A stretch of 64,000 bases of DNA, taken from assembly GCA_017644185.1 (NCBI GenBank), contig JAEPMA010000002.1, positions 186,001 through 250,000 on the forward strand. The letters are read 5' to 3'. Shown here one piece after another: positions 1-64,000 of the stretch. A program made the position numbers and the translations under genes. How positions within the stretch are numbered: the first letter of the stretch is position 1; every line of letters starts with the position of its first letter. Origin of the DNA: Rhodospirillales bacterium. Its GTDB lineage: Bacteria; Pseudomonadota; Alphaproteobacteria; Rhodospirillales; Casp-alpha2. The notes beneath the pieces are model-generated. The model was not told the origin of the DNA and did not search any database. It saw nothing but the letters and a program-made list of their open reading frames with translations.

Positions 1-66
1 GCCTTGGCCGACGCGGGCGAAATCGTCATCGCCGGCTCCGACGAGGACAGCGAGCTGGTTTATTGA
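1..66 (+). CDS. fliG: Flagellar motor switch protein FliG, C-terminal end (partial)
   Basis: Only the last 21 codons and a TGA stop are in the window. The peptide ends GEIVIAGSDEDSELVY, and the GEIVI...ELVY pattern matches the usual FliG C-terminus. FliG is the rotor protein that contacts the MotA stator. The identification is supported by fliH and fliN immediately downstream in the same direction. A 66-base gap without an obvious gene follows. Confidence 0.8.
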   Translation, partial: ALADAGEIVIAGSDEDSELVY

Positions 67-132
67 TGACAGTCACTTCCCGGTCCGCTGCGGCGTGGCA
101 GTATTCACGACGTCTCGGTAAATAGGCTTTTT

Positions 133-1560
133 ATGAGCACCGTCAGAAAATTCACTTTCGATCTCGACTTTGACGCCCCCGAGGAACCGGAAACCCCGGA
201 GCCCGAGGTCGAGGAGGAAGAAGAGGAAGAAATCATCCCCACTTTCTCGGAAGAGGAAGTGGAACAGGCGCGCTCAGAAGGCTTCGATGCCGGTAAAGAG
301 GAAGGCCGCCGCGAAGCCGCCGATGCGACGGAGCAAAAGCTGCTGGAAACCGTGGAAACCGCCTGCGCCAAGTTGGCCGACGTCTACAACACCCAGACCG
401 AGGCGAACCGTGAAATCGGCCGCGAAATGATTTCGGTCGCGACTGCCATCGCCAAGAAAATGTTCCCCGATTTGAACGCCCGGAACGCTTTGGGTGAGGT
501 GGAGCGGGTGGTGCAGGAGACGTTGAAAGCCGTCACTGAAGAGCCGCGTATCCAGATCATGGTCAATCCGGAACTGCGTGAACCGCTCAGCGAACGCCTC
601 TCCACCATGACCCACCGTGCCGGTTTTGAAGGCAAGGTCTTCGTGAACCCGGACCCCGCCATGCAATTGGGTGATTGCCGGATCGAGTGGTCGAATGGGG
701 CGGCGGTCCGCGATTCCGATGAAATGTGGCAGATGATCGACAAGATCATCGAGGAAAATCTGCACGACATTCCAGACGACGAAACTGAAGACGAGGGCGA
801 ACCTGCGGAGAGTTATTCACAGCCCGCCCCGGCACCGGACGAAGAAGCCGACGAGACCGGTCCGGAACCGGAAGCCCGTGAAACCGAGGTGGCGGATCCG
901 GAACCGGAGAGCACGCCCGAACCGGAACCTGCTCCCGAGCCCGAAACGGCACCCGAAGACGACGGTGATGCGTCCTCAATCGAGCCCGAGGCTGCGCCAG
1001 ATATGCGAGAAGCAGACACGACGTCCGTCGATACCGAACCGGAAACCGACGAGCCAGCCACTCTTGATAGCGGCGATGCGGCGGAAATAGCGGACACGCT
1101 GGAGCCGGAAGTCGGCGACGACGTGGACCAGGCGGATATTGAGGAAACACCTAGTTGGGAGGCCGCCGTCGGCGAATCGGCAAGCCCGAACATGGCACCC
1201 GAACCGGCGTCGGCACCCGAGCCGCAACCCGCGCCCGTGTCAGAGGTCCCGGAAGAAGCGCCTGAGACGGTTGACCCCGGTGCGCACGGCCCCTCATTCG
1301 CGCCCAATGTCGACGACACCGAGGCACCGGCCGAGGCCGAAAATACCGAGCCGCCTCAAAGCTTTATGGACGATGACCGGGACGCCCCGATCCCCCATTT
1401 AGACGATGAAGCTGAGGTAGAGAGCGGCGGCGCGGCGGACGGCGAGACGCAACCGGGCCGGGTCAACGACCCCGATCCTGTGTCGCCGGCAACCCAAGCA
1501 GCTATACTCGACGCGCAAAGCACGATGGATGACGACGACGGAAATCCCTCTGGTGGATGA
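133..1560 (+). CDS. fliH: Flagellar assembly protein FliH with long acidic proline-rich tail
   Basis: FliH is the cytoplasmic stator that holds the export ATPase FliI at the flagellar type III apparatus. An acidic N-terminus is followed by the small-residue-spaced helix ARSEGFDAGKEEG (about residues 50-65), typical of FliH, and by the conserved core to about residue 215 (around IQIMVNPELREPLSERL and VFVNPDPAMQLGDCRIEW). Residues from about 216 to 475 are low-complexity Glu/Asp/Pro/Ala with repeated PEPE blocks. Most FliH proteins end near the core, so this tail more than doubles the length. The gene lies between fliG and fliN, and the ATG at 133 has only a weak ribosome site. The core call is firm; the role of the tail is unknown. 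Confidence 0.85.
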   Translation: MSTVRKFTFDLDFDAPEEPETPEPEVEEEEEEEIIPTFSEEEVEQARSEGFDAGKEEGRREAADATEQKLLETVETACAKLADVYNTQTEANREIGREMISVATAIAKKMFPDLNARNALGEVERVVQETLKAVTEEPRIQIMVNPELREPLSERLSTMTHRAGFEGKVFVNPDPAMQLGDCRIEWSNGAAVRDSDEMWQMIDKIIEENLHDIPDDETEDEGEPAESYSQPAPAPDEEADETGPEPEARETEVADPEPESTPEPEPAPEPETAPEDDGDASSIEPEAAPDMREADTTSVDTEPETDEPATLDSGDAAEIADTLEPEVGDDVDQADIEETPSWEAAVGESASPNMAPEPASAPEPQPAPVSEVPEEAPETVDPGAHGPSFAPNVDDTEAPAEAENTEPPQSFMDDDRDAPIPHLDDEAEVESGGAADGETQPGRVNDPDPVSPATQAAILDAQSTMDDDDGNPSGG

Positions 1561-1580
1561 ACCGGAACAGGAGAAGATAA

Positions 1581-1973
1581 ATGGCTGAAGAAGAAGAAGG
1601 TGGGGGGCTTGACCTCGCCGATCTCGACGAAGTCGAAGATGCGCCTCAGCCGGCGCCCAAGAACGAAGATGACGATGATGGCGATACCATCGGCGACGCC
1701 ATGGACATGGACCTTCCGCGTAGCGCCAAAGACCTGGAAGCGGTTTACGACATCCCGGTTCAGGTTTCAGCCGTCCTGGGCAAGACGACAATGCCGGTCA
1801 GCAGCCTTCTCAAGCTTGGCCGCGGCGCCGTCGTCGAACTCGACCGAAAAGTCGGTGAAGCCATCGACATATACGTCAACAACCGTCTCGTCGCCCGCGG
1901 CGAAGTGGTCGTCGTCGAAGACCGCCTTGGCGTGACGATGACGGAAATCATCAAAACAGACCGAGCGAACTAG
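1581..1973 (+). CDS. fliN: Flagellar motor switch protein FliN
   Basis: This 130-residue C-ring protein belongs to the SpoA/FliN family. The C-terminal two thirds carries the SpoA fold: YDIPVQVSAVLGKTTMPVSS, then LGRGAVVELDRKVGEAIDIY and VNNRLVARGEVVVVEDRLGV. The first 50 residues are acidic, with Asp and Glu runs. A good ribosome site (AGGAGAAG) precedes the ATG, 20 bases after fliH. In the motor, FliN joins FliM in the C-ring, binds FliH and helps set rotation direction. FliM is not in this window. Confidence 0.93.
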   Translation: MAEEEEGGGLDLADLDEVEDAPQPAPKNEDDDDGDTIGDAMDMDLPRSAKDLEAVYDIPVQVSAVLGKTTMPVSSLLKLGRGAVVELDRKVGEAIDIYVNNRLVARGEVVVVEDRLGVTMTEIIKTDRAN

Positions 1974-1981
1974 TCACATCG

Positions 1982-2788
1982 ATGGCAGAAGAACGCATCC
2001 ATAGCGCAGGCGGGTCGTCGCTCGATTTGGCGACCGTCATCGGACTCGTTTCCGGGTTCGCGATGATCACGGCCGCGATCATGCTGGGTGGAACACCGGA
2101 AAGCTTCTTCAACCCGCCGTCTATTCTGATCGTCATCGGCGGCACGCTAGCGATCACAACCGTCTGCTTCAGTTTCGGCGACATGGCGAAGATGCTCAGC
2201 GTCGCCGCGCGCACGATGGTGCGCAGCACGCAAGAGCCGTTCGATGCGGCTTACAAAGCGCTGCAAGTTGCCGAGATCGCGCGCAAACAAGGCGTCCTCG
2301 CATTGCAAAACGTCGTCGATGATGTGCGCGACGAGCCGTTCTTTCACAAAGGCATCCTGATGGTCATCGATGGCACCCCTGGCGAGGAAGTCGAGGCGAT
2401 CCTGCGGCGCGATCTGCAATCGATGGTAAGTCGCCACCGCCAGAGCGCAAGTATCCTTCGCAAGATGGCTGAATTCTCGCCCGCAATGGGATTGATCGGC
2501 ACGCTGATCGGGCTGGTACAGATGCTGGGTAATCTTCAGGATCCGACAACCATCGGCCCGGCCATGGCTGTCGCGCTTTTGACCACCTTCTATGGCGCCG
2601 TGCTCGCCAACATGGTGTTTCTGCCGCTCGCATCGAAGCTGGAGCGCAATTCAAATGAAGAAGCCCTGATCCTGCAAGTATTTCTGCTGACCGCGGCCTC
2701 CATCGGTCGCCAGGAAAACCCGCGCCGGCTGGAGATGCTGCTGAACAGCATCCTGCCCCCGTCGCAGCGGGTACAGTATTTCGACTAA
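1982..2788 (+). CDS. motA: Flagellar motor stator protein MotA
   Basis: This 268-residue inner-membrane protein has two hydrophobic segments near the N-terminus (residues about 17-36 and 43-62), a cytoplasmic loop, and two later segments starting at FSPAMGLIGTLIGLVQMLG and VALLTTFYGAVLANMVFLPL. That is the MotA/PomA topology for the proton or sodium channel that drives rotation. It starts 8 bases after the fliN stop. No motB partner is adjacent, so MotB must be encoded elsewhere. The ion used cannot be told from this subunit alone. Confidence 0.9.
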   Translation: MAEERIHSAGGSSLDLATVIGLVSGFAMITAAIMLGGTPESFFNPPSILIVIGGTLAITTVCFSFGDMAKMLSVAARTMVRSTQEPFDAAYKALQVAEIARKQGVLALQNVVDDVRDEPFFHKGILMVIDGTPGEEVEAILRRDLQSMVSRHRQSASILRKMAEFSPAMGLIGTLIGLVQMLGNLQDPTTIGPAMAVALLTTFYGAVLANMVFLPLASKLERNSNEEALILQVFLLTAASIGRQENPRRLEMLLNSILPPSQRVQYFD

Positions 2789-2815
2789 CGAAGACCCTGG
2801 GAAACGAACAAGATC

Positions 2816-4159
2816 ATGCAACTCATCATTGTCGGAACACTGGACGGACAGATCGGCGCAGCCAGCCAGATCGCGATCAAGCGTGGTGCGAAGGTGCAGC
2901 AGGCCGACACCCTGGAAGATGGTCTCGATCTCCTGCGGCGTTCGGGCGCCGATTTGGTGATGATCGACGTGGTGCTGGAAGTGGCGGATTTCATGGCGGC
3001 AATCGAGGCTGAACGGATAAACGTTCCGGTGGTTGCGTGCGGCGTCTCCAACGATACCCAAGCCGCCGTCCGCGCGGTTCGTGCCGGCGCCAAGGAATAC
3101 GTGCCCCTGCCCCCGGATCCGGAACTGATTGCCGCGGTATTGGAAGCCGTCACCGAGGATCAGCACGCGCTGATCTTCAAAGATCCGAAAATGGCGGAAA
3201 CGGTGAAGATGGCGACGCAAATCGCACCGTCTGAGGCGAGCGTTTTGATCACTGGGCCATCCGGCACCGGTAAGGAAGTACTGGCGCACTACCTGCATTC
3301 AAAATCCAAGCGCAAGGATCGCCGCTTCGTCGCGGTTAACTGCGCGGCCATCCCTGAAAATCTTCTGGAATCCGAACTGTTCGGCCATGAAAAAGGTGCC
3401 TTCACCGGCGCGGTGGCGCGGCGTATCGGGAAATTCGAGGAAGCCGACGGCGGCACGATTCTGCTCGACGAGATCTCGGAGATGGATGTTCGGTTGCAGT
3501 CCAAACTGCTGCGGGTCATCCAGGAACGTGAGGTAGACCGCATCGGCTCCAATAAGCCGGTCCCGGTCAACGTCCGCATCATCGCGACGTCCAACCGCAA
3601 TATGGAACAGACCGTCAAGGAGGGGGGCTTCCGTGAAGATCTTTATTTCCGTCTCAATGTCGTCAACCTGCGGCTGCCACCGCTGGCAGAGCGTCCGGGC
3701 GACGTGATGCCCCTGGCCCGCCATTTCGCGACAAAATACGCCGATGCCAACGACGTACCGCAGAAGCCGATTTCCGAGGACGCTCAGAAAAAGCTGGCGA
3801 CGTACCACTGGCCCGGCAACGTACGTGAGTTGGAGAACACCATGCATCGGGCCGTCTTGCTGGCGGCCGGCGATGAAATCGACGCCGCAGCAATTCTGCT
3901 GACGTCCGAAGACGGTGCCACTTCGGCAGCCGCCGGAAACGTTGGCGAAGACGGGGCACAGGCGCTTGTCGGACGGACCGTTGCAGATGTCGAACGCGAA
4001 TTGATCATCGATACGCTGCAGCATTGCCTGGGGAACCGGACGCACGCAGCGAATATCCTTGGCATCTCGATCCGTACACTGCGGAACAAACTGAAGCAGT
4101 ACGGGAACGAGGGGTTCAACATTCCCTCGCCGGGCGACGCGTCGCAGGCCGGGGCGTGA
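2816..4159 (+). CDS. flbD: Sigma-54-dependent flagellar transcription activator, FlbD-like
   Basis: The 447 residues comprise a receiver-like domain (1-120), a sigma-54 AAA+ domain (about 130-370) and a Fis-type helix-turn-helix (about 395-435, NRTHAANILGISIRTLRNKL). The AAA+ part has Walker A GPSGTGKE and the sigma-54 contact loop GAFTGA. The receiver is degenerate: the acidic pair near residue 8 is missing (IIVGTLDG), and the usual KPF lysine is replaced in EYVPLPP, though Asp51 (VMID) remains. This pattern fits FlbD, which switches on class III/IV flagellar genes without ordinary phosphorylation. It sits between motA and flhA, as in related genomes. Confidence 0.85.
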   Translation: MQLIIVGTLDGQIGAASQIAIKRGAKVQQADTLEDGLDLLRRSGADLVMIDVVLEVADFMAAIEAERINVPVVACGVSNDTQAAVRAVRAGAKEYVPLPPDPELIAAVLEAVTEDQHALIFKDPKMAETVKMATQIAPSEASVLITGPSGTGKEVLAHYLHSKSKRKDRRFVAVNCAAIPENLLESELFGHEKGAFTGAVARRIGKFEEADGGTILLDEISEMDVRLQSKLLRVIQEREVDRIGSNKPVPVNVRIIATSNRNMEQTVKEGGFREDLYFRLNVVNLRLPPLAERPGDVMPLARHFATKYADANDVPQKPISEDAQKKLATYHWPGNVRELENTMHRAVLLAAGDEIDAAAILLTSEDGATSAAAGNVGEDGAQALVGRTVADVERELIIDTLQHCLGNRTHAANILGISIRTLRNKLKQYGNEGFNIPSPGDASQAGA

Positions 4160-4195
4160 ACGTGCCGGAACGTTTGAGCAAGGGGGCCTGCGTAA

Positions 4196-6319
4196 ATGGC
4201 TGAAGCCGGCGGCGGCGAAGTCACCACTCTAGACACCGGACAGTTTTTCCGCGACCGGCTGGCTGCTGCTGCCAAGCGCGGCGATATCATGCTGGCGCTG
4301 GGTGTCGTCGCGATTCTGGTCGTTTTGATCCTGCCGATGCCGCGCTGGCTGCTGGATTTCTCGCTCGCGTTCTCGATCACCTTTTCGGTGCTGATATTGA
4401 TGACGGCGCTGTTCGTGGAACGGCCCCTGGATTTCAACGCTTTTCCGACCATTCTGTTGCTCGCGACCATGATCCGGCTGTCGCTGAACCTCGCGTCGAC
4501 ACGCCTGATCCTCGCCGACGGACATGAGGGGACGCACGCCGCAGGTCAGGTGATCGAGGCCTTCGGCGGCTTCGTCATGGGCGGCAATTTCGTGATCGGC
4601 ATCATCGTTTTTGCGATCCTCGTGATCGTCAACTTCGTCGTCATCACCAAGGGCTCCGGCCGTATCGCCGAAGTTTCCGCCCGGTTTTCGCTGGATGCTA
4701 TGCCTGGCAAGCAGATGGCCATTGACGCCGACCTGTCGTCCGGCTTGATCGACGAGGAAACGGCCAAGACGCGTCGGAAGGAACTTGAAGAAGAAAGTTC
4801 GTTCTTCGGTGCCATGGACGGTGCCGCTAAGTTCGTGCGCGGCGACGCCGTTGCCGGTCTGCTGATAACTTTTATCAACGTCATTGCCGGCATGATCATC
4901 GGTGTTGCCCAGCAGGGCATGTCATTTGGCGCCGCCGCCGACACGTATACCCGGCTGACCGTGGGGGACGGTCTGGTATCGCAAATTCCGGCACTGATCG
5001 TCTCGACCGCGGCAGGTATGGTGGTCACGAAAGCGGGTGTCGCGGGCACGGCCGAAGTCGCAATCTTCCGCCAAATGGGCGGCCAACCCAAAGCGCTCGG
5101 ACTGGTCTGCTTCCTACTTCTGGCCCTGGCAATCCTGCCCGGCATTCCTGCAATTCCGTTCCTTACCCTGGCGATGCTCTGCGGTGGCGGTGCCTACTTC
5201 GTACACTGGCGCAACAAGACCGCCGCCGAGGAAGCGGTCAAACAGCTCGAAGAAGAAAAGGTCGACCCCAAAGCCATTGCCGATGAGCCGATCTCGACCG
5301 CGCTCAAGATCGACCACATCCGTCTGGAACTGGGTTACGGTCTGTTGACGCTCATCAACGCGCCCAAGGACGGTCAAAAACTGACCGATCAGATCAAGGC
5401 GCTCCGCCGCCAGCTTGCCGCCGAAGTCGGGTTCGTCATGCCTTCCGTCCGCATTCAGGACAACATGCAATTGCCCGCCAACGTGTACGTCATCCGAATC
5501 AAGGAAATCGAAGCCGGACGAGGCGAGCTTCGACCCAATATGCTGCTCGTGATGGACCCCCGCGGTGAGGAAATCTCGCTTGCCGGTGAAAAAACCACCG
5601 AACCCACCTTCGGCCTGCCGGCCATGTGGATAGAAGAGGCAAACCGCGAAGAAGCCCTGTTCCGCGGCTATACCGTCGTCGACCCGGCAACCGTGGTAAC
5701 CACCAATATCACCGAGTTGATCAAGGACAATATGTCGGAACTGCTCTCGTATTCCGAAACGCAGAAGCTGCTGGACGAAATCGACAAGGATCATCAGAAG
5801 CTGGTCGCCGATATCATTCCGTCGCAAATTTCTCTGGGCGGGATTCAACGTATCCTGCAGAACCTGCTGGCCGAACGTATCTCGATCCGCGATCTGCCGA
5901 CGATCCTGGAAGGCGTGTACGAGGCCTGCGGCAACACCCGGAACGTGATGATGATTACCGAGCACGTTCGCGCGCGCCTTGCCCGTCAGATTTCCAATAT
6001 GAACACCAACGACCAGGGCTTCATTCCCTTGGTCACGCTCTCGCCTGGTTGGGAACAGACATTTGCCGAGAGCCTGGTGGGTCAGGGCGAAGACCGCCAG
6101 CTCTCAATGCCGCCGACCAAACTTCAGGAATTCATTACCCAACTCCGCAACACCTTCGAGCGCCAGGCCATGATGGGCGAACAGCCAGTGTTGCTGACCA
6201 GCCCGACAATCCGTCCGTTCGTCCGCTCCATCGTCGACCGCTTCCGCCCGATGACGGTGGTCATGTCGCAAAACGAGATATACCCTAAGGCAAAGATCAA
6301 GACGGTCGGCCAAATCTAG
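4196..6319 (+). CDS. flhA: Flagellar biosynthesis protein FlhA
   Basis: FlhA is the large export-gate subunit of the flagellar type III secretion system. The N-terminal half (to about residue 345) has about eight membrane segments and the FHIPEP-family signature region RPLDFNAFPTILLLATMI followed by RLSLNLASTRLIL. The C-terminal half is the cytoplasmic substrate and chaperone docking domain, ending YPKAKIKTVGQI. The length of 707 is normal. The ATG at 4196 follows AGGGGG, 36 bases after the activator gene. Confidence 0.96.
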   Translation: MAEAGGGEVTTLDTGQFFRDRLAAAAKRGDIMLALGVVAILVVLILPMPRWLLDFSLAFSITFSVLILMTALFVERPLDFNAFPTILLLATMIRLSLNLASTRLILADGHEGTHAAGQVIEAFGGFVMGGNFVIGIIVFAILVIVNFVVITKGSGRIAEVSARFSLDAMPGKQMAIDADLSSGLIDEETAKTRRKELEEESSFFGAMDGAAKFVRGDAVAGLLITFINVIAGMIIGVAQQGMSFGAAADTYTRLTVGDGLVSQIPALIVSTAAGMVVTKAGVAGTAEVAIFRQMGGQPKALGLVCFLLLALAILPGIPAIPFLTLAMLCGGGAYFVHWRNKTAAEEAVKQLEEEKVDPKAIADEPISTALKIDHIRLELGYGLLTLINAPKDGQKLTDQIKALRRQLAAEVGFVMPSVRIQDNMQLPANVYVIRIKEIEAGRGELRPNMLLVMDPRGEEISLAGEKTTEPTFGLPAMWIEEANREEALFRGYTVVDPATVVTTNITELIKDNMSELLSYSETQKLLDEIDKDHQKLVADIIPSQISLGGIQRILQNLLAERISIRDLPTILEGVYEACGNTRNVMMITEHVRARLARQISNMNTNDQGFIPLVTLSPGWEQTFAESLVGQGEDRQLSMPPTKLQEFITQLRNTFERQAMMGEQPVLLTSPTIRPFVRSIVDRFRPMTVVMSQNEIYPKAKIKTVGQI

Positions 6320-6336
6320 TTTAGCGAACAGGGCTT

Positions 6337-7323
6337 ATGCGCCTCAGAAACTTCAACGCCCCGACGATGTCAGAAGCCATGGCGCTGGTACGCGCTGAGA
6401 TGGGTGATGACGCGATCATCGTCTCCACCGACGTGGATGACGACGAGGGCGTCTGCTGGGTCACGGCAGCGCTCGAAGACGACATCGTCCTCCCCGATGA
6501 GGTCTTCGAGGCGTCCGAGACGCAACCGATGCCCCCCCTCGCCCGGCGTGAGTTTCTGGCACAAGTGCTGACCGCACACGGTCTTCCTCAACACCTGACC
6601 GAGCAGGTCCTCCGGGACTGCGATCTCGTCGACGAGACCGATCCCGTGATGACACTCGCCGCCGCCATCGACATGGGCGCCCAATTTCGCCCCATTGATT
6701 TCGATACTCAGAACCGTCCGCTGATGCTGGTGGGCCCGCCCGGGGCAGGTAAAACGATTACTGCGGCGAAGCTTGCCGCGCATGCACGTTTCGCCGGCAA
6801 ACGCGTATTCATCGCCACGGCCGACAGCAAGCGCGCCGGCGGCGTCGAACAATTGAAGGCGTTCACGGATATTCTAGAGATGGACCTGATTACCGCGCCG
6901 GATGTCGACTCACTTGCCGAACAAAACGATGCGATTTCAGCTGCTGATGCGGCGATAATCGACACCGCAGGCGTCAATCCGTTCGACGACGAGGATATGC
7001 AGGCGCTCCGCACACTTGCCGCCTCTGCCGGCGCAGAATTAGTGCTGGTGCTGCCCGCCGGTGCGGATGCCATGGAATCCGCCGATACAGCCCGTGCCTT
7101 TGCCGCGATCGGTGCAGAGCGGATGGTCATCAGCCGCCTCGACATGACCCGGCGGCTTGGCGGCATCCTTGCCGCCGCATTGGCGGGCCGCGTTGCGATC
7201 GCTAATGTGTCCGTTAATCCACAGGTCGCAGACGGCCTCAGCCGTATCAATCCCGTTTCACTGGCTCAACTCCTCGTCCCAAATGACGAAGACGAGCCGA
7301 TCCAGAAAAAGGCCGCCCAATGA
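6337..7323 (+). CDS. flhF: Flagellar biosynthesis GTPase FlhF
   Basis: FlhF is an SRP-type GTPase that sets flagellar position and number. The N-terminus MRLRNFNAPTMSEAMALVR is the usual FlhF start. The G domain begins near residue 125 with MLVGPPGAGKTITAAKLAAH, then ATADSKRAGGVEQLKAF, IIDTAGV and SRLDMTRRLGG in place of the typical TKLD motif. At 328 residues it is on the short side because the linker between N-terminus and G domain is brief. Its TGA overlaps the ATG of flhG, so translation is probably coupled. The DTAGR motif reads DTAGV here. Confidence 0.88.
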   Translation: MRLRNFNAPTMSEAMALVRAEMGDDAIIVSTDVDDDEGVCWVTAALEDDIVLPDEVFEASETQPMPPLARREFLAQVLTAHGLPQHLTEQVLRDCDLVDETDPVMTLAAAIDMGAQFRPIDFDTQNRPLMLVGPPGAGKTITAAKLAAHARFAGKRVFIATADSKRAGGVEQLKAFTDILEMDLITAPDVDSLAEQNDAISAADAAIIDTAGVNPFDDEDMQALRTLAASAGAELVLVLPAGADAMESADTARAFAAIGAERMVISRLDMTRRLGGILAAALAGRVAIANVSVNPQVADGLSRINPVSLAQLLVPNDEDEPIQKKAAQ

Positions 7324-8120
7324 GCGAAACGTCTCCCGTCACCCCCGATCGCCCCGCCCGCACCAAGGGCAATATCATCGCCGTTGCTTCCGGCAAGGGC
7401 GGTGTCGGCAAGACTTGGTTTTCGATCACGCTGGCGCATTCGCTGGCAATGGTCGACCGGCGTGTTCTATTGTTCGATGGCGACCTCGGGCTCGCCAATA
7501 TGGACATTCAACTGGGGCTCGCAACCCGGACCGATCTTGGCGCCGTGCTGGCAGGCCGCGCAAGCCTGGCGCAAGCCGTGGGCTATTGCGACGACGGCGG
7601 GTTCGATGTCATCGCCGGACGATCCGGTTCGGGTGCACTCGCCAACTTAGCGTCGAACAGATTGCAATCGTTGCTCGACGAACTGGCGCTTTTAGCGGCG
7701 AATTACGATTACGTGATCCTCGACCTGGGCGCCGGCGTCGAGAGCACCGTACGCCGTCTGGCCTATGCCGCCGATCAGATCATCGTCGTCGTTACGGATG
7801 AGCCGACCTCACTCACGGATGGTTATGCGTTCATTAAGATCGCACACAACGAACGCCCGGAAACCACCATCAAGGTCGTCACCAACATGGTCAATTCCAC
7901 GACCGAGGGTGAACGCACCTACAACACCCTCAACAAGGCCTGCCAGGGCTTCCTCAAGTATTCGCCCGAACATCTCGGCATCGTACGACGAGACGACAAG
8001 GTCCGGGCTGCAATCCGTGCTCAACAGTCGATCCTGAATCGTGCCCCCGACAGCGCTGCGGCAGAAGACGTGAAACAGATCGCGCGCCGCATCAGGCGCG
8101 GCAGTGCGGCCGGCGTATGA
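7320..8120 (+). CDS. flhG: FlhG/MinD-like ATPase controlling flagellar number
   Basis: This 266-residue ParA/MinD family ATPase has the deviant Walker A SGKGGVGKTWFSITLAHSLA, the switch region LLFDGDLGLANMDIQLGL and Walker B YDYVILDLGAGVE. FlhG (also called FleN or YlxH) works with FlhF to limit flagellar number. The ATG overlaps the flhF stop as ATGA, and its own stop overlaps the next ATG in the same way, so the three genes form a coupled set. Confidence 0.9.
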   Translation: MSETSPVTPDRPARTKGNIIAVASGKGGVGKTWFSITLAHSLAMVDRRVLLFDGDLGLANMDIQLGLATRTDLGAVLAGRASLAQAVGYCDDGGFDVIAGRSGSGALANLASNRLQSLLDELALLAANYDYVILDLGAGVESTVRRLAYAADQIIVVVTDEPTSLTDGYAFIKIAHNERPETTIKVVTNMVNSTTEGERTYNTLNKACQGFLKYSPEHLGIVRRDDKVRAAIRAQQSILNRAPDSAAAEDVKQIARRIRRGSAAGV

Positions 8121-9754
8121 GCGAGGTTGCGCCCCCCTCACCCACGCCGCCGCCTGCCGGACAGGCGGCCCTCTCTCGTTTGACCGTCACTCAGGTCCCG
8201 CCGCAACTACTCGAATTGGCGGCTGGCAGCAAATTGGATGTACTTGTCACCGCCCTTGCCGATGCCGCCGAGCTCAAACTTACGAGTAGGCTGGGTGACA
8301 TCGCCGTAAATCTGCCGCCGAATGCTCAAAGCTCTTTCAAGCCCGGTGACGCCCTGATCCTGCAACTCGTCACTAAGGGCGCCATACCCAAAGTTCTGCT
8401 TACCAGTCCCGACGGCAAACCTGTGACGTTCTCGAACTCGGCCGCCACGAACACAGCTTCAACCGGCCCAGCTTCTTCCCCCGCCACGGTTCAGGTATCT
8501 TCCACAACGGGCCAGCAGATTGCGCCGGGGGTATTGGTAGGCGCCACCTTGATTCGTCCAATAACGCTCAATCCCCAACAGGTCCTACAAATCCCCGGGC
8601 AATCCGCCGCAACGCTTCCAGGGACCGCTAAACCTTCGAACCAACCCGGACCCGGCCTCAGCGCCGCCGCGCCCGCGACAAGCATTCCGGGGCAGCCACA
8701 AACAACGACAGCCCCTGGTCAAAGCACCAACGCCACGCCGACGGCGGGCACCCAGACTCAAACCCCGCCAAGTCTGACGACATTTCCTGCGGGCAGCACC
8801 CTGCAGATCAGAATTATCGCCGTCGACGTCCCCATCGGTGCGCCGCAACGGTTGGTACCCCCGCCGCCGTCGGGTCAGGTATCCCTCGCCGCCGGCGCAC
8901 AACTCACCGGGGTTGTCGGTGGCAATCACGGGACCGGGCAAACGCTGGTGCAAACCCACGCAGGCCCTGTAACGCTCCCCACAACGCAACCGTTACCGCC
9001 GGGAGCGGAAATCCGTTTCGAGATCGTTTCACTGCAGGCACCAACGAGTGGGACGGCGCAACACGGACTTATGCACGGCGCTCAACCGATCCTGGACGGC
9101 GACTGGTCCACCTTCGAAGACGCGTTGAGTACGCTCCGCGATATCGCACCGGGGGCACACCAGCATATCGTTCAAAGCGCGCTTCCACGCGCTGATGCAC
9201 AGCTCGCTACGAACGTGCTGTTCTTCCTGTCCGCGCTCAGGGGCGGCGATATCAAAAACTGGCTCGGGGACGGCCCGATGCGGATTCTTGACCGCACCCG
9301 CCCCGAACTTGCTGCCCGGATGCGCTCGGACATGGCACAGATGACCCGCACCGTTGACGACCCCGCATCCGGCGAATGGCGTCTCATGGGCGTCCCCGTC
9401 CTCCACGGCAGCGAGCTCGACCGGATCCAGATGCTTCTCCGAGACCGAGACGCCGGTGACGATGAAAACGAAGAAGACAAGGACAGCACACGCTTCGTGG
9501 TTGACCTGAACCTAAGCCGCCTCGGGCACCTGCAGATCGACGGGTTGGTTGGCGACAAGAACAAGCGCCTCGACATGGTTCTCAGGACCGATGAGCCGCT
9601 CCCGGCGCGCATGCGAGAGGACATACGCCGGCTTTTTACCGACGCGCTCGACGTGACGGGGCTTGAGGGCTCCGTCGGCTTCCAGGCCGCGCCCGGAAAA
9701 TTCGTCAACATCCCGAAGCGCAGCCCCGGGACCGCCGGCGACGTGTTGGCCTGA
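8117..9754 (+). CDS. FliK-like flagellar hook-length control protein
   Basis: The 545 residues have the layout of hook-length or type III substrate-switch proteins. The N-terminal region is followed by a long Pro/Thr/Gln/Gly-rich low-complexity centre (about residues 95-290), then a compact C-terminal domain (about 440-530) containing FVVDLNLSRLGHLQIDGLV and an RFT-type stretch PLPARMREDIRRLFTDAL, as in the FliK C-terminal domain. The start overlaps the flhG stop (ATGA). FliK measures hook length and switches export specificity. The call rests on domain layout and context, because FliK sequences diverge strongly. Confidence 0.7.
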   Translation: MSEVAPPSPTPPPAGQAALSRLTVTQVPPQLLELAAGSKLDVLVTALADAAELKLTSRLGDIAVNLPPNAQSSFKPGDALILQLVTKGAIPKVLLTSPDGKPVTFSNSAATNTASTGPASSPATVQVSSTTGQQIAPGVLVGATLIRPITLNPQQVLQIPGQSAATLPGTAKPSNQPGPGLSAAAPATSIPGQPQTTTAPGQSTNATPTAGTQTQTPPSLTTFPAGSTLQIRIIAVDVPIGAPQRLVPPPPSGQVSLAAGAQLTGVVGGNHGTGQTLVQTHAGPVTLPTTQPLPPGAEIRFEIVSLQAPTSGTAQHGLMHGAQPILDGDWSTFEDALSTLRDIAPGAHQHIVQSALPRADAQLATNVLFFLSALRGGDIKNWLGDGPMRILDRTRPELAARMRSDMAQMTRTVDDPASGEWRLMGVPVLHGSELDRIQMLLRDRDAGDDENEEDKDSTRFVVDLNLSRLGHLQIDGLVGDKNKRLDMVLRTDEPLPARMREDIRRLFTDALDVTGLEGSVGFQAAPGKFVNIPKRSPGTAGDVLA

Positions 9755-9770
9755 GGACGGAGAGCATAAC

Positions 9771-10148
9771 TTGGACGACAACGACAATATTCGCCGCCGC
9801 CGCGACGTGCTGGAGACATTGCCGGCTCCACACCCGCGGCATGACGCCGTCGTGGTAATGGAGAACGACTGCATGGGGGCGAAACTTCGTCTGCGCTACG
9901 TACCGGACCGGGACGTGCTCAAGCCTGAAAGCCTGAGCCGCTATGTCGGCACTTTGGCCAAGCTCCCGTTCTCCAGCCTTGAGGAAACAGCACAAACGAT
10001 CCTCGAAGACATCAACGATCAGGTGATACCCAATTGGATTGAGGTAACTTTAAGCCGATCCGGCCCGGACATGCGCCACGAAGTGCGTGTCGAGGATCGC
10101 CAGCCGAACTGGAAGGAACGCGGGCTTTTGGACCGGCTGGCACCTTAA
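9771..10148 (+). CDS. QueF-like (T-fold) protein without the catalytic loop
   Basis: This 125-residue protein probably starts at the TTG at 9771, which follows GAGGACGGAGAG; an upstream in-frame start would run back into the FliK-like gene. Compared from memory with type I QueF (7-cyano-7-deazaguanine reductase), it keeps DVLETLPAPH (QueF DVLESFPNKH), YVPDRDVLKPESLSRYV (QueF YIPD...SKSLKLYL) and EETAQTILEDINDQV then PNWIEV (QueF HEDC...DPRYIEV). About 11 residues are missing where QueF has its catalytic Cys and Asp loop (SLCPKTGQPD). I infer a T-fold protein with no nitrile reductase activity. Its place as last gene of the flagellar run suggests a flagellar link, not queuosine synthesis. Confidence 0.55.
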   Translation: MDDNDNIRRRRDVLETLPAPHPRHDAVVVMENDCMGAKLRLRYVPDRDVLKPESLSRYVGTLAKLPFSSLEETAQTILEDINDQVIPNWIEVTLSRSGPDMRHEVRVEDRQPNWKERGLLDRLAP

Positions 10149-10160
10149 ATAAACCGGCCT

Positions 10161-10246
10161 CGTCACCCTGAAAGCGATGCAGGGTCGATATAATCACACA
10201 CCGCTAGCTGACCCTAATGGGCCCTGAATCAAGTTCAGGACGACGA
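10161..10246. repeat. Intergenic palindromic repeat, family C
   Basis: A CGTCACCCTG...CAGGGT stem is followed by GGGCCCTGAATCAAGTTCAG and GACGACG. It lies between the convergent QueF-like gene and fliJ, where it may end transcription from both sides. The same core recurs at 16416, 41699 and 56761. Confidence 0.75.
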
Positions 10247-10249
10247 TCT

Positions 10250-10684
10250 TCATTTGATCTTACTGGACTGACGCCGATTGTACTGGGTGATGCCGATCTC
10301 ATCGAGTTCGCTCTGCTCATCGCGTTCGAGCTCGGCCTCGATGCGCGCAACACGCCGGTTTTCGGAGATTTCGTACTTCTTGAATTCCAGAAATGCGACT
10401 CTTAACTCTTCGCGCGCATCCTCGACTTCGCGCTCTTGGCGAGCGATCCGCTCTCGGTACTCCTCGCGCCGGCGAATGGCATGCTCGGCATAGGGGCCAT
10501 AGAGGATGCCACCTTCGGTCGGCATGCTGGCAGCATGCGCCTGTTCTTGCTTGATCTCTTCCTCAAGTGCTTCCAGCAACCCGATGAGGTTCTCGAGCTG
10601 ACGAAGTTGTTCGGCGAGAATTCGGCGTTTCTGATCCACTTCCCAATCATTGAGCCGCATAAGCGCCTTGAAGTCTTTCGCCAT
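10250..10684 (-). CDS. fliJ: Flagellar export chaperone FliJ
   Basis: The 144-residue protein is almost entirely charged alpha-helix and predicted coiled coil (KALMRLNDWEVDQKRRILAE, later RRREEYRERIARQEREVEDA). Size, composition and position directly after fliI match FliJ, the stalk-like protein that activates the FliI ATPase ring and escorts export cargo. It begins 6 bases after the fliI stop. Sequence conservation in FliJ is low, so the call depends on the operon as well as the coiled coil. Confidence 0.82.
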   Translation of the reverse strand: MAKDFKALMRLNDWEVDQKRRILAEQLRQLENLIGLLEALEEEIKQEQAHAASMPTEGGILYGPYAEHAIRRREEYRERIARQEREVEDAREELRVAFLEFKKYEISENRRVARIEAELERDEQSELDEIGITQYNRRQSSKIK

Positions 10685-10690
10685 CTAGAC

Positions 10691-12073
10691 TCACCTGCCA
10701 TCATCTTCAGGCGCGGCGCCGCCAACCGCTGGATCACCAGTGTCACCCTGCATGCCGAGCAGGTCGTAGAGTTGCTGGTAGCCCTCCGCAAGCGTCGGGT
10801 TCTCGCCAATTTCCTGGGATAGATAATCCTCAAGCTGATCGTAGTATTGGATCGCTTCGTCGACAGCGGCGTCAGACCCACGCCGGTAGGCGCCAAGGCG
10901 GATCAACTCCGCCATATCTTCGTAGGTCGCCAGGAGCTTACGCGCCCGCACGATCGCGGCGTTCTGGGATGGGGTATTACATGCCGGCATCGTTCGTGAA
11001 ATGCTTTTGAGGACGTTGATCGCCGGGTAACGGTTACGCTCCGCGATTTCACGCTCCAGCACCACGTGTCCGTCCAGAATACCGCGTACGGCGTCAGCAA
11101 CCGGTTCATTGTGGTCATCGCCTTCGACCAAAACGGTGAATAGCCCGGTGATGTCACCCTGCCTGCCGTGCCCCGGCCCGGCGCGCTCAAGCAATTTCGG
11201 AAGTTCCGCGAACACCGACGGCGTATACCCCTTGGATGCCGGCGGCTCGCCCGACGAAAGGCTGATTTCGCGCTGTGCCATGGCGAAGCGCGTAACGCTG
11301 TCCATCATGCACAGAACATTCTTTCCCTGATCTCGGAAATATTCGGCCACCGCGAGCGTCACGTAGGCGGCCTGACGGCGGACCAGCGGCGGCTCGTCCG
11401 AGGTGGCGAGGATCACGACGGTGCGCTTCATCCCTTCCTCGCCCAGGTAATCCTCGATGAACTCTTTCGCTTCCCGGCCGCGCTCACCGATGAGGCCGAC
11501 GACACTGATCTCTGCGTCCGTATTGCGCGCCATCATCGACAGCAAGGTCGATTTGCCGACGCCGGAGCCGGCAAATATCCCCATGCGCTGGCCGCGGCAG
11601 GTGGTCAGGAAGGTATTCATCACCCGCACGCCGAGGTCGACCTTCCCGCCGACGCGGCGACGTTTATGCGCGGGCGGCGGACCGGCATGGATCTGGTACG
11701 GCTTCATGCCGCTCTCGATGGGCCCCATATCGTCGAGCGGCTCGCCGAATGCATTGATCACCCGGCCCAGCCACGATTGATCAGGATAAATAGAGGGTTC
11801 CGTCGACGCGAGCTCTGCCTGGCAGCCAAGGCCGATGCCGTCGAGCGAGCCGAACGGCATAACCAGCGCCCGCCCCCCCCTGAAACCGATGACTTCACAG
11901 ATGACGTAATGCCCCTTACGCCCGTCGACACGCACGTGATCGCCAATCGAAAGCGTGCCTTGCAGCCCGCCGATCTCGACCATCAGGCCGACGATATCGG
12001 CGACGCGCCCGAATACTTGATGATCCGGCAAACGCGCGACCGCGTTGGCGATATTATTGGAAAATACCCGCAA
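10691..12073 (-). CDS. fliI: Flagellum-specific ATP synthase FliI
   Basis: This 460-residue F1-beta-like ATPase powers unfolding and export of flagellar subunits. It has Walker A FAGSGVGKSTLLSMMA, GLIGERGREAKEFIED, Walker B with VLCMMDSVTRFAMAQREI, and the family signature GEPPASKGYTPSVFAELP. It starts at TTG 12073 behind a GGGACGGGGAA ribosome site; no ATG or GTG lies upstream before an in-frame stop. It forms a two-gene operon with fliJ, convergent with the fliG-flhG run. Confidence 0.95.
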   Translation of the reverse strand: MRVFSNNIANAVARLPDHQVFGRVADIVGLMVEIGGLQGTLSIGDHVRVDGRKGHYVICEVIGFRGGRALVMPFGSLDGIGLGCQAELASTEPSIYPDQSWLGRVINAFGEPLDDMGPIESGMKPYQIHAGPPPAHKRRRVGGKVDLGVRVMNTFLTTCRGQRMGIFAGSGVGKSTLLSMMARNTDAEISVVGLIGERGREAKEFIEDYLGEEGMKRTVVILATSDEPPLVRRQAAYVTLAVAEYFRDQGKNVLCMMDSVTRFAMAQREISLSSGEPPASKGYTPSVFAELPKLLERAGPGHGRQGDITGLFTVLVEGDDHNEPVADAVRGILDGHVVLEREIAERNRYPAINVLKSISRTMPACNTPSQNAAIVRARKLLATYEDMAELIRLGAYRRGSDAAVDEAIQYYDQLEDYLSQEIGENPTLAEGYQQLYDLLGMQGDTGDPAVGGAAPEDDGR

Positions 12074-12328
12074 CAGGTTATTCCCCGTCCCTTTTCCAAG
12101 CGCCCGTCCCGAAGGCGCTGAACCCGTCTCTAGAATGACGTCTCATTCCTAAGTTTTTGTAAAGGCCCGGTGCAAAATCGGACGTCAAAAGACGCACCGT
12201 CCCCCGTTAGTCCAACGCATCGCAATCCGATAGGATTGACGTTTGCGCCCAATATTTCGCATGGCTAGTATCACCGGGTGGTTATGATTTCGTACGATAT
12301 CTTCCGTCAAATAGTCTAGGCCGTCCGC

Positions 12329-13963
12329 ATGACAAACAGAGCCTGCACTTCAGTATTCAGCTTCGTTGCTGCGACGGTTTCCTCCTTCATATTGTTCGTC
12401 TATTTCATCGGCTCCGACGCGAACTTCCAAGCATGGGAATTCGAGCTCACGTTTCATGGCATCAAGCAGCCTGTAACGTGGGCATTCCCAATATTGTTCT
12501 CGCTCGGTTTCGGCATCATTGCGGTGATCTGCAATTGGCTGATGGCATTATTTCACCGCTATCGTGACGTCGAGGGATTGTTGTTGCTGGAGGGAGTGCT
12601 ACTCGCCAAAGCACCGCTGATTCTGGTGTCCGTCGCGGCCTTCATCATTTTCCGGCCGCCGAACTACTCGCTATCGATCGCTGTTGTAGCGGTTGCTCTT
12701 TGTGCTGCTGCTGAGTGCATCTTCCATGTTCTGGCGGCGGCCCGGCGTGTGCAACGCGGATTGAGTACATGGAAAGGCGAGACCTCAAGTGCGGCTTTTT
12801 TGCTCAATGCGAGCCTGACGGCTGGCGGCATCCTAGTCGGTCTAGTGCTGTTCGAAACGGCCCTGAGGATTCACAACCCCTTCACATTGCGCATTAAGGG
12901 CGACAAGATCGTTTTGCAGACGAACTATAAGTTCATCATCAACAATGACACGCCCGGTAAATTGGAAAAGACGATTTCCGTGAGCTGGAACTCGCTCGGG
13001 TTCCGGGGCGACGACCCGCCGGTTGACTTCGACAAGCACCTTTCCATCGTTGTCGTCGGCGGCAGCACGGCCGAGGATTCTTCGCTTTCCGACGACAAGA
13101 CCTGGATCAGCGTGATGAACCACACCCTTTCCGACAGCCAGACGGATTTGTGGGTCAACAATGCTGGACTGATGGGGCATTCGACACATGGTCACCGACT
13201 CCTAGTCGATGATTACCTCGCGAAACTGAAACCGGATGTCATCATATTCTTAATCGGGATCAATGATCTCGGAAAGGATGGACTGGGCCGCGAGGGCAGA
13301 CAGATCAACGCGTTGGAACGTTCGGTCCACCGTGAGAACAACAATGTCCGGCAGTTTTTCGACCGTCTCGCCGATTATTCGGAAGTCGCCAATCTGATTA
13401 ATAACATCTACAGGCGTTATCAAGCGTCCAAAGCAGGTCTCGCCCCCTTTAACCTAAGACTCAAGGGAGAGATATCACGCAGTAAACTTATCGAGCCAAA
13501 GCCCGGAGAAGCTGACACGATACTGGAGCGCATGCCTGGCGTCTTGGACAACTATGCTGAGCGCGTGCGTAACCTCATAAGGAAATCACGCGCCATCGGC
13601 GCCAAAGTCGTTCTTGTTACGCAGCCGCTGTTGATCGGGCCAGGCGTAGACCCGGACCTCGGTTTCAGGCTCGACAACATCGAACAGCAGTTGCTTGAAC
13701 GCCCAGTATCATCGCTGACCTATTGGAATGTCCTGGAACGTTATAACGATGTTGTCCGTGCGGTTGGAGAGGAGCTTGATGTGCCGGTTATCGATCTAGC
13801 ACAGCAGTTGGAGAAACGATCCTCATACTACATCGATACCATGCATTTCTCGGTCGAGGGTGCGGCGCAGGTCGGCAAGCTGGTCGCCGCCGGGTTATGC
13901 CCCTGGTTGTCCAAGACCTTCCCCGAACACAAAACCACGAACGAATGTCCGGGGACACGCTGA
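12329..13963 (+). CDS. Membrane-anchored SGNH/GDSL-type hydrolase
   Basis: The first 170 residues hold about five hydrophobic segments, with the first beginning CTSVFSFVAATVSSFILFVY. The rest is a probable extracytoplasmic SGNH domain: VVVGGSTAEDSS carries the block I Ser, NNAGLMGHST follows, FLIGINDLGK is the block III GxND motif, and IDTMHFSVEGA supplies the Asp and His of block V. This layout resembles lipases or acetyl-esterases acting on cell-surface polysaccharide; the substrate is unknown. Codon use is less GC-biased than in neighbours, with ATA and TTA codons, which hints at acquisition. It stands alone after the divergent fliI promoter region. Confidence 0.75.
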   Translation: MTNRACTSVFSFVAATVSSFILFVYFIGSDANFQAWEFELTFHGIKQPVTWAFPILFSLGFGIIAVICNWLMALFHRYRDVEGLLLLEGVLLAKAPLILVSVAAFIIFRPPNYSLSIAVVAVALCAAAECIFHVLAAARRVQRGLSTWKGETSSAAFLLNASLTAGGILVGLVLFETALRIHNPFTLRIKGDKIVLQTNYKFIINNDTPGKLEKTISVSWNSLGFRGDDPPVDFDKHLSIVVVGGSTAEDSSLSDDKTWISVMNHTLSDSQTDLWVNNAGLMGHSTHGHRLLVDDYLAKLKPDVIIFLIGINDLGKDGLGREGRQINALERSVHRENNNVRQFFDRLADYSEVANLINNIYRRYQASKAGLAPFNLRLKGEISRSKLIEPKPGEADTILERMPGVLDNYAERVRNLIRKSRAIGAKVVLVTQPLLIGPGVDPDLGFRLDNIEQQLLERPVSSLTYWNVLERYNDVVRAVGEELDVPVIDLAQQLEKRSSYYIDTMHFSVEGAAQVGKLVAAGLCPWLSKTFPEHKTTNECPGTR

Positions 13964-14145
13964 GGCAAGATCCCTAGCAGGAATTCCTCAGTCTCGGTGT
14001 CCAAGGCCGCGCCACCACCGTGGAGCGGCCTATTCATTGATGCCAAAATCCCGTTTTCGAGACATTCTCGCCCGCATCCTTGCCGGGCTCCGGCAAAAAC
14101 CATACGAAATAAAGTCATAATCATAAGACGTTGGAGGGAAGCACA

Positions 14146-15708
14146 GTGGATGCGCGCACGGAAAGCTGGGACGAAACGGTCGATGTCGTCGTTGTCGGGT
14201 TTGGTTTTGCAGGCGGCACCGCAGCCATCGAAGCCCATGATCTCGGCGCGAACGTGCTGCTGGCCGAGAAGAACCGGACGCCCGGCGGTATATCGATCTG
14301 CTCGGCAGGCGGCGTGCGCATCGCCAAGGACCGCGACGCGGCGTTCGCCTATCTGAAGGCGACCAACGCCGGCACCACGCCGGACGAACCGCTGGCGGCA
14401 CTGGCTGAAGGTATGGCGACGATCTCCGCGTTTATCGAAGAGATTGCCGCAGCCGCTGGCGCAAACCCTGTCATCAACTGGATGCCCGGGAACTACCCGT
14501 TCGAGGGGTTCGACACCTTCGGGTTCATATCGATTGCCGACTATCCAGGTCTGGATCTGAACGAAAAGTATCCGCATGTACGCGGTCTCAGGGGCGGTGC
14601 ACGGTTATTTGCAGCCCTTCACCACAACGTCGAAACCCGCGGCATTCCCGTCCGTTATGACACTGCGGCGGAGCGGCTCGTCACATCCGTCGACGGCGCC
14701 GTCACGGGAGTTCTGCTGAAGGATGCGTCAGGAACCAAGCGCGTAAGGGCGCGAGGCGGCGTGATCCTGGCATGCGGGGGCTTCGAAGCCGACACCGAGA
14801 TGCAAGCGCAATACTGGCAGGGCAAACCCGTCATGCCGCAAGCGTATATGGGCAACACTGGCGATGGCATTCGTATGGCACAGGCTGTCGGCGCGGACCT
14901 CTGGCACATGTGGCACTACCACGGCACCTACGGCATGCCTCACCCCGACCCGAACTACCCGTTCGGCATGCGTCTGATGAAATTTCCCGACTGGATCCCC
15001 GAACAGGAAGAACCGGACGATGTTCCGGCGTTTTTCTCGGCGTTACATGGAAAGCGTATGCCCTGGATCGTCGTCGACGCACGCGGTAACCGCTTCATGA
15101 ACGAGTACCCACCCTACGTTCAGGACACTGGGCATCGAGACATGGAAATCATGGACCCGGTGTCACGCACCCACCTGCGCAACCCGGCCTGGCTGGTGAT
15201 CGATGCAGCGGGCCTCGCATCCGGGCAGTTAGGTCTTCAAACCTACAACGACCACGGTCAGACCTTCATGTGGAGCGCCGACAACAAACAGGAAATCGAA
15301 CTCGGCATCATCAAGGGTGCCGACACGTTGGCGGAATTGGCGGGAATCATGGGCGCGCCTGCAGGTGCACTGGAGGAGACCGTGCGCCGCTGGAATGAAC
15401 AGGTCGCGGCAGGTGAAGATAAGGATTACGGACGCATTCCGGAATCTCTCGTCCCCATCAAAGAACCGCCGTTCTATACGACCGAATTACGCCCCCTAGT
15501 CGGCAATACCCAGGGCGGTCCGGTTCATGATGCAAGGCAACGCGTACTCAACCCGTTCGGCGACGTCATCGAGGGTTTATATACCGCGGGCGAGCTCGGC
15601 AGCGTCTTTGGTCATCTTTATATTTCCGGTGGCAATCTCGCCGAATGCTTTGTCGGCGGGCGCGCTGCGGCGCGCGAGGCGTTCAACAACGCCCCCAAGA
15701 ACACCTGA
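14146..15708 (+). CDS. FAD-dependent oxidoreductase, fumarate reductase/ketosteroid dehydrogenase flavoprotein family
   Basis: The 520-residue soluble flavoprotein has the N-terminal dinucleotide fold VDVVVVGFGFAGGTAAIEAH, then EKNRTPGGISICSAGGVRI, and GVILACGGFEADTEM and YTAGELGSVFGHLYISGGNL toward the C-terminus, all typical of the fumarate reductase/succinate dehydrogenase flavoprotein superfamily. GTG 14146 is preferred because GGAGGG ends 7 bases before it; a TTG at 14131 would place that site inside the gene. The family includes tricarballylate, urocanate and 3-ketosteroid enzymes, and I cannot choose among them. The HAD gene follows after 16 bases and is probably in the same operon. 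Confidence 0.82.
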   Translation: MDARTESWDETVDVVVVGFGFAGGTAAIEAHDLGANVLLAEKNRTPGGISICSAGGVRIAKDRDAAFAYLKATNAGTTPDEPLAALAEGMATISAFIEEIAAAAGANPVINWMPGNYPFEGFDTFGFISIADYPGLDLNEKYPHVRGLRGGARLFAALHHNVETRGIPVRYDTAAERLVTSVDGAVTGVLLKDASGTKRVRARGGVILACGGFEADTEMQAQYWQGKPVMPQAYMGNTGDGIRMAQAVGADLWHMWHYHGTYGMPHPDPNYPFGMRLMKFPDWIPEQEEPDDVPAFFSALHGKRMPWIVVDARGNRFMNEYPPYVQDTGHRDMEIMDPVSRTHLRNPAWLVIDAAGLASGQLGLQTYNDHGQTFMWSADNKQEIELGIIKGADTLAELAGIMGAPAGALEETVRRWNEQVAAGEDKDYGRIPESLVPIKEPPFYTTELRPLVGNTQGGPVHDARQRVLNPFGDVIEGLYTAGELGSVFGHLYISGGNLAECFVGGRAAAREAFNNAPKNT

Positions 15709-15724
15709 CTGAGAGGAACGGACC

Positions 15725-16426
15725 ATGCAGGCGAAACTCGTCACCTATGACGTCTACATGGCGCTTCTTGATATCGAAGGCAGCCTTGTCCCAGCCGTCA
15801 CAGAAACCCTCGATTTGAACAACGAGGCTGCTGCGGTTTTTGTCCGGCTTTGGCGCGGCAAGCAGATGGAACGAGCAGCCGCCAGCAATTCGCTTGAGAA
15901 ACCGCGCACGCCATTTCGCGACTGTACGTTCATGGCGCTCGATTATTGTCTTGGCCGATATGATATTTCGATACCTTCCGAGACGCGCAAGACACTCGTC
16001 CTCGCATGGGATACGATGAACCCGTGGCCCGAAGCCGAAGCCGCGATTGCCGCAGTCAAAGACAAGGGGCTCAAGACGGCAATTCTGTCGAATGGGGACC
16101 AGGATATGCTCGAAGCCGTCGCGAGGAACTTCACGCCTCAAACCTTCGATTACATTCTGTCGTCGGAAACGGCGGGGTACTACAAGCCGCACCCTGCCGT
16201 GTACGATCTTCCGACCGAGGTGCTCGGAATAAGCAAGGATGAGATTGTTCATGTCGCGGGCAGTCCCAACGACGTCACAGGCGCCGTGGCCGCAGGCATG
16301 CGTTGTATCTGGTCCAACCGGCACGGCGACCAGGTTCTCGACCCCAATTACCCGCCGACTGTCGAGATTACGGATCTTTCGGGGGTCGCGAATTTGATCG
16401 AGCTCCAAACGGTCTCGTCGTCCTGA
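15725..16426 (+). CDS. HAD-superfamily hydrolase, haloacid dehalogenase type II-like
   Basis: The 233 residues match the type II haloacid dehalogenase layout. The nucleophile is probably Asp9 in VTYDVYMALLD, followed by a helical cap, AILSNGDQDM for motif II, YKPHPAVYD for motif III with its Lys, and HVAGSPNDVTGAVAAGM for motif IV. The usual GTL after the nucleophile is replaced by MAL, which is unusual. The last codons and the stop lie inside a family C repeat. Probable partner of the upstream flavoprotein; substrate unknown. Confidence 0.78.
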   Translation: MQAKLVTYDVYMALLDIEGSLVPAVTETLDLNNEAAAVFVRLWRGKQMERAAASNSLEKPRTPFRDCTFMALDYCLGRYDISIPSETRKTLVLAWDTMNPWPEAEAAIAAVKDKGLKTAILSNGDQDMLEAVARNFTPQTFDYILSSETAGYYKPHPAVYDLPTEVLGISKDEIVHVAGSPNDVTGAVAAGMRCIWSNRHGDQVLDPNYPPTVEITDLSGVANLIELQTVSSS

Positions 16427-16501
16427 ATTCAATTCAGGACCCATGCACGGCAGGTGCCCAAGAGCCCCCTATGGACCCTGAATCAAGTTCAGGGTGACGG
16501 C
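16416..16501. repeat. Intergenic palindromic repeat, family C
   Basis: Two palindromes, TCCTGAATTCAATTCAGGA (16421-16439) and ACCCTGAATCAAGTTCAGGG (16475-16494), are bounded by GTCGTC and GTGACGG. The repeat contains the final codons and stop of the HAD gene and precedes the end of the converging metallo-hydrolase gene. Confidence 0.8.
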
Positions 16502-16518
16502 CATCAGTCAGCTTAAAC

Positions 16519-17481
16519 CTAACAGCCCGAAGTACATTTTCCCGCGCCGTCGAACATCATCGTCCTGCCACTGAGCGGCAGATATACGGGCACATTGGTC
16601 GCCTTGATGAACGTTTCTGTCTTGGTCCCCGCGATGACCTTGCCACCCTCGGTTCCCACCTCGTTGGCGTGAGACGCGATAACGCTCGTTGGCCTGATCA
16701 GGTCGTTGATGACGTAGGCAGCCTCGGTTGGGCCAGTGGTATAGGTATCACCGATATTCATCACGACCAGCTTGGCCTTGTACTGATCGCCGACGACGAT
16801 CTTCTGTTCCGCCGTCACCCCGGTGTCCCCCGAAAGATAGACGACGAGCCCATTCGAAAACGTCAGTACATACCCCGTCGGCGGCCCGGCATAAGCGGTC
16901 AACCCTGCTTCATCCAAATGCTTCCCAAGATCGCCGCCGATCATCGCACCCGCGACGCCATTTGAGTGTACGGCCGGCACTGTCGTCACCGTGACACCGC
17001 CGATTCTCTTGTTGGCGCCGAAGCGAACCAACTGCGAGTTCTTGGGATCACCGCCGAGCGCCTTGAGCTTGGCTGCAAAGAATTTCGGCATTTCACTGCC
17101 GGTGACGATCTTGGCGCCGGTTTTGAGCGCGATATTGACCGAATTGGTGTTCGGCACCGCCTTGACCGTCACATCCGGCTTCGAACACGTGCCCGCACCG
17201 GGCGCCGTCAGGTGACGGTCCCCGACGTGATCGCCGTGCATGTGACTGACCAGGATCGCGTCGATCTTACCCAGACGCGGGTCGTCCGGTCCGGCGACGG
17301 TGCGGCCAGCATCATATAAAAGCCGGGTGCCGTCCGGATCTTCGAAAATCATCGCGCGGTCGAAGCGGCAGAACTCACCCTCGTGCGAGCCCAGCGGCGT
17401 GATTTTGACATCGGCGGACGCTGCCGCGGCGGTGACGCCCACCAGCGCGGCCAGAATGGTCGTATTGATCGATTTCAGCAT
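16519..17481 (-). CDS. Exported metallo-beta-lactamase-fold hydrolase
   Basis: The 320-residue protein has an N-terminal signal peptide (MLKSINTTILAALVGVTAAA then ASADV). The mature part carries SHMHGDHVGD, the metal-binding HxHxDH motif, then PAVHSNG and YLSGDTGV as later ligands, so a two-metal periplasmic hydrolase is expected. The ATG at 17481 is chosen because GGGAGG sits just upstream; a TTG four codons earlier would overlap that site. The C-terminus has CTSGC, with two Cys. Substrate unknown. It faces the HAD gene and seems to be a single-gene unit. Confidence 0.8.
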   Translation of the reverse strand: MLKSINTTILAALVGVTAAAASADVKITPLGSHEGEFCRFDRAMIFEDPDGTRLLYDAGRTVAGPDDPRLGKIDAILVSHMHGDHVGDRHLTAPGAGTCSKPDVTVKAVPNTNSVNIALKTGAKIVTGSEMPKFFAAKLKALGGDPKNSQLVRFGANKRIGGVTVTTVPAVHSNGVAGAMIGGDLGKHLDEAGLTAYAGPPTGYVLTFSNGLVVYLSGDTGVTAEQKIVVGDQYKAKLVVMNIGDTYTTGPTEAAYVINDLIRPTSVIASHANEVGTEGGKVIAGTKTETFIKATNVPVYLPLSGRTMMFDGAGKCTSGC

Positions 17482-17604
17482 ATCGCCTCCCAAATGGCTG
17501 TCGCATACAGCGGTAAGCCCGGTCTTAACGCCAGGTTAGAGTTATTTATAAGGGGATTCAGAAGGCGATAGACAACCCGTTTTTATCAAGGGTTGCCCCG
17601 TCTA

Positions 17605-18366
17605 TCAGGTGCCGGCGGTTGCCTTTTTCGGCTTCTTGCCACAGTGCATCTCGATATCGGCGCGGCGGTTGTTCTCGTTCTTGACGCCATCGTATGTATG
17701 CACCTTGAGCCGACGCTCACCCCAGGCCTCGACGCTGTAAACATCGATGCCCGACTTCCGCAGTTTTTCAGCGACGTAGTCGGCACGGGCACGCGAGAGC
17801 TTGAGGTTCGACAAATCACCACCCAGCGTATCGGCAAAACCAATCACGTTGGTTTGGCAAGCGCCGCCAGCGAGCATCTTCTTCATCGCTGGCAGAATTT
17901 TTGCGATCTGCGTATCGACACGGGTGCCGGAAGACTTTCCAATATCGAAATAGACAGTTTCCTCGAAATCGGCGGGCGGCCCCTCCGCTTCCGGGCGAGC
18001 CTTGGCAACTTCCTTTTCCGCCTTCAGAACTTTCGAGAGGTTTTCAGTGATCGTTTTCTGTTCGGCAAGTATCTGTTCCGTGACCTGTTTCAGCGCGGTC
18101 ATTTCTGCGGTCAACTGTTCACTTGCGCCGCCGGTTCCCCCGGCGTTCTTGATCGCCTCAGCGGTTTTTTCCGCACCCGCACGGATCTCCGCGGCCGTCG
18201 CCGATTGAATGTCCATCACGACAGAGCGGGTCTCGGTCTGGTGTGCCTGCATATCCTTGCGCATGTAGTCGAGCGCCACGTAGCCCGCCGGCAGCAATAT
18301 TGCCGCCACGATCACTGCACTCAGGATCGATTTTCCAATGCCGCTGCTTGCGCTTTTCTCTGCCAT
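17605..18366 (-). CDS. OmpA-family protein with N-terminal membrane anchor
   Basis: The 253 residues start at ATG 18366. One hydrophobic segment (about residues 10-32, ILSAVIVAAILLPAGYVALD) is followed by a helical, probably coiled-coil region (about 40-125). An OmpA/MotB-type peptidoglycan-binding domain comes last (about 135-245), with VIGFADTLGGDLSNLKLSRA and NRRADIEMHC. The likely role is a cell-wall-linked inner-membrane protein. It could resemble a MotB-like or Tol-Pal-associated protein, but it lacks the short N-terminal channel Asp context of MotB. It is divergent from ctrA. Confidence 0.75.
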   Translation of the reverse strand: MAEKSASSGIGKSILSAVIVAAILLPAGYVALDYMRKDMQAHQTETRSVVMDIQSATAAEIRAGAEKTAEAIKNAGGTGGASEQLTAEMTALKQVTEQILAEQKTITENLSKVLKAEKEVAKARPEAEGPPADFEETVYFDIGKSSGTRVDTQIAKILPAMKKMLAGGACQTNVIGFADTLGGDLSNLKLSRARADYVAEKLRKSGIDVYSVEAWGERRLKVHTYDGVKNENNRRADIEMHCGKKPKKATAGT

Positions 18367-18498
18367 ATGAGCACCCAATTGTTTCCCAGGGGCGGGATTA
18401 TATACATATTTTTTAAGGCTTTGGAATCCCGGGCAAATACACATTGGATAAAGAAACGGTCACGTTCCGGCCGTATCCAAGTTGTTTGAGCGGCGCCG

Positions 18499-18645
18499 GA
18501 CTCCCGCCCACTCAATCGCGATTCGCGGAGAAAACCCCAGAACTCCGGGCTTTTACTGGCTAGATTCATAAAGGTTAACAAAAAGACCCGTAAAGGGTTT
18601 GGCGCAGACTCCGCAAATGGTAATATGGTTAACAGATATCGATTC
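18499..18645 (+). promoter_or_regulatory. ctrA promoter region with five GANTC sites
   Basis: Within the 308 bases between the OmpA-like gene and ctrA lie five GANTC sites at 18499, 18520, 18563, 18607 and 18641, and two GTTAAC elements at 18574 and 18628 that look like CtrA half-boxes. No full TTAA-N7-TTAA box was found. In Caulobacter, CcrM methylation of GANTC and CtrA autoregulation control ctrA, so similar control is likely here. Confidence 0.6.
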
Positions 18646-18674
18646 GCAGCGTTTTGGGCGGCCCGGAGGGGAAA

Positions 18675-19382
18675 ATGCGCGTACTTTTGGTTGAAGACGA
18701 TCCGACGACCCAGGCAACGGTCAAGCTCATGCTTGAAACCGCCGGGATGGTGGTCGATGCGACCGATCTCGGCGAGGATGGCCTTGAGATCGGCAAGCTA
18801 TATGAATACGACATCATCATCCTCGATCTGATGCTCCCGGACATGGACGGCTTGGAAGTGCTGCGCCGGCTCCGCGATTCACGGGTTCAGACACCTGTCC
18901 TGATCCTGTCCGGTCTCACGGAATCGGAGATGAAGGTGAAGGGTCTCGGCATCGGCGCCGACGACTACCTGACCAAGCCCTTCGACAAGTCGGAACTGAT
19001 GGCGCGCGTTCAGGCGATCGTGCGTCGCTCGGCGGGTCACTCGCACTCGGTCATCCACACCGGTCAAATGTCGGTCAACCTCGACACCCACATGGTGGAA
19101 GTCGACGGGCAACCGGTTCACCTGACCGGTAAGGAATACGGCATCCTCGAACTTCTGAGCCTGCGCAAGGGCACGACCCTTACAAAGGAGATGTTCCTGA
19201 ACCATCTCTACGGCGGCATGGACGAGCCGGAACTCAAGATCATCGACGTCTTTATCTGCAAGCTTCGCAAAAAACTGGCGGATGCCACGGGTGGCGAGCA
19301 CTATATCGAAACCGTCTGGGGCCGTGGTTACGTGCTGCGTGATCCGGAAACCATGCCCGAGGCGCAGACCGCATCGGCCTGA
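18675..19382 (+). CDS. ctrA: Cell-cycle response regulator CtrA
   Basis: The 235-residue OmpR-type regulator starts at ATG 18675, with GGAGGGG just upstream. The receiver domain begins [20 protein letters not shown], with the phosphorylation site Asp51 in [13 protein letters not shown] and Lys in YLTKPFD. The winged-helix DNA-binding domain contains [20 protein letters not shown] and [16 protein letters not shown]. In alphaproteobacteria CtrA controls division, motility or DNA replication genes and is phosphorylated through CckA and ChpT; chpT lies 450 bases further on. A strong terminator follows. Confidence 0.96.
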
Positions 19383-19410
19383 TCGAAGTTCTGATCTGAT
19401 ATTTTCAGGG

Positions 19411-19437
19411 AAGGGCCGGCTTAGTCGGCCCTTTTTC
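19411..19437 (+). terminator. Rho-independent terminator of ctrA
   Basis: Arms AAGGGCCG (19411-19418) and CGGCCCTT (19426-19433) with a 7-base loop, followed by further T residues. Confidence 0.85.
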
Positions 19438-19443
19438 TTGCCC

Positions 19444-19809
19444 TCACACCATCCCCATCTGTGTGAGCTTACTGAGCAGGCTCTCTCCATCGAAGGGCTT
19501 CATCAGATAATCGCTGGCACCGGCCGCAAGGGCTTCGTCGATATGCGACGGGTCTTCCTGGGTTGTACAATAAATGACCACCGGCTGATCTCCGCCCGGC
19601 ATACCACGTAACGTTTTCAGAAACTGGATGCCGGTCATGCCCGGCATCTTCCAGTCGAGCAGGACAGCGTCAGGCATCGCATTCTCACAAGATTCCAGAC
19701 CATCGTAACCGTTCCCGGCTTCTTCGGCATCAAGGCCGATCTCCTGGATGATCTTCCGAGCCACCATCCGGATAACCATGGAGTCGTCCACGATGAGACA
19801 TCGCTTCAC
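19444..19809 (-). CDS. Single-domain response regulator (CheY-like receiver) next to chpT
   Basis: The 121-residue protein is a stand-alone receiver: KRCLIVDDSMVIRMVARKII, phospho-acceptor Asp52 in VLLDWKMPGMTG, and YLMKPFDGESLL with the conserved Lys. It has no output domain. GTG 19809 gives the family's usual N-terminus; a TTG at 19839 that overlaps the chpT stop (TTGA) is an alternative that would couple translation. Similar receivers are found beside chpT in Rhizobiales, so it probably takes or competes for phosphate in the CckA-ChpT relay. It does not closely resemble CpdR. Confidence 0.82.
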   Translation of the reverse strand: MKRCLIVDDSMVIRMVARKIIQEIGLDAEEAGNGYDGLESCENAMPDAVLLDWKMPGMTGIQFLKTLRGMPGGDQPVVIYCTTQEDPSHIDEALAAGASDYLMKPFDGESLLSKLTQMGMV

Positions 19810-19835
19810 GTCACGGGCGTGACGGCGATAGGTGT

Positions 19836-20474
19836 TCAACTTTGTCCCGAAAGTGCCGCGAACCGGACTTGATCGTCGTCCGCGGCCACCTCTAGCTCGC
19901 AACCGGCTTCCAGCACCAGAAGTTGGGTTAAATAGCTGTGGATTGAGCGACTATCCATTGACGACACCTCCTTGCCGGGCGTCAGTCCGTTTGCCAGATC
20001 CTCGCGCAAGCCCGCATCATCCCCCGACGCCGCGACGGCAAGACCAATACCGCCGTCGACTTCGGCAATCTGTACACTTACCGTCCCCCCCCGCGGCAAG
20101 CATTCCGTCGCGATCAGAACGAGGTTCAGCAGGAGCTTACCCATCACCGGATCGATCTCGCGAACACCGTCGCCGAAATCGGGCCAGTCGAGCCGGGCGT
20201 TCGAGCCCGAGAGAAAATCGTCGGCGAGCCCGCGCAGCACGGAAACTTCCGCACCGCCCTTTCCGGCCCCGCCCGCGCCGAAAGCCACCCGATAGAATGC
20301 CAGCCGGCGGGTCAGCTCATGGCCACTTTTGGTCGCCAGATCCATCGCGTTGTCATCAAGCGCACCCATCTCCGCGAGAATCTCGAGTCCGGCGTTGACG
20401 GCGCCTGCCGCCCCGACAAGATCGTGGCACAGCCGCGAGCACACGAGCTGGCTGAGACGTAACTGTTCACTCAT
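19836..20474 (-). CDS. chpT: Histidine phosphotransferase ChpT
   Basis: The 212-residue protein matches the ChpT family. The DHp-like helix has the phospho-His in LVCSRLCHDLVGAAGAVNAG (His17), and a degenerate ATPase-like domain follows, with VMGKLLLNLVLIATECLPRG. ChpT moves phosphate from CckA to CtrA and CpdR. It is upstream of the single-domain receiver in a probable two-gene operon on the strand opposite ctrA. CckA is not in the window. Confidence 0.88.
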   Translation of the reverse strand: MSEQLRLSQLVCSRLCHDLVGAAGAVNAGLEILAEMGALDDNAMDLATKSGHELTRRLAFYRVAFGAGGAGKGGAEVSVLRGLADDFLSGSNARLDWPDFGDGVREIDPVMGKLLLNLVLIATECLPRGGTVSVQIAEVDGGIGLAVAASGDDAGLREDLANGLTPGKEVSSMDSRSIHSYLTQLLVLEAGCELEVAADDDQVRFAALSGQS

Positions 20475-20580
20475 AGATTAACACTCCGCGTGGTTGACCG
20501 TCCGCCGAACCCCTGATTCCCATCGTCACGATAGCATGGATGCGGAACAGGCCAAGACCGCAAAATCGGTCGTGCCCGCG

Positions 20581-20937
20581 TCAGTCATCGGCGCGTTTAA
20601 CGATGTCCTCAGCCAGGGAGGAAACGAGATTCTTGTTGCCGGTTTCGCTCGAACCCGCGTTACGGGCACGGCGTTCCGCTTCTTTGCGGACCTCGGCGAC
20701 GTTGACGGGGATCTGACGCAAGATAACCGTTAGGACGGATTCGATCGCCAAAACATGCGCTGCCAGATTTTCCGTATCGCGGCCTTGCGTTTGGGCATTC
20801 GTACCAAGCACCTCAATCCCGTCGGCAACTTTCTCCAGCGACGTTTGCAGGTCCGCCAGGTGGCGTACGAAGCCGTCGATACCAAGCGCATCAAGCAGCT
20901 CGGCCGCAGCGTCCTTATCTGGAGACGTCTCGTTCAT
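20581..20937 (-). CDS. Small hypothetical helical protein
   Basis: A 118-residue charged protein without signal peptide or membrane segment. The centre (VRHLADLQTSLEKVADGIEV) looks helical, and the C-terminus is rich in Arg, Glu and Asn. AAAGGAACAATC before the ATG supports translation. It is upstream of chpT on the same strand, about 105 bases away, so it may share the transcript. I recognise no family. Confidence 0.6.
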   Translation of the reverse strand: MNETSPDKDAAAELLDALGIDGFVRHLADLQTSLEKVADGIEVLGTNAQTQGRDTENLAAHVLAIESVLTVILRQIPVNVAEVRKEAERRARNAGSSETGNKNLVSSLAEDIVKRADD

Positions 20938-21114
20938 GATTGTTCCTTTCCGGCGGCGAAACCACAGCCTAACGCGGCATCAACGGGGTTGCCAGCCCCG
21001 CCTACGTCTAAGGAAACCGAGGAGGACCGGAGCAACCCCTTGATATCGCAGCCGTTTCGTTTACATTATTGGAACTCGGCACCGACATGTCGTAAACAGG
21101 AGATGGTGATTTTC

Positions 21115-21240
21115 ATGAAGTCAGTACTTATCGGCGGGATTGCCGCCATCGTCATCGCGATTGCGGCCGGCGCAGTGCTCACGAACCTGAATCCGTCGGC
21201 GGGCGATAAATTCTCGACGTCGAACGCGCGCATCCACTAA
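21115..21240 (+). CDS. Small single-pass membrane protein
   Basis: A 41-residue peptide starting at ATG 21115: one hydrophobic segment (SVLIGGIAAIVIAIAAGAVL) and a short polar tail ending STSNARIH. An in-frame ATG at 21103 or GTG at 21106, nearer the AGGAG site, would add 3-4 residues. It is followed within 30 bases by a strong palindromic terminator, which argues for a real transcription unit. Function unknown. It lies beside, but is transcribed toward, the formate dehydrogenase operon. Confidence 0.55.
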   Translation: MKSVLIGGIAAIVIAIAAGAVLTNLNPSAGDKFSTSNARIH

Positions 21241-21264
21241 GCCTGCGCATCCACTCGAATCACG

Positions 21265-21297
21265 AAAAAGGGCGGTGCCGCGGCACCGCCCTTTCAA
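21265..21297. terminator. Bidirectional terminator between small membrane protein and fdh operon
   Basis: A perfect palindrome with arms GGGCGGTGCCG (21270-21280) and CGGCACCGCCC (21281-21291), preceded by AAAAA and followed by TTT. It should stop transcription from both sides. Confidence 0.88.
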
Positions 21298-21313
21298 TTT
21301 TAAGACCGGAAGA

Positions 21314-22423
21314 TTACTCGGCAGGCTGTTGCCGGCCCGAACCTTTTTGCATCTCCTCTTCGACCCAGAGCGAGTGGTGCTCCTTGGCCCAGTTGAGATC
21401 CACCTGGCCCGAGCCCACGGCATCGAACGCACCTTCCATACCGACGGAGCCGATGTAGATGTGCGCGATGATGACCACGATCATCACCAACGCCACGGCT
21501 GAATGCCACAGCACCGAGAGTTGCGTTTCCTCGAGCGGCGTGAACTGCGTCGGCAGATCAAGGCCGAAATTATTCAGGAACGCGAAGGTGCCAGCCCACG
21601 GCTGCACTTCGAAAGGCCACATGAGGGCAACTCCTGAAAGCGACAGCGAAAACCCACCGACGACCACAGCCCAAAAGATGATCTTCTGACCCGCATTGAA
21701 GCGCCCGGCCTCAGGATGCATGTCCTTCGAGAAAAGGCCGCCGCCAACAGCCAACCATTTCAGGTCACGCAGTTTCGGGATGTTGTAGCGTACCCAAAGA
21801 ATGAACATCAAAATAATGCCCAGCATGAACGCGAAGGCGATGTAATTATGGGCGAGCTTCCCATAGTACGTCAGCGTACCGAATGCTTCGGGACCGATGA
21901 CCGGCTTCAGGAAGTAGCGCCCGTAAAGAACGTTGAGACCGGTCACGGCCAGCACGATAAAGCTGGTGGCCGTCAGCCAGTGCACGGCGCGCTCGAGTGC
22001 ATTGAAGCGCTCAATTGTACGGCCTTGGGGATCCGGCCCATGGCCGATCTTGATACGGCCGCGAACCGCGAAAAACACCACCAGAAGGACGAGGATGCCG
22101 AGTAACGACCACGCCCCGTATATGCTGAGTGGACCATTCTTAAAGGCGCGCCAGGCATCGCCGTTGGCCTGAACCATTTGGCCCGCTTTTTGATCCGGGA
22201 TGGAGACGGTGCCACGAACCCCGCCCTTGATGGCGCGCCACATTTCTGCGTCGGACATATTCCCGAGCGCACCACCCGGTACTGTGCCTTTTTCCTGTGC
22301 CTGGACCGGCTGGTCGGCGACCAGCGCGATGCCGGCGTTCATGGTCATGGCACCAAGGCCGATCGACGCGGCGAATGCCAACGCGATGCCCCCGGACCGG
22401 ATAAATTGCATCAATTTCGTCAT
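21314..22423 (-). CDS. fdhC: Formate dehydrogenase gamma subunit, cytochrome b
   Basis: This approximately 369-residue membrane protein anchors the complex and passes electrons to quinone through b hemes. A signal-like N-terminus and a periplasmic stretch (about residues 45-95) precede four hydrophobic segments from about residue 110 on. It carries the cytochrome b561/FdnI features: FNALERAVHWLTATSFIVLA with a heme His, YYGKLAHNYIAFAFMLGIIL and LWHSAVALVMIVVIIAHIYI. ATG 22423 is chosen because GGAG precedes it by 8 bases; a GTG three codons upstream overlaps that site. It is the last gene of the fdh operon. Confidence 0.9.
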   Translation of the reverse strand: MTKLMQFIRSGGIALAFAASIGLGAMTMNAGIALVADQPVQAQEKGTVPGGALGNMSDAEMWRAIKGGVRGTVSIPDQKAGQMVQANGDAWRAFKNGPLSIYGAWSLLGILVLLVVFFAVRGRIKIGHGPDPQGRTIERFNALERAVHWLTATSFIVLAVTGLNVLYGRYFLKPVIGPEAFGTLTYYGKLAHNYIAFAFMLGIILMFILWVRYNIPKLRDLKWLAVGGGLFSKDMHPEAGRFNAGQKIIFWAVVVGGFSLSLSGVALMWPFEVQPWAGTFAFLNNFGLDLPTQFTPLEETQLSVLWHSAVALVMIVVIIAHIYIGSVGMEGAFDAVGSGQVDLNWAKEHHSLWVEEEMQKGSGRQQPAE

Positions 22424-22461
22424 CTGCTTCACTCCGATTGCTGCCCGGTGTTTACACCGGA

Positions 22462-22779
22462 TCAGTTGCCACCTTGCAGTTTGCCGCGTTCTTTGAGCTG
22501 CTTGCCAGCCTCACTCTCAACCGGGGCACGCACGTCATCGCCCGTCGTGGTGCCACCGCCTGAAAGGGCCCCGCCCGCAGGAATACCACCCTGCTCCATG
22601 GCGCGTTGGCGCAATTCCGCGAGGTCGCCCTCACCCAACGCCGACGACGGTTTCTCGCCCGGATAAACGCCCGGTTCATAATGCAGCGGCCTGCCCTGCT
22701 CCTCCGGACGGCACCCGGCAAGCATGAGGAGTGCGAAACTCGCGACCCCAATGGTTTTCAGAAATCTTTTGTCGAACAT
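22462..22779 (-). CDS. Small lipoprotein of the formate dehydrogenase operon
   Basis: A 105-residue protein with an N-terminal export signal and lipobox (VASFALLMLAGC), so it should be lipid-modified. The mature part is polar and Gly/Glu-rich (GGALSGGGTTTGDDV). ATG 22779 follows AAGGAACGACA; the 10 residues upstream are unlikely to be used. It sits between the Fe-S and cytochrome b subunits. I know no specific function; it may assist complex assembly in the periplasm. Confidence 0.68.
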   Translation of the reverse strand: MFDKRFLKTIGVASFALLMLAGCRPEEQGRPLHYEPGVYPGEKPSSALGEGDLAELRQRAMEQGGIPAGGALSGGGTTTGDDVRAPVESEAGKQLKERGKLQGGN

Positions 22780-22896
22780 TGTCGTTCCTTGTTCTTTCAA
22801 TTCCAGCAACCAAGGCCGGAATCCATCGGAAGTTAAAGGAGGGGCGGCACCCCATTTAAGAGATGCCGCCGCCTTACCTTTAATCAGACCGATAGG

Positions 22897-23493
22897 TCAG
22901 GAGCCGGCCTTAAGATCGTAAGCCGTACCCCAACCCCACGCGCCCGAGCCGAAGCCACGGGACACGATACGCTCGCGATAGATGTTGGAGATCATGTTGC
23001 CATCCCCACCGAGCAGTGCCTTGGTCGAGCACATTTCGGCGCAGATCGGCAGTTTGCCCTCCGCGAGACGGTTACGGCCGTACTTCTGGAATTCGGCCGT
23101 GGAGTTGTTGTCCTCCGGACCACCGGCGCAGAATGTACATTTGTCCATCTTGCCCCGAGAGCCGAAGTTACCGGCCTGCGGATACTGCGGCGCGCCGAAC
23201 GGGCACGCGTAGAAGCAATAACCACAGCCGATGCACAAGTCCTTGGAGTGAAGCACCACACCTTCTTCGGTTTCGTAGATGCAATCCACCGGGCACACCG
23301 CGATACACGGTGCATCCGAGCAATGCATGCACGCCACCGAGATGGAGCGCTCACCCGGCTTGCCGTCATTGATCGTGACGACGCGCCGGCGGTTGATACC
23401 CCAGGGAACCTCGTGCTCGTTTTTGCACGCGGTGACGCAGGCGTTGCACTCGATGCAGCGTTCTGCGTCACACAGGAACTTCATTCTAGCCAT
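22897..23493 (-). CDS. fdhB: Formate dehydrogenase beta subunit, four-cluster ferredoxin
   Basis: The 198-residue electron-transfer subunit has Cys motifs for several [4Fe-4S] clusters: CIECNACVTACKNEH, CMHCSDAPCIAVCPVDC, CIGCGYCFYACPFGAPQYP and CTFCAGG, with a further Cys in LPICAEMCSTKAL. It links the molybdo/tungsto site of the alpha subunit to the cytochrome b subunit. Unlike FdnH it has no C-terminal membrane helix. GGGAGACACAG precedes the ATG, which is 21 bases after the alpha subunit stop. Confidence 0.93.
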   Translation of the reverse strand: MARMKFLCDAERCIECNACVTACKNEHEVPWGINRRRVVTINDGKPGERSISVACMHCSDAPCIAVCPVDCIYETEEGVVLHSKDLCIGCGYCFYACPFGAPQYPQAGNFGSRGKMDKCTFCAGGPEDNNSTAEFQKYGRNRLAEGKLPICAEMCSTKALLGGDGNMISNIYRERIVSRGFGSGAWGWGTAYDLKAGS

Positions 23494-23514
23494 TTCTGTG
23501 TCTCCCTATCTCGC

Positions 23515-26400
23515 TCAGGCCGTTTTCACGCGGCAGAGCGTGACTTTGGTTTCCTGCATGTTGGTCACCGAGTCATAGCCGTAGGTGCCGCACATGTTGG
23601 ACGCTTCGCCCAACACATACGGATCCGCGCCTTCCGGATACTTGTTCCGGAGCGACTCACCCATCCAATGCCCACCGAAGTGGAACGGCATGAACACAAC
23701 CCCAGGTGCCACACGCTCGGTCACGAGCGCCTTCACCTTGGCGCGGCCACCTTCGGGGCTTTCGACCCACATCATGGCCCCGTCCTTGATGCCGGTGTTA
23801 TTGGCATCGATCGGGTTGATTTCGCAGAACATGTCCTGCTGCAGTTCAGCCAGCCACGGGTTGGACCGGGACTCGTCACCGCCACCTTCGTATTCCACAA
23901 GACGGCCCGACGTCAGAATGATCGGGAAGTCTTTGGAGAAGTCCTGCTTCTGGATCGAAGCATACTTGGTCGGCAGACGGTACATCTGACGATCCGAGTA
24001 CGTTTCGTACTGCGGCAGGAGGTCGCGACGCGGCGTGTACAGCGGTTCGCGGTGCAGCGGCACCGGATCCGGGAACGTCCACACCACGGTACGCGCCTTG
24101 GCGTTACCGAACGGCGCACAACCGTGCTTGATGGCGACACGCTGGATACCGCCGGAAAGGTCGGTTTTCCAGTTGGTCTTGTCGCCGGCGATCTTTTCGA
24201 TCGTCGCACGCTCGTCGTCGGTCAGGTCCGCGTCCCAGCCAAGCTTCTTGAGCATGGCCATGGTGAACTCGGGGTGACCGTCCTTCAGCTCGTTCCCAAC
24301 CGGGTAGGAGCCTTCGGCGAGCAGGTTGGAGCCATTGCGTTCCACCCCGAAACGGGCGCGGAAGTTGAGGCCGCCTTCGGCAACCGGTTTCGACGGATCG
24401 TAAAGAACCGGCGTGCCTGGGTGCTTCATGTCGGCAGTGCCCCAGCACGGCCACGGCAGACCGTAGTAGTCGCCGCTGACAGGACCGCCCTTCGCCAGAA
24501 GCGTGGTCTTGTCGAATGTCGCCTGGTTCGCCATGTGCGCTTTCATACGCTCCGGCGACTGACCGGTGTAGCCGATCGTCCACATACCCTTGTTGAATTC
24601 GCGGGTGACGGACTCGATATTCGGCTCTTCACGGCCATCGGCGATCTTGTCCATTTCGATATTCTTGAAGAACTTGTCGGCCCAGCCGAACTTCTTCGCA
24701 AACATCGCCATGATTTCATGGTCGGTGCGCGATTCGAACACCGGATCCACGACCTTGTCACGCCACTGCAGAGAGCGGTTCGACGCCGTCACGGAGCCGC
24801 GGGTTTCGAACTGCGTCGCGGCCGGCAGCACGTAGATACCGTCCTGACGGTCCGGAATGACGGCGGCGAACGTCGGCACCGGATCGATGATGACCATCAA
24901 ATCCAGCTTTTCCATCGCTTTCTTCATTTCCGGCAGACGGGTCTGCGAATTGACCGCGTGCCCCCAGTAAACCATAGCCCGGAGGTTGTCCGGCTGGTCC
25001 ATGTTGGCCTTGTCTTCGAGCACACCGTCAATCCAGCGCGACACCGGGATACCCGAGGAGTTCATGAACTTCTCTTCCTGGAACTGCCCCTTGAGGAAGT
25101 CGTAGTCGACATCCCAGACACGAGCCCAGTGCTTCCAAGACCCCTTGGCGAGACCGTAGTAACCCGGGAGCGAGTGCGACAGGATGCAGAAGTCGGTCGC
25201 ACCCTGCACGTTGTCGTGGCCGCGGAAGATATTCGCGCCGCCACCTTGCGTGCCGATGTTACCGAGCGCCAGCATCAGGATGCAGTACGCGCGCGTATTG
25301 TTGTTACCGTTGGTGTGCTGCGTCCCACCCATGCACCAGACGATGGTACCCGGACGGTTGTTGGCCAGTGTCCGCGCGACGCGACGGAGTTGCGAACCCG
25401 GCACCCCGGTCACACGCTCGGTCTCTTCGGGCGTCCACTTCTTCACCTCGGCGCGGATCTGATCCATGCCCCAGACACGCTGCTTGATGTATTCCTTGTC
25501 TTCCCATCCGTTTTCGAAGATGTGGTACAGGATACCCCAGATCAGCGCGACGTCGGTGCCAGGACGGAACCGGACGAACTCATCGGCATGGGCCGCGGTC
25601 CGCGAAAAGCGCGGGTCGCACACGATGAGGGCGGCATTGTTCTGCTCTTTCGCCTTCAGAATGTGCTGCACGGCGACCGGGTGCGCCTCGGCCGGGTTAG
25701 ACCCGATGAGGAACATGGCCTTTGAGTTGTGCATGTCGTTGTAGCTGTTCGTCATCGCACCATAGCCCCAGGTGTTGGCAACACCGGCGACCGTGGTCGA
25801 GTGACAGATACGAGCCTGGTGGTCACCGTTGTTGGTGCCCCAGAACGCGTAAAACTTACGGAACAGGTACGACTGCTCGTTGTTGAACTTGGCGGAACCC
25901 AGCCAGTAAACGGAATCGGGGCCGGAGGTCTTGCGGATCTCCAGCATCTTGTCGCCGATTTCGTTGATGGCGTCGTCCCAGCTGATCTTCTGCCATTTAC
26001 CGCCCGACAACTTCATCGGATATTTCAAGCGGCGATCGCCGTGGGCGTGGTGACGCACCGATGCACCCTTGGCACAGTGAGAACCAAGGTTGAACGGGCT
26101 GTCGAAACCAGGCTCCTGGCCGACCCACGCACCGTTGGATACCTCGGCGATAACCGTGCAGCCGACGGAGCAATGCGTGCAGACAGACTTGATCTGTTGA
26201 ATGTTACCGGCAGCAGCGGATGCCGCTTCGGCTTTCTTGACCATCCCGGCCGGCAGGCTTGATGCCAGCGCGATACCGCCGGCGGTCACCCCTGAACGTT
26301 TCAGGAAGGTCCGGCGGTCCATCGAACCGCCAACGACTCCGGCTAGCGCCTTCGTCAAACGGGGGCGTCCCGCAACCCCGTTGCTCTTCTTGGTGAGCAT
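23515..26400 (-). CDS. fdhA: Formate dehydrogenase alpha (catalytic) subunit, Cys form, Tat-exported
   Basis: The 961-residue catalytic subunit oxidises formate at a bis-MGD Mo or W centre. A Tat signal MDRRTFLKRSGVTAGG begins near residue 27, after an unusual basic leader. The N-terminal [4Fe-4S] motif is CTHCSVGCTVIAEV...HCAKGA. The metal ligand is Cys199 in HQARICHSTTVAG, where E. coli FdnG has selenocysteine. The C-terminal MGD-binding domain includes ILTSGRLVEYEGGG. GGGAGATAATTAA precedes the ATG. With the tungstate transporter nearby, tungsten is a plausible metal, but the sequence cannot prove it. Confidence 0.95.
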   Translation of the reverse strand: MLTKKSNGVAGRPRLTKALAGVVGGSMDRRTFLKRSGVTAGGIALASSLPAGMVKKAEAASAAAGNIQQIKSVCTHCSVGCTVIAEVSNGAWVGQEPGFDSPFNLGSHCAKGASVRHHAHGDRRLKYPMKLSGGKWQKISWDDAINEIGDKMLEIRKTSGPDSVYWLGSAKFNNEQSYLFRKFYAFWGTNNGDHQARICHSTTVAGVANTWGYGAMTNSYNDMHNSKAMFLIGSNPAEAHPVAVQHILKAKEQNNAALIVCDPRFSRTAAHADEFVRFRPGTDVALIWGILYHIFENGWEDKEYIKQRVWGMDQIRAEVKKWTPEETERVTGVPGSQLRRVARTLANNRPGTIVWCMGGTQHTNGNNNTRAYCILMLALGNIGTQGGGANIFRGHDNVQGATDFCILSHSLPGYYGLAKGSWKHWARVWDVDYDFLKGQFQEEKFMNSSGIPVSRWIDGVLEDKANMDQPDNLRAMVYWGHAVNSQTRLPEMKKAMEKLDLMVIIDPVPTFAAVIPDRQDGIYVLPAATQFETRGSVTASNRSLQWRDKVVDPVFESRTDHEIMAMFAKKFGWADKFFKNIEMDKIADGREEPNIESVTREFNKGMWTIGYTGQSPERMKAHMANQATFDKTTLLAKGGPVSGDYYGLPWPCWGTADMKHPGTPVLYDPSKPVAEGGLNFRARFGVERNGSNLLAEGSYPVGNELKDGHPEFTMAMLKKLGWDADLTDDERATIEKIAGDKTNWKTDLSGGIQRVAIKHGCAPFGNAKARTVVWTFPDPVPLHREPLYTPRRDLLPQYETYSDRQMYRLPTKYASIQKQDFSKDFPIILTSGRLVEYEGGGDESRSNPWLAELQQDMFCEINPIDANNTGIKDGAMMWVESPEGGRAKVKALVTERVAPGVVFMPFHFGGHWMGESLRNKYPEGADPYVLGEASNMCGTYGYDSVTNMQETKVTLCRVKTA

Positions 26401-26450
26401 TTAATTATCTCCCAATTTTGACCTTGTTAATGAAAGTCACGAAGCACAGC

Positions 26451-26648
26451 CTAAAACCGGCTGAGCTCGTAATACTTCATGACATGCTCGGTTTCCCGGT
26501 AACCGCTCGTCTTGCGGTCCTCGGGCAACGCCGCTTGCGCCTCGTTTCCTGAGAGGGCGGCCGTGGCGATACCGGCAACACCGGCAACACCCGCTCCCTT
26601 CAGAAAGTCTCGGCGGGCCAGCGAGTCCGATTTCTCGGTCTTCTTCAT
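26451..26648 (-). CDS. Small Tat-signal protein of formate dehydrogenase operons
   Basis: A 65-residue protein: MKKTEKSDSLARRDFLKGAG carries a twin-arginine RRDFLK motif, then a hydrophobic stretch to AQAALPED, then about 27 residues with SGYRETEHVMKYYELSRF. This type of tiny Tat protein is common just upstream of fdhA-type genes and may be an additional small subunit or assembly partner. The ATG follows GGGAGACAGCA. It lies 50 bases before fdhA. Confidence 0.78.
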   Translation of the reverse strand: MKKTEKSDSLARRDFLKGAGVAGVAGIATAALSGNEAQAALPEDRKTSGYRETEHVMKYYELSRF

Positions 26649-26819
26649 TGCTGTCTCCCAATTGTTGACACGTACGTGTTGACCATCACTGGTCAATTTC
26701 GGCCACCATGGCCATTCTTACTGGACCCGGCGCACACTCCCGAATGGCAAGCGCGTAACCGTTCCTCGTTGTGGCGGAGCTTCCTTCTCCCGAAAGCCTC
26801 ACCGCATCAGTCCGGCGGC

Positions 26820-27464
26820 CTATGCCGCCATTTCGTAAACCTCGCGCTCGATCTCCATGAACAAGCGGCCGATGGTGCCCACCGGCATATAGAGCGCGGC
26901 TGCCTGGGCACCTTCGAGGTCTTCAAATAGTTTTCCGGCCCATGGAGCCAGGTGCTTGTCGTAGAAAGCCTTTGCCTCAGACGACCCCACGTCGCCGCCA
27001 AGGGCGCCGGTTAGAAGGCCGTGCATCATCTCGCAAAGGCTGGCGATATGGTCTTCCGGTTCGCCCGTTCCGTCCGCGGCGGCGATACCAAGCCGCGCCA
27101 TGTCCTCGCGCAATTCTGCCAGGGGTTTGTCGTAGACGAGCCCGGTCAGATAGAGCGATGCATACGGCGATATTTCGCCACCCGCGCCGACCCCGTAAAA
27201 CAGTTCCGTAAATTCCTCTTCTGCCTTGGCGCGCGGTGTGCGGACACACAGCTTGCCGAACGAGGCAATCGCCTCGCCTAGCGGCGTACCATCATCATGT
27301 TTCGCGAGAGCGCGCATGGTCTCGAGGGTGTCTTCATCCATCGGCTTGGCGAGAACACGCGCCAACAGGCCATAAAAATTGGCACGCATCATGTCGTCCG
27401 ACATCACGTCTGAGGACTCACTACTGCTCGGGTTGGTTTGGTTGTCGCCCATGGACGTCGCCAC
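26820..27464 (-). CDS. TorD/DmsD-type molecular chaperone for formate dehydrogenase
   Basis: The 214-residue soluble helical protein belongs to the TorD family of chaperones that bind Tat signal peptides of molybdoenzymes and help cofactor insertion. Evidence: FYGLLARVLAKP near the N-terminus, EEFTELFYGVGAGGEISPYA, EDHIASLCEMMHGLL and the late FYDKHLAPWAGKLFEDLE. GTG 27464 is chosen because AAGGGAGACGCA precedes it. It is the first gene of the operon that continues into the small Tat protein and fdhA. Confidence 0.88.
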   Translation of the reverse strand: MATSMGDNQTNPSSSESSDVMSDDMMRANFYGLLARVLAKPMDEDTLETMRALAKHDDGTPLGEAIASFGKLCVRTPRAKAEEEFTELFYGVGAGGEISPYASLYLTGLVYDKPLAELREDMARLGIAAADGTGEPEDHIASLCEMMHGLLTGALGGDVGSSEAKAFYDKHLAPWAGKLFEDLEGAQAAALYMPVGTIGRLFMEIEREVYEMAA

Positions 27465-27562
27465 TGCGTCTCCCTTGCGTGTCTCCCAGTCGGAATACCC
27501 TATCATCCGACTCAGTTATTCATTGCTTGGCGCGTTCGCTCTCACTCGGATGCGCAATGTGA

Positions 27563-27592
27563 ATTATCCTGCTTTAGAGCCATTCAAGTCAA
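27563..27592 (-). promoter_or_regulatory. Probable sigma-70 promoter of the fdh operon
   Basis: On the minus strand TTGACT (27592-27587) and GATAAT (27568-27563) are separated by 18 bases, about 100 bases before the TorD-like start. The 223-base gap around it (27465-27687) is AT-rich compared with the flanking genes and holds no gene. Confidence 0.5.
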
Positions 27593-27687
27593 CGGAATTA
27601 TCGAATTCCGCGTACCGCACTGCAGCAAATCTCACGCAATTTCAGTATCTTAGGGAGACACCGAGCAATCTTGTTTTAGAATATTTT

Positions 27688-28548
27688 TCAATCATCGAGA
27701 GTGTCTTTTTTGTGCGTTTTTGTGCTTTCTTTTTCTTCAAGGGAAGATTCAACACATTCCTCACTCTTGCGCTCGGGATTTTTGGAATCGTCCGCTTCAG
27801 GTAGCACCGGCACGGGTTCGTTTTCTGAAGAGTCTACAGGGTCGACGTTCTCACCCTCGACCAGTTCTTGGTCCGTCGGCTCTTCATCACCGAACGCACG
27901 CCGTGCTCGTTCGGGGGTCATATCGCGAAGTTCCTGATCGGTGAGGTGTCCACGGCCGACTTTGTAGGCGCCGGTCATCTCGTCAATGATCTTGTGAACG
28001 ACATTGAAGTCCTGGTCATAGTCGTTCAGGCCGTCGCGGAAATTGAAAAACGGGTTGAGCCGCCAAAGTAACCTTAACGCCCGGCGTTTCATGAATTCGG
28101 GCACGCCGTCTCGCAAAAACGGTGAAAAATCCGAGTCCTTGTCGAGCGTTTCTAGCGGCGGCAGCTCCGCAACGACCTCACGTTCTTCCTCGCTCAATTC
28201 CTCTTCTTCGATACCGGCGAACAGGTCTTCGTTCTCAAGCACGGTCGCCGCATCAGAGACGGCTTCGCCATCGCCACCCACAACATCACCATCGTCATCC
28301 GTATCGACGTAACCGACGCCACGGGTAAATCGGTCGTCATCGTCTTCCGGGGCGGGAGCGAGCGGCGCCATCGCCGGCACAAAGCTGCGCACACGCCTTC
28401 CGCCCGGTAGCCCGGCAAATTCGTCGGGCGGCTCGGCCCGGGCGCTGTCCTCCCGCAATTTATCGGTTTCAACCTGCGCCTCTTCGCGAGCGTCCGCACC
28501 ACCTTTCGATTTCAGGCGCGACCAGCGGCTCAAACGGCCTTCAGCCAT
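27688..28548 (-). CDS. DUF3306 protein of formate dehydrogenase clusters
   Basis: The 286-residue protein starts MAEGRLSRWSRLKS, typical of DUF3306. A central region reads FSPFLRDGVPEFMKRRALRL, followed by LWRLNPFFNFRDGLNDYDQDF, the family core. The N- and C-terminal parts are acidic and low-complexity. DUF3305 and DUF3306 proteins accompany formate dehydrogenases in many proteobacteria; their function is unproven and probably concerns maturation. CGGAGG before the ATG overlaps the end of the MobA-DUF3305 gene, so translation is likely coupled. Confidence 0.85.
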   Translation of the reverse strand: MAEGRLSRWSRLKSKGGADAREEAQVETDKLREDSARAEPPDEFAGLPGGRRVRSFVPAMAPLAPAPEDDDDRFTRGVGYVDTDDDGDVVGGDGEAVSDAATVLENEDLFAGIEEEELSEEEREVVAELPPLETLDKDSDFSPFLRDGVPEFMKRRALRLLWRLNPFFNFRDGLNDYDQDFNVVHKIIDEMTGAYKVGRGHLTDQELRDMTPERARRAFGDEEPTDQELVEGENVDPVDSSENEPVPVLPEADDSKNPERKSEECVESSLEEKESTKTHKKDTLDD

Positions 28549-28549
28549 C

Positions 28550-29695
28550 TCAACCTCCGTGGCGCGGGCGCATGAAATCGCCCTTGCGCGGATCGTAGGA
28601 TTTGCGTTTCCGTTTCTTGAACGGCACGTCCTTGTGATGGGTATCGCAGAACGTCTTGATCCATGCCGCGACCTCCGGCGGCATCATGACCCCCTCGACC
28701 ATCTGATCGCTATCCTCGGTATAACTCTCCGCCTCGAACGGGCACGCGGTCACCATGTGCACCAGCATCTCCGGGTCATCGGCTTCCTCGCCCGGCGAGA
28801 GCACGATGTAGATATGCGGCGGGTCGTTGGACAAGTTGACGCGGTAGCCCTCCGTCTCTCCCCGGAACAACTCGAGCGGCAACGTCGCGGCATGAAAATG
28901 GGCCCAACCATCGCCCTCGCGCAGCATGGTCCACTCGCCGTGCGGGTCCTTCGGCGGCGCCCCTTGAAACACCGCGATCGGCTGATAGGTGTGATCGGTC
29001 CAACGGTTGTCGCTGTCACGCCGTTCGATCACGACCCCAAGATCGAGAGTCTCGTGGATGTCGGGAGCTGCCGCTTTCTCGATCTCAAGCAGCCCTTTCG
29101 CTTCTTCAAGGTTTTCCGGGCGGTTAACGTTGAAGAACGGGTCGACGGGCTCGGCCTCGAACGGGACGTGGACGATACCGTATCGTTCGGTCCAGGCGTC
29201 GATCTTGCGCATTTCTTCGTCGACCATCGCACGGCGCAGTTCGTCCCTGAGCGCCACCGGCCAGATCCCGAAAACCGGGTGCGTCCGGTCACCCGTGATG
29301 GCGCAGGCCAGGCGCGCATCGGTGCCGTCGACGGCGGTCAGGAGTCTGGCCACCAGATCGCGCGGCAGGAAGGGTGCATCGGTCGCGAAGCTGACAACGT
29401 ATTCGGCATCCGGGACGTTCTCGGCGGCCCAGTCGAGCGCGGTCAGAATACCGGCGAGCGGCCCCTGATGGCCGTCGATCACATCGGCGACGACGGGCAG
29501 GCTATACGGCGCAAAGCGTCCCGGGTCGCCGTTTGCATTCAAGATAAGGTGATGCACCTGGGGTTTGGCCCGGTCGATGACATGATCAAGGATCGGCTTA
29601 CCCCCGAGCTCTCTCATGGGCTTGTCACCACCGCCCATGCGCCGCGCCAGGCCGCCCGCGAGCAACACGCCGACAATGGGTTTGGCGCCGCTCAT
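28550..29695 (-). CDS. Fusion of MobA-type guanylyltransferase and DUF3305
   Basis: Residues 1 to about 200 match MobA, which adds GMP to molybdopterin: GVLLAGGLARRMGGGDKPM, VVADVIDGHQGPLAGIL and VVSFATDAPFLPRDLV. Residues from about 215 to 381 match DUF3305: LGVVIERRDSDNRWTDHTYQ, LPLELFRGETEGYRVNLS, VEGVMMPPEVAAW. These are usually separate proteins, though neighbours in fdh loci. The ATG overlaps the fdhD stop (ATGA). The fusion suggests MGD synthesis is tied physically to formate dehydrogenase maturation. Confidence 0.88.
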   Translation of the reverse strand: MSGAKPIVGVLLAGGLARRMGGGDKPMRELGGKPILDHVIDRAKPQVHHLILNANGDPGRFAPYSLPVVADVIDGHQGPLAGILTALDWAAENVPDAEYVVSFATDAPFLPRDLVARLLTAVDGTDARLACAITGDRTHPVFGIWPVALRDELRRAMVDEEMRKIDAWTERYGIVHVPFEAEPVDPFFNVNRPENLEEAKGLLEIEKAAAPDIHETLDLGVVIERRDSDNRWTDHTYQPIAVFQGAPPKDPHGEWTMLREGDGWAHFHAATLPLELFRGETEGYRVNLSNDPPHIYIVLSPGEEADDPEMLVHMVTACPFEAESYTEDSDQMVEGVMMPPEVAAWIKTFCDTHHKDVPFKKRKRKSYDPRKGDFMRPRHGG

Positions 29696-30594
29696 TCCGC
29701 CGCCGCCCCCTTGCGGTTCATCCCCTTCGGCTCGTCCTCGATCTGATCGGTTTCGATATCGAACTCGATGCGCTGCTCACCGGCGAGCGCCATGAAACGT
29801 TTGCCCCGCGCCCGGCCGATCAGCGTCAGGCCCACCTGGCGCGCGAGTTCGACACCCCAGGCGGTAAAGCCCGAGCGCGAACAGAGGATCGGGATACCCA
29901 TCTGCACCGTCTTGATCACCATCTCGGAGGTCAGCCGGCCGGTGGTATAAAAGATTTTGTCCTCGCCCGAAATCCCGTTCAGGAACATGTATCCCGCGAT
30001 CTTGTCGACGGCATTGTGCCGGCCAACATCTTCCATATAAATCAATGGCTTATCTTCGTGACAGAGGACACACCCGTGGATCGCCCCGGCCTCCAGATAG
30101 AGGCTGGGCGTGGTGTTGATTTTCTTCGTCAGTTGATAGAGCCAGGACGTTTTCAAGACGGCGTCCGGGTTCAGTTTCGCGGTCTCGAACTTCTCCATCA
30201 CGTCGCCGAAAACGGTGCCCTGCGCACATCCGGACGTGAGGGTTTTCTTCTTCAGTTTCTCTTCGTAATCGGTTTCGCGCCGGGTGCGGACGACGACGGT
30301 TTCGATCTCTTCGTCATAGTCGATCGCGGTGACTTCGTCGTCCGAGCGCAGCATGTTCTGGTTCAGGAGATAGCCGACGGCGAGCACGTCCGGATGATCG
30401 CAGATGGTCATCATCGTGACGATCTCGCGGCCATTCAAAAACAGGGTCAACGGGCGCTCTACGGTGACCGAGGTCTCGACCGGATTGCCGTCCTGATCGA
30501 TCCCCGAAACACGCTCGGTGAGCTTCGGGTCCGACGGGTCGGGGCGGACCAGAAAGTCGTTCGTGAAGGATGTGTCGTCGCCTGGACGGGTCAC
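29692..30594 (-). CDS. fdhD: Formate dehydrogenase accessory sulfurtransferase FdhD
   Basis: The 300-residue protein is FdhD, which transfers sulfur from IscS to the bis-MGD cofactor of formate dehydrogenase. Supporting stretches are VERPLTLFLNGREIVTMMTI, DHPDVLAVGYLLNQNML, MEDVGRHNAVDKIAGYMF and YTTGRLTSEMVIKTVQMGIP. Where E. coli FdhD has a CxxC pair, this one reads TLTSGCAQGTVFGD, with one Cys. GTG 30594 follows GGGAGGAGAGTTGAG. It is the promoter-proximal gene of the fdhD, mobA-DUF3305, DUF3306 set. Confidence 0.93.
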   Translation of the reverse strand: MTRPGDDTSFTNDFLVRPDPSDPKLTERVSGIDQDGNPVETSVTVERPLTLFLNGREIVTMMTICDHPDVLAVGYLLNQNMLRSDDEVTAIDYDEEIETVVVRTRRETDYEEKLKKKTLTSGCAQGTVFGDVMEKFETAKLNPDAVLKTSWLYQLTKKINTTPSLYLEAGAIHGCVLCHEDKPLIYMEDVGRHNAVDKIAGYMFLNGISGEDKIFYTTGRLTSEMVIKTVQMGIPILCSRSGFTAWGVELARQVGLTLIGRARGKRFMALAGEQRIEFDIETDQIEDEPKGMNRKGAAAE

Positions 30595-30745
30595 CTCAAC
30601 TCTCCTCCCTTGTGTGCCGGGTTGGTATGCCTAACACCATCATCCGGTTCTTATTTCGGTATCCGGATCATCTTGGGCAAGGGGGCGGATTTCAAGAACC
30701 GATTGCGAATGCCCAACCACGCTTACGTGACACCCCCCTGGAACC

Positions 30746-30770
30746 TGCATATTTCTGCATTGATATGCAT
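30746..30770. promoter_or_regulatory. Three TGCAT boxes spaced 10 bp, candidate operator for fdhD and tup
   Basis: TGCAT occurs at 30746, 30756 and 30766, one helical turn apart, in AT-rich sequence within the 265-base gap between divergent fdhD and tupB. The inverted pair GCATAT/ATATGC (30747/30763) overlaps them. A second inverted repeat, CGGTTCTT (30645) and AAGAACCG (30694), lies closer to fdhD. Confidence 0.5.
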
Positions 30771-30859
30771 ATTTTCCCAAGTTAGGCTCCGCCGTTAACG
30801 AAATTAGGGCGAATTAGACCCTGATCGCACGTTTGGGCGGTAAACAGGCGGCATACCGA

Positions 30860-31564
30860 ATGACCGACATTTCCGAAGCCTTCGTGACGGCGTTGCACCT
30901 GCTTGTATCGTTCGACCCGAACCTGATCGAAATCGTAGGTCTGTCGTTGCGCGTCTCATTGTCGGCAGTCGCCCTCGCGGTATTGATCGGCCTGCCCGTC
31001 GGCGCCGCCCTGGCGCTGTTCAAGTTTCCTGGAAAGAACGCCATCGTCGTCTTCGTGAATGCGCTGATGGGGCTGCCGCCCGTGGTGGTCGGCTTGGTCG
31101 TATATCTGATGCTCTCGCGCGCCGGCCCGCTGGGGGTGTTCGGCCTGTTGTTCACACCCGGCGCGATGATCGCGGCGCAGGCGATCCTGGTCACACCGAT
31201 CGTCGCCGCGTTAACGAGACAAGTCGTCGCCGATCTTTGGGTCGAGTATTCGGAGCAGATGCGTTCGATGGGCGCCGGTCCGGTAAGTGCGATTCCCGCT
31301 TTATTGTATGACGCGCGCTTCACCCTGGTGACGGCGATCCTCGCCGGCTTCGGCCGGGCGTCGGCGGAAGTCGGCGCGGTGATGATCGTCGGCGGCAACA
31401 TCGATCATGTGACGCGCGTCATGACAACGGCGATCGCGCTTGAGGTGTCGAAGGGCGACCTCGCCCTCGCGCTCGGTCTCGGCATCGTGCTGATTACGAT
31501 CTCGCTCGGGATCAACGCCGCGACGTATACGGTCAAGCAACGCGCCGAGGCGGTATGGACATGA
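30860..31564 (+). CDS. tupB: Tungstate ABC transporter permease TupB
   Basis: The 234-residue inner-membrane permease has several hydrophobic segments and the TupB/ModB-like EAA-loop region MRSMGAGPVSAIPALLYDAR, then AGFGRASAEVGAVMIVGGNI. ATG 30860 is preferred over a TTG at 30833; GGCGG lies upstream. Its stop TGA overlaps an ATG of the ATPase gene. Order permease, ATPase, binding protein, together with the fdh neighbours, points to tungstate uptake for formate dehydrogenase. Confidence 0.88.
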   Translation: MTDISEAFVTALHLLVSFDPNLIEIVGLSLRVSLSAVALAVLIGLPVGAALALFKFPGKNAIVVFVNALMGLPPVVVGLVVYLMLSRAGPLGVFGLLFTPGAMIAAQAILVTPIVAALTRQVVADLWVEYSEQMRSMGAGPVSAIPALLYDARFTLVTAILAGFGRASAEVGAVMIVGGNIDHVTRVMTTAIALEVSKGDLALALGLGIVLITISLGINAATYTVKQRAEAVWT

Positions 31565-32337
31565 ACGACGCCACGCCACGTGCGACGACCGCGGATGCGT
31601 CGATGAGCAGGACCGCACGCGCGTCGATCATGCCGCTCCGGGTTGAGGATGTCTCCTTCGACGCCGGCGGCAAACGCCTCGTCGATCATGTCTCGTTCGA
31701 ACTCGCGGCAGGCCCCCGGACCTTCATCCTCGGCCCGAACGGCGCCGGCAAGTCTTTGACGCTGCGGCTTTGTCACGGCCTTCTGACCCCCAGCACCGGG
31801 CGCGTCGTCTGGGAGGGCGCATCCCCGAACGAAGATCCCTTGAAGCGCCAGGCGATGGTGTTCCAGCGGCCGGTATTGTTGAGGCGCACCGTCGCCCAGA
31901 ACATCGATTACGCCCTCAAGCTTCACAACGTGCCACCCGCCGACCGGCCCGGGGTGGTCGATGACGTGCTCAACCGCACCGGCCTCGCGCGCTTCGCCAA
32001 ATCGCCGGCCCGGCACCTGTCCGGTGGCGAGCAGCAGAAGCTGGCCCTCGCCCGCGCCTGGGCGACGAAACCGGAAGTGCTCTTTCTCGACGAGCCGACA
32101 GCATCGCTCGACCCCGCCGCGACCCATGCCGTCGAGAACATCATCGACACCATGCATGGCGAAGGCACACGCATCGTCATGACGACCCACGACCTCGCGC
32201 AGGCGAAACGCCACGCCGACGAGGTCATATTCATCTATGCAGGCCGAGTTCTGGAAAAAACACCCGCCGACGAATTCTTCAGTTCCCCGCGAAGCGGCGA
32301 AGCCGCCGCGTTCCTGGAAGGGGAACTGAGGTGGTAG
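31555..32337 (+). CDS. tupC: Tungstate ABC transporter ATPase TupC
   Basis: The 260-residue ABC ATPase has Walker A LGPNGAGKSLTLRLC, Q-loop VFQRPVLL, signature LSGGEQQKLALARA, Walker B VLFLDEPTASLDP and switch His in MTTHD. The N-terminal 25 residues are a loosely conserved leader; ATG 31561, which overlaps the tupB stop as ATGA, is an equally good start. Tup ATPases are short and lack the C-terminal TOBE domain of ModC, as here. Confidence 0.9.
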   Translation: MDMNDATPRATTADASMSRTARASIMPLRVEDVSFDAGGKRLVDHVSFELAAGPRTFILGPNGAGKSLTLRLCHGLLTPSTGRVVWEGASPNEDPLKRQAMVFQRPVLLRRTVAQNIDYALKLHNVPPADRPGVVDDVLNRTGLARFAKSPARHLSGGEQQKLALARAWATKPEVLFLDEPTASLDPAATHAVENIIDTMHGEGTRIVMTTHDLAQAKRHADEVIFIYAGRVLEKTPADEFFSSPRSGEAAAFLEGELRW

Positions 32338-32376
32338 CCGCCAAACGTGAACGACGAACAACAAGGGAGATTTAGA

Positions 32377-33201
32377 ATGTTCAAGTTCAAGACACTATTT
32401 ATCGCCGCCATCTTGGCGCTGTCGCTGGGCACCGCCCACGCAGCGGACAAATTCATCACCGTCGCCTCGACGACATCGACGGCCAACTCGGGGCTGTTCG
32501 ACTTCCTGTTGCCCAAGTTCACCGACAAGACGGGGATCGAAGTCCGCGTCGTCGCGGTCGGCACGGGGAAAGCGATCAAGCTCGCCCAGAACGGTGACGC
32601 CGACGTGCTTTTCGTGCACCACAAACCGTCCGAAGAAAAGTTCGTGAAGGAAGGCTTCGGGGTGAAGCGTTCCGACGTGATGTACAACGACTTCGTGATG
32701 GTGGGGCCGAAATCCGACCCGGCCGGCATCAAGGGGATGAAGAAGGCGGGCGAGGCGTTGAAAAAGATCGCCTCAAGCAACTCCCCCTTCGCATCGCGCG
32801 GCGACAATTCGGGGACGAATAAAAAAGAACTCGAGCTTTGGAAGGGTGCCGGCATCGATCCGACGGGTGCGGGCAACAAATGGTACAGCGCCACCGGTTC
32901 CGGCATGGGCGCGACCCTCAACGTGGCGTCGGGCATGAACGCCTATTCGCTGACCGACCGCGCCACGTGGTTGAAGTTCAAGAACAAGGGGGACCTCGCG
33001 ATCCTCGTCGAGGGCGACCCGGTGCTGTTCAACCAGTACGGCATCATTCTGGTGAACCCGAAAAAACACGCCCACGTGAAGACCGAACTCGGCCAGACCT
33101 TCATCGATTGGGTGATCGGCAAGGAAGGCCAGAAGCTGATCAACGAATACCAGATCCTCGGCAATCAGGCGTTCTTCGCCAACGCCCAGCCGGGCACCTG
33201 A
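32377..33201 (+). CDS. tupA: Tungstate-binding periplasmic protein TupA
   Basis: The 274-residue solute-binding protein has a signal peptide (MFKFKTLFIAAILALSLGTA with cleavage after AHA). The mature start FITVASTTSTANSGLFDFL contains the STTST oxyanion-binding stretch characteristic of TupA and unlike ModA. HHKPSEEKFVKEGFGVKR, SRGDNSGTNKKELELWK and NQYGIILVNPKKH follow, as in the family. ATG 32377 follows AAGGGAGA. It is the last gene of the tup operon and precedes a terminator. TupA proteins select tungstate over molybdate, which is why tungsten is suggested for this locus. Confidence 0.93.
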   Translation: MFKFKTLFIAAILALSLGTAHAADKFITVASTTSTANSGLFDFLLPKFTDKTGIEVRVVAVGTGKAIKLAQNGDADVLFVHHKPSEEKFVKEGFGVKRSDVMYNDFVMVGPKSDPAGIKGMKKAGEALKKIASSNSPFASRGDNSGTNKKELELWKGAGIDPTGAGNKWYSATGSGMGATLNVASGMNAYSLTDRATWLKFKNKGDLAILVEGDPVLFNQYGIILVNPKKHAHVKTELGQTFIDWVIGKEGQKLINEYQILGNQAFFANAQPGT

Positions 33202-33233
33202 CACACGGCCTCATTTCTTGAGGACAACTCCAA

Positions 33234-33260
33234 CCCCCGCCATCCGGCGGGGGTTTTTGT
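33234..33260 (+). terminator. Rho-independent terminator of the tup operon
   Basis: Arms CCCCCGCC (33234-33241) and GGCGGGGG (33246-33253), loop ATCC, then TTTTTGT. Confidence 0.92.
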
Positions 33261-33291
33261 TTGGCCCCCTTTCCCGCCACTCGATACCAAA

Positions 33292-33392
33292 CCCCTCATC
33301 CTGTCCTTCTCCCCAGGGAGAAGGGACCCTGACGTAATATGCCCCTCTCCCTTGGGAGAGGGTGGCGCGCGTCAGCGTGCCGGGTGAGGGGG
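33292..33392. repeat. Intergenic palindromic repeat, family A
   Basis: CCCCTCATCCTGTCCTTCTC is followed by a CTCTCCC...GGGAGAG stem, a GGTGGCGCGC segment and CGGGTGAGGG. It abuts the stop codon of the flavin monooxygenase gene. This is the first family A copy in the window; seven more follow. Confidence 0.8.
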
Positions 33393-33396
33393 TAAG

Positions 33397-34665
33397 CTAT
33401 CTGCCGCGTTTTTTCGAGAAATCGTGGTAATCGAGATAGCCGCGCTGGATATTGATGTGATCCGCGATGTGCTTGGCGTCGTGCCACACCCCCCAAATGA
33501 ACGACGAGCCGCGTTGCGACAACCACGGAAGACCGACGAAATAGATCCCCCGCTCCGCCGCCACGCCGCGCTGATGTTTCGGGCGGCCCAGGTCGTCGAA
33601 AGCGTCGACCTCCATCCACGAGAAATCGTTGCTGAAGCCTGTCGCCCAGATGACCGACGTGATCCCGGCTTTTTTCAGATCAAGTTCGAGGATGGGGTTC
33701 TTTACGCAGTCCGGGTCGGGACCGATCTTATGGGCTTCGGGCTCTTCAGGGAGGTCGAGGTCCATCCGCTCGATATATCTGTCGGCTTCTTCGAGGACGG
33801 AAAGATAATTGGCATCGCCGTTTCGGATGTTCTGGCTAAGATCGGCGGCGAAGGTCAACGTGCCGTCGCTATATCCTTCCGTCCTGCCCAACAGCGTCAT
33901 GCCGTTTTCCGCGAGCTTCCGAAAATCGACCGTCTCGCCCCCATGCGCGCCACTGACGGCGATGGTCACATGTTCCGTGCCCTCGCGCGGCACCTCGGCG
34001 TCCCACTTCCCCAACACCCCGAGCCACCAGACGAAATCTCGCCCGCGATACCTGCGGGGCGGACGGTCGTGCGGCCCGACCGACAGATAAACCTCACGCC
34101 CCGACCGCGACAGTTCATCCGCGATCTGCGTGCCCGACGACCCGGCGCCGACGACGAGGACGGCGCCCGAGGCAAGTTGATCAGGATTTTTATAGTCACT
34201 CGAATGAAGCTGTTCGACGCCCGCGTCATCCGGGATCACGTTTGGGATGTTCGGGTTCTGGAACGGCCCGGTGGCGACGACGACGTAATCGGCCTCGATC
34301 AAACCACCTGACGTTTCGGCCATAAAACCGGGGCCGTCCGATTTTCGCCGCACTCCCGTGACTTCGACGCCGGTGCGGACCGGCGCACCGATCATGTCAG
34401 AATAAGCTTCGAAATAAGCCGCGATCTCGTCCTTGCCGGGGAAGCCGTCAGGATCGCAGTTTTGGAATTCCATATTGGGGAAGCGGTCGTGCCAGGCCGG
34501 GCCGTTGGCGACGAGGGAATCCCATCTTCCCGTCCGCCAGCGTTCGGCGATGCGGTCGCGTTCGAGCACGAGATGGGGAATGTTCAGTTTTCCCAAATGC
34601 TCGCTCGTCGCGATGCCCGCCTGCCCCGCGCCGATCACCAGCACCTCCGTTTTTTCAGTCGTCAT
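33397..34665 (-). CDS. Flavin-dependent monooxygenase (FMO/Trk-type FAD and NADP oxidoreductase)
   Basis: The 422-residue protein has two dinucleotide folds: FAD at VLVIGAGQAGIATSEHLG (residues about 8-25) and NAD(P) at AVLVVGAGSSGTQIADELS (about 168-186). It also has SVIWATGFSNDFSW and GIYFVGLPWLSQRGSSFIWG near the end, as in bacterial flavin monooxygenases related to YUCCA and CzcO proteins. The N-terminus has WRTGRWDSLVANGP, characteristic of this subgroup. AAGGATTGTGGA precedes the ATG. Substrate unknown; it is flanked by repeats on both sides and stands alone. Confidence 0.83.
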   Translation of the reverse strand: MTTEKTEVLVIGAGQAGIATSEHLGKLNIPHLVLERDRIAERWRTGRWDSLVANGPAWHDRFPNMEFQNCDPDGFPGKDEIAAYFEAYSDMIGAPVRTGVEVTGVRRKSDGPGFMAETSGGLIEADYVVVATGPFQNPNIPNVIPDDAGVEQLHSSDYKNPDQLASGAVLVVGAGSSGTQIADELSRSGREVYLSVGPHDRPPRRYRGRDFVWWLGVLGKWDAEVPREGTEHVTIAVSGAHGGETVDFRKLAENGMTLLGRTEGYSDGTLTFAADLSQNIRNGDANYLSVLEEADRYIERMDLDLPEEPEAHKIGPDPDCVKNPILELDLKKAGITSVIWATGFSNDFSWMEVDAFDDLGRPKHQRGVAAERGIYFVGLPWLSQRGSSFIWGVWHDAKHIADHINIQRGYLDYHDFSKKRGR

Positions 34666-34721
34666 TCCACAATCCTTATTTCTTTTTTCTTACCTGGCAA
34701 AATACGACGATCCATCCCGTT

Positions 34722-34881
34722 CGTCATTCCCGCGAAAGCGAGAAACCAGAGATTGATCCGTCTGGATTCCGGCCTTCGCTGGAATGACGTCGAAAAGAAA
34801 GTGCAAAAAAGATTGTCACCCCGGCGCAGGCCGGGGTCCAGATGACGGATGAACTGGGTCCCCGCTTTCGCGGGGATGACA
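34722..34881. repeat. Intergenic palindromic repeats, family B (composite)
   Basis: Palindromic units of the form GTCATTCCCGCGAAAGCG and GTCACCCCGGCGCAGGCCGG, with their complements CTGGATTCCGGCC and GGGTCCCCGCTTTCGCGG, are stacked between the flavin monooxygenase and dioxygenase genes, filling nearly all of the 228-base gap. Confidence 0.8.
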
Positions 34882-34893
34882 ATAATTTCCGGA

Positions 34894-35763
34894 TTAGGCA
34901 GAACGCTCACGTTCAGACTGCTGAGCGAAGAACGAGGTCTTCGGATATTCCGGCGTCTGCACGTCGAACGCCTCGCCCCGCACGCGCCGGGGGTCCGAGC
35001 CCCGGACAAACACCCCCATGTGTTCGGTCGGCACCGGGTTGGGCGAGCACGGCATGGCGTCGCCCGCCGAATAGACCGAGATAAACAGCGTCCTTGGCAT
35101 CGTCGAGAGATTGGGTTCCGAGCCGTGCGCGAGGCGCGTGTGCATCAAACAGACGGAGCCCGCCTTGCCCATGCACAGTCTGGCCGTTTTCTTCATTTCG
35201 GATTCCGCTTGCGGGTCGACCGCGCCCGTGAACACGCCCTCGTGCCAGAGACTGAAGATCGGCCCCTTGTGCGAACCCGGCGCGACGGCGAGCGGGCCGT
35301 TTTCTTCGGTCACGTCGTCGATCATCAGCAGCGCCGTCACCAGATCCGAATTCGAGTGGGGGGTATAGGGGAAGTCCTGATGCCACTTCACTTCGGTTTT
35401 CGCGCCCGGCAGTTTCGAGTTGATCTTGGTGTGGTGAAGCTTGATGTCCGGGCCGATCAGCTCGGCGACCATGTCCGTCATGCGGCTGTCGGCCATGGCT
35501 TCGTAATAAGCGTCGGAGACTTCCGTCGGCGCCTGCACACGGCGGAGTTGGGCCGGTTTATCGCCGTCGCCCGGTTCCAGGTCGAACCGCGGGCGGCCGT
35601 CGACCGTCACCCCGTAGGGTTTGTCGTGACCCTGGCTCTCTTCGACCCATGTGTCGAAGTCGGCGCGCAGTCTTTTCAATAATTCCGGTTTGACCGCGTC
35701 CTCGACCACCAAAACGCCGTCGCGCGCGAACGCGGCTTTCTGTTCATCGGTGAGCATGCCCAT
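34894..35763 (-). CDS. Phytanoyl-CoA dioxygenase (PhyH) family protein
   Basis: This approximately 289-residue Fe(II)/2-oxoglutarate-dependent dioxygenase begins LTDEQKAAFARDGVLVVEDA, the family start. The iron site is His and Asp in KWHQDFPYTPHSNSD and the distal His in LMHTRLAHGSEPNLS. Start M at 35763 follows GAGGACACG; codons at 35775 and 35757 are possible alternatives. Family members act on phytanoyl-CoA, ectoine, phosphonates and many small molecules, so the substrate stays open. Confidence 0.85.
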   Translation of the reverse strand: MGMLTDEQKAAFARDGVLVVEDAVKPELLKRLRADFDTWVEESQGHDKPYGVTVDGRPRFDLEPGDGDKPAQLRRVQAPTEVSDAYYEAMADSRMTDMVAELIGPDIKLHHTKINSKLPGAKTEVKWHQDFPYTPHSNSDLVTALLMIDDVTEENGPLAVAPGSHKGPIFSLWHEGVFTGAVDPQAESEMKKTARLCMGKAGSVCLMHTRLAHGSEPNLSTMPRTLFISVYSAGDAMPCSPNPVPTEHMGVFVRGSDPRRVRGEAFDVQTPEYPKTSFFAQQSERERSA

Positions 35764-35834
35764 GCGTGTCCTCATCTATATCGCCCGGCCATTTTGCGGC
35801 AATCGAAGGGCGGCTTCCAGCGCGAAACGCGTGT

Positions 35835-35921
35835 CCCCTCACCCTCCCACGCGCCGAGGCGCGCGGGCCCCACCCTCTCCCCAGGGAGAGGGTGGCGAGC
35901 GCGAGCGAGCCGGGTGAGGGG
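35835..35921. repeat. Intergenic palindromic repeat, family A
   Basis: CCCCTCACCCTCCCACGCGC, a CTCTCCCCAGGGAGAG stem, GGTGGCGAGC and CCGGGTGAGGGG. It ends directly at the stop codon of the hydratase gene. Confidence 0.85.
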
Positions 35922-36701
35922 TTAAGCCGCTTCGAACTTGAGCGGGATCTGACCCAGATCGCCGAAGTCGCACATCAGCTCGTCGCCCGGTTTGACGGGC
36001 GTGACGCCGGTCATGGTGCCGGTCGAGACGATGTCGCCCTTCTTCAAAGGCATACCGATGGAATACGCCTCCGTCGCCGCCCATTGTAAGGCGAACGCGG
36101 GATTCCCCAGCACCGCTTCACCGGTGCCCTTGTTCCCCTTCTCACCGTTGACGGTCACTTCCGCGCCGACCGTCGCCAGATACATGTCCATCCAGCCCGG
36201 AATGTCGGCACCGACCACCAGCCCCCCGTTAAAGGAGAAATCCGATATACAGACCGATATCCCGGCGCCCTTGAAACCACCTTCGAACCGGCAACCGACC
36301 AGTTCGACGGCGATGAACGCGTCCGCCGTCGCATCCATCAGATCGTCGAACGAGACGATGTGATCGTCGGGGAGGTCCTGGCCCATCCGGAACGCGATCT
36401 CGCATTCGATGGCCGATCCATGCTCGGTCCGCGCGGGGAGTGTGTCGCCGGGTTTATAGAGATGCTCCTTGAACACCGGACCGATCGACGGCCCGTCCAT
36501 CCCCAGAAGCTCCTGCGCCATCTCGCTCGTCGCCGCGACCTTCCAGCCGCACCGCGTCAGGCCCGACGCCTTCGCGGCGGCGGCCTGCACTTTATATGAG
36601 TGATTGCGTTCGGCCGTCCCCGCGACCATGTCGCGTGACAACACTTTACCGTTCAGGCGTGCGTCCCAGATTTGAGCGCCGAGTTTTTGGACATTATCCA
36701 T
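35922..36701 (-). CDS. FAH-fold hydratase (2-keto-4-pentenoate hydratase-like)
   Basis: The 259 residues match the MhpD/fumarylacetoacetate hydrolase fold: GWKVAATSEMAQELLGMDGP at the start of the core, metal-ligand region SAIECEIAFRMGQDLP, and VSTGTMTGVTPVKPGDEL near the end. Such enzymes add water to 2-hydroxypentadienoate or decarboxylate related acids in meta-cleavage pathways. The start ATG 36701 overlaps the stop of the DUF1330 gene by 8 bases, so the two are translated together. The exact substrate is unclear. Confidence 0.8.
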   Translation of the reverse strand: MDNVQKLGAQIWDARLNGKVLSRDMVAGTAERNHSYKVQAAAAKASGLTRCGWKVAATSEMAQELLGMDGPSIGPVFKEHLYKPGDTLPARTEHGSAIECEIAFRMGQDLPDDHIVSFDDLMDATADAFIAVELVGCRFEGGFKGAGISVCISDFSFNGGLVVGADIPGWMDMYLATVGAEVTVNGEKGNKGTGEAVLGNPAFALQWAATEAYSIGMPLKKGDIVSTGTMTGVTPVKPGDELMCDFGDLGQIPLKFEAA

Positions 36702-36987
36702 CGTAACCGTCCACCGCCACGAGCACGCTGTCCGACGCCGCCTGGCGCATCTGGATCGGCTTGGCGTATTCTTCCGACGCGTGCCAGCGCTTGATCGCGT
36801 CCATGTCGGGGAATTCGATAACCACCAGGCGCGGATACGGCATCTCGCCCTCGAGCGCCGCCGTCTCGCCGCCACGGACGATGAACCGGCCGCCGTACTT
36901 TTCCAGCGTCGCCGGCACCAATGCGCGGTATTCCTCGAATTTTTCCGGATCGGTCACGTTGACCTGCGCGATCATGTAGGCGGTCAT
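36694..36987 (-). CDS. DUF1330 family protein
   Basis: A 97-residue ferredoxin-like-fold protein of the DUF1330 family: MTAYMIAQVNVTDPEKFEEY, then YGGRFIVRGGETAALEG, RLVVIEFPDMDAIKRWHAS and YAKPIQMRQAASDSV. These small proteins often accompany degradation enzymes and have no assigned activity. GGGAGGGGCAGGGCC precedes the ATG. It forms a two-gene operon with the hydratase. Confidence 0.87.
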   Translation of the reverse strand: MTAYMIAQVNVTDPEKFEEYRALVPATLEKYGGRFIVRGGETAALEGEMPYPRLVVIEFPDMDAIKRWHASEEYAKPIQMRQAASDSVLVAVDGYDG

Positions 36988-37081
36988 GGCCCTGCCCCTC
37001 CCTGTTGTTTATTGGTTATTGACGATTTTACAGGTTTGCACGCGCGGCTGCAAAGACAAGGGGGTGTTTGGTGACACGATG

Positions 37082-37191
37082 CCCCCTCATCCTGTCCTTC
37101 TCCCAGGGGAGAAGGAACCCTGAACTACGACACCTCTTAACCCCTCTCCCTTGGGAGAGGGTGGCGCGCGCCAGCGCGCCGGGTGAGGGGG
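37082..37191. repeat. Intergenic palindromic repeat, family A
   Basis: CCCCCTCATCCTGTCCTTCT, a CTCTCCCTTGGGAGAG stem, GGTGGCGCGCGCC and GGGTGAGGGG. It occupies much of the 269-base gap between the divergent DUF1330 and methyltransferase genes. Confidence 0.85.
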
Positions 37192-37256
37192 CCACCGACG
37201 GGACAATCCGGGCTGGTGTGTTAAGGTTGCGGCGGACTCAACAGCAGAGAGAGATC

Positions 37257-37895
37257 ATGCCCGACCAAAAGTCCGGAAAAGAAACCGCCAAACTCCACAA
37301 GGCCTATCAGGCGACCAATACCGATGAACTGGCCGAGGCCTACGACGACTGGGCCGACGAATACGAAGACCACATGAAAAGCATCGGCTATACCCACCCG
37401 GCGATGGTGACCTCGCTCGCGGCGCAGCATATCCCCGCCGACGCGACACCGATCCTCGACGCCGGCTGCGGCACCGGGATCATGAGCGAGATCATGCAGG
37501 CGCTCGGCCACGGTCACATCGTCGGCCTCGACGCATCGCCCGGCATGCTGAAAATCGCCGGCGAAAAGGCGCACTACGAAGCGCTGCATCATATGTACCT
37601 GGGCGAGAAGCTGGATTTTGAGACCGACACCTTCGAAGGCGTGGTGAGTTCCGGCGTGTTCACGCAGGGTCACGCGCCACTCGATGGTCTCGACGAGCTG
37701 ATCCGGGTCACCAAGCCCGGCGGGCGCATCGCATTTTCCGTCGCCAGGACGTATCTGGAAGGACTGTTCGATCCCAAGCGCAAGGCGCTGGAGGACGCCG
37801 GTCTCTGGCGCTACGTCGACGAAACGGGGATCTACAATTCGGCGCCCTTGGGCGATCACCTGCCGAGCCGCGTCTACTGCTTCGAGGTGGTTTGA
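37257..37895 (+). CDS. SAM-dependent class I methyltransferase
   Basis: The 212-residue protein has motif I ILDAGCGTGIMSEIMQALG, an acidic residue in HIVGLDASPGMLKIA, and VVSSGVFTQGHAPLDGLDEL as motif II. The start YQATNTDELAEAYDDWADEY resembles the Williams-Beuren (METTL27-like) methyltransferase group. The ATG at 37257 follows AGAGAGAT. Acceptor unknown. Confidence 0.82.
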   Translation: MPDQKSGKETAKLHKAYQATNTDELAEAYDDWADEYEDHMKSIGYTHPAMVTSLAAQHIPADATPILDAGCGTGIMSEIMQALGHGHIVGLDASPGMLKIAGEKAHYEALHHMYLGEKLDFETDTFEGVVSSGVFTQGHAPLDGLDELIRVTKPGGRIAFSVARTYLEGLFDPKRKALEDAGLWRYVDETGIYNSAPLGDHLPSRVYCFEVV

Positions 37896-37902
37896 GCGCA
37901 GG

Positions 37903-37981
37903 CCCCTCTCCCTTGGGAGAGGGTGGCGCGCAGCGCCGGGTGAGGGGCCCCTCATCCTGTCCTTCTCCCAAGGGAGAAGGG
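37903..37981. repeat. Intergenic palindromic repeat, family A
   Basis: CCCCTCTCCCTTGGGAGAGG, GTGGCGCGCAGCGCCGGGTG and CCCCTCATCCTGTCCTTCTC with AAGGGAGAAGG, filling the gap between convergent methyltransferase and ankyrin genes. Confidence 0.85.
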
Positions 37982-37990
37982 ACTCTCGGG

Positions 37991-38275
37991 TCAGCCCAGA
38001 AGGGCGCGGACCTGGGCGTCGTTCTCGGCCCAGCTCGCCCAGTTGCGGGGGCCGAGGCCGAAGCGGTTCTTGTGATCGGGATCGGCACCCGCTTCGAGCA
38101 ATATCTTGCAGGTTTCCGTCTGTGCCCGCGCGCACGCCATCATCAAGGCCGTGTTGCCGTACTGATCCGCGATATCGGGCTTCAGCCCCTGTTCCAGGCC
38201 GGTTTTAAGCGTTTCCGCATCGCCGTTGGCGGCGGCGTCGAGAAAGGCTTGTTCTGTAATCTTGGTGGTCGTCAC
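37991..38275 (-). CDS. Small ankyrin-repeat protein
   Basis: A 94-residue protein with about two and a half ankyrin repeats: FLDAAANGDAETLKTGLEQG, DQYGNTALMMACARAQTETC and KILLEAGADPDHKNRFG. No signal peptide. GTG 38275 follows AGGACCAGCGAC. Presumably a protein-binding module; partner unknown. Confidence 0.78.
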   Translation of the reverse strand: MTTTKITEQAFLDAAANGDAETLKTGLEQGLKPDIADQYGNTALMMACARAQTETCKILLEAGADPDHKNRFGLGPRNWASWAENDAQVRALLG

Positions 38276-38353
38276 GTCGCTGGTCCTGGCCGGTTCCTGA
38301 TCTGCAAGAGTTCGGGTGTGAGGGGCCTTCCGTCAAGTAGGGATCAGCCGCAA

Positions 38354-39244
38354 TCAGGGCGCGTTGAAGTGAATGGTGCCGAGACCGGAGATGTCATAGC
38401 CCTCAAGACTATCGGCGCGTTCCTTGAAATCCGCCGAGTCGCAGTACTTCAGCAGTCGCTGGAGAGGCGGCTGAAAATAATCGCGGCGGCGGATCATCAG
38501 ATCGTAACGCTCCCGATGCAACGGGACGAAATCGAGGCCGTACTGGTGCGCCGCGGCGCGAATCCCGAGGCCGGTATCCGCCCTTCCCTCGACGATGGCG
38601 AGCCCGACGTCGGTTTCCGTTCTGGCCTCGATATCGGCGACGTCGAGATCGGTGATCTCGAGACCCGCTTCGGAGACCAGATACTGAAACAGCATGCGCG
38701 AGCCGGCCTGCGCCTCCCGGACCACGAACCGGGCGCCCGCCGCGGCAGCGTCGGGGATGCCCTTGATGCGGATCGGGTTGCCTTTCGAGACAATCAGCCC
38801 CTGCTCGCGCCAGGCCCACTCGATCAGCACCACGTCGAGGCCGACCGCCGCTTCCGACGCCGGGCCGACGTTGTAGCCCCCGTCCGTCATGTCGAGCACG
38901 TGCATCCCGCACGCCACCGCCTCGCCGCGCGCAAAGCGCTGCACCCCGTCAAGGCTGCCGCCCGGCATCAAAGCGAGTTCGCAGCCGGAATTTCTCACCG
39001 CCCATTCGAGCAACGGATCGTGCGAGCCGACGATCACGGGGGGTGGCGGGGTCGCGTGCGCCGCGGCGATGTTCGGGAACGTCGACGAGCGCGCCAGCCA
39101 GATATCGATCAGGTGCTTGGGGAAAAGATACTTTCCGGTGACACGCGTGTAGGGGATGTCGTCGGTCGCGACGAGATCGTAAACCTTGCGTTCCTTGAGG
39201 CGCAGATAGTCCGCGACCTCCTTGGTCGTCATCAGATCCTTCAC
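38354..39244 (-). CDS. One-component regulator: excisionase-type HTH plus periplasmic-binding-like domain
   Basis: The 296 residues start with an excisionase-type helix-turn-helix (TTKEVADYLRLKERKVYDLV then GKYLFPKHLIDIWLA, residues about 5-52). A type II periplasmic-binding-like domain occupies about 68-290, with VIVGSHDPLLEWAVRNSG, GGSLDGVQRFARGEA and EGRADTGLGIRAAAHQYGLD. There is no signal peptide, so it should bind a small oxyanion-type ligand in the cytoplasm and control DNA. Homologues often sit with molybdoenzyme and Mo/W transport genes. It is divergent from the ferredoxin-like gene, and the shared gap holds a candidate operator. Confidence 0.78.
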   Translation of the reverse strand: MKDLMTTKEVADYLRLKERKVYDLVATDDIPYTRVTGKYLFPKHLIDIWLARSSTFPNIAAAHATPPPPVIVGSHDPLLEWAVRNSGCELALMPGGSLDGVQRFARGEAVACGMHVLDMTDGGYNVGPASEAAVGLDVVLIEWAWREQGLIVSKGNPIRIKGIPDAAAAGARFVVREAQAGSRMLFQYLVSEAGLEITDLDVADIEARTETDVGLAIVEGRADTGLGIRAAAHQYGLDFVPLHRERYDLMIRRRDYFQPPLQRLLKYCDSADFKERADSLEGYDISGLGTIHFNAP

Positions 39245-39290
39245 TTAATAAGGCTCCCGGCGTTTCACGAATATCCCCCAAACCCTTAAA

Positions 39291-39315
39291 ATTGATATGT
39301 CTTTATTTCCAGACA
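39291..39315. promoter_or_regulatory. Candidate operator between regulator and ferredoxin-like gene
   Basis: ATTGATATG (39291-39299) is also present at 30759-30767 between fdhD and tupB. It overlaps the inverted repeat TGTCT (39298-39302)/AGACA (39311-39315). The gap to each gene is AT-rich and otherwise empty. Confidence 0.4.
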
Positions 39316-39427
39316 ATATGCGTTATGTATTGCCGGAAAGGTAGCCCCGGCGCCGAACGCGACCAATATAAATAATAAGAACGACGCGCGGCGCGGGTAA
39401 CGGGCACCCGGGAGGACGGAAATCAAT

Positions 39428-41509
39428 ATGAAGCTGAACGGCAAAGACGTCTTCGTCTGTTCGTGCGAGGACACGATGAGCATCGACGCGGATGCGCTCT
39501 CGAAAGCGCTCGGCGGCGAAGGTAAGTTGCGTCCGGCGCGCCACTTGTGCCGGGCGGAACTCGACCGCTTCTCCGACGAGGCCCAGAAAGCCGACAACAT
39601 CCTCGTCGCCTGCACGCAGGAAGCCCCCTTGTTCCTGGACGCGCTCGAAGAACTCGGCGACGACGCCCCGGAAGCGGGTTTCCTCAACATCCGCGAAAAG
39701 GCCGGCTGGTCGGAAGCGGGCCGCGCGGGCGACAAGAACGTCACCGCCAAGATGGCGGCGTTGATCAAGGAAGCGTCGCTCGACCTGAAAGAGACGACGT
39801 CCGTCACCATGATCTCGACCGGGATCGTCCTCGTTCTCGGGCGCGGCGACGAAGCGATCGAAGCGGCGCGGAAGCTCGCGGATCGCATGGACGTGACGGT
39901 GGTGCTCGAGGGTGGGGCCGACGCGAGCCCGCCCGATGTCATGGATATGCCGTTGTTCGCGGGCAACGTGAAATCCGCATCCGGGCACTTGGGAAAATTC
40001 GAGATCCAGGTCGAGAACTTCCGCCCGACGGCGCCGTCCTCGAAAGACAAGCTCGAATTCACCGGGATCGGCGAGACCGGCAGCTCGGTTTGCGATCTTA
40101 TATTGGATATGCGGGGTAAGGATCCCCTCTTCCCCGCCGCCGAAAAGCGCGACGGGTATTTCCACGTCGACCCGAAGAGCCCGGCGAATGTCATGGAGGC
40201 ACTGTTCACCATGTCGGACATGGTGGGCGAGTTCGAAAAGCCCCGCTACGTCGATTACGACGCCGGCATCTGCGCGCACTCCAGAAGCAAGATCACCGGC
40301 TGTTCGAAGTGCCTCGATATCTGCCCGACGGGTGCCATCGAGCCCAACGGGGATACCGTCAAATACGATCCCTATATCTGTGCGGGCTGCGGCCTTTGCG
40401 CGATGGTCTGCCCGACGGGGGCGGCGAAATACAGCCTGCCGGCGGGCGACGGGATGTCGGACCGGCTTCGCACCGTTATCGGGACGTATATCAAATCAGG
40501 GGGCGGCAAACCGCGTCTTCTGATTCACGACGCCACCTTCGGGCGCGATGTGATCGCGTTATCGGCCAGGCACGGCCGCGGGCTTCCCGGAAACTGTATC
40601 CCCTTCGCCGTCAATCAGGTGACGCAGGTGGGTCTTGAGACCATCACCCAAGCCCTGGCGCTCGGCTGTTCGGAGGTCGCGTACCTTCTGCCGCCCAAAA
40701 AGCGCGGAGACCGCGACACCATCCTCGAGACCATCGACCTCGTCGACGCGATCACCGACGGTCTCGGCTTCGGTCAAGGCCGCGTCAGGCTGGTCGAGCC
40801 GGACGATCCGGACCAACTCGAAGCGGCGCTCTATGAACATGACAGCCCCGACGCGATACCCGCCGGCGACGTCATCGGCGCGGGCCGCAAGCGTTCGGTA
40901 TTAAGGCTGTCGCTGGATGCGCTCCACCGAAAAGCGCCCAACAAGGTCGACGAGATCGCGCTCCCCAAGAGTGCGCCGTTCGGCCGCGTCAACATCGACA
41001 CCGACGGCTGCACGCTCTGTCTGGCATGCGTGGGCGCGTGCCCGACGGGCGCGTTGAAGGATAACGAGAACCTGCCGCAACTGAGCTTCGCCGAAGACGC
41101 CTGCGTACAGTGCGGGCTGTGTAAGAACACATGCCCGGAAAAAGTCATCTCGCTGGAGCCGCGCCTCAGCTTCAAGGAAGAAGCGCGCACCCACCAGACG
41201 GTCAAGGAAGAGCAGCCGTTCCTCTGTATCCGCTGCGGCAAGCCGTTCGCGACCCACGCGTCGATGCTCAGAACCATCGACAAGCTCAAGGGCCATCACA
41301 TGTTCCAGGGCGAGGGTAAGCTCGACCGATTGAAAATGTGCGAGGACTGCCGCGTCGTGCAGATGACGGCGGAGGACGGCAACCCCCTCGCCCACGGCAC
41401 CGTGCCGGTCCCGCGCACCACGGACGACTATCTGCGTGAACGCGAAGAACTTCGGGAAAAAGCCAAGCAGGACATGAAGGACAAGGGCCTGACCGAAGGT
41501 GAAGCCTGA
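39428..41509 (+). CDS. Multi-cluster 4Fe-4S protein associated with formate dehydrogenase
   Basis: The 693-residue soluble protein begins KDVFVCSCEDTMSIDADALS, like the HdrA-related Cys motif. It has two ferredoxin modules: about residues 285-335 (CSKCLDICPTGAIEP and CAGCGLCAMVCPTGAAKY) and about 525-575 (CTLCLACVGACPTGALKD and CVQCGLCKNTCPEKVIS). A later CIRCGKPFATH and CEDCR pair may bind another metal. Such proteins are regular neighbours of TorD, DUF3305 and DUF3306 in formate dehydrogenase clusters and probably take part in electron transfer or maturation. GGGAGGACGGAAA precedes the ATG. The stop is followed by a tandem copy of its last codons. Confidence 0.85.
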   Translation: MKLNGKDVFVCSCEDTMSIDADALSKALGGEGKLRPARHLCRAELDRFSDEAQKADNILVACTQEAPLFLDALEELGDDAPEAGFLNIREKAGWSEAGRAGDKNVTAKMAALIKEASLDLKETTSVTMISTGIVLVLGRGDEAIEAARKLADRMDVTVVLEGGADASPPDVMDMPLFAGNVKSASGHLGKFEIQVENFRPTAPSSKDKLEFTGIGETGSSVCDLILDMRGKDPLFPAAEKRDGYFHVDPKSPANVMEALFTMSDMVGEFEKPRYVDYDAGICAHSRSKITGCSKCLDICPTGAIEPNGDTVKYDPYICAGCGLCAMVCPTGAAKYSLPAGDGMSDRLRTVIGTYIKSGGGKPRLLIHDATFGRDVIALSARHGRGLPGNCIPFAVNQVTQVGLETITQALALGCSEVAYLLPPKKRGDRDTILETIDLVDAITDGLGFGQGRVRLVEPDDPDQLEAALYEHDSPDAIPAGDVIGAGRKRSVLRLSLDALHRKAPNKVDEIALPKSAPFGRVNIDTDGCTLCLACVGACPTGALKDNENLPQLSFAEDACVQCGLCKNTCPEKVISLEPRLSFKEEARTHQTVKEEQPFLCIRCGKPFATHASMLRTIDKLKGHHMFQGEGKLDRLKMCEDCRVVQMTAEDGNPLAHGTVPVPRTTDDYLREREELREKAKQDMKDKGLTEGEA

Positions 41510-41569
41510 GATGGGACACCTGACCGAGGGCGAAGCCTGAGATGGGACACCTGACCGAAGGCGAAGCTT
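41489..41569. repeat. 31-bp tandem repeat spanning the stop of the 4Fe-4S gene
   Basis: Units begin CTGACCGA at 41489, 41520 and 41551; two are complete (31 bp) and the third stops after 19. The first copy encodes the C-terminal LTEGEA and stop, and the rest lies downstream. Copies differ at one or two bases. Confidence 0.9.
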
Positions 41570-41579
41570 AATCTCATAT

Positions 41580-41653
41580 CGTCATTCCCGCGAAAGCGGG
41601 AACCCAGACAAACCGCCGGCGCGGCTGGACCCCCGCTTTCGCGGGGATGACGA
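41580..41653. repeat. Intergenic palindromic repeat, family B
   Basis: CGTCATTCCCGCGAAAGCGG and its partner CCCCGCTTTCGCGGGGATGA form facing palindromes separated by about 35 bases. Confidence 0.85.
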
Positions 41654-41689
41654 GGTGGAAGATGCGCGGATGACGAGGTGGAAGACGCG
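41645..41689. repeat. 23-bp tandem duplication
   Basis: GGATGACGAGGTGGAAGA occurs at 41645 and again at 41668, in direct succession; the first copy overlaps the outer end of the family B repeat. Confidence 0.85.
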
Positions 41690-41698
41690 AGATAGAAC

Positions 41699-41782
41699 CG
41701 TCACCCAGAACGCGATTCAGGGTCCATGCTTACAGAGACGGTGCCGGAAGGCATGGGTCCTGAATCAAGTTCAGGACGACGC
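41699..41782. repeat. Intergenic palindromic repeat, family C
   Basis: CGTCACCCAGAACGCGATTC with AGGGTCCATG, then GGGTCCTGAATCAAGTTCAG and GACGACG. Confidence 0.82.
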
Positions 41783-41922
41783 CCACCCGGCGGGGCAGGA
41801 CGATGACGCGAGGATACGACGACAGGCAACCCGTTCATCCCATCCCGATATGTCCAGTTGGGGATGACGGGAGCCATCGAAATCCCTATATTGGGGGTAA
41901 CGATAAAGAGGACGAGAAGACT

Positions 41923-42978
41923 TTGGACGGAAACGCATCACAGACAACGGTTGAGACAACGCCGGCGCCCGGCGCCAAGAACGACGCGCCGATGATCGAC
42001 CCGTTCGGCCGGCACGTCAGCTATCTGCGCGTCTCGGTTACCGACCGCTGCGACTTCCGCTGCGTCTACTGCATGGCTGAGGACATGACCTTCCTCCCCA
42101 AAAAGGACGTGCTGTCGCTGGAAGAGCTGGAGCGTCTCTGCTCCGCGTTCATCCGCAAGGGGGTCCGGAAACTGCGCCTGACCGGTGGGGAGCCGCTGGT
42201 GCGCCGGAACATCATGTCGCTGATCAACAACCTCGGGAAGCATATCGAAACCGGCGCGCTGGATGAACTGACGCTGACCACCAACGGCAGCCAGTTGCCG
42301 CGCTACGCCGACGATCTGGTGAATGCGGGGGTGCGGCGCATCAACGTTTCGGTCGACACCCTCGATCCCCAGAAATTCCGCGAGGCGACCCGATGGGGCG
42401 ATCTTGAAAAAGTCATGGCCGGCCTCGCCGCCGCCAAGAAAGCGGGCCTCGAGGTCAAGATCAACGCCGTCGCTTTGAAGCATCTGAACGCGCACGAATT
42501 CGACGACATGATCCGCTGGTGCGGCGAGAACGGCTTCGACCTGACCCTGATCGAAACCATGCCGCTGGGCGACATCGGCGAGGACCGGGTCGACCAGTAT
42601 CTTCCACTGTCCAAAGTGCGCCGCGATCTGGAAAAGCGCTGGACGCTGAGCGACATCCCCTACAAGACCGGCGGCCCGGCCCGCTATACCGAGATCGCCG
42701 AGACCGGCAAGCGGCTCGGCTTCATCACGCCTTTAACGCATAATTTCTGCGAAAGCTGCAACAGGGTCCGGCTGACGTGCACCGGCACCCTTTATATGTG
42801 CCTGGGCCAGGAAGACGCCGCCGACCTCAGAAAGCCGCTCCGCGCCAGCGACGACGACAATCTGTTGGACGCCGCCATCGACGAGGCCATCGGCCGCAAG
42901 CCGAAGGGCCACGACTTCGTCATCGACCGCGATTCCGCGCCCGCCGTCGGCCGCCACATGTCGATGACGGGCGGGTAG
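41923..42978 (+). CDS. moaA: GTP 3',8-cyclase MoaA
   Basis: The 351-residue radical-SAM enzyme makes the first intermediate of molybdopterin, needed for Mo- or W-bis-MGD. The N-terminal SAM cluster motif is CDFRCVYC, followed by [20 protein letters not shown]. The C-terminal cluster is [20 protein letters not shown], and the protein ends SMTGG, the Gly-Gly tail required for MoaA activity. TTG 41923 follows GAGGACGAGAAG and gives a typical length; ATG 41992 is possible but lacks a ribosome site. It serves the same cofactor pathway as the MobA fusion 12 kb away. Confidence 0.93.
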
Positions 42979-42988
42979 GACTCCCAAG

Positions 42989-43080
42989 CCCTCACCCTCC
43001 CACGCGCTGACGCACGCGGGCCCCTCCCTCTCCCAAGGGAGAGGGAACCCCGACGCAAAATCCATCTTAACCCCTCTCCC
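42989..43080. repeat. Intergenic palindromic repeat, family A
   Basis: CCCTCACCCTCCCACGCGCT, CTCTCCCAAGGGAGAGGG and a partial second CCCCTCTCCC, directly joined to a family B copy. Confidence 0.83.
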
Positions 43081-43180
43081 CGTCATTCCGGCGCAGGCCG
43101 GAATCCAGATAGACCGGCGCGATGGTTACTGACAGGACATGCCTGCCGCCCTGGCCCCCGGCCTTCGCCGGGGTGACGTG
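43081..43180. repeat. Intergenic palindromic repeat, family B
   Basis: CGTCATTCCGGCGCAGGCCG and the facing unit CCCCCGGCCTTCGCCGGGGT, about 50 bases apart. The family B copy is nested against the family A copy before it. Confidence 0.83.
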
Positions 43181-43358
43181 GAACGTTGACGCCCCGCCCC
43201 TTGCAAGAGAGCCGTTATATCCCGGACGGGCCGAAGGGTCCGGAAACAGAGAGCATCTGAAACCGCCCCGGTACGGGTAACTACCTACCCTAAATCGTTG
43301 TTCTGTTGCCCGTTTTTGCCGCTAGAATAACCGCGGGTGAGGTTGCAGGAGAAATCCC

Positions 43359-46300
43359 ATGCGGGGATTTCGGTTTCTTCTAAGAGCGGTCCGGCGCGGC
43401 GGCCTTGTGTTGCTGGCGCTGCTTGCCGTCCAGCTTGCCGCCGATGCTCAGGAAAACACGCCCCTGAAAGAAATCCGTGTCGGCATCCCGACCGGGTACC
43501 TGCCGATCGCCGGGGTTGATCTCGTCGGGCAGCCGGCGGGGCTATTACCCGACATCTGGCGCATATGGTCGGAAAAAACCGGCGTGCCGGTCACGTTCAA
43601 AGCGGCGTCCTTCGGCGAAACGGTCAGCATGCTCAGGCATGGTCATATCGATGTCCACGCCTCGTTATTCAGGAACGAGGTGCGCGAGGCCTGGCTCGAC
43701 TTCACCCGCCCCTTCCATGAATCGACCACCGGCTTCTTCATCCTGAGATCGCGCCACGACCTGCCGTCCACGGCGGCCCTTACCGGCAAGACCATTGGGG
43801 TGGTCAAGCAGTCTCACCAGGAAAACTTCCTCCGCTACGACAGGCACGGCTACCGGATCAAAAGCTATACCGGATCGCCGGAGATGCTGCGCGCCTTGAT
43901 GGAGGGCAATATCGACGCCGTCCTGCACGAGGACGAGGCGATGGACTCCCTTTTACACAGCGCGGGCGTCAAGGGGAGCGTGTTACGGCTGCCGGGCGAT
44001 ATCCTCAGGAACGCGATCTTCAGCACCTTCAAGAAGAATCAGCCCGAGTTACGCCACCTGATCGAGTGGGGATTCACGAAGATCACGCGCGACGAATACG
44101 CAGACATCGAACAGCGATGGATCGACAATCCCGACAACCGCCTCTTCCGGCCCCAGGGCACGATCGTCGAATTCAACGAGGCCGAGCGCGAATTCCTGCA
44201 GAAAAACAAAATCATCCGCGTCGGCATGCAGGCTGACTGGCCACCCATGAACAGTGTCGGGGATGACGGCAAACCGCAGGGCATGAGCGCGGCCATCGCC
44301 GATCTGGTCAACGAACGCCTGGGCGGCATCATGACGTTCGTCCCCGGCGCATGGCCCGACCTGTTGGAAGACGTGAGGGAGAAACGCCTGGACGCGGTTT
44401 TCGACATCACCCCGAACGTCGCCCGCACCCCCTACTACAAATTTACCTTCCCCTATCTCGACATCCCGCACGGTGTCGTCCTGCACCGGGACAACGCGAA
44501 AAAGAATATTCTTCAGCAAAAGGGCGTGCGGGTTGCCGTCGAAAAAGGGTATGCGACGTCGGAATACATCCGAAAAGCCGCGCCCCGGGGCGTGGTCACG
44601 GAGTACCCGTCGACCGCAGACGCGTTGATCGCAATCGCGGACAAACAAGCCGATGTCTATTTTGGAAATGTCGCCGCGGTCAGGTATCAGATTTCCGAGA
44701 ACCGCGACAAACTTAACGTGCTCGCTTTCGGCGACAATATCCCCGGGCGCAAATCCCTGCTCACCATCGGCACACGTTACGACTGGCCGATCCTGCGCGG
44801 CATCTTCAACAAGGCATTGATGGGTTTGACCCCGGCGCAACTGAGCAAAATCACGGACCCGTGGCTCAAGGGGACGGTCGGCGGCAAGATCGCAATCGAC
44901 GTAGACGAGCAGCGCTGGCTGACCAATCACTCGGACACCACCATCCGCGCGTCGATGGAGCCCTGGCCGCCAATTCTCTACATGCAGGACCGTCAGGCCC
45001 GCGGCATCGCGGTGAACTACTTGCGCTATATCATGAATGCGTTGGAACTCGACTTCGAGTTCGTGGAAATGCCGTGGAAAGACACCCTGCCGGCGATCAA
45101 CAAGCTGGAGAAGATCGACGTGGTGACGAGCCTGGCGAACACGCCGGAACGCCGAAAGATCGTGAAATTCACCACCCCCTTCATCGCTTTACCGCTCGTG
45201 ATCTTCATGCGCGATGACGCAAGATTGATTTCCGGACTGTCCGATCTGAACGACAAGACCGTTGCGATCGAGGCCGGGTTTGCGTCTGCCGATCTTCTGC
45301 GCAGGGATTACCCGAACATCAAACTGCTGGAGTTCGTCAACACCCACGAAGCTCTGGAAGCGGTCTCGTTCGGCCGCGCCGACGCCTATTTCGGCAACCT
45401 CGCCGCGGGGAGTTATCATATCGAGCGGCACGGCCTCGCCAATCTCAAGGTTGCGGCGCCGAGCGGGTATGACAATAACGAGCAAGCCTTCGGCGTGCGC
45501 CGCGACTGGCCGGAACTCGCCAGCCTGATGAACAAAGTGCTCGTATCGATGACCGAGGAGGAACACGCCCGCATCCGCGGCGAGGCGATGGCGGTGAAAT
45601 TCGAGCGGATCATCGATTACAAGCTCATCCTCCAGTACGCCATCCCGGCGGCGGCAGTGGTGATCGTCATTATCGGTGTATTCGTCTTCGCCAACCGCAA
45701 GCTGGCCGGCGAGGTCGCAGAGAGAAAGAAAGCCGAAGAGCGCCTGACCGAGCGCGAGCAGCGGTTCAGGGCGTTGCTGGAATCGGCGCCCGACGCGACC
45801 CTCATCGTCGGGCCGGGCGGCAGGATCGTGCGCGTGAACCGGCAGGCGGAAAACCTGTTCGGCGCCGACCGCACGAAGCTGATCGACCAGCCGATCGAAA
45901 TCCTTGTCCCCGACGAAATCAAGAGAAAGCACGTCCACTACCGCGACAGTTTCGTCACCTCGTCGGCGCCCCGCGAGATGGGGGCGAACATGGACCTCCA
46001 CGCCAAGCGTTTCGACGGGTCGCTGTTCCCGGTCGAAATCAGCCTCAGCCCCATCGAGACCGCGGACGGCACGATGATCGCCGCGTCGATCCGCGACGTC
46101 ACGGAACGTCGTCAGCAGGAGAACAAACTCCGCGAAAAAGACATGCAGTTGACCAACGCCCTGGAGAACATGTCGGGCGGCATGTTCATGGTCGACCGGC
46201 ATATGCGGATGCAGGTTTTCAACCAGAAGTTCAGAACCCTATATCAGATGCCGGAGATTCAGCCCGGTACCCCGCTCAAAGACGTGCTGACGATCCGTGC

Positions 46301-47357
46301 GGCACGCGGCGATTACGGGCCGGGTGACCCGGACGAGTTGGTCGGCGAGCGCATCGCCGGATACCTGACCCGCGAAGCGATGCGGACCGAAGACCACGTG
46401 CCCGACGGGCGCATCATCGAAGGCTTCCGCCAGCCCACCGACGACGGCGGTATGGTGTGTGTGTTCAACGACATAACGGAGCGCAAGGAAGCCGAGCGGC
46501 AGATCGCCGAGCAGACGCAGAAAATGACGGACCTGTCGCAGAAGCTGTCGCGCTATCTTTCGCCGCAAATCTATGAAGCGATCTTCTCGGGCGCCTCCGA
46601 CGCCGATGTGCGAACCGAGCGCAAGAAGCTCACGGTGTTCTTTTCCGACATCAAGAACTTCACCGCGACCACCGAAGAGATGGAGCCCGAGGATATGACC
46701 TATATCCTCAACGACTACCTCACCAAGATGACCGAGGTCGCGCTCGAATACGGCGGCACCATCGACAAGTATATCGGCGACGCGATCATGGTGTTCTTCG
46801 GCGACCCGGAAACCAAAGGCACCAAGCAGGACGCCCTTCAGGCCGTCAAGATGGCGGTCGCCATGCAACGCCGCATGGTCGATCTGCGCGCCAAGTGGAC
46901 GGATATGGGGTTCCGCTCCCCGTTCCACATCCGCTGCGGCGTCAATACGGGATACTGCAACGTCGGCAACTTCGGCTCCGACCAGCGCATCGACTACACC
47001 ATCATCGGCGGCCAGGTGAACCTGGCGGCGAGGCTGGAAGGTATCTGCGAGCCGGACGGCGTCATGCTGTCGCACGAGACTTTCTCGTTGGTGCGCGACG
47101 AGATCGAGGCCGAGCCGCTCGACCCGATCGAGGTCAAGGGCATCCGCGACCCGGTCACGCCTTACGCCGTGCAGGGTATCTTCGAGGGCTGGGACGAGAC
47201 CGAACGCTATATCCGCCGCGACGACGTGCGGGGCCTCAGGCTCTGGGTCGATCTGATGCGCCTGACGGAAGAGCAGCGGTTGGCTTCGATCAAGGAACTC
47301 GAGGACGCCATCGACATCCTCAAGAATCAAAAAACCAACGACGACGCGGCGGAGTGA
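43359..47357 (+). CDS. Receptor adenylate cyclase with three solute-binding and two PAS domains
   Basis: The 1332 residues begin with a signal or anchor (residues 1-30). Three family 3 solute-binding domains follow (about 38-265, 283-503, 527-745; each opening like IRVGMQADWPPMNSVG), then one membrane helix (about 757-776), a coiled linker, PAS domains (about 800-920 and 925-1045) and a class III cyclase (about 1088-1270). Both metal Asp residues are present: Asp1097 in VFFSDIKNF and Asp1141 in KYIGDAIMVFFGDP. The Lys before IGD and the Thr in IDYTII favour ATP, and VNLAARLE supplies the transition-state Asn and Arg. It should therefore make cAMP in response to periplasmic ligands, possibly amino acids. 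Confidence 0.9.
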   Translation: MRGFRFLLRAVRRGGLVLLALLAVQLAADAQENTPLKEIRVGIPTGYLPIAGVDLVGQPAGLLPDIWRIWSEKTGVPVTFKAASFGETVSMLRHGHIDVHASLFRNEVREAWLDFTRPFHESTTGFFILRSRHDLPSTAALTGKTIGVVKQSHQENFLRYDRHGYRIKSYTGSPEMLRALMEGNIDAVLHEDEAMDSLLHSAGVKGSVLRLPGDILRNAIFSTFKKNQPELRHLIEWGFTKITRDEYADIEQRWIDNPDNRLFRPQGTIVEFNEAEREFLQKNKIIRVGMQADWPPMNSVGDDGKPQGMSAAIADLVNERLGGIMTFVPGAWPDLLEDVREKRLDAVFDITPNVARTPYYKFTFPYLDIPHGVVLHRDNAKKNILQQKGVRVAVEKGYATSEYIRKAAPRGVVTEYPSTADALIAIADKQADVYFGNVAAVRYQISENRDKLNVLAFGDNIPGRKSLLTIGTRYDWPILRGIFNKALMGLTPAQLSKITDPWLKGTVGGKIAIDVDEQRWLTNHSDTTIRASMEPWPPILYMQDRQARGIAVNYLRYIMNALELDFEFVEMPWKDTLPAINKLEKIDVVTSLANTPERRKIVKFTTPFIALPLVIFMRDDARLISGLSDLNDKTVAIEAGFASADLLRRDYPNIKLLEFVNTHEALEAVSFGRADAYFGNLAAGSYHIERHGLANLKVAAPSGYDNNEQAFGVRRDWPELASLMNKVLVSMTEEEHARIRGEAMAVKFERIIDYKLILQYAIPAAAVVIVIIGVFVFANRKLAGEVAERKKAEERLTEREQRFRALLESAPDATLIVGPGGRIVRVNRQAENLFGADRTKLIDQPIEILVPDEIKRKHVHYRDSFVTSSAPREMGANMDLHAKRFDGSLFPVEISLSPIETADGTMIAASIRDVTERRQQENKLREKDMQLTNALENMSGGMFMVDRHMRMQVFNQKFRTLYQMPEIQPGTPLKDVLTIRAARGDYGPGDPDELVGERIAGYLTREAMRTEDHVPDGRIIEGFRQPTDDGGMVCVFNDITERKEAERQIAEQTQKMTDLSQKLSRYLSPQIYEAIFSGASDADVRTERKKLTVFFSDIKNFTATTEEMEPEDMTYILNDYLTKMTEVALEYGGTIDKYIGDAIMVFFGDPETKGTKQDALQAVKMAVAMQRRMVDLRAKWTDMGFRSPFHIRCGVNTGYCNVGNFGSDQRIDYTIIGGQVNLAARLEGICEPDGVMLSHETFSLVRDEIEAEPLDPIEVKGIRDPVTPYAVQGIFEGWDETERYIRRDDVRGLRLWVDLMRLTEEQRLASIKELEDAIDILKNQKTNDDAAE

Positions 47358-47365
47358 GCGCTTAT

Positions 47366-47482
47366 CCCCTCACCCTCCCACGCGCTGGTGCGCGCGGGCC
47401 CCTCCCTCTCCCAAGGGAGAGGGTTAGCTGCAGCCGAAATACGAGGGTCCCTTCTCCCTTGGGAGAAGGACAGGATGAGGGG
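47366..47482. repeat. Intergenic palindromic repeat, family A
   Basis: CCCCTCACCCTCCCACGCGC, CTCTCCCAAGGGAGAGGG and the facing CCCTTCTCCCTTGGGAGAAG with GGATGAGGGG, between convergent genes. Confidence 0.85.
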
Positions 47483-47492
47483 CTACGTATCC

Positions 47493-48017
47493 TTACTGGC
47501 TCCCCCTCAACAATTCCTGCGTGCGGGCGCGTTGTTCGGCCATCAGCTGCTGGGTCAGGGACTGCTGCTTCTGTGCCAGCTCGCGCGCCAGCTGCGCCTG
47601 CACCTGAAACAACTGGCGCTGCTCGGAGCGGAGTTCCTGCTGGCGGGTGCGTTGTTCCTGCACCAGCTCTCTGCTCTTGCGCTGGATGTCCCGGGTGCGC
47701 TGGCGGGCTTCGGTCAGCAGTTCCTGAACCCGGCGCTCGACCTGCTGACTGAGTTCCTTGTCCCGGCTTAAAAGCTGCTCAGCCTGGTTGACGATACCCT
47801 GCAATTGCCGGACGCCCCGTTGTATGTCGCGCGCCAGGGACGCCACGTTGGCGCCCCCGCCGCCTCGTTTGCGCTTCCCTCCGACGCATTCCATCTGTTT
47901 TGTTTCGGCGTTGTATTTCAAGGCGAAGCGCGAGCAATCCGCCGTCGTGTCGGCGCCCGCCGACAGCCCCCCGAACAAGAGCAAACCGATCATAGCGGAC
48001 GTAGCCAGAAACTTCAT
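47493..48017 (-). CDS. Exported Gln/Arg-rich coiled-coil protein of unknown function
   Basis: The 174 residues have a signal peptide (MKFLATSAMIGLLLFGGLSA then GADT) and a short N-terminal part with two Cys (DCSRFALKYNAETKQMECVG) and a Gly-rich turn. An uninterrupted coiled coil runs from about residue 60 to the end, rich in Gln, Arg and Glu (EQRTRQQELRSEQRQLFQVQ). Probably periplasmic. No family recognised. It is divergent from another small exported helical protein. Confidence 0.68.
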   Translation of the reverse strand: MKFLATSAMIGLLLFGGLSAGADTTADCSRFALKYNAETKQMECVGGKRKRGGGGANVASLARDIQRGVRQLQGIVNQAEQLLSRDKELSQQVERRVQELLTEARQRTRDIQRKSRELVQEQRTRQQELRSEQRQLFQVQAQLARELAQKQQSLTQQLMAEQRARTQELLRGSQ

Positions 48018-48079
48018 GGATGCACTTTAACCCGTGCGGGTCCGGATTTGAATTGACGATCGGGCGTGCGTCGGTTTCC

Positions 48080-48388
48080 ATGCCGCCCATGAAACGGATA
48101 CTGCTTCTTTCAGCGCTTCTGGCGCTTTCGCCCGGCGCCGCCGATGCCCGCATCACGGTCGCCGAATGCAAGGCCGATTATGAAGCCATGGTCGCCGAGA
48201 TCGAACGAAACCGGGAACGGTCGCTGGCCGAGCTGAACCAACAGCTCCGCTTCGCCTCCAACGACGACACGATCAACGCCCTTAATCACCAGATCGAACA
48301 GACGTACCACATCGAGGAAACCTTTCTCGGCACTGCGGCAACGACCTACCGCGACTGCATGAAATACGCCCAAGGCGGCGGCTCCTAG
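48080..48388 (+). CDS. Small exported helical protein of unknown function
   Basis: A 102-residue protein with a signal peptide ([20 protein letters not shown] ending ADA). The mature part, about 80 residues, has two Cys ([11 protein letters not shown] and YRDCMKYAQ) likely to form a disulfide between helices. ATG 48080 or 48089 are both possible; neither has a strong ribosome site. The 62-base gap to the divergent coiled-coil gene must contain both promoters. Confidence 0.62.
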
Positions 48389-48507
48389 CGGATCACGGCG
48401 TTTCGCACCTGCGAACAAATGCTTTTCCTTCAGGCGTTGGTATGCCAAAACCGGTGTGCCGCGCGGCGCGCCCGCGCACCAAAATCTGTCATTCCGAGGA
48501 GCTTTCC

Positions 48508-49284
48508 ATGTCTTATGAAAACATCATCGCCGAGAAGAAAGACGGCGGCGTCGCGCTGATCACGCTGAACCGCCCCGACGCGTTGAACGCGCTGAACGAC
48601 GCGCTGATCAGCGAACTCGGGGATGCCATCGACGGCTACGAAGCCGACGACGAGATCGGTTGCATCGTCATCACCGGTTCGGAAAAAGCCTTCGCCGCCG
48701 GCGCCGACATTAAGGAGATGCAGGCGAAAACCTACATGGACGCCTACAAGTCCAACTTCATCTCGACCTGGGAACGGGTCGCCAAGTGCCGCAAGCCCGT
48801 GATCGCGGCTGTCAACGGCTTCGCGCTGGGTGGCGGTTGCGAACTCGCGATGATGTGCGACTTCATCCTTGCGGGTGATAACGCCAAGTTCGGCCAGCCG
48901 GAAGTGAAGCTGGGCATCCTGCCCGGTGCCGGCGGCTCGCAGCGCCTGACTCGCTTTGTCGGCAAGTCGAAAGCCATGGAAATGTGCCTGACCGGGCGCA
49001 TGATGGACGCCGACGAAGCCGAACGTTCGGGCCTCGCCAGCCGCGTCGTCCCGGCCGCCGAGCTTCTGGAAGACGCCCTCAAGACCGCGGGCGCCATCGC
49101 AGGGATGTCCAAGACCACCACGATGATGGTCAAGGAATCGGTCAACCGCGCCTACGAAACCACCCTCGCCGAGGGCATCCTGTTCGAACGCCGCGTGTTC
49201 CACGCCGCCTTCGCGACCGAAGACCAGAAAGAAGGCATGGCCGCCTTCGCCGAGAAGCGCAAAGCCGGCTGGCAGGATAAGTAA
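48508..49284 (+). CDS. Enoyl-CoA hydratase (crotonase family)
   Basis: The 258-residue enzyme hydrates trans-2-enoyl-CoA in beta-oxidation. It shows the oxyanion-hole segments [12 protein letters not shown] and [15 protein letters not shown], the first catalytic Glu in [20 protein letters not shown] and the second in [20 protein letters not shown]. It is the short-chain EchA8/FadB1x type by overall pattern. ATG 48508 follows GAGGAGCTTTCC. Monocistronic, followed by a family A repeat. Confidence 0.93.
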
Positions 49285-49294
49285 TTATCCCTAT

Positions 49295-49395
49295 CCCCTC
49301 TCCCCCACGCCGTGGTGGAGAGGGACCCAGCCGCAACATCTCCTTAACCCCTCTCCCCCGGGAGAGGGTGGCGCGCATCGCGCGCCGGGTGAGGG
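49295..49395. repeat. Intergenic palindromic repeat, family A
   Basis: CCCCTCTCCCCCACGCCGTG with GTGGAGAGGG, then CTCTCCCCCGGGAGAGGGTG and CGCGCCGGGTGAGGG, between convergent genes. Confidence 0.85.
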
Positions 49396-49396
49396 C

Positions 49397-50059
49397 CTAA
49401 ACCTTCCGGGCCAACGTCAGGCCGTCACCGATCGGGATCAGGGACAGTTCGATCCGTTCGTCGTCGCGGATCAAAGCATTGAAGTTCCGCATCGCCACGA
49501 CATTATCCGAATCCGCGTCCGGATCGGCGACCCCGCCCCCCATGAAGATATTATCGACCGCGATGACCCCGCCGACCTGCAGCAGCGTCAGGCAGCGCTC
49601 GAAATAATCCGGATATCCCGGCTTGTCGGCATCGATGAAGGCAAAGTCGTAACTGCCGTGCTCACCCGCCTGGATCATCCGATCCAGCGTCTCCGTCGCG
49701 GGCGCGATCCTGAGGTCGATCTTGTCTGCGACCCCGGCCCGCTCCCAGAACGGGCGGGCGAGGCGCGTGTATTCCTCGGAGATATCGCACGCCACCAGTC
49801 TGCCGTCGTTGGGGAGCGCCAAAGCCACCGCCAGCGCCGAATAGCCGGTGAAGGTCCCGACCTCGATGCAGTTCTTCGCCCCCACCATCCGGACCAGCAT
49901 CTGCATCAGTTGGCCCTGTTCGGGCGAGACCTGCATCCTCGCCATCTCATGCTTGGCCGTCTCGTCGCGAAGGGCGCGCAGCTCCGGATGCTCGCGCAAG
50001 GATACGTCCAGCATGTAATTTCTAAGGCGCTCGTCGACGCTGATGGAATGGGTGCTCAT
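49397..50059 (-). CDS. O-methyltransferase, caffeoyl-CoA/catechol type
   Basis: The 220-residue SAM-dependent enzyme has motif I NCIEVGTFTGYSALAVALAL, LVACDISEEYTRLARPFWER, the metal-binding Asp in DFAFIDADKPGYPDYFERCL and VIAVDNIFMGGGV. These match the metal-dependent O-methyltransferase family 3. GAAAGGGAGAAATCG precedes the ATG. Substrate unknown, probably a catechol-like compound. Confidence 0.88.
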   Translation of the reverse strand: MSTHSISVDERLRNYMLDVSLREHPELRALRDETAKHEMARMQVSPEQGQLMQMLVRMVGAKNCIEVGTFTGYSALAVALALPNDGRLVACDISEEYTRLARPFWERAGVADKIDLRIAPATETLDRMIQAGEHGSYDFAFIDADKPGYPDYFERCLTLLQVGGVIAVDNIFMGGGVADPDADSDNVVAMRNFNALIRDDERIELSLIPIGDGLTLARKV

Positions 50060-50115
50060 CGATTTCTCCCTTTCGCGCGTTGTCAGGCCCGCGTGTGTTC
50101 GGTACTTTGCCCGCC

Positions 50116-50487
50116 ATGAGCGATGATGTCATCTACCACATGTGCCGCGCCGAGGAATGGGCGATGGCGTTGGCCGAAGGCAGCTATGAAGGCTCCAGCC
50201 AGGACAAGGCCGACGGGTTCATCCACTTCTCCACCAAGAAGCAGGTCTGGACCTCGGCCGCCAAGCACCGCAGGGGGCAGCCGGGGATCATCCTGCTCTG
50301 CGTCGATGCGAAGAAGCTCGGGAAAAATCTCAAGTGGGAGCCGTCGCGCGGCGGCGACCTGTTCCCGCACCTCTACGGCCCCCTCGACGTCGACGCGGTG
50401 ATCGAGACCATCCCATTACCGCTGGGTGACGACGATGTGCATGTCTTCCCATCCGGGTTTCCGCCACCGTCCGTCGGGGAGAAATAA
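50116..50487 (+). CDS. DUF952 family protein
   Basis: A 123-residue DUF952 protein: IYHMCRAEEWAMALAEGSYE, DGFIHFSTKKQVWTSAAKHR, LYGPLDVDAVIETIPLPLG. ATG 50116 is the natural start. Its stop lies 3 bases before the pyrD GTG, so they form an operon, a common arrangement in alphaproteobacteria. Function unproven. Confidence 0.87.
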   Translation: MSDDVIYHMCRAEEWAMALAEGSYEGSSQDKADGFIHFSTKKQVWTSAAKHRRGQPGIILLCVDAKKLGKNLKWEPSRGGDLFPHLYGPLDVDAVIETIPLPLGDDDVHVFPSGFPPPSVGEK

Positions 50488-50490
50488 AGG

Positions 50491-51552
50491 GTGGACGCCT
50501 ATAGCCTGTTTTGGCCGCTGATCCGGCCATTGCAGCCGGAAACGGCGCACGGTCTCGCGTTGACCGCCCTCAAACACCGCCTCGTTTCGGGCACCCCCTA
50601 TCATGACCCGGTCCTTGAGACCGGTCTCTGGGGCATGACGTTCCGCAACCCGGTCGGTCTCGCCGCCGGGTTCGACAAGGACGCCGACGTCCCCGTGCAG
50701 GCGCTGGCGCTCGGTTTCGGCTTCGTCGAGATCGGCTCGGTCACGCCCAAGCCACAGCCCGGCAACCCGAAGCCCCGCCTGTTCAGGCTCGAAGACGACC
50801 TAGGGGTCATCAACCGGATGGGATTCAATTCGAAGGGCGCCGACAACGCCGCCGAAAATCTCGCCAAGCTCCCGCCATCCCGCGAACTGGGCGTGATCGG
50901 CGTCAATCTGGGAAAGAACAAGGAAACCGAAGACGCCGCGGCGGACTATGTGATCGGCATCGAGAAACTCGCGCGCTTCGCAGATTATATCGTCGTCAAT
51001 GTGTCGAGTCCGAACACGCCGGGCCTCCGTGCATTACAGAGCCGCGCCGAGTTGGAGAGCCTGATCGAAAAAGTGCGCGAAGCTTTGGACCGCACCATCC
51101 CCGACAAGCGCCCGCCGTTGCTGGTTAAGGTCGCACCCGATCTGACCGACGCCGATATTCGCGATATTGCCGCCGTTGCCATGAGCAGCGCGGTTGATGG
51201 CCTGATCGCCACCAACACGACGATCACCCGCCCCGAAAGCCTGCGCGACCCGCAACGCACCGAAACGGGCGGGTTGTCGGGCAAACCGTTAAAAGACCTC
51301 TCGACCCGGATCATCAGCGATCTTTACCTAGCGACCGAAAAGAAGGTGCCGATCATCGGCGTCGGCGGCATTCAGTCGGGGGCGGATGCCTATGAGAAAA
51401 TCAGGGCCGGTGCGTCGCTAGTGCAGGTCTATTCGGGGATGGTTTACGAGGGCCCGTCTTTACCGGGGCGTATCTGCCGCGCCCTCGCGGGACTTCTGAA
51501 ACGCGACGGCTTCGAACACGTCCAGAACGCCGTCGGCGCGGATCATCGCTAG
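50491..51552 (+). CDS. pyrD: Dihydroorotate dehydrogenase, class 2 (quinone-dependent)
   Basis: The 353-residue FMN enzyme oxidises dihydroorotate in pyrimidine synthesis and passes electrons to quinone. It has a class 2 N-terminal helical extension (PLIRPLQPETAHGLALTALK), NPVGLAAGFDKDADVPVQAL, IGSVTPKPQPGNPKPRLFRL, the catalytic Ser in VNVSSPNTPGLRALQ, and IIGVGGIQSGADAYEKIRAG. GTG 50491 follows GGGGAGAAATAAAGG. Membrane-associated by its N-terminal helices. Confidence 0.95.
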   Translation: MDAYSLFWPLIRPLQPETAHGLALTALKHRLVSGTPYHDPVLETGLWGMTFRNPVGLAAGFDKDADVPVQALALGFGFVEIGSVTPKPQPGNPKPRLFRLEDDLGVINRMGFNSKGADNAAENLAKLPPSRELGVIGVNLGKNKETEDAAADYVIGIEKLARFADYIVVNVSSPNTPGLRALQSRAELESLIEKVREALDRTIPDKRPPLLVKVAPDLTDADIRDIAAVAMSSAVDGLIATNTTITRPESLRDPQRTETGGLSGKPLKDLSTRIISDLYLATEKKVPIIGVGGIQSGADAYEKIRAGASLVQVYSGMVYEGPSLPGRICRALAGLLKRDGFEHVQNAVGADHR

Positions 51553-51602
51553 AACGACGGGGGCTACGCTTAGCTTGTTGAGAGCTTAATTCAGGCTCAA
51601 CT

Positions 51603-51672
51603 CGTCACCCCGGCGAAGGCCGGGGTCCAGACAATCTGCTGCACTGGATTCCGGCCTGCGCCGGAATGACGA
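51603..51672. repeat. Intergenic palindromic repeat, family B
   Basis: CGTCACCCCGGCGAAGGCCG and the facing CTGGATTCCGGCCTGCGCCG with GAATGACGA. Confidence 0.85.
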
Positions 51673-51724
51673 AAGAGCGGTATCGAATGTGACGCCTGCC
51701 CTTATCCCCGTTCATATGCGTTTT

Positions 51725-51811
51725 CCCCCTCACCCTCCCACGCGCTGACGCGCGCGGGTCCCACCCTCTCCCTTGGGAGAGGGTGGCGAGCATAGCGAGC
51801 CGGGTGAGGGG
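51725..51811. repeat. Intergenic palindromic repeat, family A
   Basis: CCCCTCACCCTCCCACGCGC, CTCTCCCTTGGGAGAGGGTG and GCCGGGTGAGGGG, just before the stop of the AbrB-type membrane protein gene. Confidence 0.85.
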
Positions 51812-51813
51812 CG

Positions 51814-52920
51814 CTAATTACTGTCGTGGTCGGGCTTGCCGAACAGCACCCGCGTGACGACGGATATCGACATGACGATAAACAGGATACGGACGATGTG
51901 GTGCGTGGAGACGAACGCGGTGTCGATGTGCATCGCAAGACTGATGAGGGTCATCTCCGCCAACCCACCGGGTGCGAACGAAATCCATAAAGCGTGATAA
52001 TCCAACTGCGTCAGTTGGTGCAGGATGGACGCCGCCCCCATGGCGAGACCGAGCGTGATCCCGGCCCCGATGATCCCGATCCCGACCGGGTTGATGAGCT
52101 GACGGCGCTCGACACCGACGAAGCGGCAACCGACGTTGGTGCCGATGACGATCTGCGCCAGGTTGACCAGTTCGCCCGGCGGCTTGGCCTGGGTCCAGCC
52201 CATGAAGTGGACGATCGCGCTGATGAACATCGGCCCCATGAGGGCCGCCGCCGGAATACCCAGCTTCTTGGCGCCGAAATAGCCGCTCGCCGCGCACGCG
52301 ACGAGCACCAGCGCATCGGTTACGCCCATATCGTTGATCGAGCCCATGGGCGAGACGGCGGGCGGGGTATAGCCCTCGAAGATGCGGAAATAAAACGGGA
52401 TCAGCATCACCGTGAACATGACGCGGGTCGCGTGGATCAGCGAAATCGAACGAACGTCGATGCCGTAGCTTTCGGCAATCAGGATCATCTCGCCGAAGCC
52501 GCCCGGCGTCGCCGCCAGCAGCGCTTCGCGCTTCGGCATTTTCGCGAACTTCTGGAAACCCCATGTCAGGATCGCCGTCACCACGACGACGAAGATCAAA
52601 AGCACCACGATGGAGACGATCCAACTGCCCGCCTGCCCGACGATGTCGGGGGTAAACGCGCTGCCCAGCATCACCCCCAACACCGTAATCATAACGGCAC
52701 GGCTTTTCCCCGGCCCCTTCAAACGCACCCCGAACACGGCCAGTGACGCCGTGAACATCATCGCCCCGATCATCCAGGCGAGCGGGATACCGGCGAGCGA
52801 AAACACCCATCCCCCGGCGGCGCCCCACAACATCGTCGCCACCATGATCGGTGCGGTCTGTTTCCAGGTTCTATTGTCCGGTTTATCCGGGCGGTCTTCG
52901 GCTTCTTCGTAGGCACTCAC
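51814..52920 (-). CDS. AbrB-family integral membrane protein
   Basis: The 368-residue protein has about ten hydrophobic segments and two related halves, each with a Gly/Pro-containing turn ([20 protein letters not shown] and [20 protein letters not shown]). This is the AbrB/ammonia-monooxygenase-like membrane family, not the AbrB DNA-binding fold. Role unknown, probably transport. The GTG start overlaps the NAD kinase stop (GTGA), so the two genes are coupled. Confidence 0.82.
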
Positions 52921-53684
52921 GCGCTGAACTGCTCCCTGAGCACGCGCTCTTCCAGATTGTGTTCGGGATCGAACAACAGGCGCGGCGTATCGTTCTCGGC
53001 TTGCGATATCTTGACGCTGGCGACGTTGCGGACTTCATGAAAATCCGCCGTCGCACTGACCCGGCGATCGGACGATTCCAGCACCTCGAACGTGATCTTG
53101 GCTTTGGCGGGTAAAAGCGCGCCGCGCCAGCGCCGGGGCCGGAAGGCGCTGATCGGTGTCAGCGCGAGAAGCTCGTTCCCCAACGGGATGATCGGCCCAC
53201 TCGCCGAGAGATTGTAGGCGGTCGAGCCGGCGGGGGTCGAAACAAGCACGCCGTCGCACATCATCTCGTCCAGTCTTGCGACACCGTCGACGATGATCCG
53301 GATCTTGGCCGCCTGACGGGTTTCGCGCAGCAGGGAGACCTCGTTAATCGCGAGGTGGTTGTGCACCCTGCCCTCGATATCCATCGCTTCCATCTTCAGC
53401 GGGTGTAGCTTGATCACTTCGGCTTTTTCGAGACGCGCCACCAGATTCTCTTCCGAATATTCATTCATCAGAAACCCGACCGAACCCCGGTTCATCCCAA
53501 AGATCGGCGTGTCGCCGTCCATCAGGTCGTGAACGGTGTGCAGCATCATCCCATCGCCGCCCAAGGCGACGATGACATCGGCTTCCTCGACCGGGACGTT
53601 GCCATAAAGCCGGGCCAGACGTACCCGGGCCTCGGCAGCGTCCGGTGTCGGCGCCGCGACAAATGCGATCCGTTCAAATCCCAT
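52917..53684 (-). CDS. nadK: NAD kinase
   Basis: The 255-residue enzyme phosphorylates NAD to NADP. It has the GGDG motif in [34 protein letters not shown] and [23 protein letters not shown] 53684 gives the family's N-terminus [20 protein letters not shown]; the open frame extends upstream only because it runs through a family B repeat. Coupled to the AbrB-type membrane protein downstream. Confidence 0.94.
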
Positions 53685-53768
53685 AGTGCGTGAAAGGTAG
53701 CGACTGACGGGGGAATGGGAAAGGTCTGATGCGTGGGCGTGCGCCGGAATAACGATGGGGTTTAATGG

Positions 53769-53909
53769 CGTCACTCCGGCGAAAGCCAGGGTCCAAGGCG
53801 GCAGGCTTGCTCTCCCGGATAGATTATCGCACGTCGACTGGATTCCGGCCTGCGCCGGAATGACGAACATTGTCCAACCCGTCACCCCGGCGAAAGCCGG
53901 GGCCCAGAG
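53769..53909. repeat. Intergenic palindromic repeats, family B (composite)
   Basis: Three units: CGTCACTCCGGCGAAAGCCA, CTGGATTCCGGCCTGCGCCG and CGTCACCCCGGCGAAAGCCG, between nadK and the GIY-YIG gene. Confidence 0.85.
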
Positions 53910-53922
53910 CGGCAGCCGCCAA

Positions 53923-54219
53923 CTATGGCGTGCAGATATCTACCCACAAATCCCGCCACGTCGGGTTCCCATCTTCGATCAGGCGCAATTTCCATGCGCG
54001 CCGCCACTCCTTGAGTGCTTTCTCCCGTTGGATAGCGCCGACGATGTCGTCGAACGCCTCGTAATAGACGAGTGTTTTACAGCCGTATTTTTCTGCAAAT
54101 CCAGGCGAAACGCCTTCACGATGTTCCCATACACGCCGGACGAGATTGGATGTCACGCCGATGTAGAGCGTTCCATTCCGACGGCTGGCAAGAATGTAGA
54201 CGTAACCCTTCTTTTCCAT
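53923..54219 (-). CDS. GIY-YIG family nuclease
   Basis: A 98-residue single-domain protein of the GIY-YIG superfamily (UPF0213/YhbQ-like): [20 protein letters not shown] holds the paired YVY and YIG motifs, [20 protein letters not shown] supplies the conserved Arg, and [20 protein letters not shown] supplies the Glu. No other domain. It lies between family B repeats and has only a weak ribosome site. Such short nucleases are widely exchanged between genomes. Confidence 0.9.
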
Positions 54220-54249
54220 ATTTCACGGTATGAAAGGTTCAGCCGGATT

Positions 54250-54280
54250 TCTGGATTCCGGCCTGCGCCGGAATGACGGT
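54250..54280. repeat. Single family B half-unit
   Basis: CTGGATTCCGGCCTGCGCCG followed by GAATGACGGT, touching the stop of the next gene. Confidence 0.75.
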
Positions 54281-55236
54281 TACTGTGTCTTCTGGACGTC
54301 CGGCAATAGGGCGCGGCGTTCGACGAAGCGGAACACCGTCGTGTCCGTCCCCTGGAGAATTACCAGCTCGACGGTCGCGACGACGGTTTCGGGCAGGGCG
54401 GTATCGATGTCGATCAACGCATACCCGTCGACGATGGCGCGCATGGGCGGCGCCATCTCGGCCTTGTCGAGTTTGAGGACGAGGAAGCGCCTGTTGTCGA
54501 TTTCGGACAGGCCGACCACGCTGCCCTCGACCCGGAGCGGGATCGGCCCCGCATCCTTGAACAGATCCCCAAGATCACGCCGCAACACCGTCATCCTGGA
54601 GCCTGTGTGCACGCCCATCTGACCGGTATCCAGCACGAAACCGAGTAATGGCTGCATCGCTTCGAGGATTTCGATGCGCGCGTCCTTTTCACGCTTCGCC
54701 TGGGTGCCCCCACCTGAATCGTCCGGACCGGCGCGGGTCTGCAGGCGTTCGAACGGCGGCACCCGGCCGGTATCGATCAGGCCCGTTCCCAGCAATCCGA
54801 ACTGGAGACGGTGCGCCTTGGTATCGAGACCCGGCAGGTTCAATTCAATCTGCCTAAATGCCCCTGATGGCGTGATCCGGGCGGTAATCGAACCCGCGTC
54901 GTTCTTTGTCACCGTCTTCGGCCCGAAGGTGAAGGTGGTCGGCTGGCGCGCGATTTTCATCACCGGACCGTTTTTCCCCTGCACCACCTCGACCGTGCCC
55001 TGGGCGTTCAGCCGATAAAGGCCCGGTGCCTTTTCCGGCCCCCAGATGATATCGGTGACGAAGTTGCGGGGTTTGGCCGGACCATAAGTCATGGCGACGT
55101 TAACCGGCGATTTCAGCGCCTGGATGCGGTCCGGGTAAGGTAACAGCACGATCTCGTCCGGCGCCTGGGCGTGAACCGCGAGCGGCGCCACGACGACGAG
55201 AAAGAGGGAAACGACTGAGACGATTCGCCGGATCAC
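54280..55236 (-). CDS. Exported protein of unknown function
   Basis: This approximately 318-residue protein has a signal peptide (IRRIVSVVSLFLVVVAPLAV ending VHAQ). The mature part is mostly beta-strand by appearance, with DRIQALKSPVNVAMTYGPAK, ARITPSGAFRQIELNLPGLD and DTALPETVVATVELVILQGT. GTG 55236 is preferred because GAGGGGCAGTCC precedes it and the residues upstream are low-complexity. It is last in a three-gene run with DUF4126 and TSUP proteins. No family recognised; periplasmic location inferred. Confidence 0.65.
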   Translation of the reverse strand: MIRRIVSVVSLFLVVVAPLAVHAQAPDEIVLLPYPDRIQALKSPVNVAMTYGPAKPRNFVTDIIWGPEKAPGLYRLNAQGTVEVVQGKNGPVMKIARQPTTFTFGPKTVTKNDAGSITARITPSGAFRQIELNLPGLDTKAHRLQFGLLGTGLIDTGRVPPFERLQTRAGPDDSGGGTQAKREKDARIEILEAMQPLLGFVLDTGQMGVHTGSRMTVLRRDLGDLFKDAGPIPLRVEGSVVGLSEIDNRRFLVLKLDKAEMAPPMRAIVDGYALIDIDTALPETVVATVELVILQGTDTTVFRFVERRALLPDVQKTQ

Positions 55237-55246
55237 GGACTGCCCC

Positions 55247-55945
55247 TCAGGATCTTGGGGCCGGCGGGCCGCCGGTGGACCCCGACGACGGCGGTCCACG
55301 AAATGTCGCGGCGAGGCTGGTGCCGGGTTGGGATGACCCCTCGCGAAGGCCCTGCACCTTGTTCCAGATCGCCCTCAGCCCGCGCACGAGTTTCGGCAAA
55401 AGCCAGATCAGCAGAAGGACGAACAGCGCCATCCAGATCAGGAACACGGCAGGTTTGAAGAGCGCGAGCAACAGCCCGATCACGACGATCACGTCTTCGA
55501 AGATCGACGCGAACCAGTTCGAGAACGGCTCGGGCGATGTGTTGATGATCGCACGGCTACCCGTCTTGGCGGCGTGCGAGCCGGCACTGACGACCCCCCC
55601 CAGAACCAAAGCCGCGGCCATCTGCCAGGGCTCGGCGACGCCCGACACACTGCCCATCGCGAGAAGCGCACCCGCCGGGATGCGGATGAAAGTGTGAAGC
55701 GCGTCGTTGAGGCTATCGATTCCGGGAACCTTGTCGGCCAGAAACTCGAGCGCATAGAGAACCGCGGCGGTCGCGAGAACAGGGGGCGACTGAACGATTT
55801 CGAGGTCGGGCGGCAGGTCGACGGCGCCGGTCAGCCCTAGTCCGCCGATCATAAGCACGGCCAGATAAAGGTTGATACCACTGGCCCACGCCGCACCCAG
55901 CGCCAATGCCATCGCCCCCATGATATCGGCATCGGCTCCTGTCAT
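55247..55945 (-). CDS. DUF4126 membrane protein
   Basis: The 232-residue protein has about five hydrophobic segments. It begins LALGAAWASGINLYLAVLMI, then YALEFLADKVPGIDSLNDAL, LGGVVSAGSHAAKTGSRAII and NTSPEPFSNWFASIFEDVIV, which match DUF4126. The tail is Pro/Gly/Ser-rich. Its ATG overlaps the TSUP stop by one base (TGATG). Function unknown. Confidence 0.85.
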   Translation of the reverse strand: MTGADADIMGAMALALGAAWASGINLYLAVLMIGGLGLTGAVDLPPDLEIVQSPPVLATAAVLYALEFLADKVPGIDSLNDALHTFIRIPAGALLAMGSVSGVAEPWQMAAALVLGGVVSAGSHAAKTGSRAIINTSPEPFSNWFASIFEDVIVVIGLLLALFKPAVFLIWMALFVLLLIWLLPKLVRGLRAIWNKVQGLREGSSQPGTSLAATFRGPPSSGSTGGPPAPRS

Positions 55946-56697
55946 CAGATATGTCCCCCAAGCGCTTTCACGACGATATATAAACCAAGCAACAGCAGCG
56001 CCCAGAAAAAGACCCGTTTGAACAACTCTTCCGGCAGATGCTTGCGGATATGCTGCCCCACCATCATCCCGATCACGGCCGGAAGGACGCCCGACGCCGA
56101 CGTCAGGCTCTGGTTCATGGTCAGCATGTCATTGCCTTTAAGGGCCAGCCCCAGCGCCAAAGTCGAGACCGTGAACAGCATTCCCATCGCCTGGATCAGC
56201 ATGTCGCGCGGCAGGCCGATCGCCTGGAGAAACATCACGCCCGGCACCACGAACGACCCCGTCATACCCGTTAATACCCCGTTGGTGGCGCCGAGCAGCG
56301 TCCCCGCCCAGGCTTCGCGGGCGGGCCGGATAGAAAGGCGGATTCCGCCAAGCCCAAGCCCGGCGTAAATGACCAGCAAAAGCCCCAGCAACGCGGATAG
56401 CAGATTCAGATCGACCCGGGTCAGCGCCGCCGCCCCCAGCCACACGCAGACCGTCGCCATCAACAAAAACGGCCAGATGCGCTTGACGATGACGCCCCCG
56501 TTCCCGCCCGTGATCGCCTGCCAGAGATTGGTGACGAACGACGGCACAAGCAAAAGCGCCATGGCGGTCGGCAGGTCCGACATGGCGGTTAACAACGCCA
56601 GTGAGATCGTCGGCAGGCCGAGCCCGATCACACCCTTCACCGTCCCTGCGAGGAGGAACGTCACAAAAACGATCGCGAGCGTCGAAGGGTCGAGCAT
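55945..56697 (-). CDS. TSUP family (TauE/SafE) membrane transporter
   Basis: A 250-residue membrane protein with about eight hydrophobic segments. It opens AIVFVTFLLAGTVKGVIGLG and has the second-half repeat GATNGVLTGMTGSFVVPGVM, as in the TauE/SafE/TSUP family that exports sulfite or related organosulfur anions. It is first of three coupled genes. Substrate not known. Confidence 0.87.
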   Translation of the reverse strand: MLDPSTLAIVFVTFLLAGTVKGVIGLGLPTISLALLTAMSDLPTAMALLLVPSFVTNLWQAITGGNGGVIVKRIWPFLLMATVCVWLGAAALTRVDLNLLSALLGLLLVIYAGLGLGGIRLSIRPAREAWAGTLLGATNGVLTGMTGSFVVPGVMFLQAIGLPRDMLIQAMGMLFTVSTLALGLALKGNDMLTMNQSLTSASGVLPAVIGMMVGQHIRKHLPEELFKRVFFWALLLLGLYIVVKALGGHI

Positions 56698-56760
56698 ATT
56701 TCGATGCTAAAGCACTTAGCGGGGGGAGGAAACATATCTGCGCCCGATAACGCACGGCCG

Positions 56761-56851
56761 GTCGCCCTGAACTCGATTCAGGGCCCATGAATACATCGCG
56801 CTTCGCCTAGAAGTGCCCGTATGGATCCTGAATCAAGTTCAGGATGACGAA
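56761..56851. repeat. Intergenic palindromic repeat, family C
   Basis: GTCGCCCTGAACTCGATTCA with GGGCCCATG, then GGATCCTGAATCAAGTTCAG and GATGACGA. Confidence 0.82.
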
Positions 56852-56881
56852 GACTTTGAAGTCATCAAGCCGGCAGCAACC

Positions 56882-56925
56882 CTCACCTAACCTCTCCTCC
56901 ACGTGTGGAGGAGAGGACAGGTGAG
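56882..56925. terminator. Nested inverted repeat, probable terminator of the SulP fusion gene
   Basis: CTCACCT (56882) pairs with AGGTGAG (56919), and inside it CCTCTCCTCCAC (56891) pairs with GTGGAGGAGAGG (56905). It lies 10 bases past the converging stop codon and is a distant relative of family A. Confidence 0.6.
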
Positions 56926-56934
56926 AAAGCTTTC

Positions 56935-59205
56935 TTACCGTTCCAACTCGGAAATCATGGTGTTGGCGAGCCTGAGCCGGTTGGCGAACTGACGCGCGAG
57001 ATTGTGCATCAATACGAGCGCCACGTCGGGCATATCGCGCTGCAGATCGGCGAAACTGTCGGCATTGATCGAAAAGCATGCCGACGGTTCGACCGCGATC
57101 ACGCTGGCCGAGCGCGCCCCCCCGTCCAGGAGCCCCATTTCAGCGAACAGACTGCCCTCGATAAGCGCGCTGACGCGGCGGCGGCGGACGGATCCCGGAA
57201 TGTCGAGCAGCACATCCATCCGCCCGTTGACCAGGAAATACGCCCGGTCCCCGGTCTGTCCCTGGGCAAACACCAGATCGTTCACCTGGAAACGGTGGCG
57301 TTCGACATAGCTCCCGAGCGCGATAATTTTGTCGCGCGGCAATCCCTTGAAGATGTCGCTCGACGCGATGACGCCCCGGCGTTCGCGGGTCCTGCTGTGG
57401 CCAAGACGCGACAAAAGAATTTCCTCGCACGCGGCCAGCGCGGTGTCGGTATCATCGAATATCCACTCCGCCCCGATGCGCGTGATCACGTCGTTCGCTT
57501 CGAGATTGAGCCAGATCCAGCGGAGTTGCGCCCTGGTCGCCAGCACAGTTGTCTTGCCGTTCTCGCCATGGCGGCGGCGCGCGGACGGATCGACGCGGCG
57601 CTCGCGTTCGACGCAACTGATCAACAGCCGCCCACCGGCTTCGACGCAGCTGAGCGCGATACTCCTGAGAAGCGCGCACCCGGTGCTGTCGATGGACGTC
57701 AGGTTACGGAAATCGAGCACGATGAACTCTGCACCGTGCGCCAGTTGATTGCGGACTTGCGATTGCAGCCGGGCGCAGGCGCCGAAGAACAGCGCGCCCT
57801 GCACTTCGATGATGGCGATGCGATGGCCCTCGCGTTCCAGCACCCGCATTTCCGCCTGCGGACGCAGCACCTTCGAATGGATGTTCGCCGCCGTGAAGGC
57901 GCGGCGCACCGGATCCCGGCCCATCCCCAAGACGAAAAGGAGCACCGCGAGCACGAGACCGACGCCGACCGCCGCGATCAGGTTGATCGCCAAGCCCGTG
58001 GCGACGACGGTCAGGGTGACGACGACGTCGCCGATCAGGACCCGGGGATAGGGTAAGGAGCGCGTGACGATGCCGCGGATCTTCACCAGGGTCGATTGAT
58101 CGACCGCCTGGATCGCGGTCGCCGCCAGCATCCCCGCCGTCGCCCACAATGGAAGGGCGGCGACGAGCGGCGCCAGAAGGACCAGGAACAGGATGAACAC
58201 CAACCCGGTACCGAGGTTGGCGGCCCGGGTCTTCGCACCGGCCTGTATGATCGCCACCGAGCGGCTCAGCGATCCGGAACACGGCAGGAACCCGACCAGC
58301 CCCATGATCCCGTTCGCAACGCCGTGCGAGCGCAGGTCCTTGTTAACGTCGCTTTCGACCCCCGTCTTTTCGTCGATCGCGGCGCCGGTGAGGATCGTGC
58401 TGAAGGCCGACAACAGCCCCATCGAAATGCCGGTCAGCAAGGGGATGTCGACTTCCTGCAACCAGACTGAAAGGGGAAGTGGCGCGTCGAACAGGGGCGG
58501 TGTCGTGACCAGGGCCATGATATCGATCTTGCCGATCTCGGGCCCAGGTGCGGCGCCGCCGTAGATCACACCCAGATGATACACCGCCGAGCCGACCACC
58601 AGACCAAGCAGCGCCGCCGGCACGAAACGCACGCGCCCGTTGAAGACGAAATTGCAGAGCAGCGACAACCCGCTGATGACGATCGCCCACAAGCTGGCTT
58701 CGGCCAACGCACCGTGCACGACGATATCGTAAAGGGACGTCCCCGTCAGGCCGAGGGCGGATGGGAGCGAGCTCAACAGAACCAATAACGCCGACGCCGT
58801 CACGAACCCCGCCAGGACCGGCACCGGCAGGTATGAAACGACGTGGCCGAGCCGGAACACCCCGGCGATCAATTGTAAAAGTCCGGCGACGATCACACCG
58901 GCGAACGCCAGTTGGATGGCCTGTTCCGGATCATAACCCCGGGCCATCGCCGTGCTTAATCCAGTGGCCAGCACCAGCGCGGTCGACGCGCTCGGCCCGG
59001 AAACCAGAAACGGATTGGATGTGAATGCGCCGCTCAGAATACCGAATAAAATCGAAGACCCGACACTCGTCAGGATGCCGAATGCCGCCCACGCCGGCCC
59101 CAGCGGCGCGACGGCGATCAAGCCATAGGCCACCGCCTGCGGCAACGCCGCCAACGTTCCGACGAGCGCGGCGCCGAAATCGTGTTTCGAGAACAAGGTC
59201 TTCAA
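56935..59205 (-). CDS. SulP-type transporter fused to STAS and cyclic-nucleotide-binding domains
   Basis: The 756 residues form three parts. A SulP membrane domain (about residues 1-430) has FLVSGPSASTALVLATGLST and LVGFLPCSGSLSRSVAIIQA. A STAS domain (about 450-590) has IAIIEVQGALFFGACARLQS and FIVLDFRNLTSIDSTGCALL. A C-terminal cNMP-binding domain (about 620-750) has VNDLVFAQGQTGDRAYFLVN and EGSLFAEMGLLDGGARSASV, resembling the phosphate-binding cassette, where RSAS matches the usual RxA Arg. TTG 59205 is the likely start. It probably transports an anion under cAMP or cGMP control. Confidence 0.87.
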   Translation of the reverse strand: MKTLFSKHDFGAALVGTLAALPQAVAYGLIAVAPLGPAWAAFGILTSVGSSILFGILSGAFTSNPFLVSGPSASTALVLATGLSTAMARGYDPEQAIQLAFAGVIVAGLLQLIAGVFRLGHVVSYLPVPVLAGFVTASALLVLLSSLPSALGLTGTSLYDIVVHGALAEASLWAIVISGLSLLCNFVFNGRVRFVPAALLGLVVGSAVYHLGVIYGGAAPGPEIGKIDIMALVTTPPLFDAPLPLSVWLQEVDIPLLTGISMGLLSAFSTILTGAAIDEKTGVESDVNKDLRSHGVANGIMGLVGFLPCSGSLSRSVAIIQAGAKTRAANLGTGLVFILFLVLLAPLVAALPLWATAGMLAATAIQAVDQSTLVKIRGIVTRSLPYPRVLIGDVVVTLTVVATGLAINLIAAVGVGLVLAVLLFVLGMGRDPVRRAFTAANIHSKVLRPQAEMRVLEREGHRIAIIEVQGALFFGACARLQSQVRNQLAHGAEFIVLDFRNLTSIDSTGCALLRSIALSCVEAGGRLLISCVERERRVDPSARRRHGENGKTTVLATRAQLRWIWLNLEANDVITRIGAEWIFDDTDTALAACEEILLSRLGHSRTRERRGVIASSDIFKGLPRDKIIALGSYVERHRFQVNDLVFAQGQTGDRAYFLVNGRMDVLLDIPGSVRRRRVSALIEGSLFAEMGLLDGGARSASVIAVEPSACFSINADSFADLQRDMPDVALVLMHNLARQFANRLRLANTMISELER

Positions 59206-59303
59206 GACGCTTCTTTTCTTCTCGTTACCCCCTGAGAGCCCGTCCTGTGTAGCGCACTTTTTGCAGATGTGTCAGCAGCGGAAAACCGAGGGGTGGCGAT
59301 CAT

Positions 59304-60050
59304 TTAGCCGGCCAGGCTGCCGATAGCTTTTTCGAGGAGCGCTTCCGTCACGGCGACACCGTCGGTCGTAGTCTCTAGAAGCGAAGTCGAGAGATTGATC
59401 GCCGCGAGATCGTCACCATGCGCGGCCAACATCAACTCCCACGCCGCCCCGCCGCCGTTGGCAAGATCATCGACGACGCGTGGGCTCGCCATCCCGACAC
59501 AATTGTTCAACGGAAAGCCGACGACATTGTTCAATGCCGTCAGAAGCTTCGGGCCCACCAATTGCGGCGGCACGTCCGCTCCCGCTTTCAACAAAATCCG
59601 TGCCGCCTGCTCATGATAGAAATCGAGCGTCACACGGCCTTCCGGCGTGAACACCAGAAACGCGTTATGAACGTTGTTATATAATTTAAGTCTGCCCGAC
59701 TTGTCCGGCTGTACCCAGTGCTCGCGCCCGAAGGTGAAGCCCGCCTCCGCCTCGACGGAGAGATTATCGGGCCTGAACACATAAACATCCGCATCCAGCC
59801 AGATCACCCTTTCCCACCCGTCGTCGAGAAGCGCCCCGATCCATACGAGGCGCGCGATATCGGCGGCCATTTGTTTTCTAAATCCCGCCGCATCCGTCAC
59901 CGCTGTTGGGATCAGATCGAACAGCTCGTCGTGTTTGAATGCGTATTCAAACCCCTGCGCCCGCGCCCAGGCGCGTACGCTTTCAACCGCACGTGCGACG
60001 ATGCCGGGCGCGTTCGGCGCGTGGGATTGTATGACGATACTTGAGGTCAT
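59304..60050 (-). CDS. Putative glycosyltransferase-like protein with DxD motif
   Basis: The 248-residue soluble protein begins SSIVIQSHAPNAPGIVARAV. It has the motif ERVIWLDADVYVFRPDNLSV, typical of the DxD metal site of GT-A glycosyltransferases, and FGREHWVQPDKSGRLKLYNN. No signal peptide. It follows the SDR gene by 30 bases. Call based on the DxD context only; donor and acceptor unknown. Confidence 0.6.
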   Translation of the reverse strand: MTSSIVIQSHAPNAPGIVARAVESVRAWARAQGFEYAFKHDELFDLIPTAVTDAAGFRKQMAADIARLVWIGALLDDGWERVIWLDADVYVFRPDNLSVEAEAGFTFGREHWVQPDKSGRLKLYNNVHNAFLVFTPEGRVTLDFYHEQAARILLKAGADVPPQLVGPKLLTALNNVVGFPLNNCVGMASPRVVDDLANGGGAAWELMLAAHGDDLAAINLSTSLLETTTDGVAVTEALLEKAIGSLAG

Positions 60051-60080
60051 GCGCGAGTGTCCCCTCGCGCCGGGGTTGGG

Positions 60081-60881
60081 TCAATCGCCCGCCATGTCCA
60101 GGTCCATGGGCGGCATACACAGCGGCCCTTTAAGCCAATCCTTGTGATGCGCGCTATGATTGATGTTCCACTGATCGCGGGCATAGCTGGTGTCGGAGTT
60201 TTCCAGCAACAGCCATCTATAGAACGCGCCGACAGTCTCGGGCGCGATCATCTCGCCCGCCGCCAGCTGGCGCGCGTAATCGGCGCCGTCCGGAAAGACG
60301 TCCTGGGATTTAATGTGGTGCTTGACGATGTCGGTGTAGACCGGGCTCGGGATCGCGGTGGTCATCAAGATACCGAGGTCCCCGAGTTCGAGCTTCAGGC
60401 AGCGGTACAGCATCCGACCGCCCGCTTTGGAGACGCAATAAGCGGCGCCGCCCCGGCGCGGCTTGCTCGCGGAATTGGAGCCGACGAACAGCACCCGTCC
60501 CCCGCCCGAAAGCTGATCGGACAGCGACAGCGTTACGCACATGAGCGAATCGAGATTGATCCGCATGACCTCGTTCCAGGAGTCACGAAAACCGGGATCA
60601 CCGATCAGGCAAGCCGGTGAAATCGCCGCCCCATGCACGAGAAAATCGACGCTGGGCCCCGCAGCTTCGACGATTGCCGCGCGGCCATCTTCGGTCGAGA
60701 CATCGGCACTGACGCAGGTGATCGGGCCACCGTGAGAAAGATCGCGGGTTTCTTCGAGGGCGTGAAGCCGCCGCCCCACCGCAATCACGTGCACGCCGTT
60801 CGCCGCCAGTTCGAGCGCGGTCGCTCGGCCGATGCCGGACCCCGCCCCCGTGATGACTGCCGTGCGTGCGATCGTTCCCAT
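60081..60881 (-). CDS. Short-chain dehydrogenase/reductase
   Basis: The 266-residue SDR has the NAD(P) motif VITGAGSGIGRATALELAAN, VDFLVHGAAISPA in place of NNAG, the catalytic Ser in VLFVGSNSASKPRRGG and YxxxK in AAYCVSKAGGRMLYRCLKLE. HD-protein and SDR genes are 4 bases apart. Substrate unknown. Confidence 0.88.
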   Translation of the reverse strand: MGTIARTAVITGAGSGIGRATALELAANGVHVIAVGRRLHALEETRDLSHGGPITCVSADVSTEDGRAAIVEAAGPSVDFLVHGAAISPACLIGDPGFRDSWNEVMRINLDSLMCVTLSLSDQLSGGGRVLFVGSNSASKPRRGGAAYCVSKAGGRMLYRCLKLELGDLGILMTTAIPSPVYTDIVKHHIKSQDVFPDGADYARQLAAGEMIAPETVGAFYRWLLLENSDTSYARDQWNINHSAHHKDWLKGPLCMPPMDLDMAGD

Positions 60882-60885
60882 ATTC

Positions 60886-61464
60886 CTATTTTTGCATATG
60901 TCGCGACATCATGTCACGCCAGTGCTCCAGCGGCCGGGTGGGTTTGCCGGGAATTTTCGCCATATCGTCCCAGCGCCTGATTTGCACCGCGTCCTCGGAA
61001 AACGGCGTGGCGCGGAATTTTTCGAGTTCCTCGTCGCTCATCAGCCCGCCCTGCATCCTGAGGGTGGTTTCGGACCCGCCCGAGATCTTGTCGCGGTATT
61101 TCGGCTCGACCGTGCAGAGATAGCGCTTCGCCGCGACGTGCATGCGGATACCGGCAAGGATGCGGTCGGAGAAATAATCCGAGAGAAGCTCCGCCCCGGC
61201 GGCGTCATGGCCTTTCGAGCCGTCCTTGGTCTTGCCCATGTGATCGGGGACCAGCGTGTCGGAAATCTCGTCCTGGCGGACGGCGACACGGCCGATGTCG
61301 TGAAGAAGCGCGGCCAGGATCATTTCCTCGTCGCCGCTCATCTCGTCGGCGATATCGGCGATCTGCAAGGCGTGCTCCAGCTCGGTGATCGGTTCGGTGC
61401 CGTACTGCACCTGGCCCGACGTTTCGAGCGCTTCGAAAATCGTATCAACGGTCACTTCGGTCAT
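60886..61464 (-). CDS. PhnZ-like HD-domain (diiron oxygenase) protein
   Basis: The 192-residue HD protein has ITELEHALQIADIADEMSGD, MILAALLHDIGRV, GHDAAGAELLSDYFSDRILA, HVAAKRYLCTVEPKYRDKIS and RMQGGLMSDEELEKF. From memory this order closely follows PhnZ, the mixed-valent diiron oxygenase that cleaves 2-amino-1-hydroxyethylphosphonate, and the related TmpB. HVAAKRYL is typical of that group, not of phosphohydrolase HD proteins. A partner hydroxylase is not adjacent; a PhyH-type one lies 25 kb away. AGAGGACTAAAATA precedes the ATG. Confidence 0.75.
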   Translation of the reverse strand: MTEVTVDTIFEALETSGQVQYGTEPITELEHALQIADIADEMSGDEEMILAALLHDIGRVAVRQDEISDTLVPDHMGKTKDGSKGHDAAGAELLSDYFSDRILAGIRMHVAAKRYLCTVEPKYRDKISGGSETTLRMQGGLMSDEELEKFRATPFSEDAVQIRRWDDMAKIPGKPTRPLEHWRDMMSRHMQK

Positions 61465-61468
61465 TATT

Positions 61469-62137
61469 TTAGTCCTCTAAAATCATGGGGACGCGGAGAT
61501 AGGCCCCGAACTCACCCGGGAAATCGACGCTGATCCGCGCGTGTACCTTGCCCTGCCGATCGAAGAACGTGGTCCGGGGTAGCGTCGGCAACATGGTCTC
61601 GTGCCAGACGTTGGGGTGGATGTAGAGCCCCATCGAGCCGTCGAACCAGTAGGCGGTGAAGTCTTCCGGTTTGATCTCGTCACCCGACGGGGGCGCCAGG
61701 GGTGCGACGAAGGGCGCTTTATCCTGGGGGAAGAACAGCTGCCCCCCATCCGGGTGGTAGTTCGCGTGGAACAACAAAGCCGCCGTCCGGCCCGCGTTAT
61801 CGTCGGGGATCGTCTTGGCGACTTCCGGATCGAAGGCTTCGGGATAGCGGGCGTCGGCGGCCATGGTGTACTGATCGTTGACGGCGTTGTTACGGGCGCT
61901 GAGCACGTTGTTTTCCCACCAGAACTCGAACAATCCCTCCGTCGTGCCGCCCTCGTCGCCGGTATTCTCGTCGAGCGGGCGCCAGCCGGGCTGCGGCCAT
62001 TTGACGATCTCGACCTCGATCTCGTCGGGGTGAGAGATCATCACCCCCAGACCTTCGAGGTTTTCCGGCGTGGCGCGGACAATCGGGATGTCGATGGCGC
62101 CGATGGCGTCGGTTTTTGGGGCGGGTGCATTGGACAT
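61469..62137 (-). CDS. Ureidoglycolate lyase (AllA)-like cupin
   Basis: The 222-residue protein has a cupin core related to AllA: YHPDGGQLFFPQDKAPFVAP, IKPEDFTAYWFDGSMGLYIH, HPNVWHETMLPTL and FFDRQGKVHARISVDFPGEF. AllA cleaves ureidoglycolate, but this one is longer and differs in several positions, so it may use another alpha-keto or hydroxy acid. ATG 62137 follows AAAAAGGATTGCCCAG. It is first in the operon with the HD and SDR genes. Confidence 0.72.
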   Translation of the reverse strand: MSNAPAPKTDAIGAIDIPIVRATPENLEGLGVMISHPDEIEVEIVKWPQPGWRPLDENTGDEGGTTEGLFEFWWENNVLSARNNAVNDQYTMAADARYPEAFDPEVAKTIPDDNAGRTAALLFHANYHPDGGQLFFPQDKAPFVAPLAPPSGDEIKPEDFTAYWFDGSMGLYIHPNVWHETMLPTLPRTTFFDRQGKVHARISVDFPGEFGAYLRVPMILED

Positions 62138-62221
62138 CTGGGCAATCCTTTTTCCACCGGCGTCACGGCCGGTTGCGATTTCAGGCATTGTCGCGCACGC
62201 GGTTTTTTCAGTCTAATTAAT

Positions 62222-62233
62222 ATTTCTAGAAAT
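62222..62233. promoter_or_regulatory. Palindrome between LysR gene and AllA-like operon
   Basis: ATTTCTAGAAAT is a perfect 12-base palindrome in an AT-rich stretch of the 148-base divergent gap, suitable as a LysR-type (T-N11-A) binding site. Confidence 0.45.
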
Positions 62234-62285
62234 TTTTTATAATAAAACTTATAACTTGGGTTGAGCCGTCACCTGGGAGCGCCCT

Positions 62286-63182
62286 TTGAAATACATCCAG
62301 CTCCGTGCGTTTCATGCCGTCGCCCGCGAACTCAGCGTCAGCCGCGCCGCCGATGCCCTCAACGTGACCCAACCGGCGGTGACGCTCCACCTGCAGGCAC
62401 TCGAAGAACAGTACGGCCTGACACTGTTCAATCGGGGGAAGAGCGGCGTCACCCTGACTCGCGATGGCGAAGAGCTTTATAAACTGACCCAAAGGATGTT
62501 CGCCGACGAGGCCGAGATCGCATCCTATCTGGGTGGCATGGCGGCGCTGGCGCGCGGGCATATCTCGCTCGCCGCCGACGGGCCGCACGTGGCGCTGGAC
62601 CTGGTGTCGGAATACCGGGCGCGTTACCCGGGGGTCGAGGTATCGATGACGCTGGGGAACGCGGAAGAAACCCTCGACGACGTCATGAACCAGCGGGTCG
62701 ATGCCGGCCTGCTCGCCAACCCGCCCGACAACGACCGGCTGGTGCGCGTGCCCGTGCTGCGCCAGAGCATGGTCGCCGTCGTGCATCGCGATCACCCGTG
62801 GACGAAAAAAGACGCGATCCAGCTTGCCGACCTCGCCGATCAACCGGTGATCCTGCGCGAGACGGGCTCGATGACCCGGCACACCCTTCAGGCTGCGTTG
62901 GATGATAAAAATATCCGTATCCGACCGGTGATGGAACTCGGCAGCCGCGAGGCCGCCCGCGAGGCGGCGGCGCATGGGCTCGGGATCGCCTTCATGCAGG
63001 AGCGCGAAACCGTCGGCGACGACCGGGTGAGGGGTGTCATGATCCGCGACCTTCGCGAAACCAATCTGGACACCCTGGTCTGCCTGAAGCGCGATACGCG
63101 GCGGCGCACGATTCAGGCGCTGATCGAGGTCGCGCGCGACTTATCCACCGTGAAGAAGGCGTCGTCCCGCGCACGCCCCTAA
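62286..63182 (+). CDS. LysR-type transcriptional regulator
   Basis: The 298-residue protein has an N-terminal winged helix (KYIQLRAFHAVARELSVSRA then ADALNVTQPAVTLHLQALEE) and a periplasmic-binding-like effector domain (LGIAFMQERETVGDDRVRG near the end). It resembles the CysB/phosphonate-associated LysR group by general pattern only. TTG 62286 follows GGGAGCGCCCT. Divergent from the AllA-like operon, so it probably controls it. Its stop overlaps that of the next, converging gene. Confidence 0.9.
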   Translation: MKYIQLRAFHAVARELSVSRAADALNVTQPAVTLHLQALEEQYGLTLFNRGKSGVTLTRDGEELYKLTQRMFADEAEIASYLGGMAALARGHISLAADGPHVALDLVSEYRARYPGVEVSMTLGNAEETLDDVMNQRVDAGLLANPPDNDRLVRVPVLRQSMVAVVHRDHPWTKKDAIQLADLADQPVILRETGSMTRHTLQAALDDKNIRIRPVMELGSREAAREAAAHGLGIAFMQERETVGDDRVRGVMIRDLRETNLDTLVCLKRDTRRRTIQALIEVARDLSTVKKASSRARP

Positions 63183-64000
63183 ATTTCGTGCGGGGCGACA
63201 CGCCGTCGTTCGGATGCCGAACGATAGACCGCCTCGACGATCCGAAGGTTGGCCAGATAATCCCGGGCCGTGTTGGTTGGGGTTTCGCCGCGCTCGAGGC
63301 ATTCGACAACGTGGCGCGTCAGGCGATAGACGCAATCGCCCGCGTAACCGTTATCGACCCAATCGTAATCGACCGCGATCTCATCGTTCGATCCGAACGG
63401 GCGGCGATAGAGATGCGCGTCCCCGTCCAATCTCAAGACCCCCGCCGCGCCTTCCATCAGCATCTCCCCCATGGTGAGGCGTCTATTTTTGGCCGCGTGA
63501 TCGGACAAGCGATTGCCGTCGATCACCGCCCGCTTGCCATTTTCGAATGTCAGAATGATGATCCCGGCGTCCTCGCCCTTGATCACGGGGTTGAGCTTCC
63601 GCAGATCCGCCGACACGTCCGTCACCTCGCCGAACAGATACCTGAACACGTCGATCAGATGCACAAGTGTTTCGTGCACCAGTAATCTGGGCATCTCCTG
63701 GAAATAGGGCTGACGGTCGAGATACGCGTCCGGCCCCTGCCCGTCGCCCGGCCGCAGTCTGAATGTCCCCTGATAGACATCGCCGATGGCGCCGTCTTCG
63801 ATCATCTCCCGGATCTTTTCGAACCAGGGCTGGAAGCGGAAGTTCTCGTGCACGATGACGGGGACATTCTTTTCCCCGGCCAGTGCGACGGCTTTCCGGG
63901 CGCCCTCGAGCCCCCCACAGAACGGTTTCTGGCAGATCGACGGGATTCGCCGCTCGACACATGCCGAGACGAAATTCAGATGCGTCGGGGGCGGCGTGAC
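63179..64000 (-). CDS. Gfo/Idh/MocA-family oxidoreductase, C-terminal part (cut by window end)
   Basis: The frame runs on past 63853 to the window end with no stop, and the residues read THLNFVSACVERRIPSICQK then PFCGGLEGARKAVALAGEK, the end of the NAD-binding domain (the usual EKP reads QKP). The C-terminal domain follows, with HENFRFQPWFEKIREMIEDG, VHLIDVFRYLFGEVTDVSAD and YDWVDNGYAGDCVYRLT. The N-terminal part lies beyond position 64000. Substrate unknown, usually a sugar or inositol derivative. Confidence 0.88.
   Translation of the reverse strand, partial: VTPPPTHLNFVSACVERRIPSICQKPFCGGLEGARKAVALAGEKNVPVIVHENFRFQPWFEKIREMIEDGAIGDVYQGTFRLRPGDGQGPDAYLDRQPYFQEMPRLLVHETLVHLIDVFRYLFGEVTDVSADLRKLNPVIKGEDAGIIILTFENGKRAVIDGNRLSDHAAKNRRLTMGEMLMEGAAGVLRLDGDAHLYRRPFGSNDEIAVDYDWVDNGYAGDCVYRLTRHVVECLERGETPTNTARDYLANLRIVEAVYRSASERRRVAPHEI

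Follow-up and report, generated by a model that had tools for sequence, protein, structure and literature searches.

Unimodular QueF, the preQ0 reductase (structures 4F8B, 4FGC and 5UDG), is a T-fold enzyme. To our knowledge, every T-fold protein described to date is an enzyme; a non-catalytic one would therefore be new. Passages of the QueF literature (PMC5372742) describe the T-fold as two strands, two helices and two strands, and list as criteria for QueF Cys55, Asp62, Glu97 and the QueF motif, calling non-QueF the sequences that lack any one of them. The same passages report that Glu97 anchors preQ0 and that its change to Gln raises the KM of Bacillus subtilis QueF 280-fold. The archaeal QueF-Like protein (archaeosine synthase, 5JYX) is related to QueF and has a different function; according to passages of PMC5485725 it has acquired new chemistry, acts as an enzyme on tRNA and keeps the Cys and the Asp. 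On the flagellar side, PMC11620751 describes FipA, a gammaproteobacterial factor for FlhF-dependent polar flagella. It shows that accessory proteins can act together with FlhF, and for the family reported here it is a functional precedent only. The Rhodospirillum centenum genome paper counts six genes of unknown function among the flagellar clusters, and its Flagella section describes no protein resembling this family (PMC2890560). Full-text searches, which leave most subscription papers outside their coverage, found no description of it either.

Here, we analysed a 64,000-nucleotide stretch of a Rhodospirillales genome (the window; G000:C22:186001-250000 in its own genome) and named QFL the family of the open reading frame at 9771-10148. 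With moderate confidence, we regard QFL as a QueF-derived T-fold protein that serves as a non-catalytic accessory factor of the FlhA-FlhF-FlhG-type flagellum in Alphaproteobacteria.

The gene, its neighbours and its homology to QueF

The QFL gene (9771-10148, forward strand) encodes 125 amino acids. It starts with TTG at 9771 and ends with a stop codon at 10146-10148 after 125 codons. A GGAG lies 8 bases 5' of the start, and 16 bases separate the start from the stop codon of the gene before it. The forward strand upstream encodes a FliH-like protein (133-1560; NF004692, 4e-40, below cut-off), FliN (1581-1973; TIGR02480, above cut-off), a MotA/PomA-type stator protein (1982-2788; NF006527, 3.3e-72, below cut-off), a sigma-54 activator, of FlbD/FleQ type by position (2816-4159; PF00158, 240 bits), FlhA (4196-6319; PF00771, 872 bits), a FlhF-type SRP GTPase (6337-7323; PF00448, 3.2e-25; the best TIGR03499 match of the genome, below cut-off) and a MinD/ParA ATPase named FlhG-type by position (7320-8120; PF13614 and PF01656, above cut-off). 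Convergent with QFL, the reverse strand encodes a FliJ-like protein (10250-10684; TIGR02473, 4.1e-9, below cut-off) and FliI (10691-12073; TIGR03498, above cut-off).

Directly 5' of QFL lies a gene for a 545-aa protein (8117-9754, forward strand) that matched no Pfam or NCBIfam family (best Pfam E no better than 0.8) and no PDB entry. The 19 rows of its C-terminal family share no Pfam family. The earlier note had called this neighbour FliK-like, which found no support: hhalign against four PF02120 FliKs gave 0.6% (any kinship would be very distant), and the PF02120 FliK of this genome lies some 10 kb ahead of the window (C22:175681-175926). The 545-aa protein is a second uncharacterised family of the flagellar cluster, and its identity as FliK is unproven.

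QFL is homologous to unimodular QueF. Profile searches bore out the comparison made in the earlier note. Pfam PF14489 (QueF-like) gives the window protein 28.3 bits (E 2.1e-6), above its curated cut-off of 27.3, and NCBIfam TIGR03139 (preQ1 synthase) gives 24.3 bits, far under its cut-off of 86.9. Among the orthologues in relatives, we read the 49 for which DNA was fetched, omitting a copy with a stop (L008), and built an alignment of 44 of them (A1), from which five near-duplicates were dropped, P0001 standing for L005. At E ≤ 1, PF14489 matches 40 of these 44 orthologues, three of the 40 scoring 21.2-24.0 bits, below the cut-off. A profile-profile comparison, hhalign of A1 against 24 canonical QueFs, gave 98.3% (E 1.4e-14) over 111 columns. 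The A1 profile also found the B. subtilis QueF structures (4f8b, 4fgc, 5udg; E 2.6e-5 to 1.7e-4), matched archaeal QueF-Like distantly (5JYX, E 0.0033), and matched weakly GTP cyclohydrolase I (FolE; E 0.063), a T-fold relative but an enzyme. In a tree of 81 QFL and 26 QueF sequences, which has few columns and long branches and is unrooted, the two groups are parted by a branch with 100/100 support. A phmmer search of the single protein against the PDB returned only response regulators, at chance level, and we rejected them as kin.

The T-fold of QFL rests on this homology to proven T-fold proteins, the QueF structures. AlphaFold models of the window protein, alone and with a 91% identical sister, have low confidence (pLDDT 52 and 49). 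Both run helix-strand-strand-helix-helix-strand-strand-helix, which contains the strand-strand-helix-helix-strand-strand order of the T-fold, at a confidence too low to carry weight. Foldseek found no match at E ≤ 0.001; the weak rows for GTP cyclohydrolase and uricase, none of which reaches this threshold, were set aside as evidence.

Active-site positions and conserved residues

QFL and unimodular QueF have in common the 111 aligned columns, the YVPD and P.W motifs and a glutamate. QFL differs from QueF in lacking the catalytic Cys, an Asp at a fixed place, the NADPH motif E(S/L)K(S/A)hK and RGG, and in having a new C-terminal motif and a flagellar context. The loop of the window protein is shorter: from DA/DY in the first strand to YVPD it has 17 residues, against 28 in the QueF of its own genome, i.e., 11 fewer, in agreement with the figure of about 11 in the earlier note. 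As the note had also claimed, the catalytic cysteine is lost. The column of Cys55 (B. subtilis numbering) holds C in none of 81 QFL (69 have a gap) and in all 26 QueF. In the column of the general acid/base aspartate (Asp62), which is gapped and loosely aligned, D occurs in 6/81 QFL and 26/26 QueF. The first Lys of the NADPH motif is K in 4/81 QFL and 26/26 QueF; at the second, K falls outside the eight commonest letters of QFL and is present in 26/26 QueF. The joint alignment has no conservation of RGG or ESKSLK in QFL, and the His preceding the Glu is kept in 3/81 QFL, against 25/26 QueF.

None of the columns that at least 80% of the 81 QFL conserve is a Cys, His or Lys. The nearest cysteine of the window protein, in NDCMGAKL, had been described as misplaced. 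We rejected it as a displaced catalytic Cys, since the Cys of NDCMG is present in the 91% identical sister and absent from a 72% identical orthologue, with 17 of 81 orthologues having a Cys somewhere in this stretch. By the published criteria (PMC5372742), QFL is not QueF. With the nucleophile and the cofactor motif lost, we infer that QFL does not reduce preQ0.

The substrate glutamate behaves differently from these residues. The column of Glu97, E71 in the window protein (9981-9983), holds E in 78/81 QFL and 26/26 QueF and is invariant in A1. Since this residue anchors the substrate in QueF, its retention suggests that QFL may still hold a purine-like ligand, a suggestion based on one residue that is possibly structural.

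The other conserved features are QFL's own: R10-R11, P45-D46, Y58, D80, W89 and a C-terminal EDRQPxW.N..LL. R10-R11 (9798-9803) is invariant in the 44 rows of A1 and kept in 76/81 and 70/81 sequences of the larger set. The C-terminal motif (E108-W114, EDRQPNW, 10092-10112) is family-specific and lies past the region of the QueF RGG; P112 is present in 81/81 sequences, W114 in 78/81 and Q111 in 76/81. QFL is under purifying selection: dN/dS was 0.03 to 0.36 in seven of eight pairs, several with dS near 2, and in the eighth dS was saturated and gave no usable value.

Distribution and genomic context

A search with the single sequence covered 100 relatives from the genus, family and order, own genome included, and matched 65; the A1 profile matched 65 of the 100 at 71 bits or more. 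One match in a Rhodospirillales MAG was treated as identical to G005, and the counts take L006/L036 only. A second class of matches in the relatives, which by their 20-41 bits are canonical QueF, is confined to columns 7-94. In a sample of the class, taken to be Alphaproteobacteria on the strength of this MAG and of Azospirillum, QFL was found in 36 of 387 genomes (at least 43 bits, with the match reaching column 119 or beyond), of which 33 belong to 21 families outside the order of the window. The margin at the low end is narrow, since the best canonical QueF observed scores 41.7 bits against the 43-bit rule; the four weakest members (L133-L136) also adjoin flagellar genes. A 23-bit candidate (L137) retains the QueF residues, and we left it out of the counts. 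In a sample of the phylum, 17 of 397 genomes matched at E ≤ 1e-8, ten of them outside the class; the four of these ten that we inspected (L147-L150) were rejected as canonical QueF, and the other six score 36-38 bits. We also left uncounted a 23-aa frame (G105:C151:6182-6244) that matches the QFL C-terminus over 21 columns and is perhaps a contig-edge fragment or a remnant.

Three of the 65 copies in relatives are broken by in-frame stops (G006, L008; G023, L166; G034, L167), and another genome has a QFL remnant (G028, L168). These four copies adjoin flagellar genes, and their relatives have intact ones.

Most of the QFL relatives have a canonical QueF elsewhere. In the genome of the window, PF14489 matches three places: a canonical QueF (154 aa, 107.8 bits) away from the flagellar locus, the window gene, and FolE (below cut-off), encoded by a gene of its own (PF01227, 249.5 bits). 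The canonical QueF adjoins an ORF of the PTPS family (QueD-type, 138.5 bits) and a 211-aa radical-SAM ORF, just under cut-off with 28.5 bits, which we read as QueE. With the A1 profile, 53 of the 65 QFL relatives have a second match in the range of canonical QueF (by score, inspected in part). PF14489 adds six of the other 12, each with a QueF of more than 100 bits, which brings canonical QueF to 59 of the 65. Among the remaining six are G072, G076, G085 and G091, which are at least 93% complete and keep QFL; neither A1 nor PF14489 found a canonical QueF in them.

We fetched 80 neighbourhoods (L035-L074, L105-L144), of which all except that of L137 hold QFL. At least one flagellar marker is present in 78 of these 79 loci. 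The exception is L129 (G160, QFL at 5757-6239), where the roughly 5.5 kb flanking QFL on each side contain none and FlhA is encoded on another contig. The earlier note had proposed a flagellar factor linked to flhF and flhG; this linkage is kept far beyond the order of the window, and the homologues, none of which has the QueF cysteine, sit with flagellar and not with que genes. The usual order is FliN, MotA, sigma-54 activator, FlhA, FlhF, FlhG, 545-aa family and QFL, followed by the convergent FliJ and FliI, which are present at 53/79 loci. The nearest upstream marker is the 545-aa family in 67/79 loci and FlhG or a joint FlhF/FlhG frame in seven (L121-L125, L128, L130). Of the other five loci, L053, L073 and L129 have no upstream marker, and in L136 and L138 the contig begins nearby. 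At L130 (G190), the FlhF and FlhG profiles match one open frame directly 5' of QFL, as if fused.

QFL co-occurs with FlhA. Among the 100 relatives, 62 have both, three only QFL, 17 only FlhA, and 18 neither; the three with only QFL are assemblies 63-83% complete, and the 65 QFL genomes include the three broken copies. FlhA is thus present in 62/65 QFL relatives against 17/35 others (Fisher 1e-7, uncorrected for relatedness), and in the class sample in 34/36 QFL genomes against 194/351 others (Fisher 7e-7, equally uncorrected). PF00771 can match type III secretion too. TIGR03499 (FlhF), with matches in 385/387 genomes, fails to tell FlhF from other SRP GTPases and was excluded from these counts. 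One genome of the same genus (G001, 98% complete) lacks both QFL and FlhA.

FlhF and FlhG occur also in genomes without QFL, and by the 43-bit rule 194 of the 228 FlhA-positive genomes of the class sample lack it. Seven relatives keep the neighbouring flagellar genes and lack QFL (L151, L154, L157, L159, L160, L161, L164). In the rest of the 17 FlhA-positive relatives without QFL, its absence is unsure: seven loci break near flhG or the next gene, where the contigs end (L152, L153, L155, L158, L162, L163, L170), two are not decisive (L156, L169), and one genome (G002) has the place outside the loci fetched. Since some flagellate lineages have no QFL or broken copies, QFL is not needed for every flagellum.

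Possible roles of QFL

The loss of the catalytic parts and the association with flagellar genes make QFL probably a helper of flagellum building or placement. QFL would descend from a unimodular QueF-type ancestor through loss of the catalytic loop, of the NADPH motif and of RGG, and would now serve the primary flagellum (FlhA-FlhF-FlhG type) as a dedicated accessory factor, acting by binding and without preQ0 reduction. Its subunits would probably form a T-fold-type ring, with the kept glutamate probably still binding a ring of purine or pterin type where the subunits meet. The C-terminal motif probably docks on a flagellar partner, likeliest FlhF/FlhG or the export gate, and the docking would tune when, where or in what number flagella are assembled. 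We guess the partner from gene order: FlhF and FlhG are its likeliest identities because they are nearest upstream in the seven loci without the 545-aa gene.

A more specific form of this account makes QFL a ligand-sensing pseudoenzyme, a T-fold ring with a kept purine pocket that reports a nucleotide or deazapurine (e.g., GTP, c-di-GMP or preQ0) to FlhF/FlhG and so sets the number, place or timing of polar flagella; we entertain it tentatively. QFL could instead be a pure scaffold or assembly chaperone that binds no small ligand, with its glutamate serving folding or the packing of the oligomer. All other tested features of the QueF active site are gone, and the strong QFL-specific conservation is outside the old pocket, at R10-R11 and the C-terminus, which speaks for a scaffold. 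Yet the residue kept in nearly all sequences is the one that passages of PMC5372742 describe as holding the substrate, and we consider a pure scaffold unlikely. That same glutamate, the diversity of reactions carried by T-folds and the precedent of archaeal QueF-Like (PMC5485725) would agree with an enzyme of new chemistry on another purine or pterin. However, QueF-Like retains the Cys and Asp, of which QFL has neither, and the columns most conserved in QFL offer no Cys, His or Lys, which makes new chemistry quite improbable.

The gene next door suggests yet another role, that of a specific partner or chaperone of the 545-aa protein. Its family is the usual nearest upstream marker, and in Azospirillum lipoferum 4B, where both genes are annotated 'hypothetical protein', they overlap by four bases. 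Against such a dedicated pairing, a neighbour-profile search of ten QFL genomes, seven of them chosen because the family was missing beside QFL, found it in G000 and G342 only and not in the other eight (G398, G253, G332, G458, G290, G423, G190, G160), and the seven relatives that lack QFL in an otherwise kept locus retain the 545-aa gene. We find this role very doubtful. That QFL is an ordinary QueF, or a decaying copy of it left beside flagellar genes by chance, is hardly credible: it passes the Pfam QueF cut-off, and three copies in 65 are broken, but dN/dS is low, residues are conserved over 81 divergent sequences, the context is flagellar in all loci save one, and most of the relatives carry a canonical QueF elsewhere.

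If the accessory-factor reading is true, the flagellar gene set of many alphaproteobacterial families includes, in QFL, a conserved component that still lacks a name, and the fold of a tRNA-modification enzyme has been recruited to an organelle. For annotators, QFL is a warning that the Pfam QueF cut-off can be passed by a protein without the residues for QueF chemistry. The role of QFL is directly testable, since it is present in the culturable, plant-associated Azospirillum. On plasmid AZO_p2 of A. lipoferum 4B, the usual gene order is kept up to QFL (AZOLI_RS19705) and is followed by antiporter genes, not by FliJ-FliI. A. brasilense Sp7 carries its orthologue on plasmid ABSP7_p1. Twelve plasmid records match a QFL orthologue, all of this genus.
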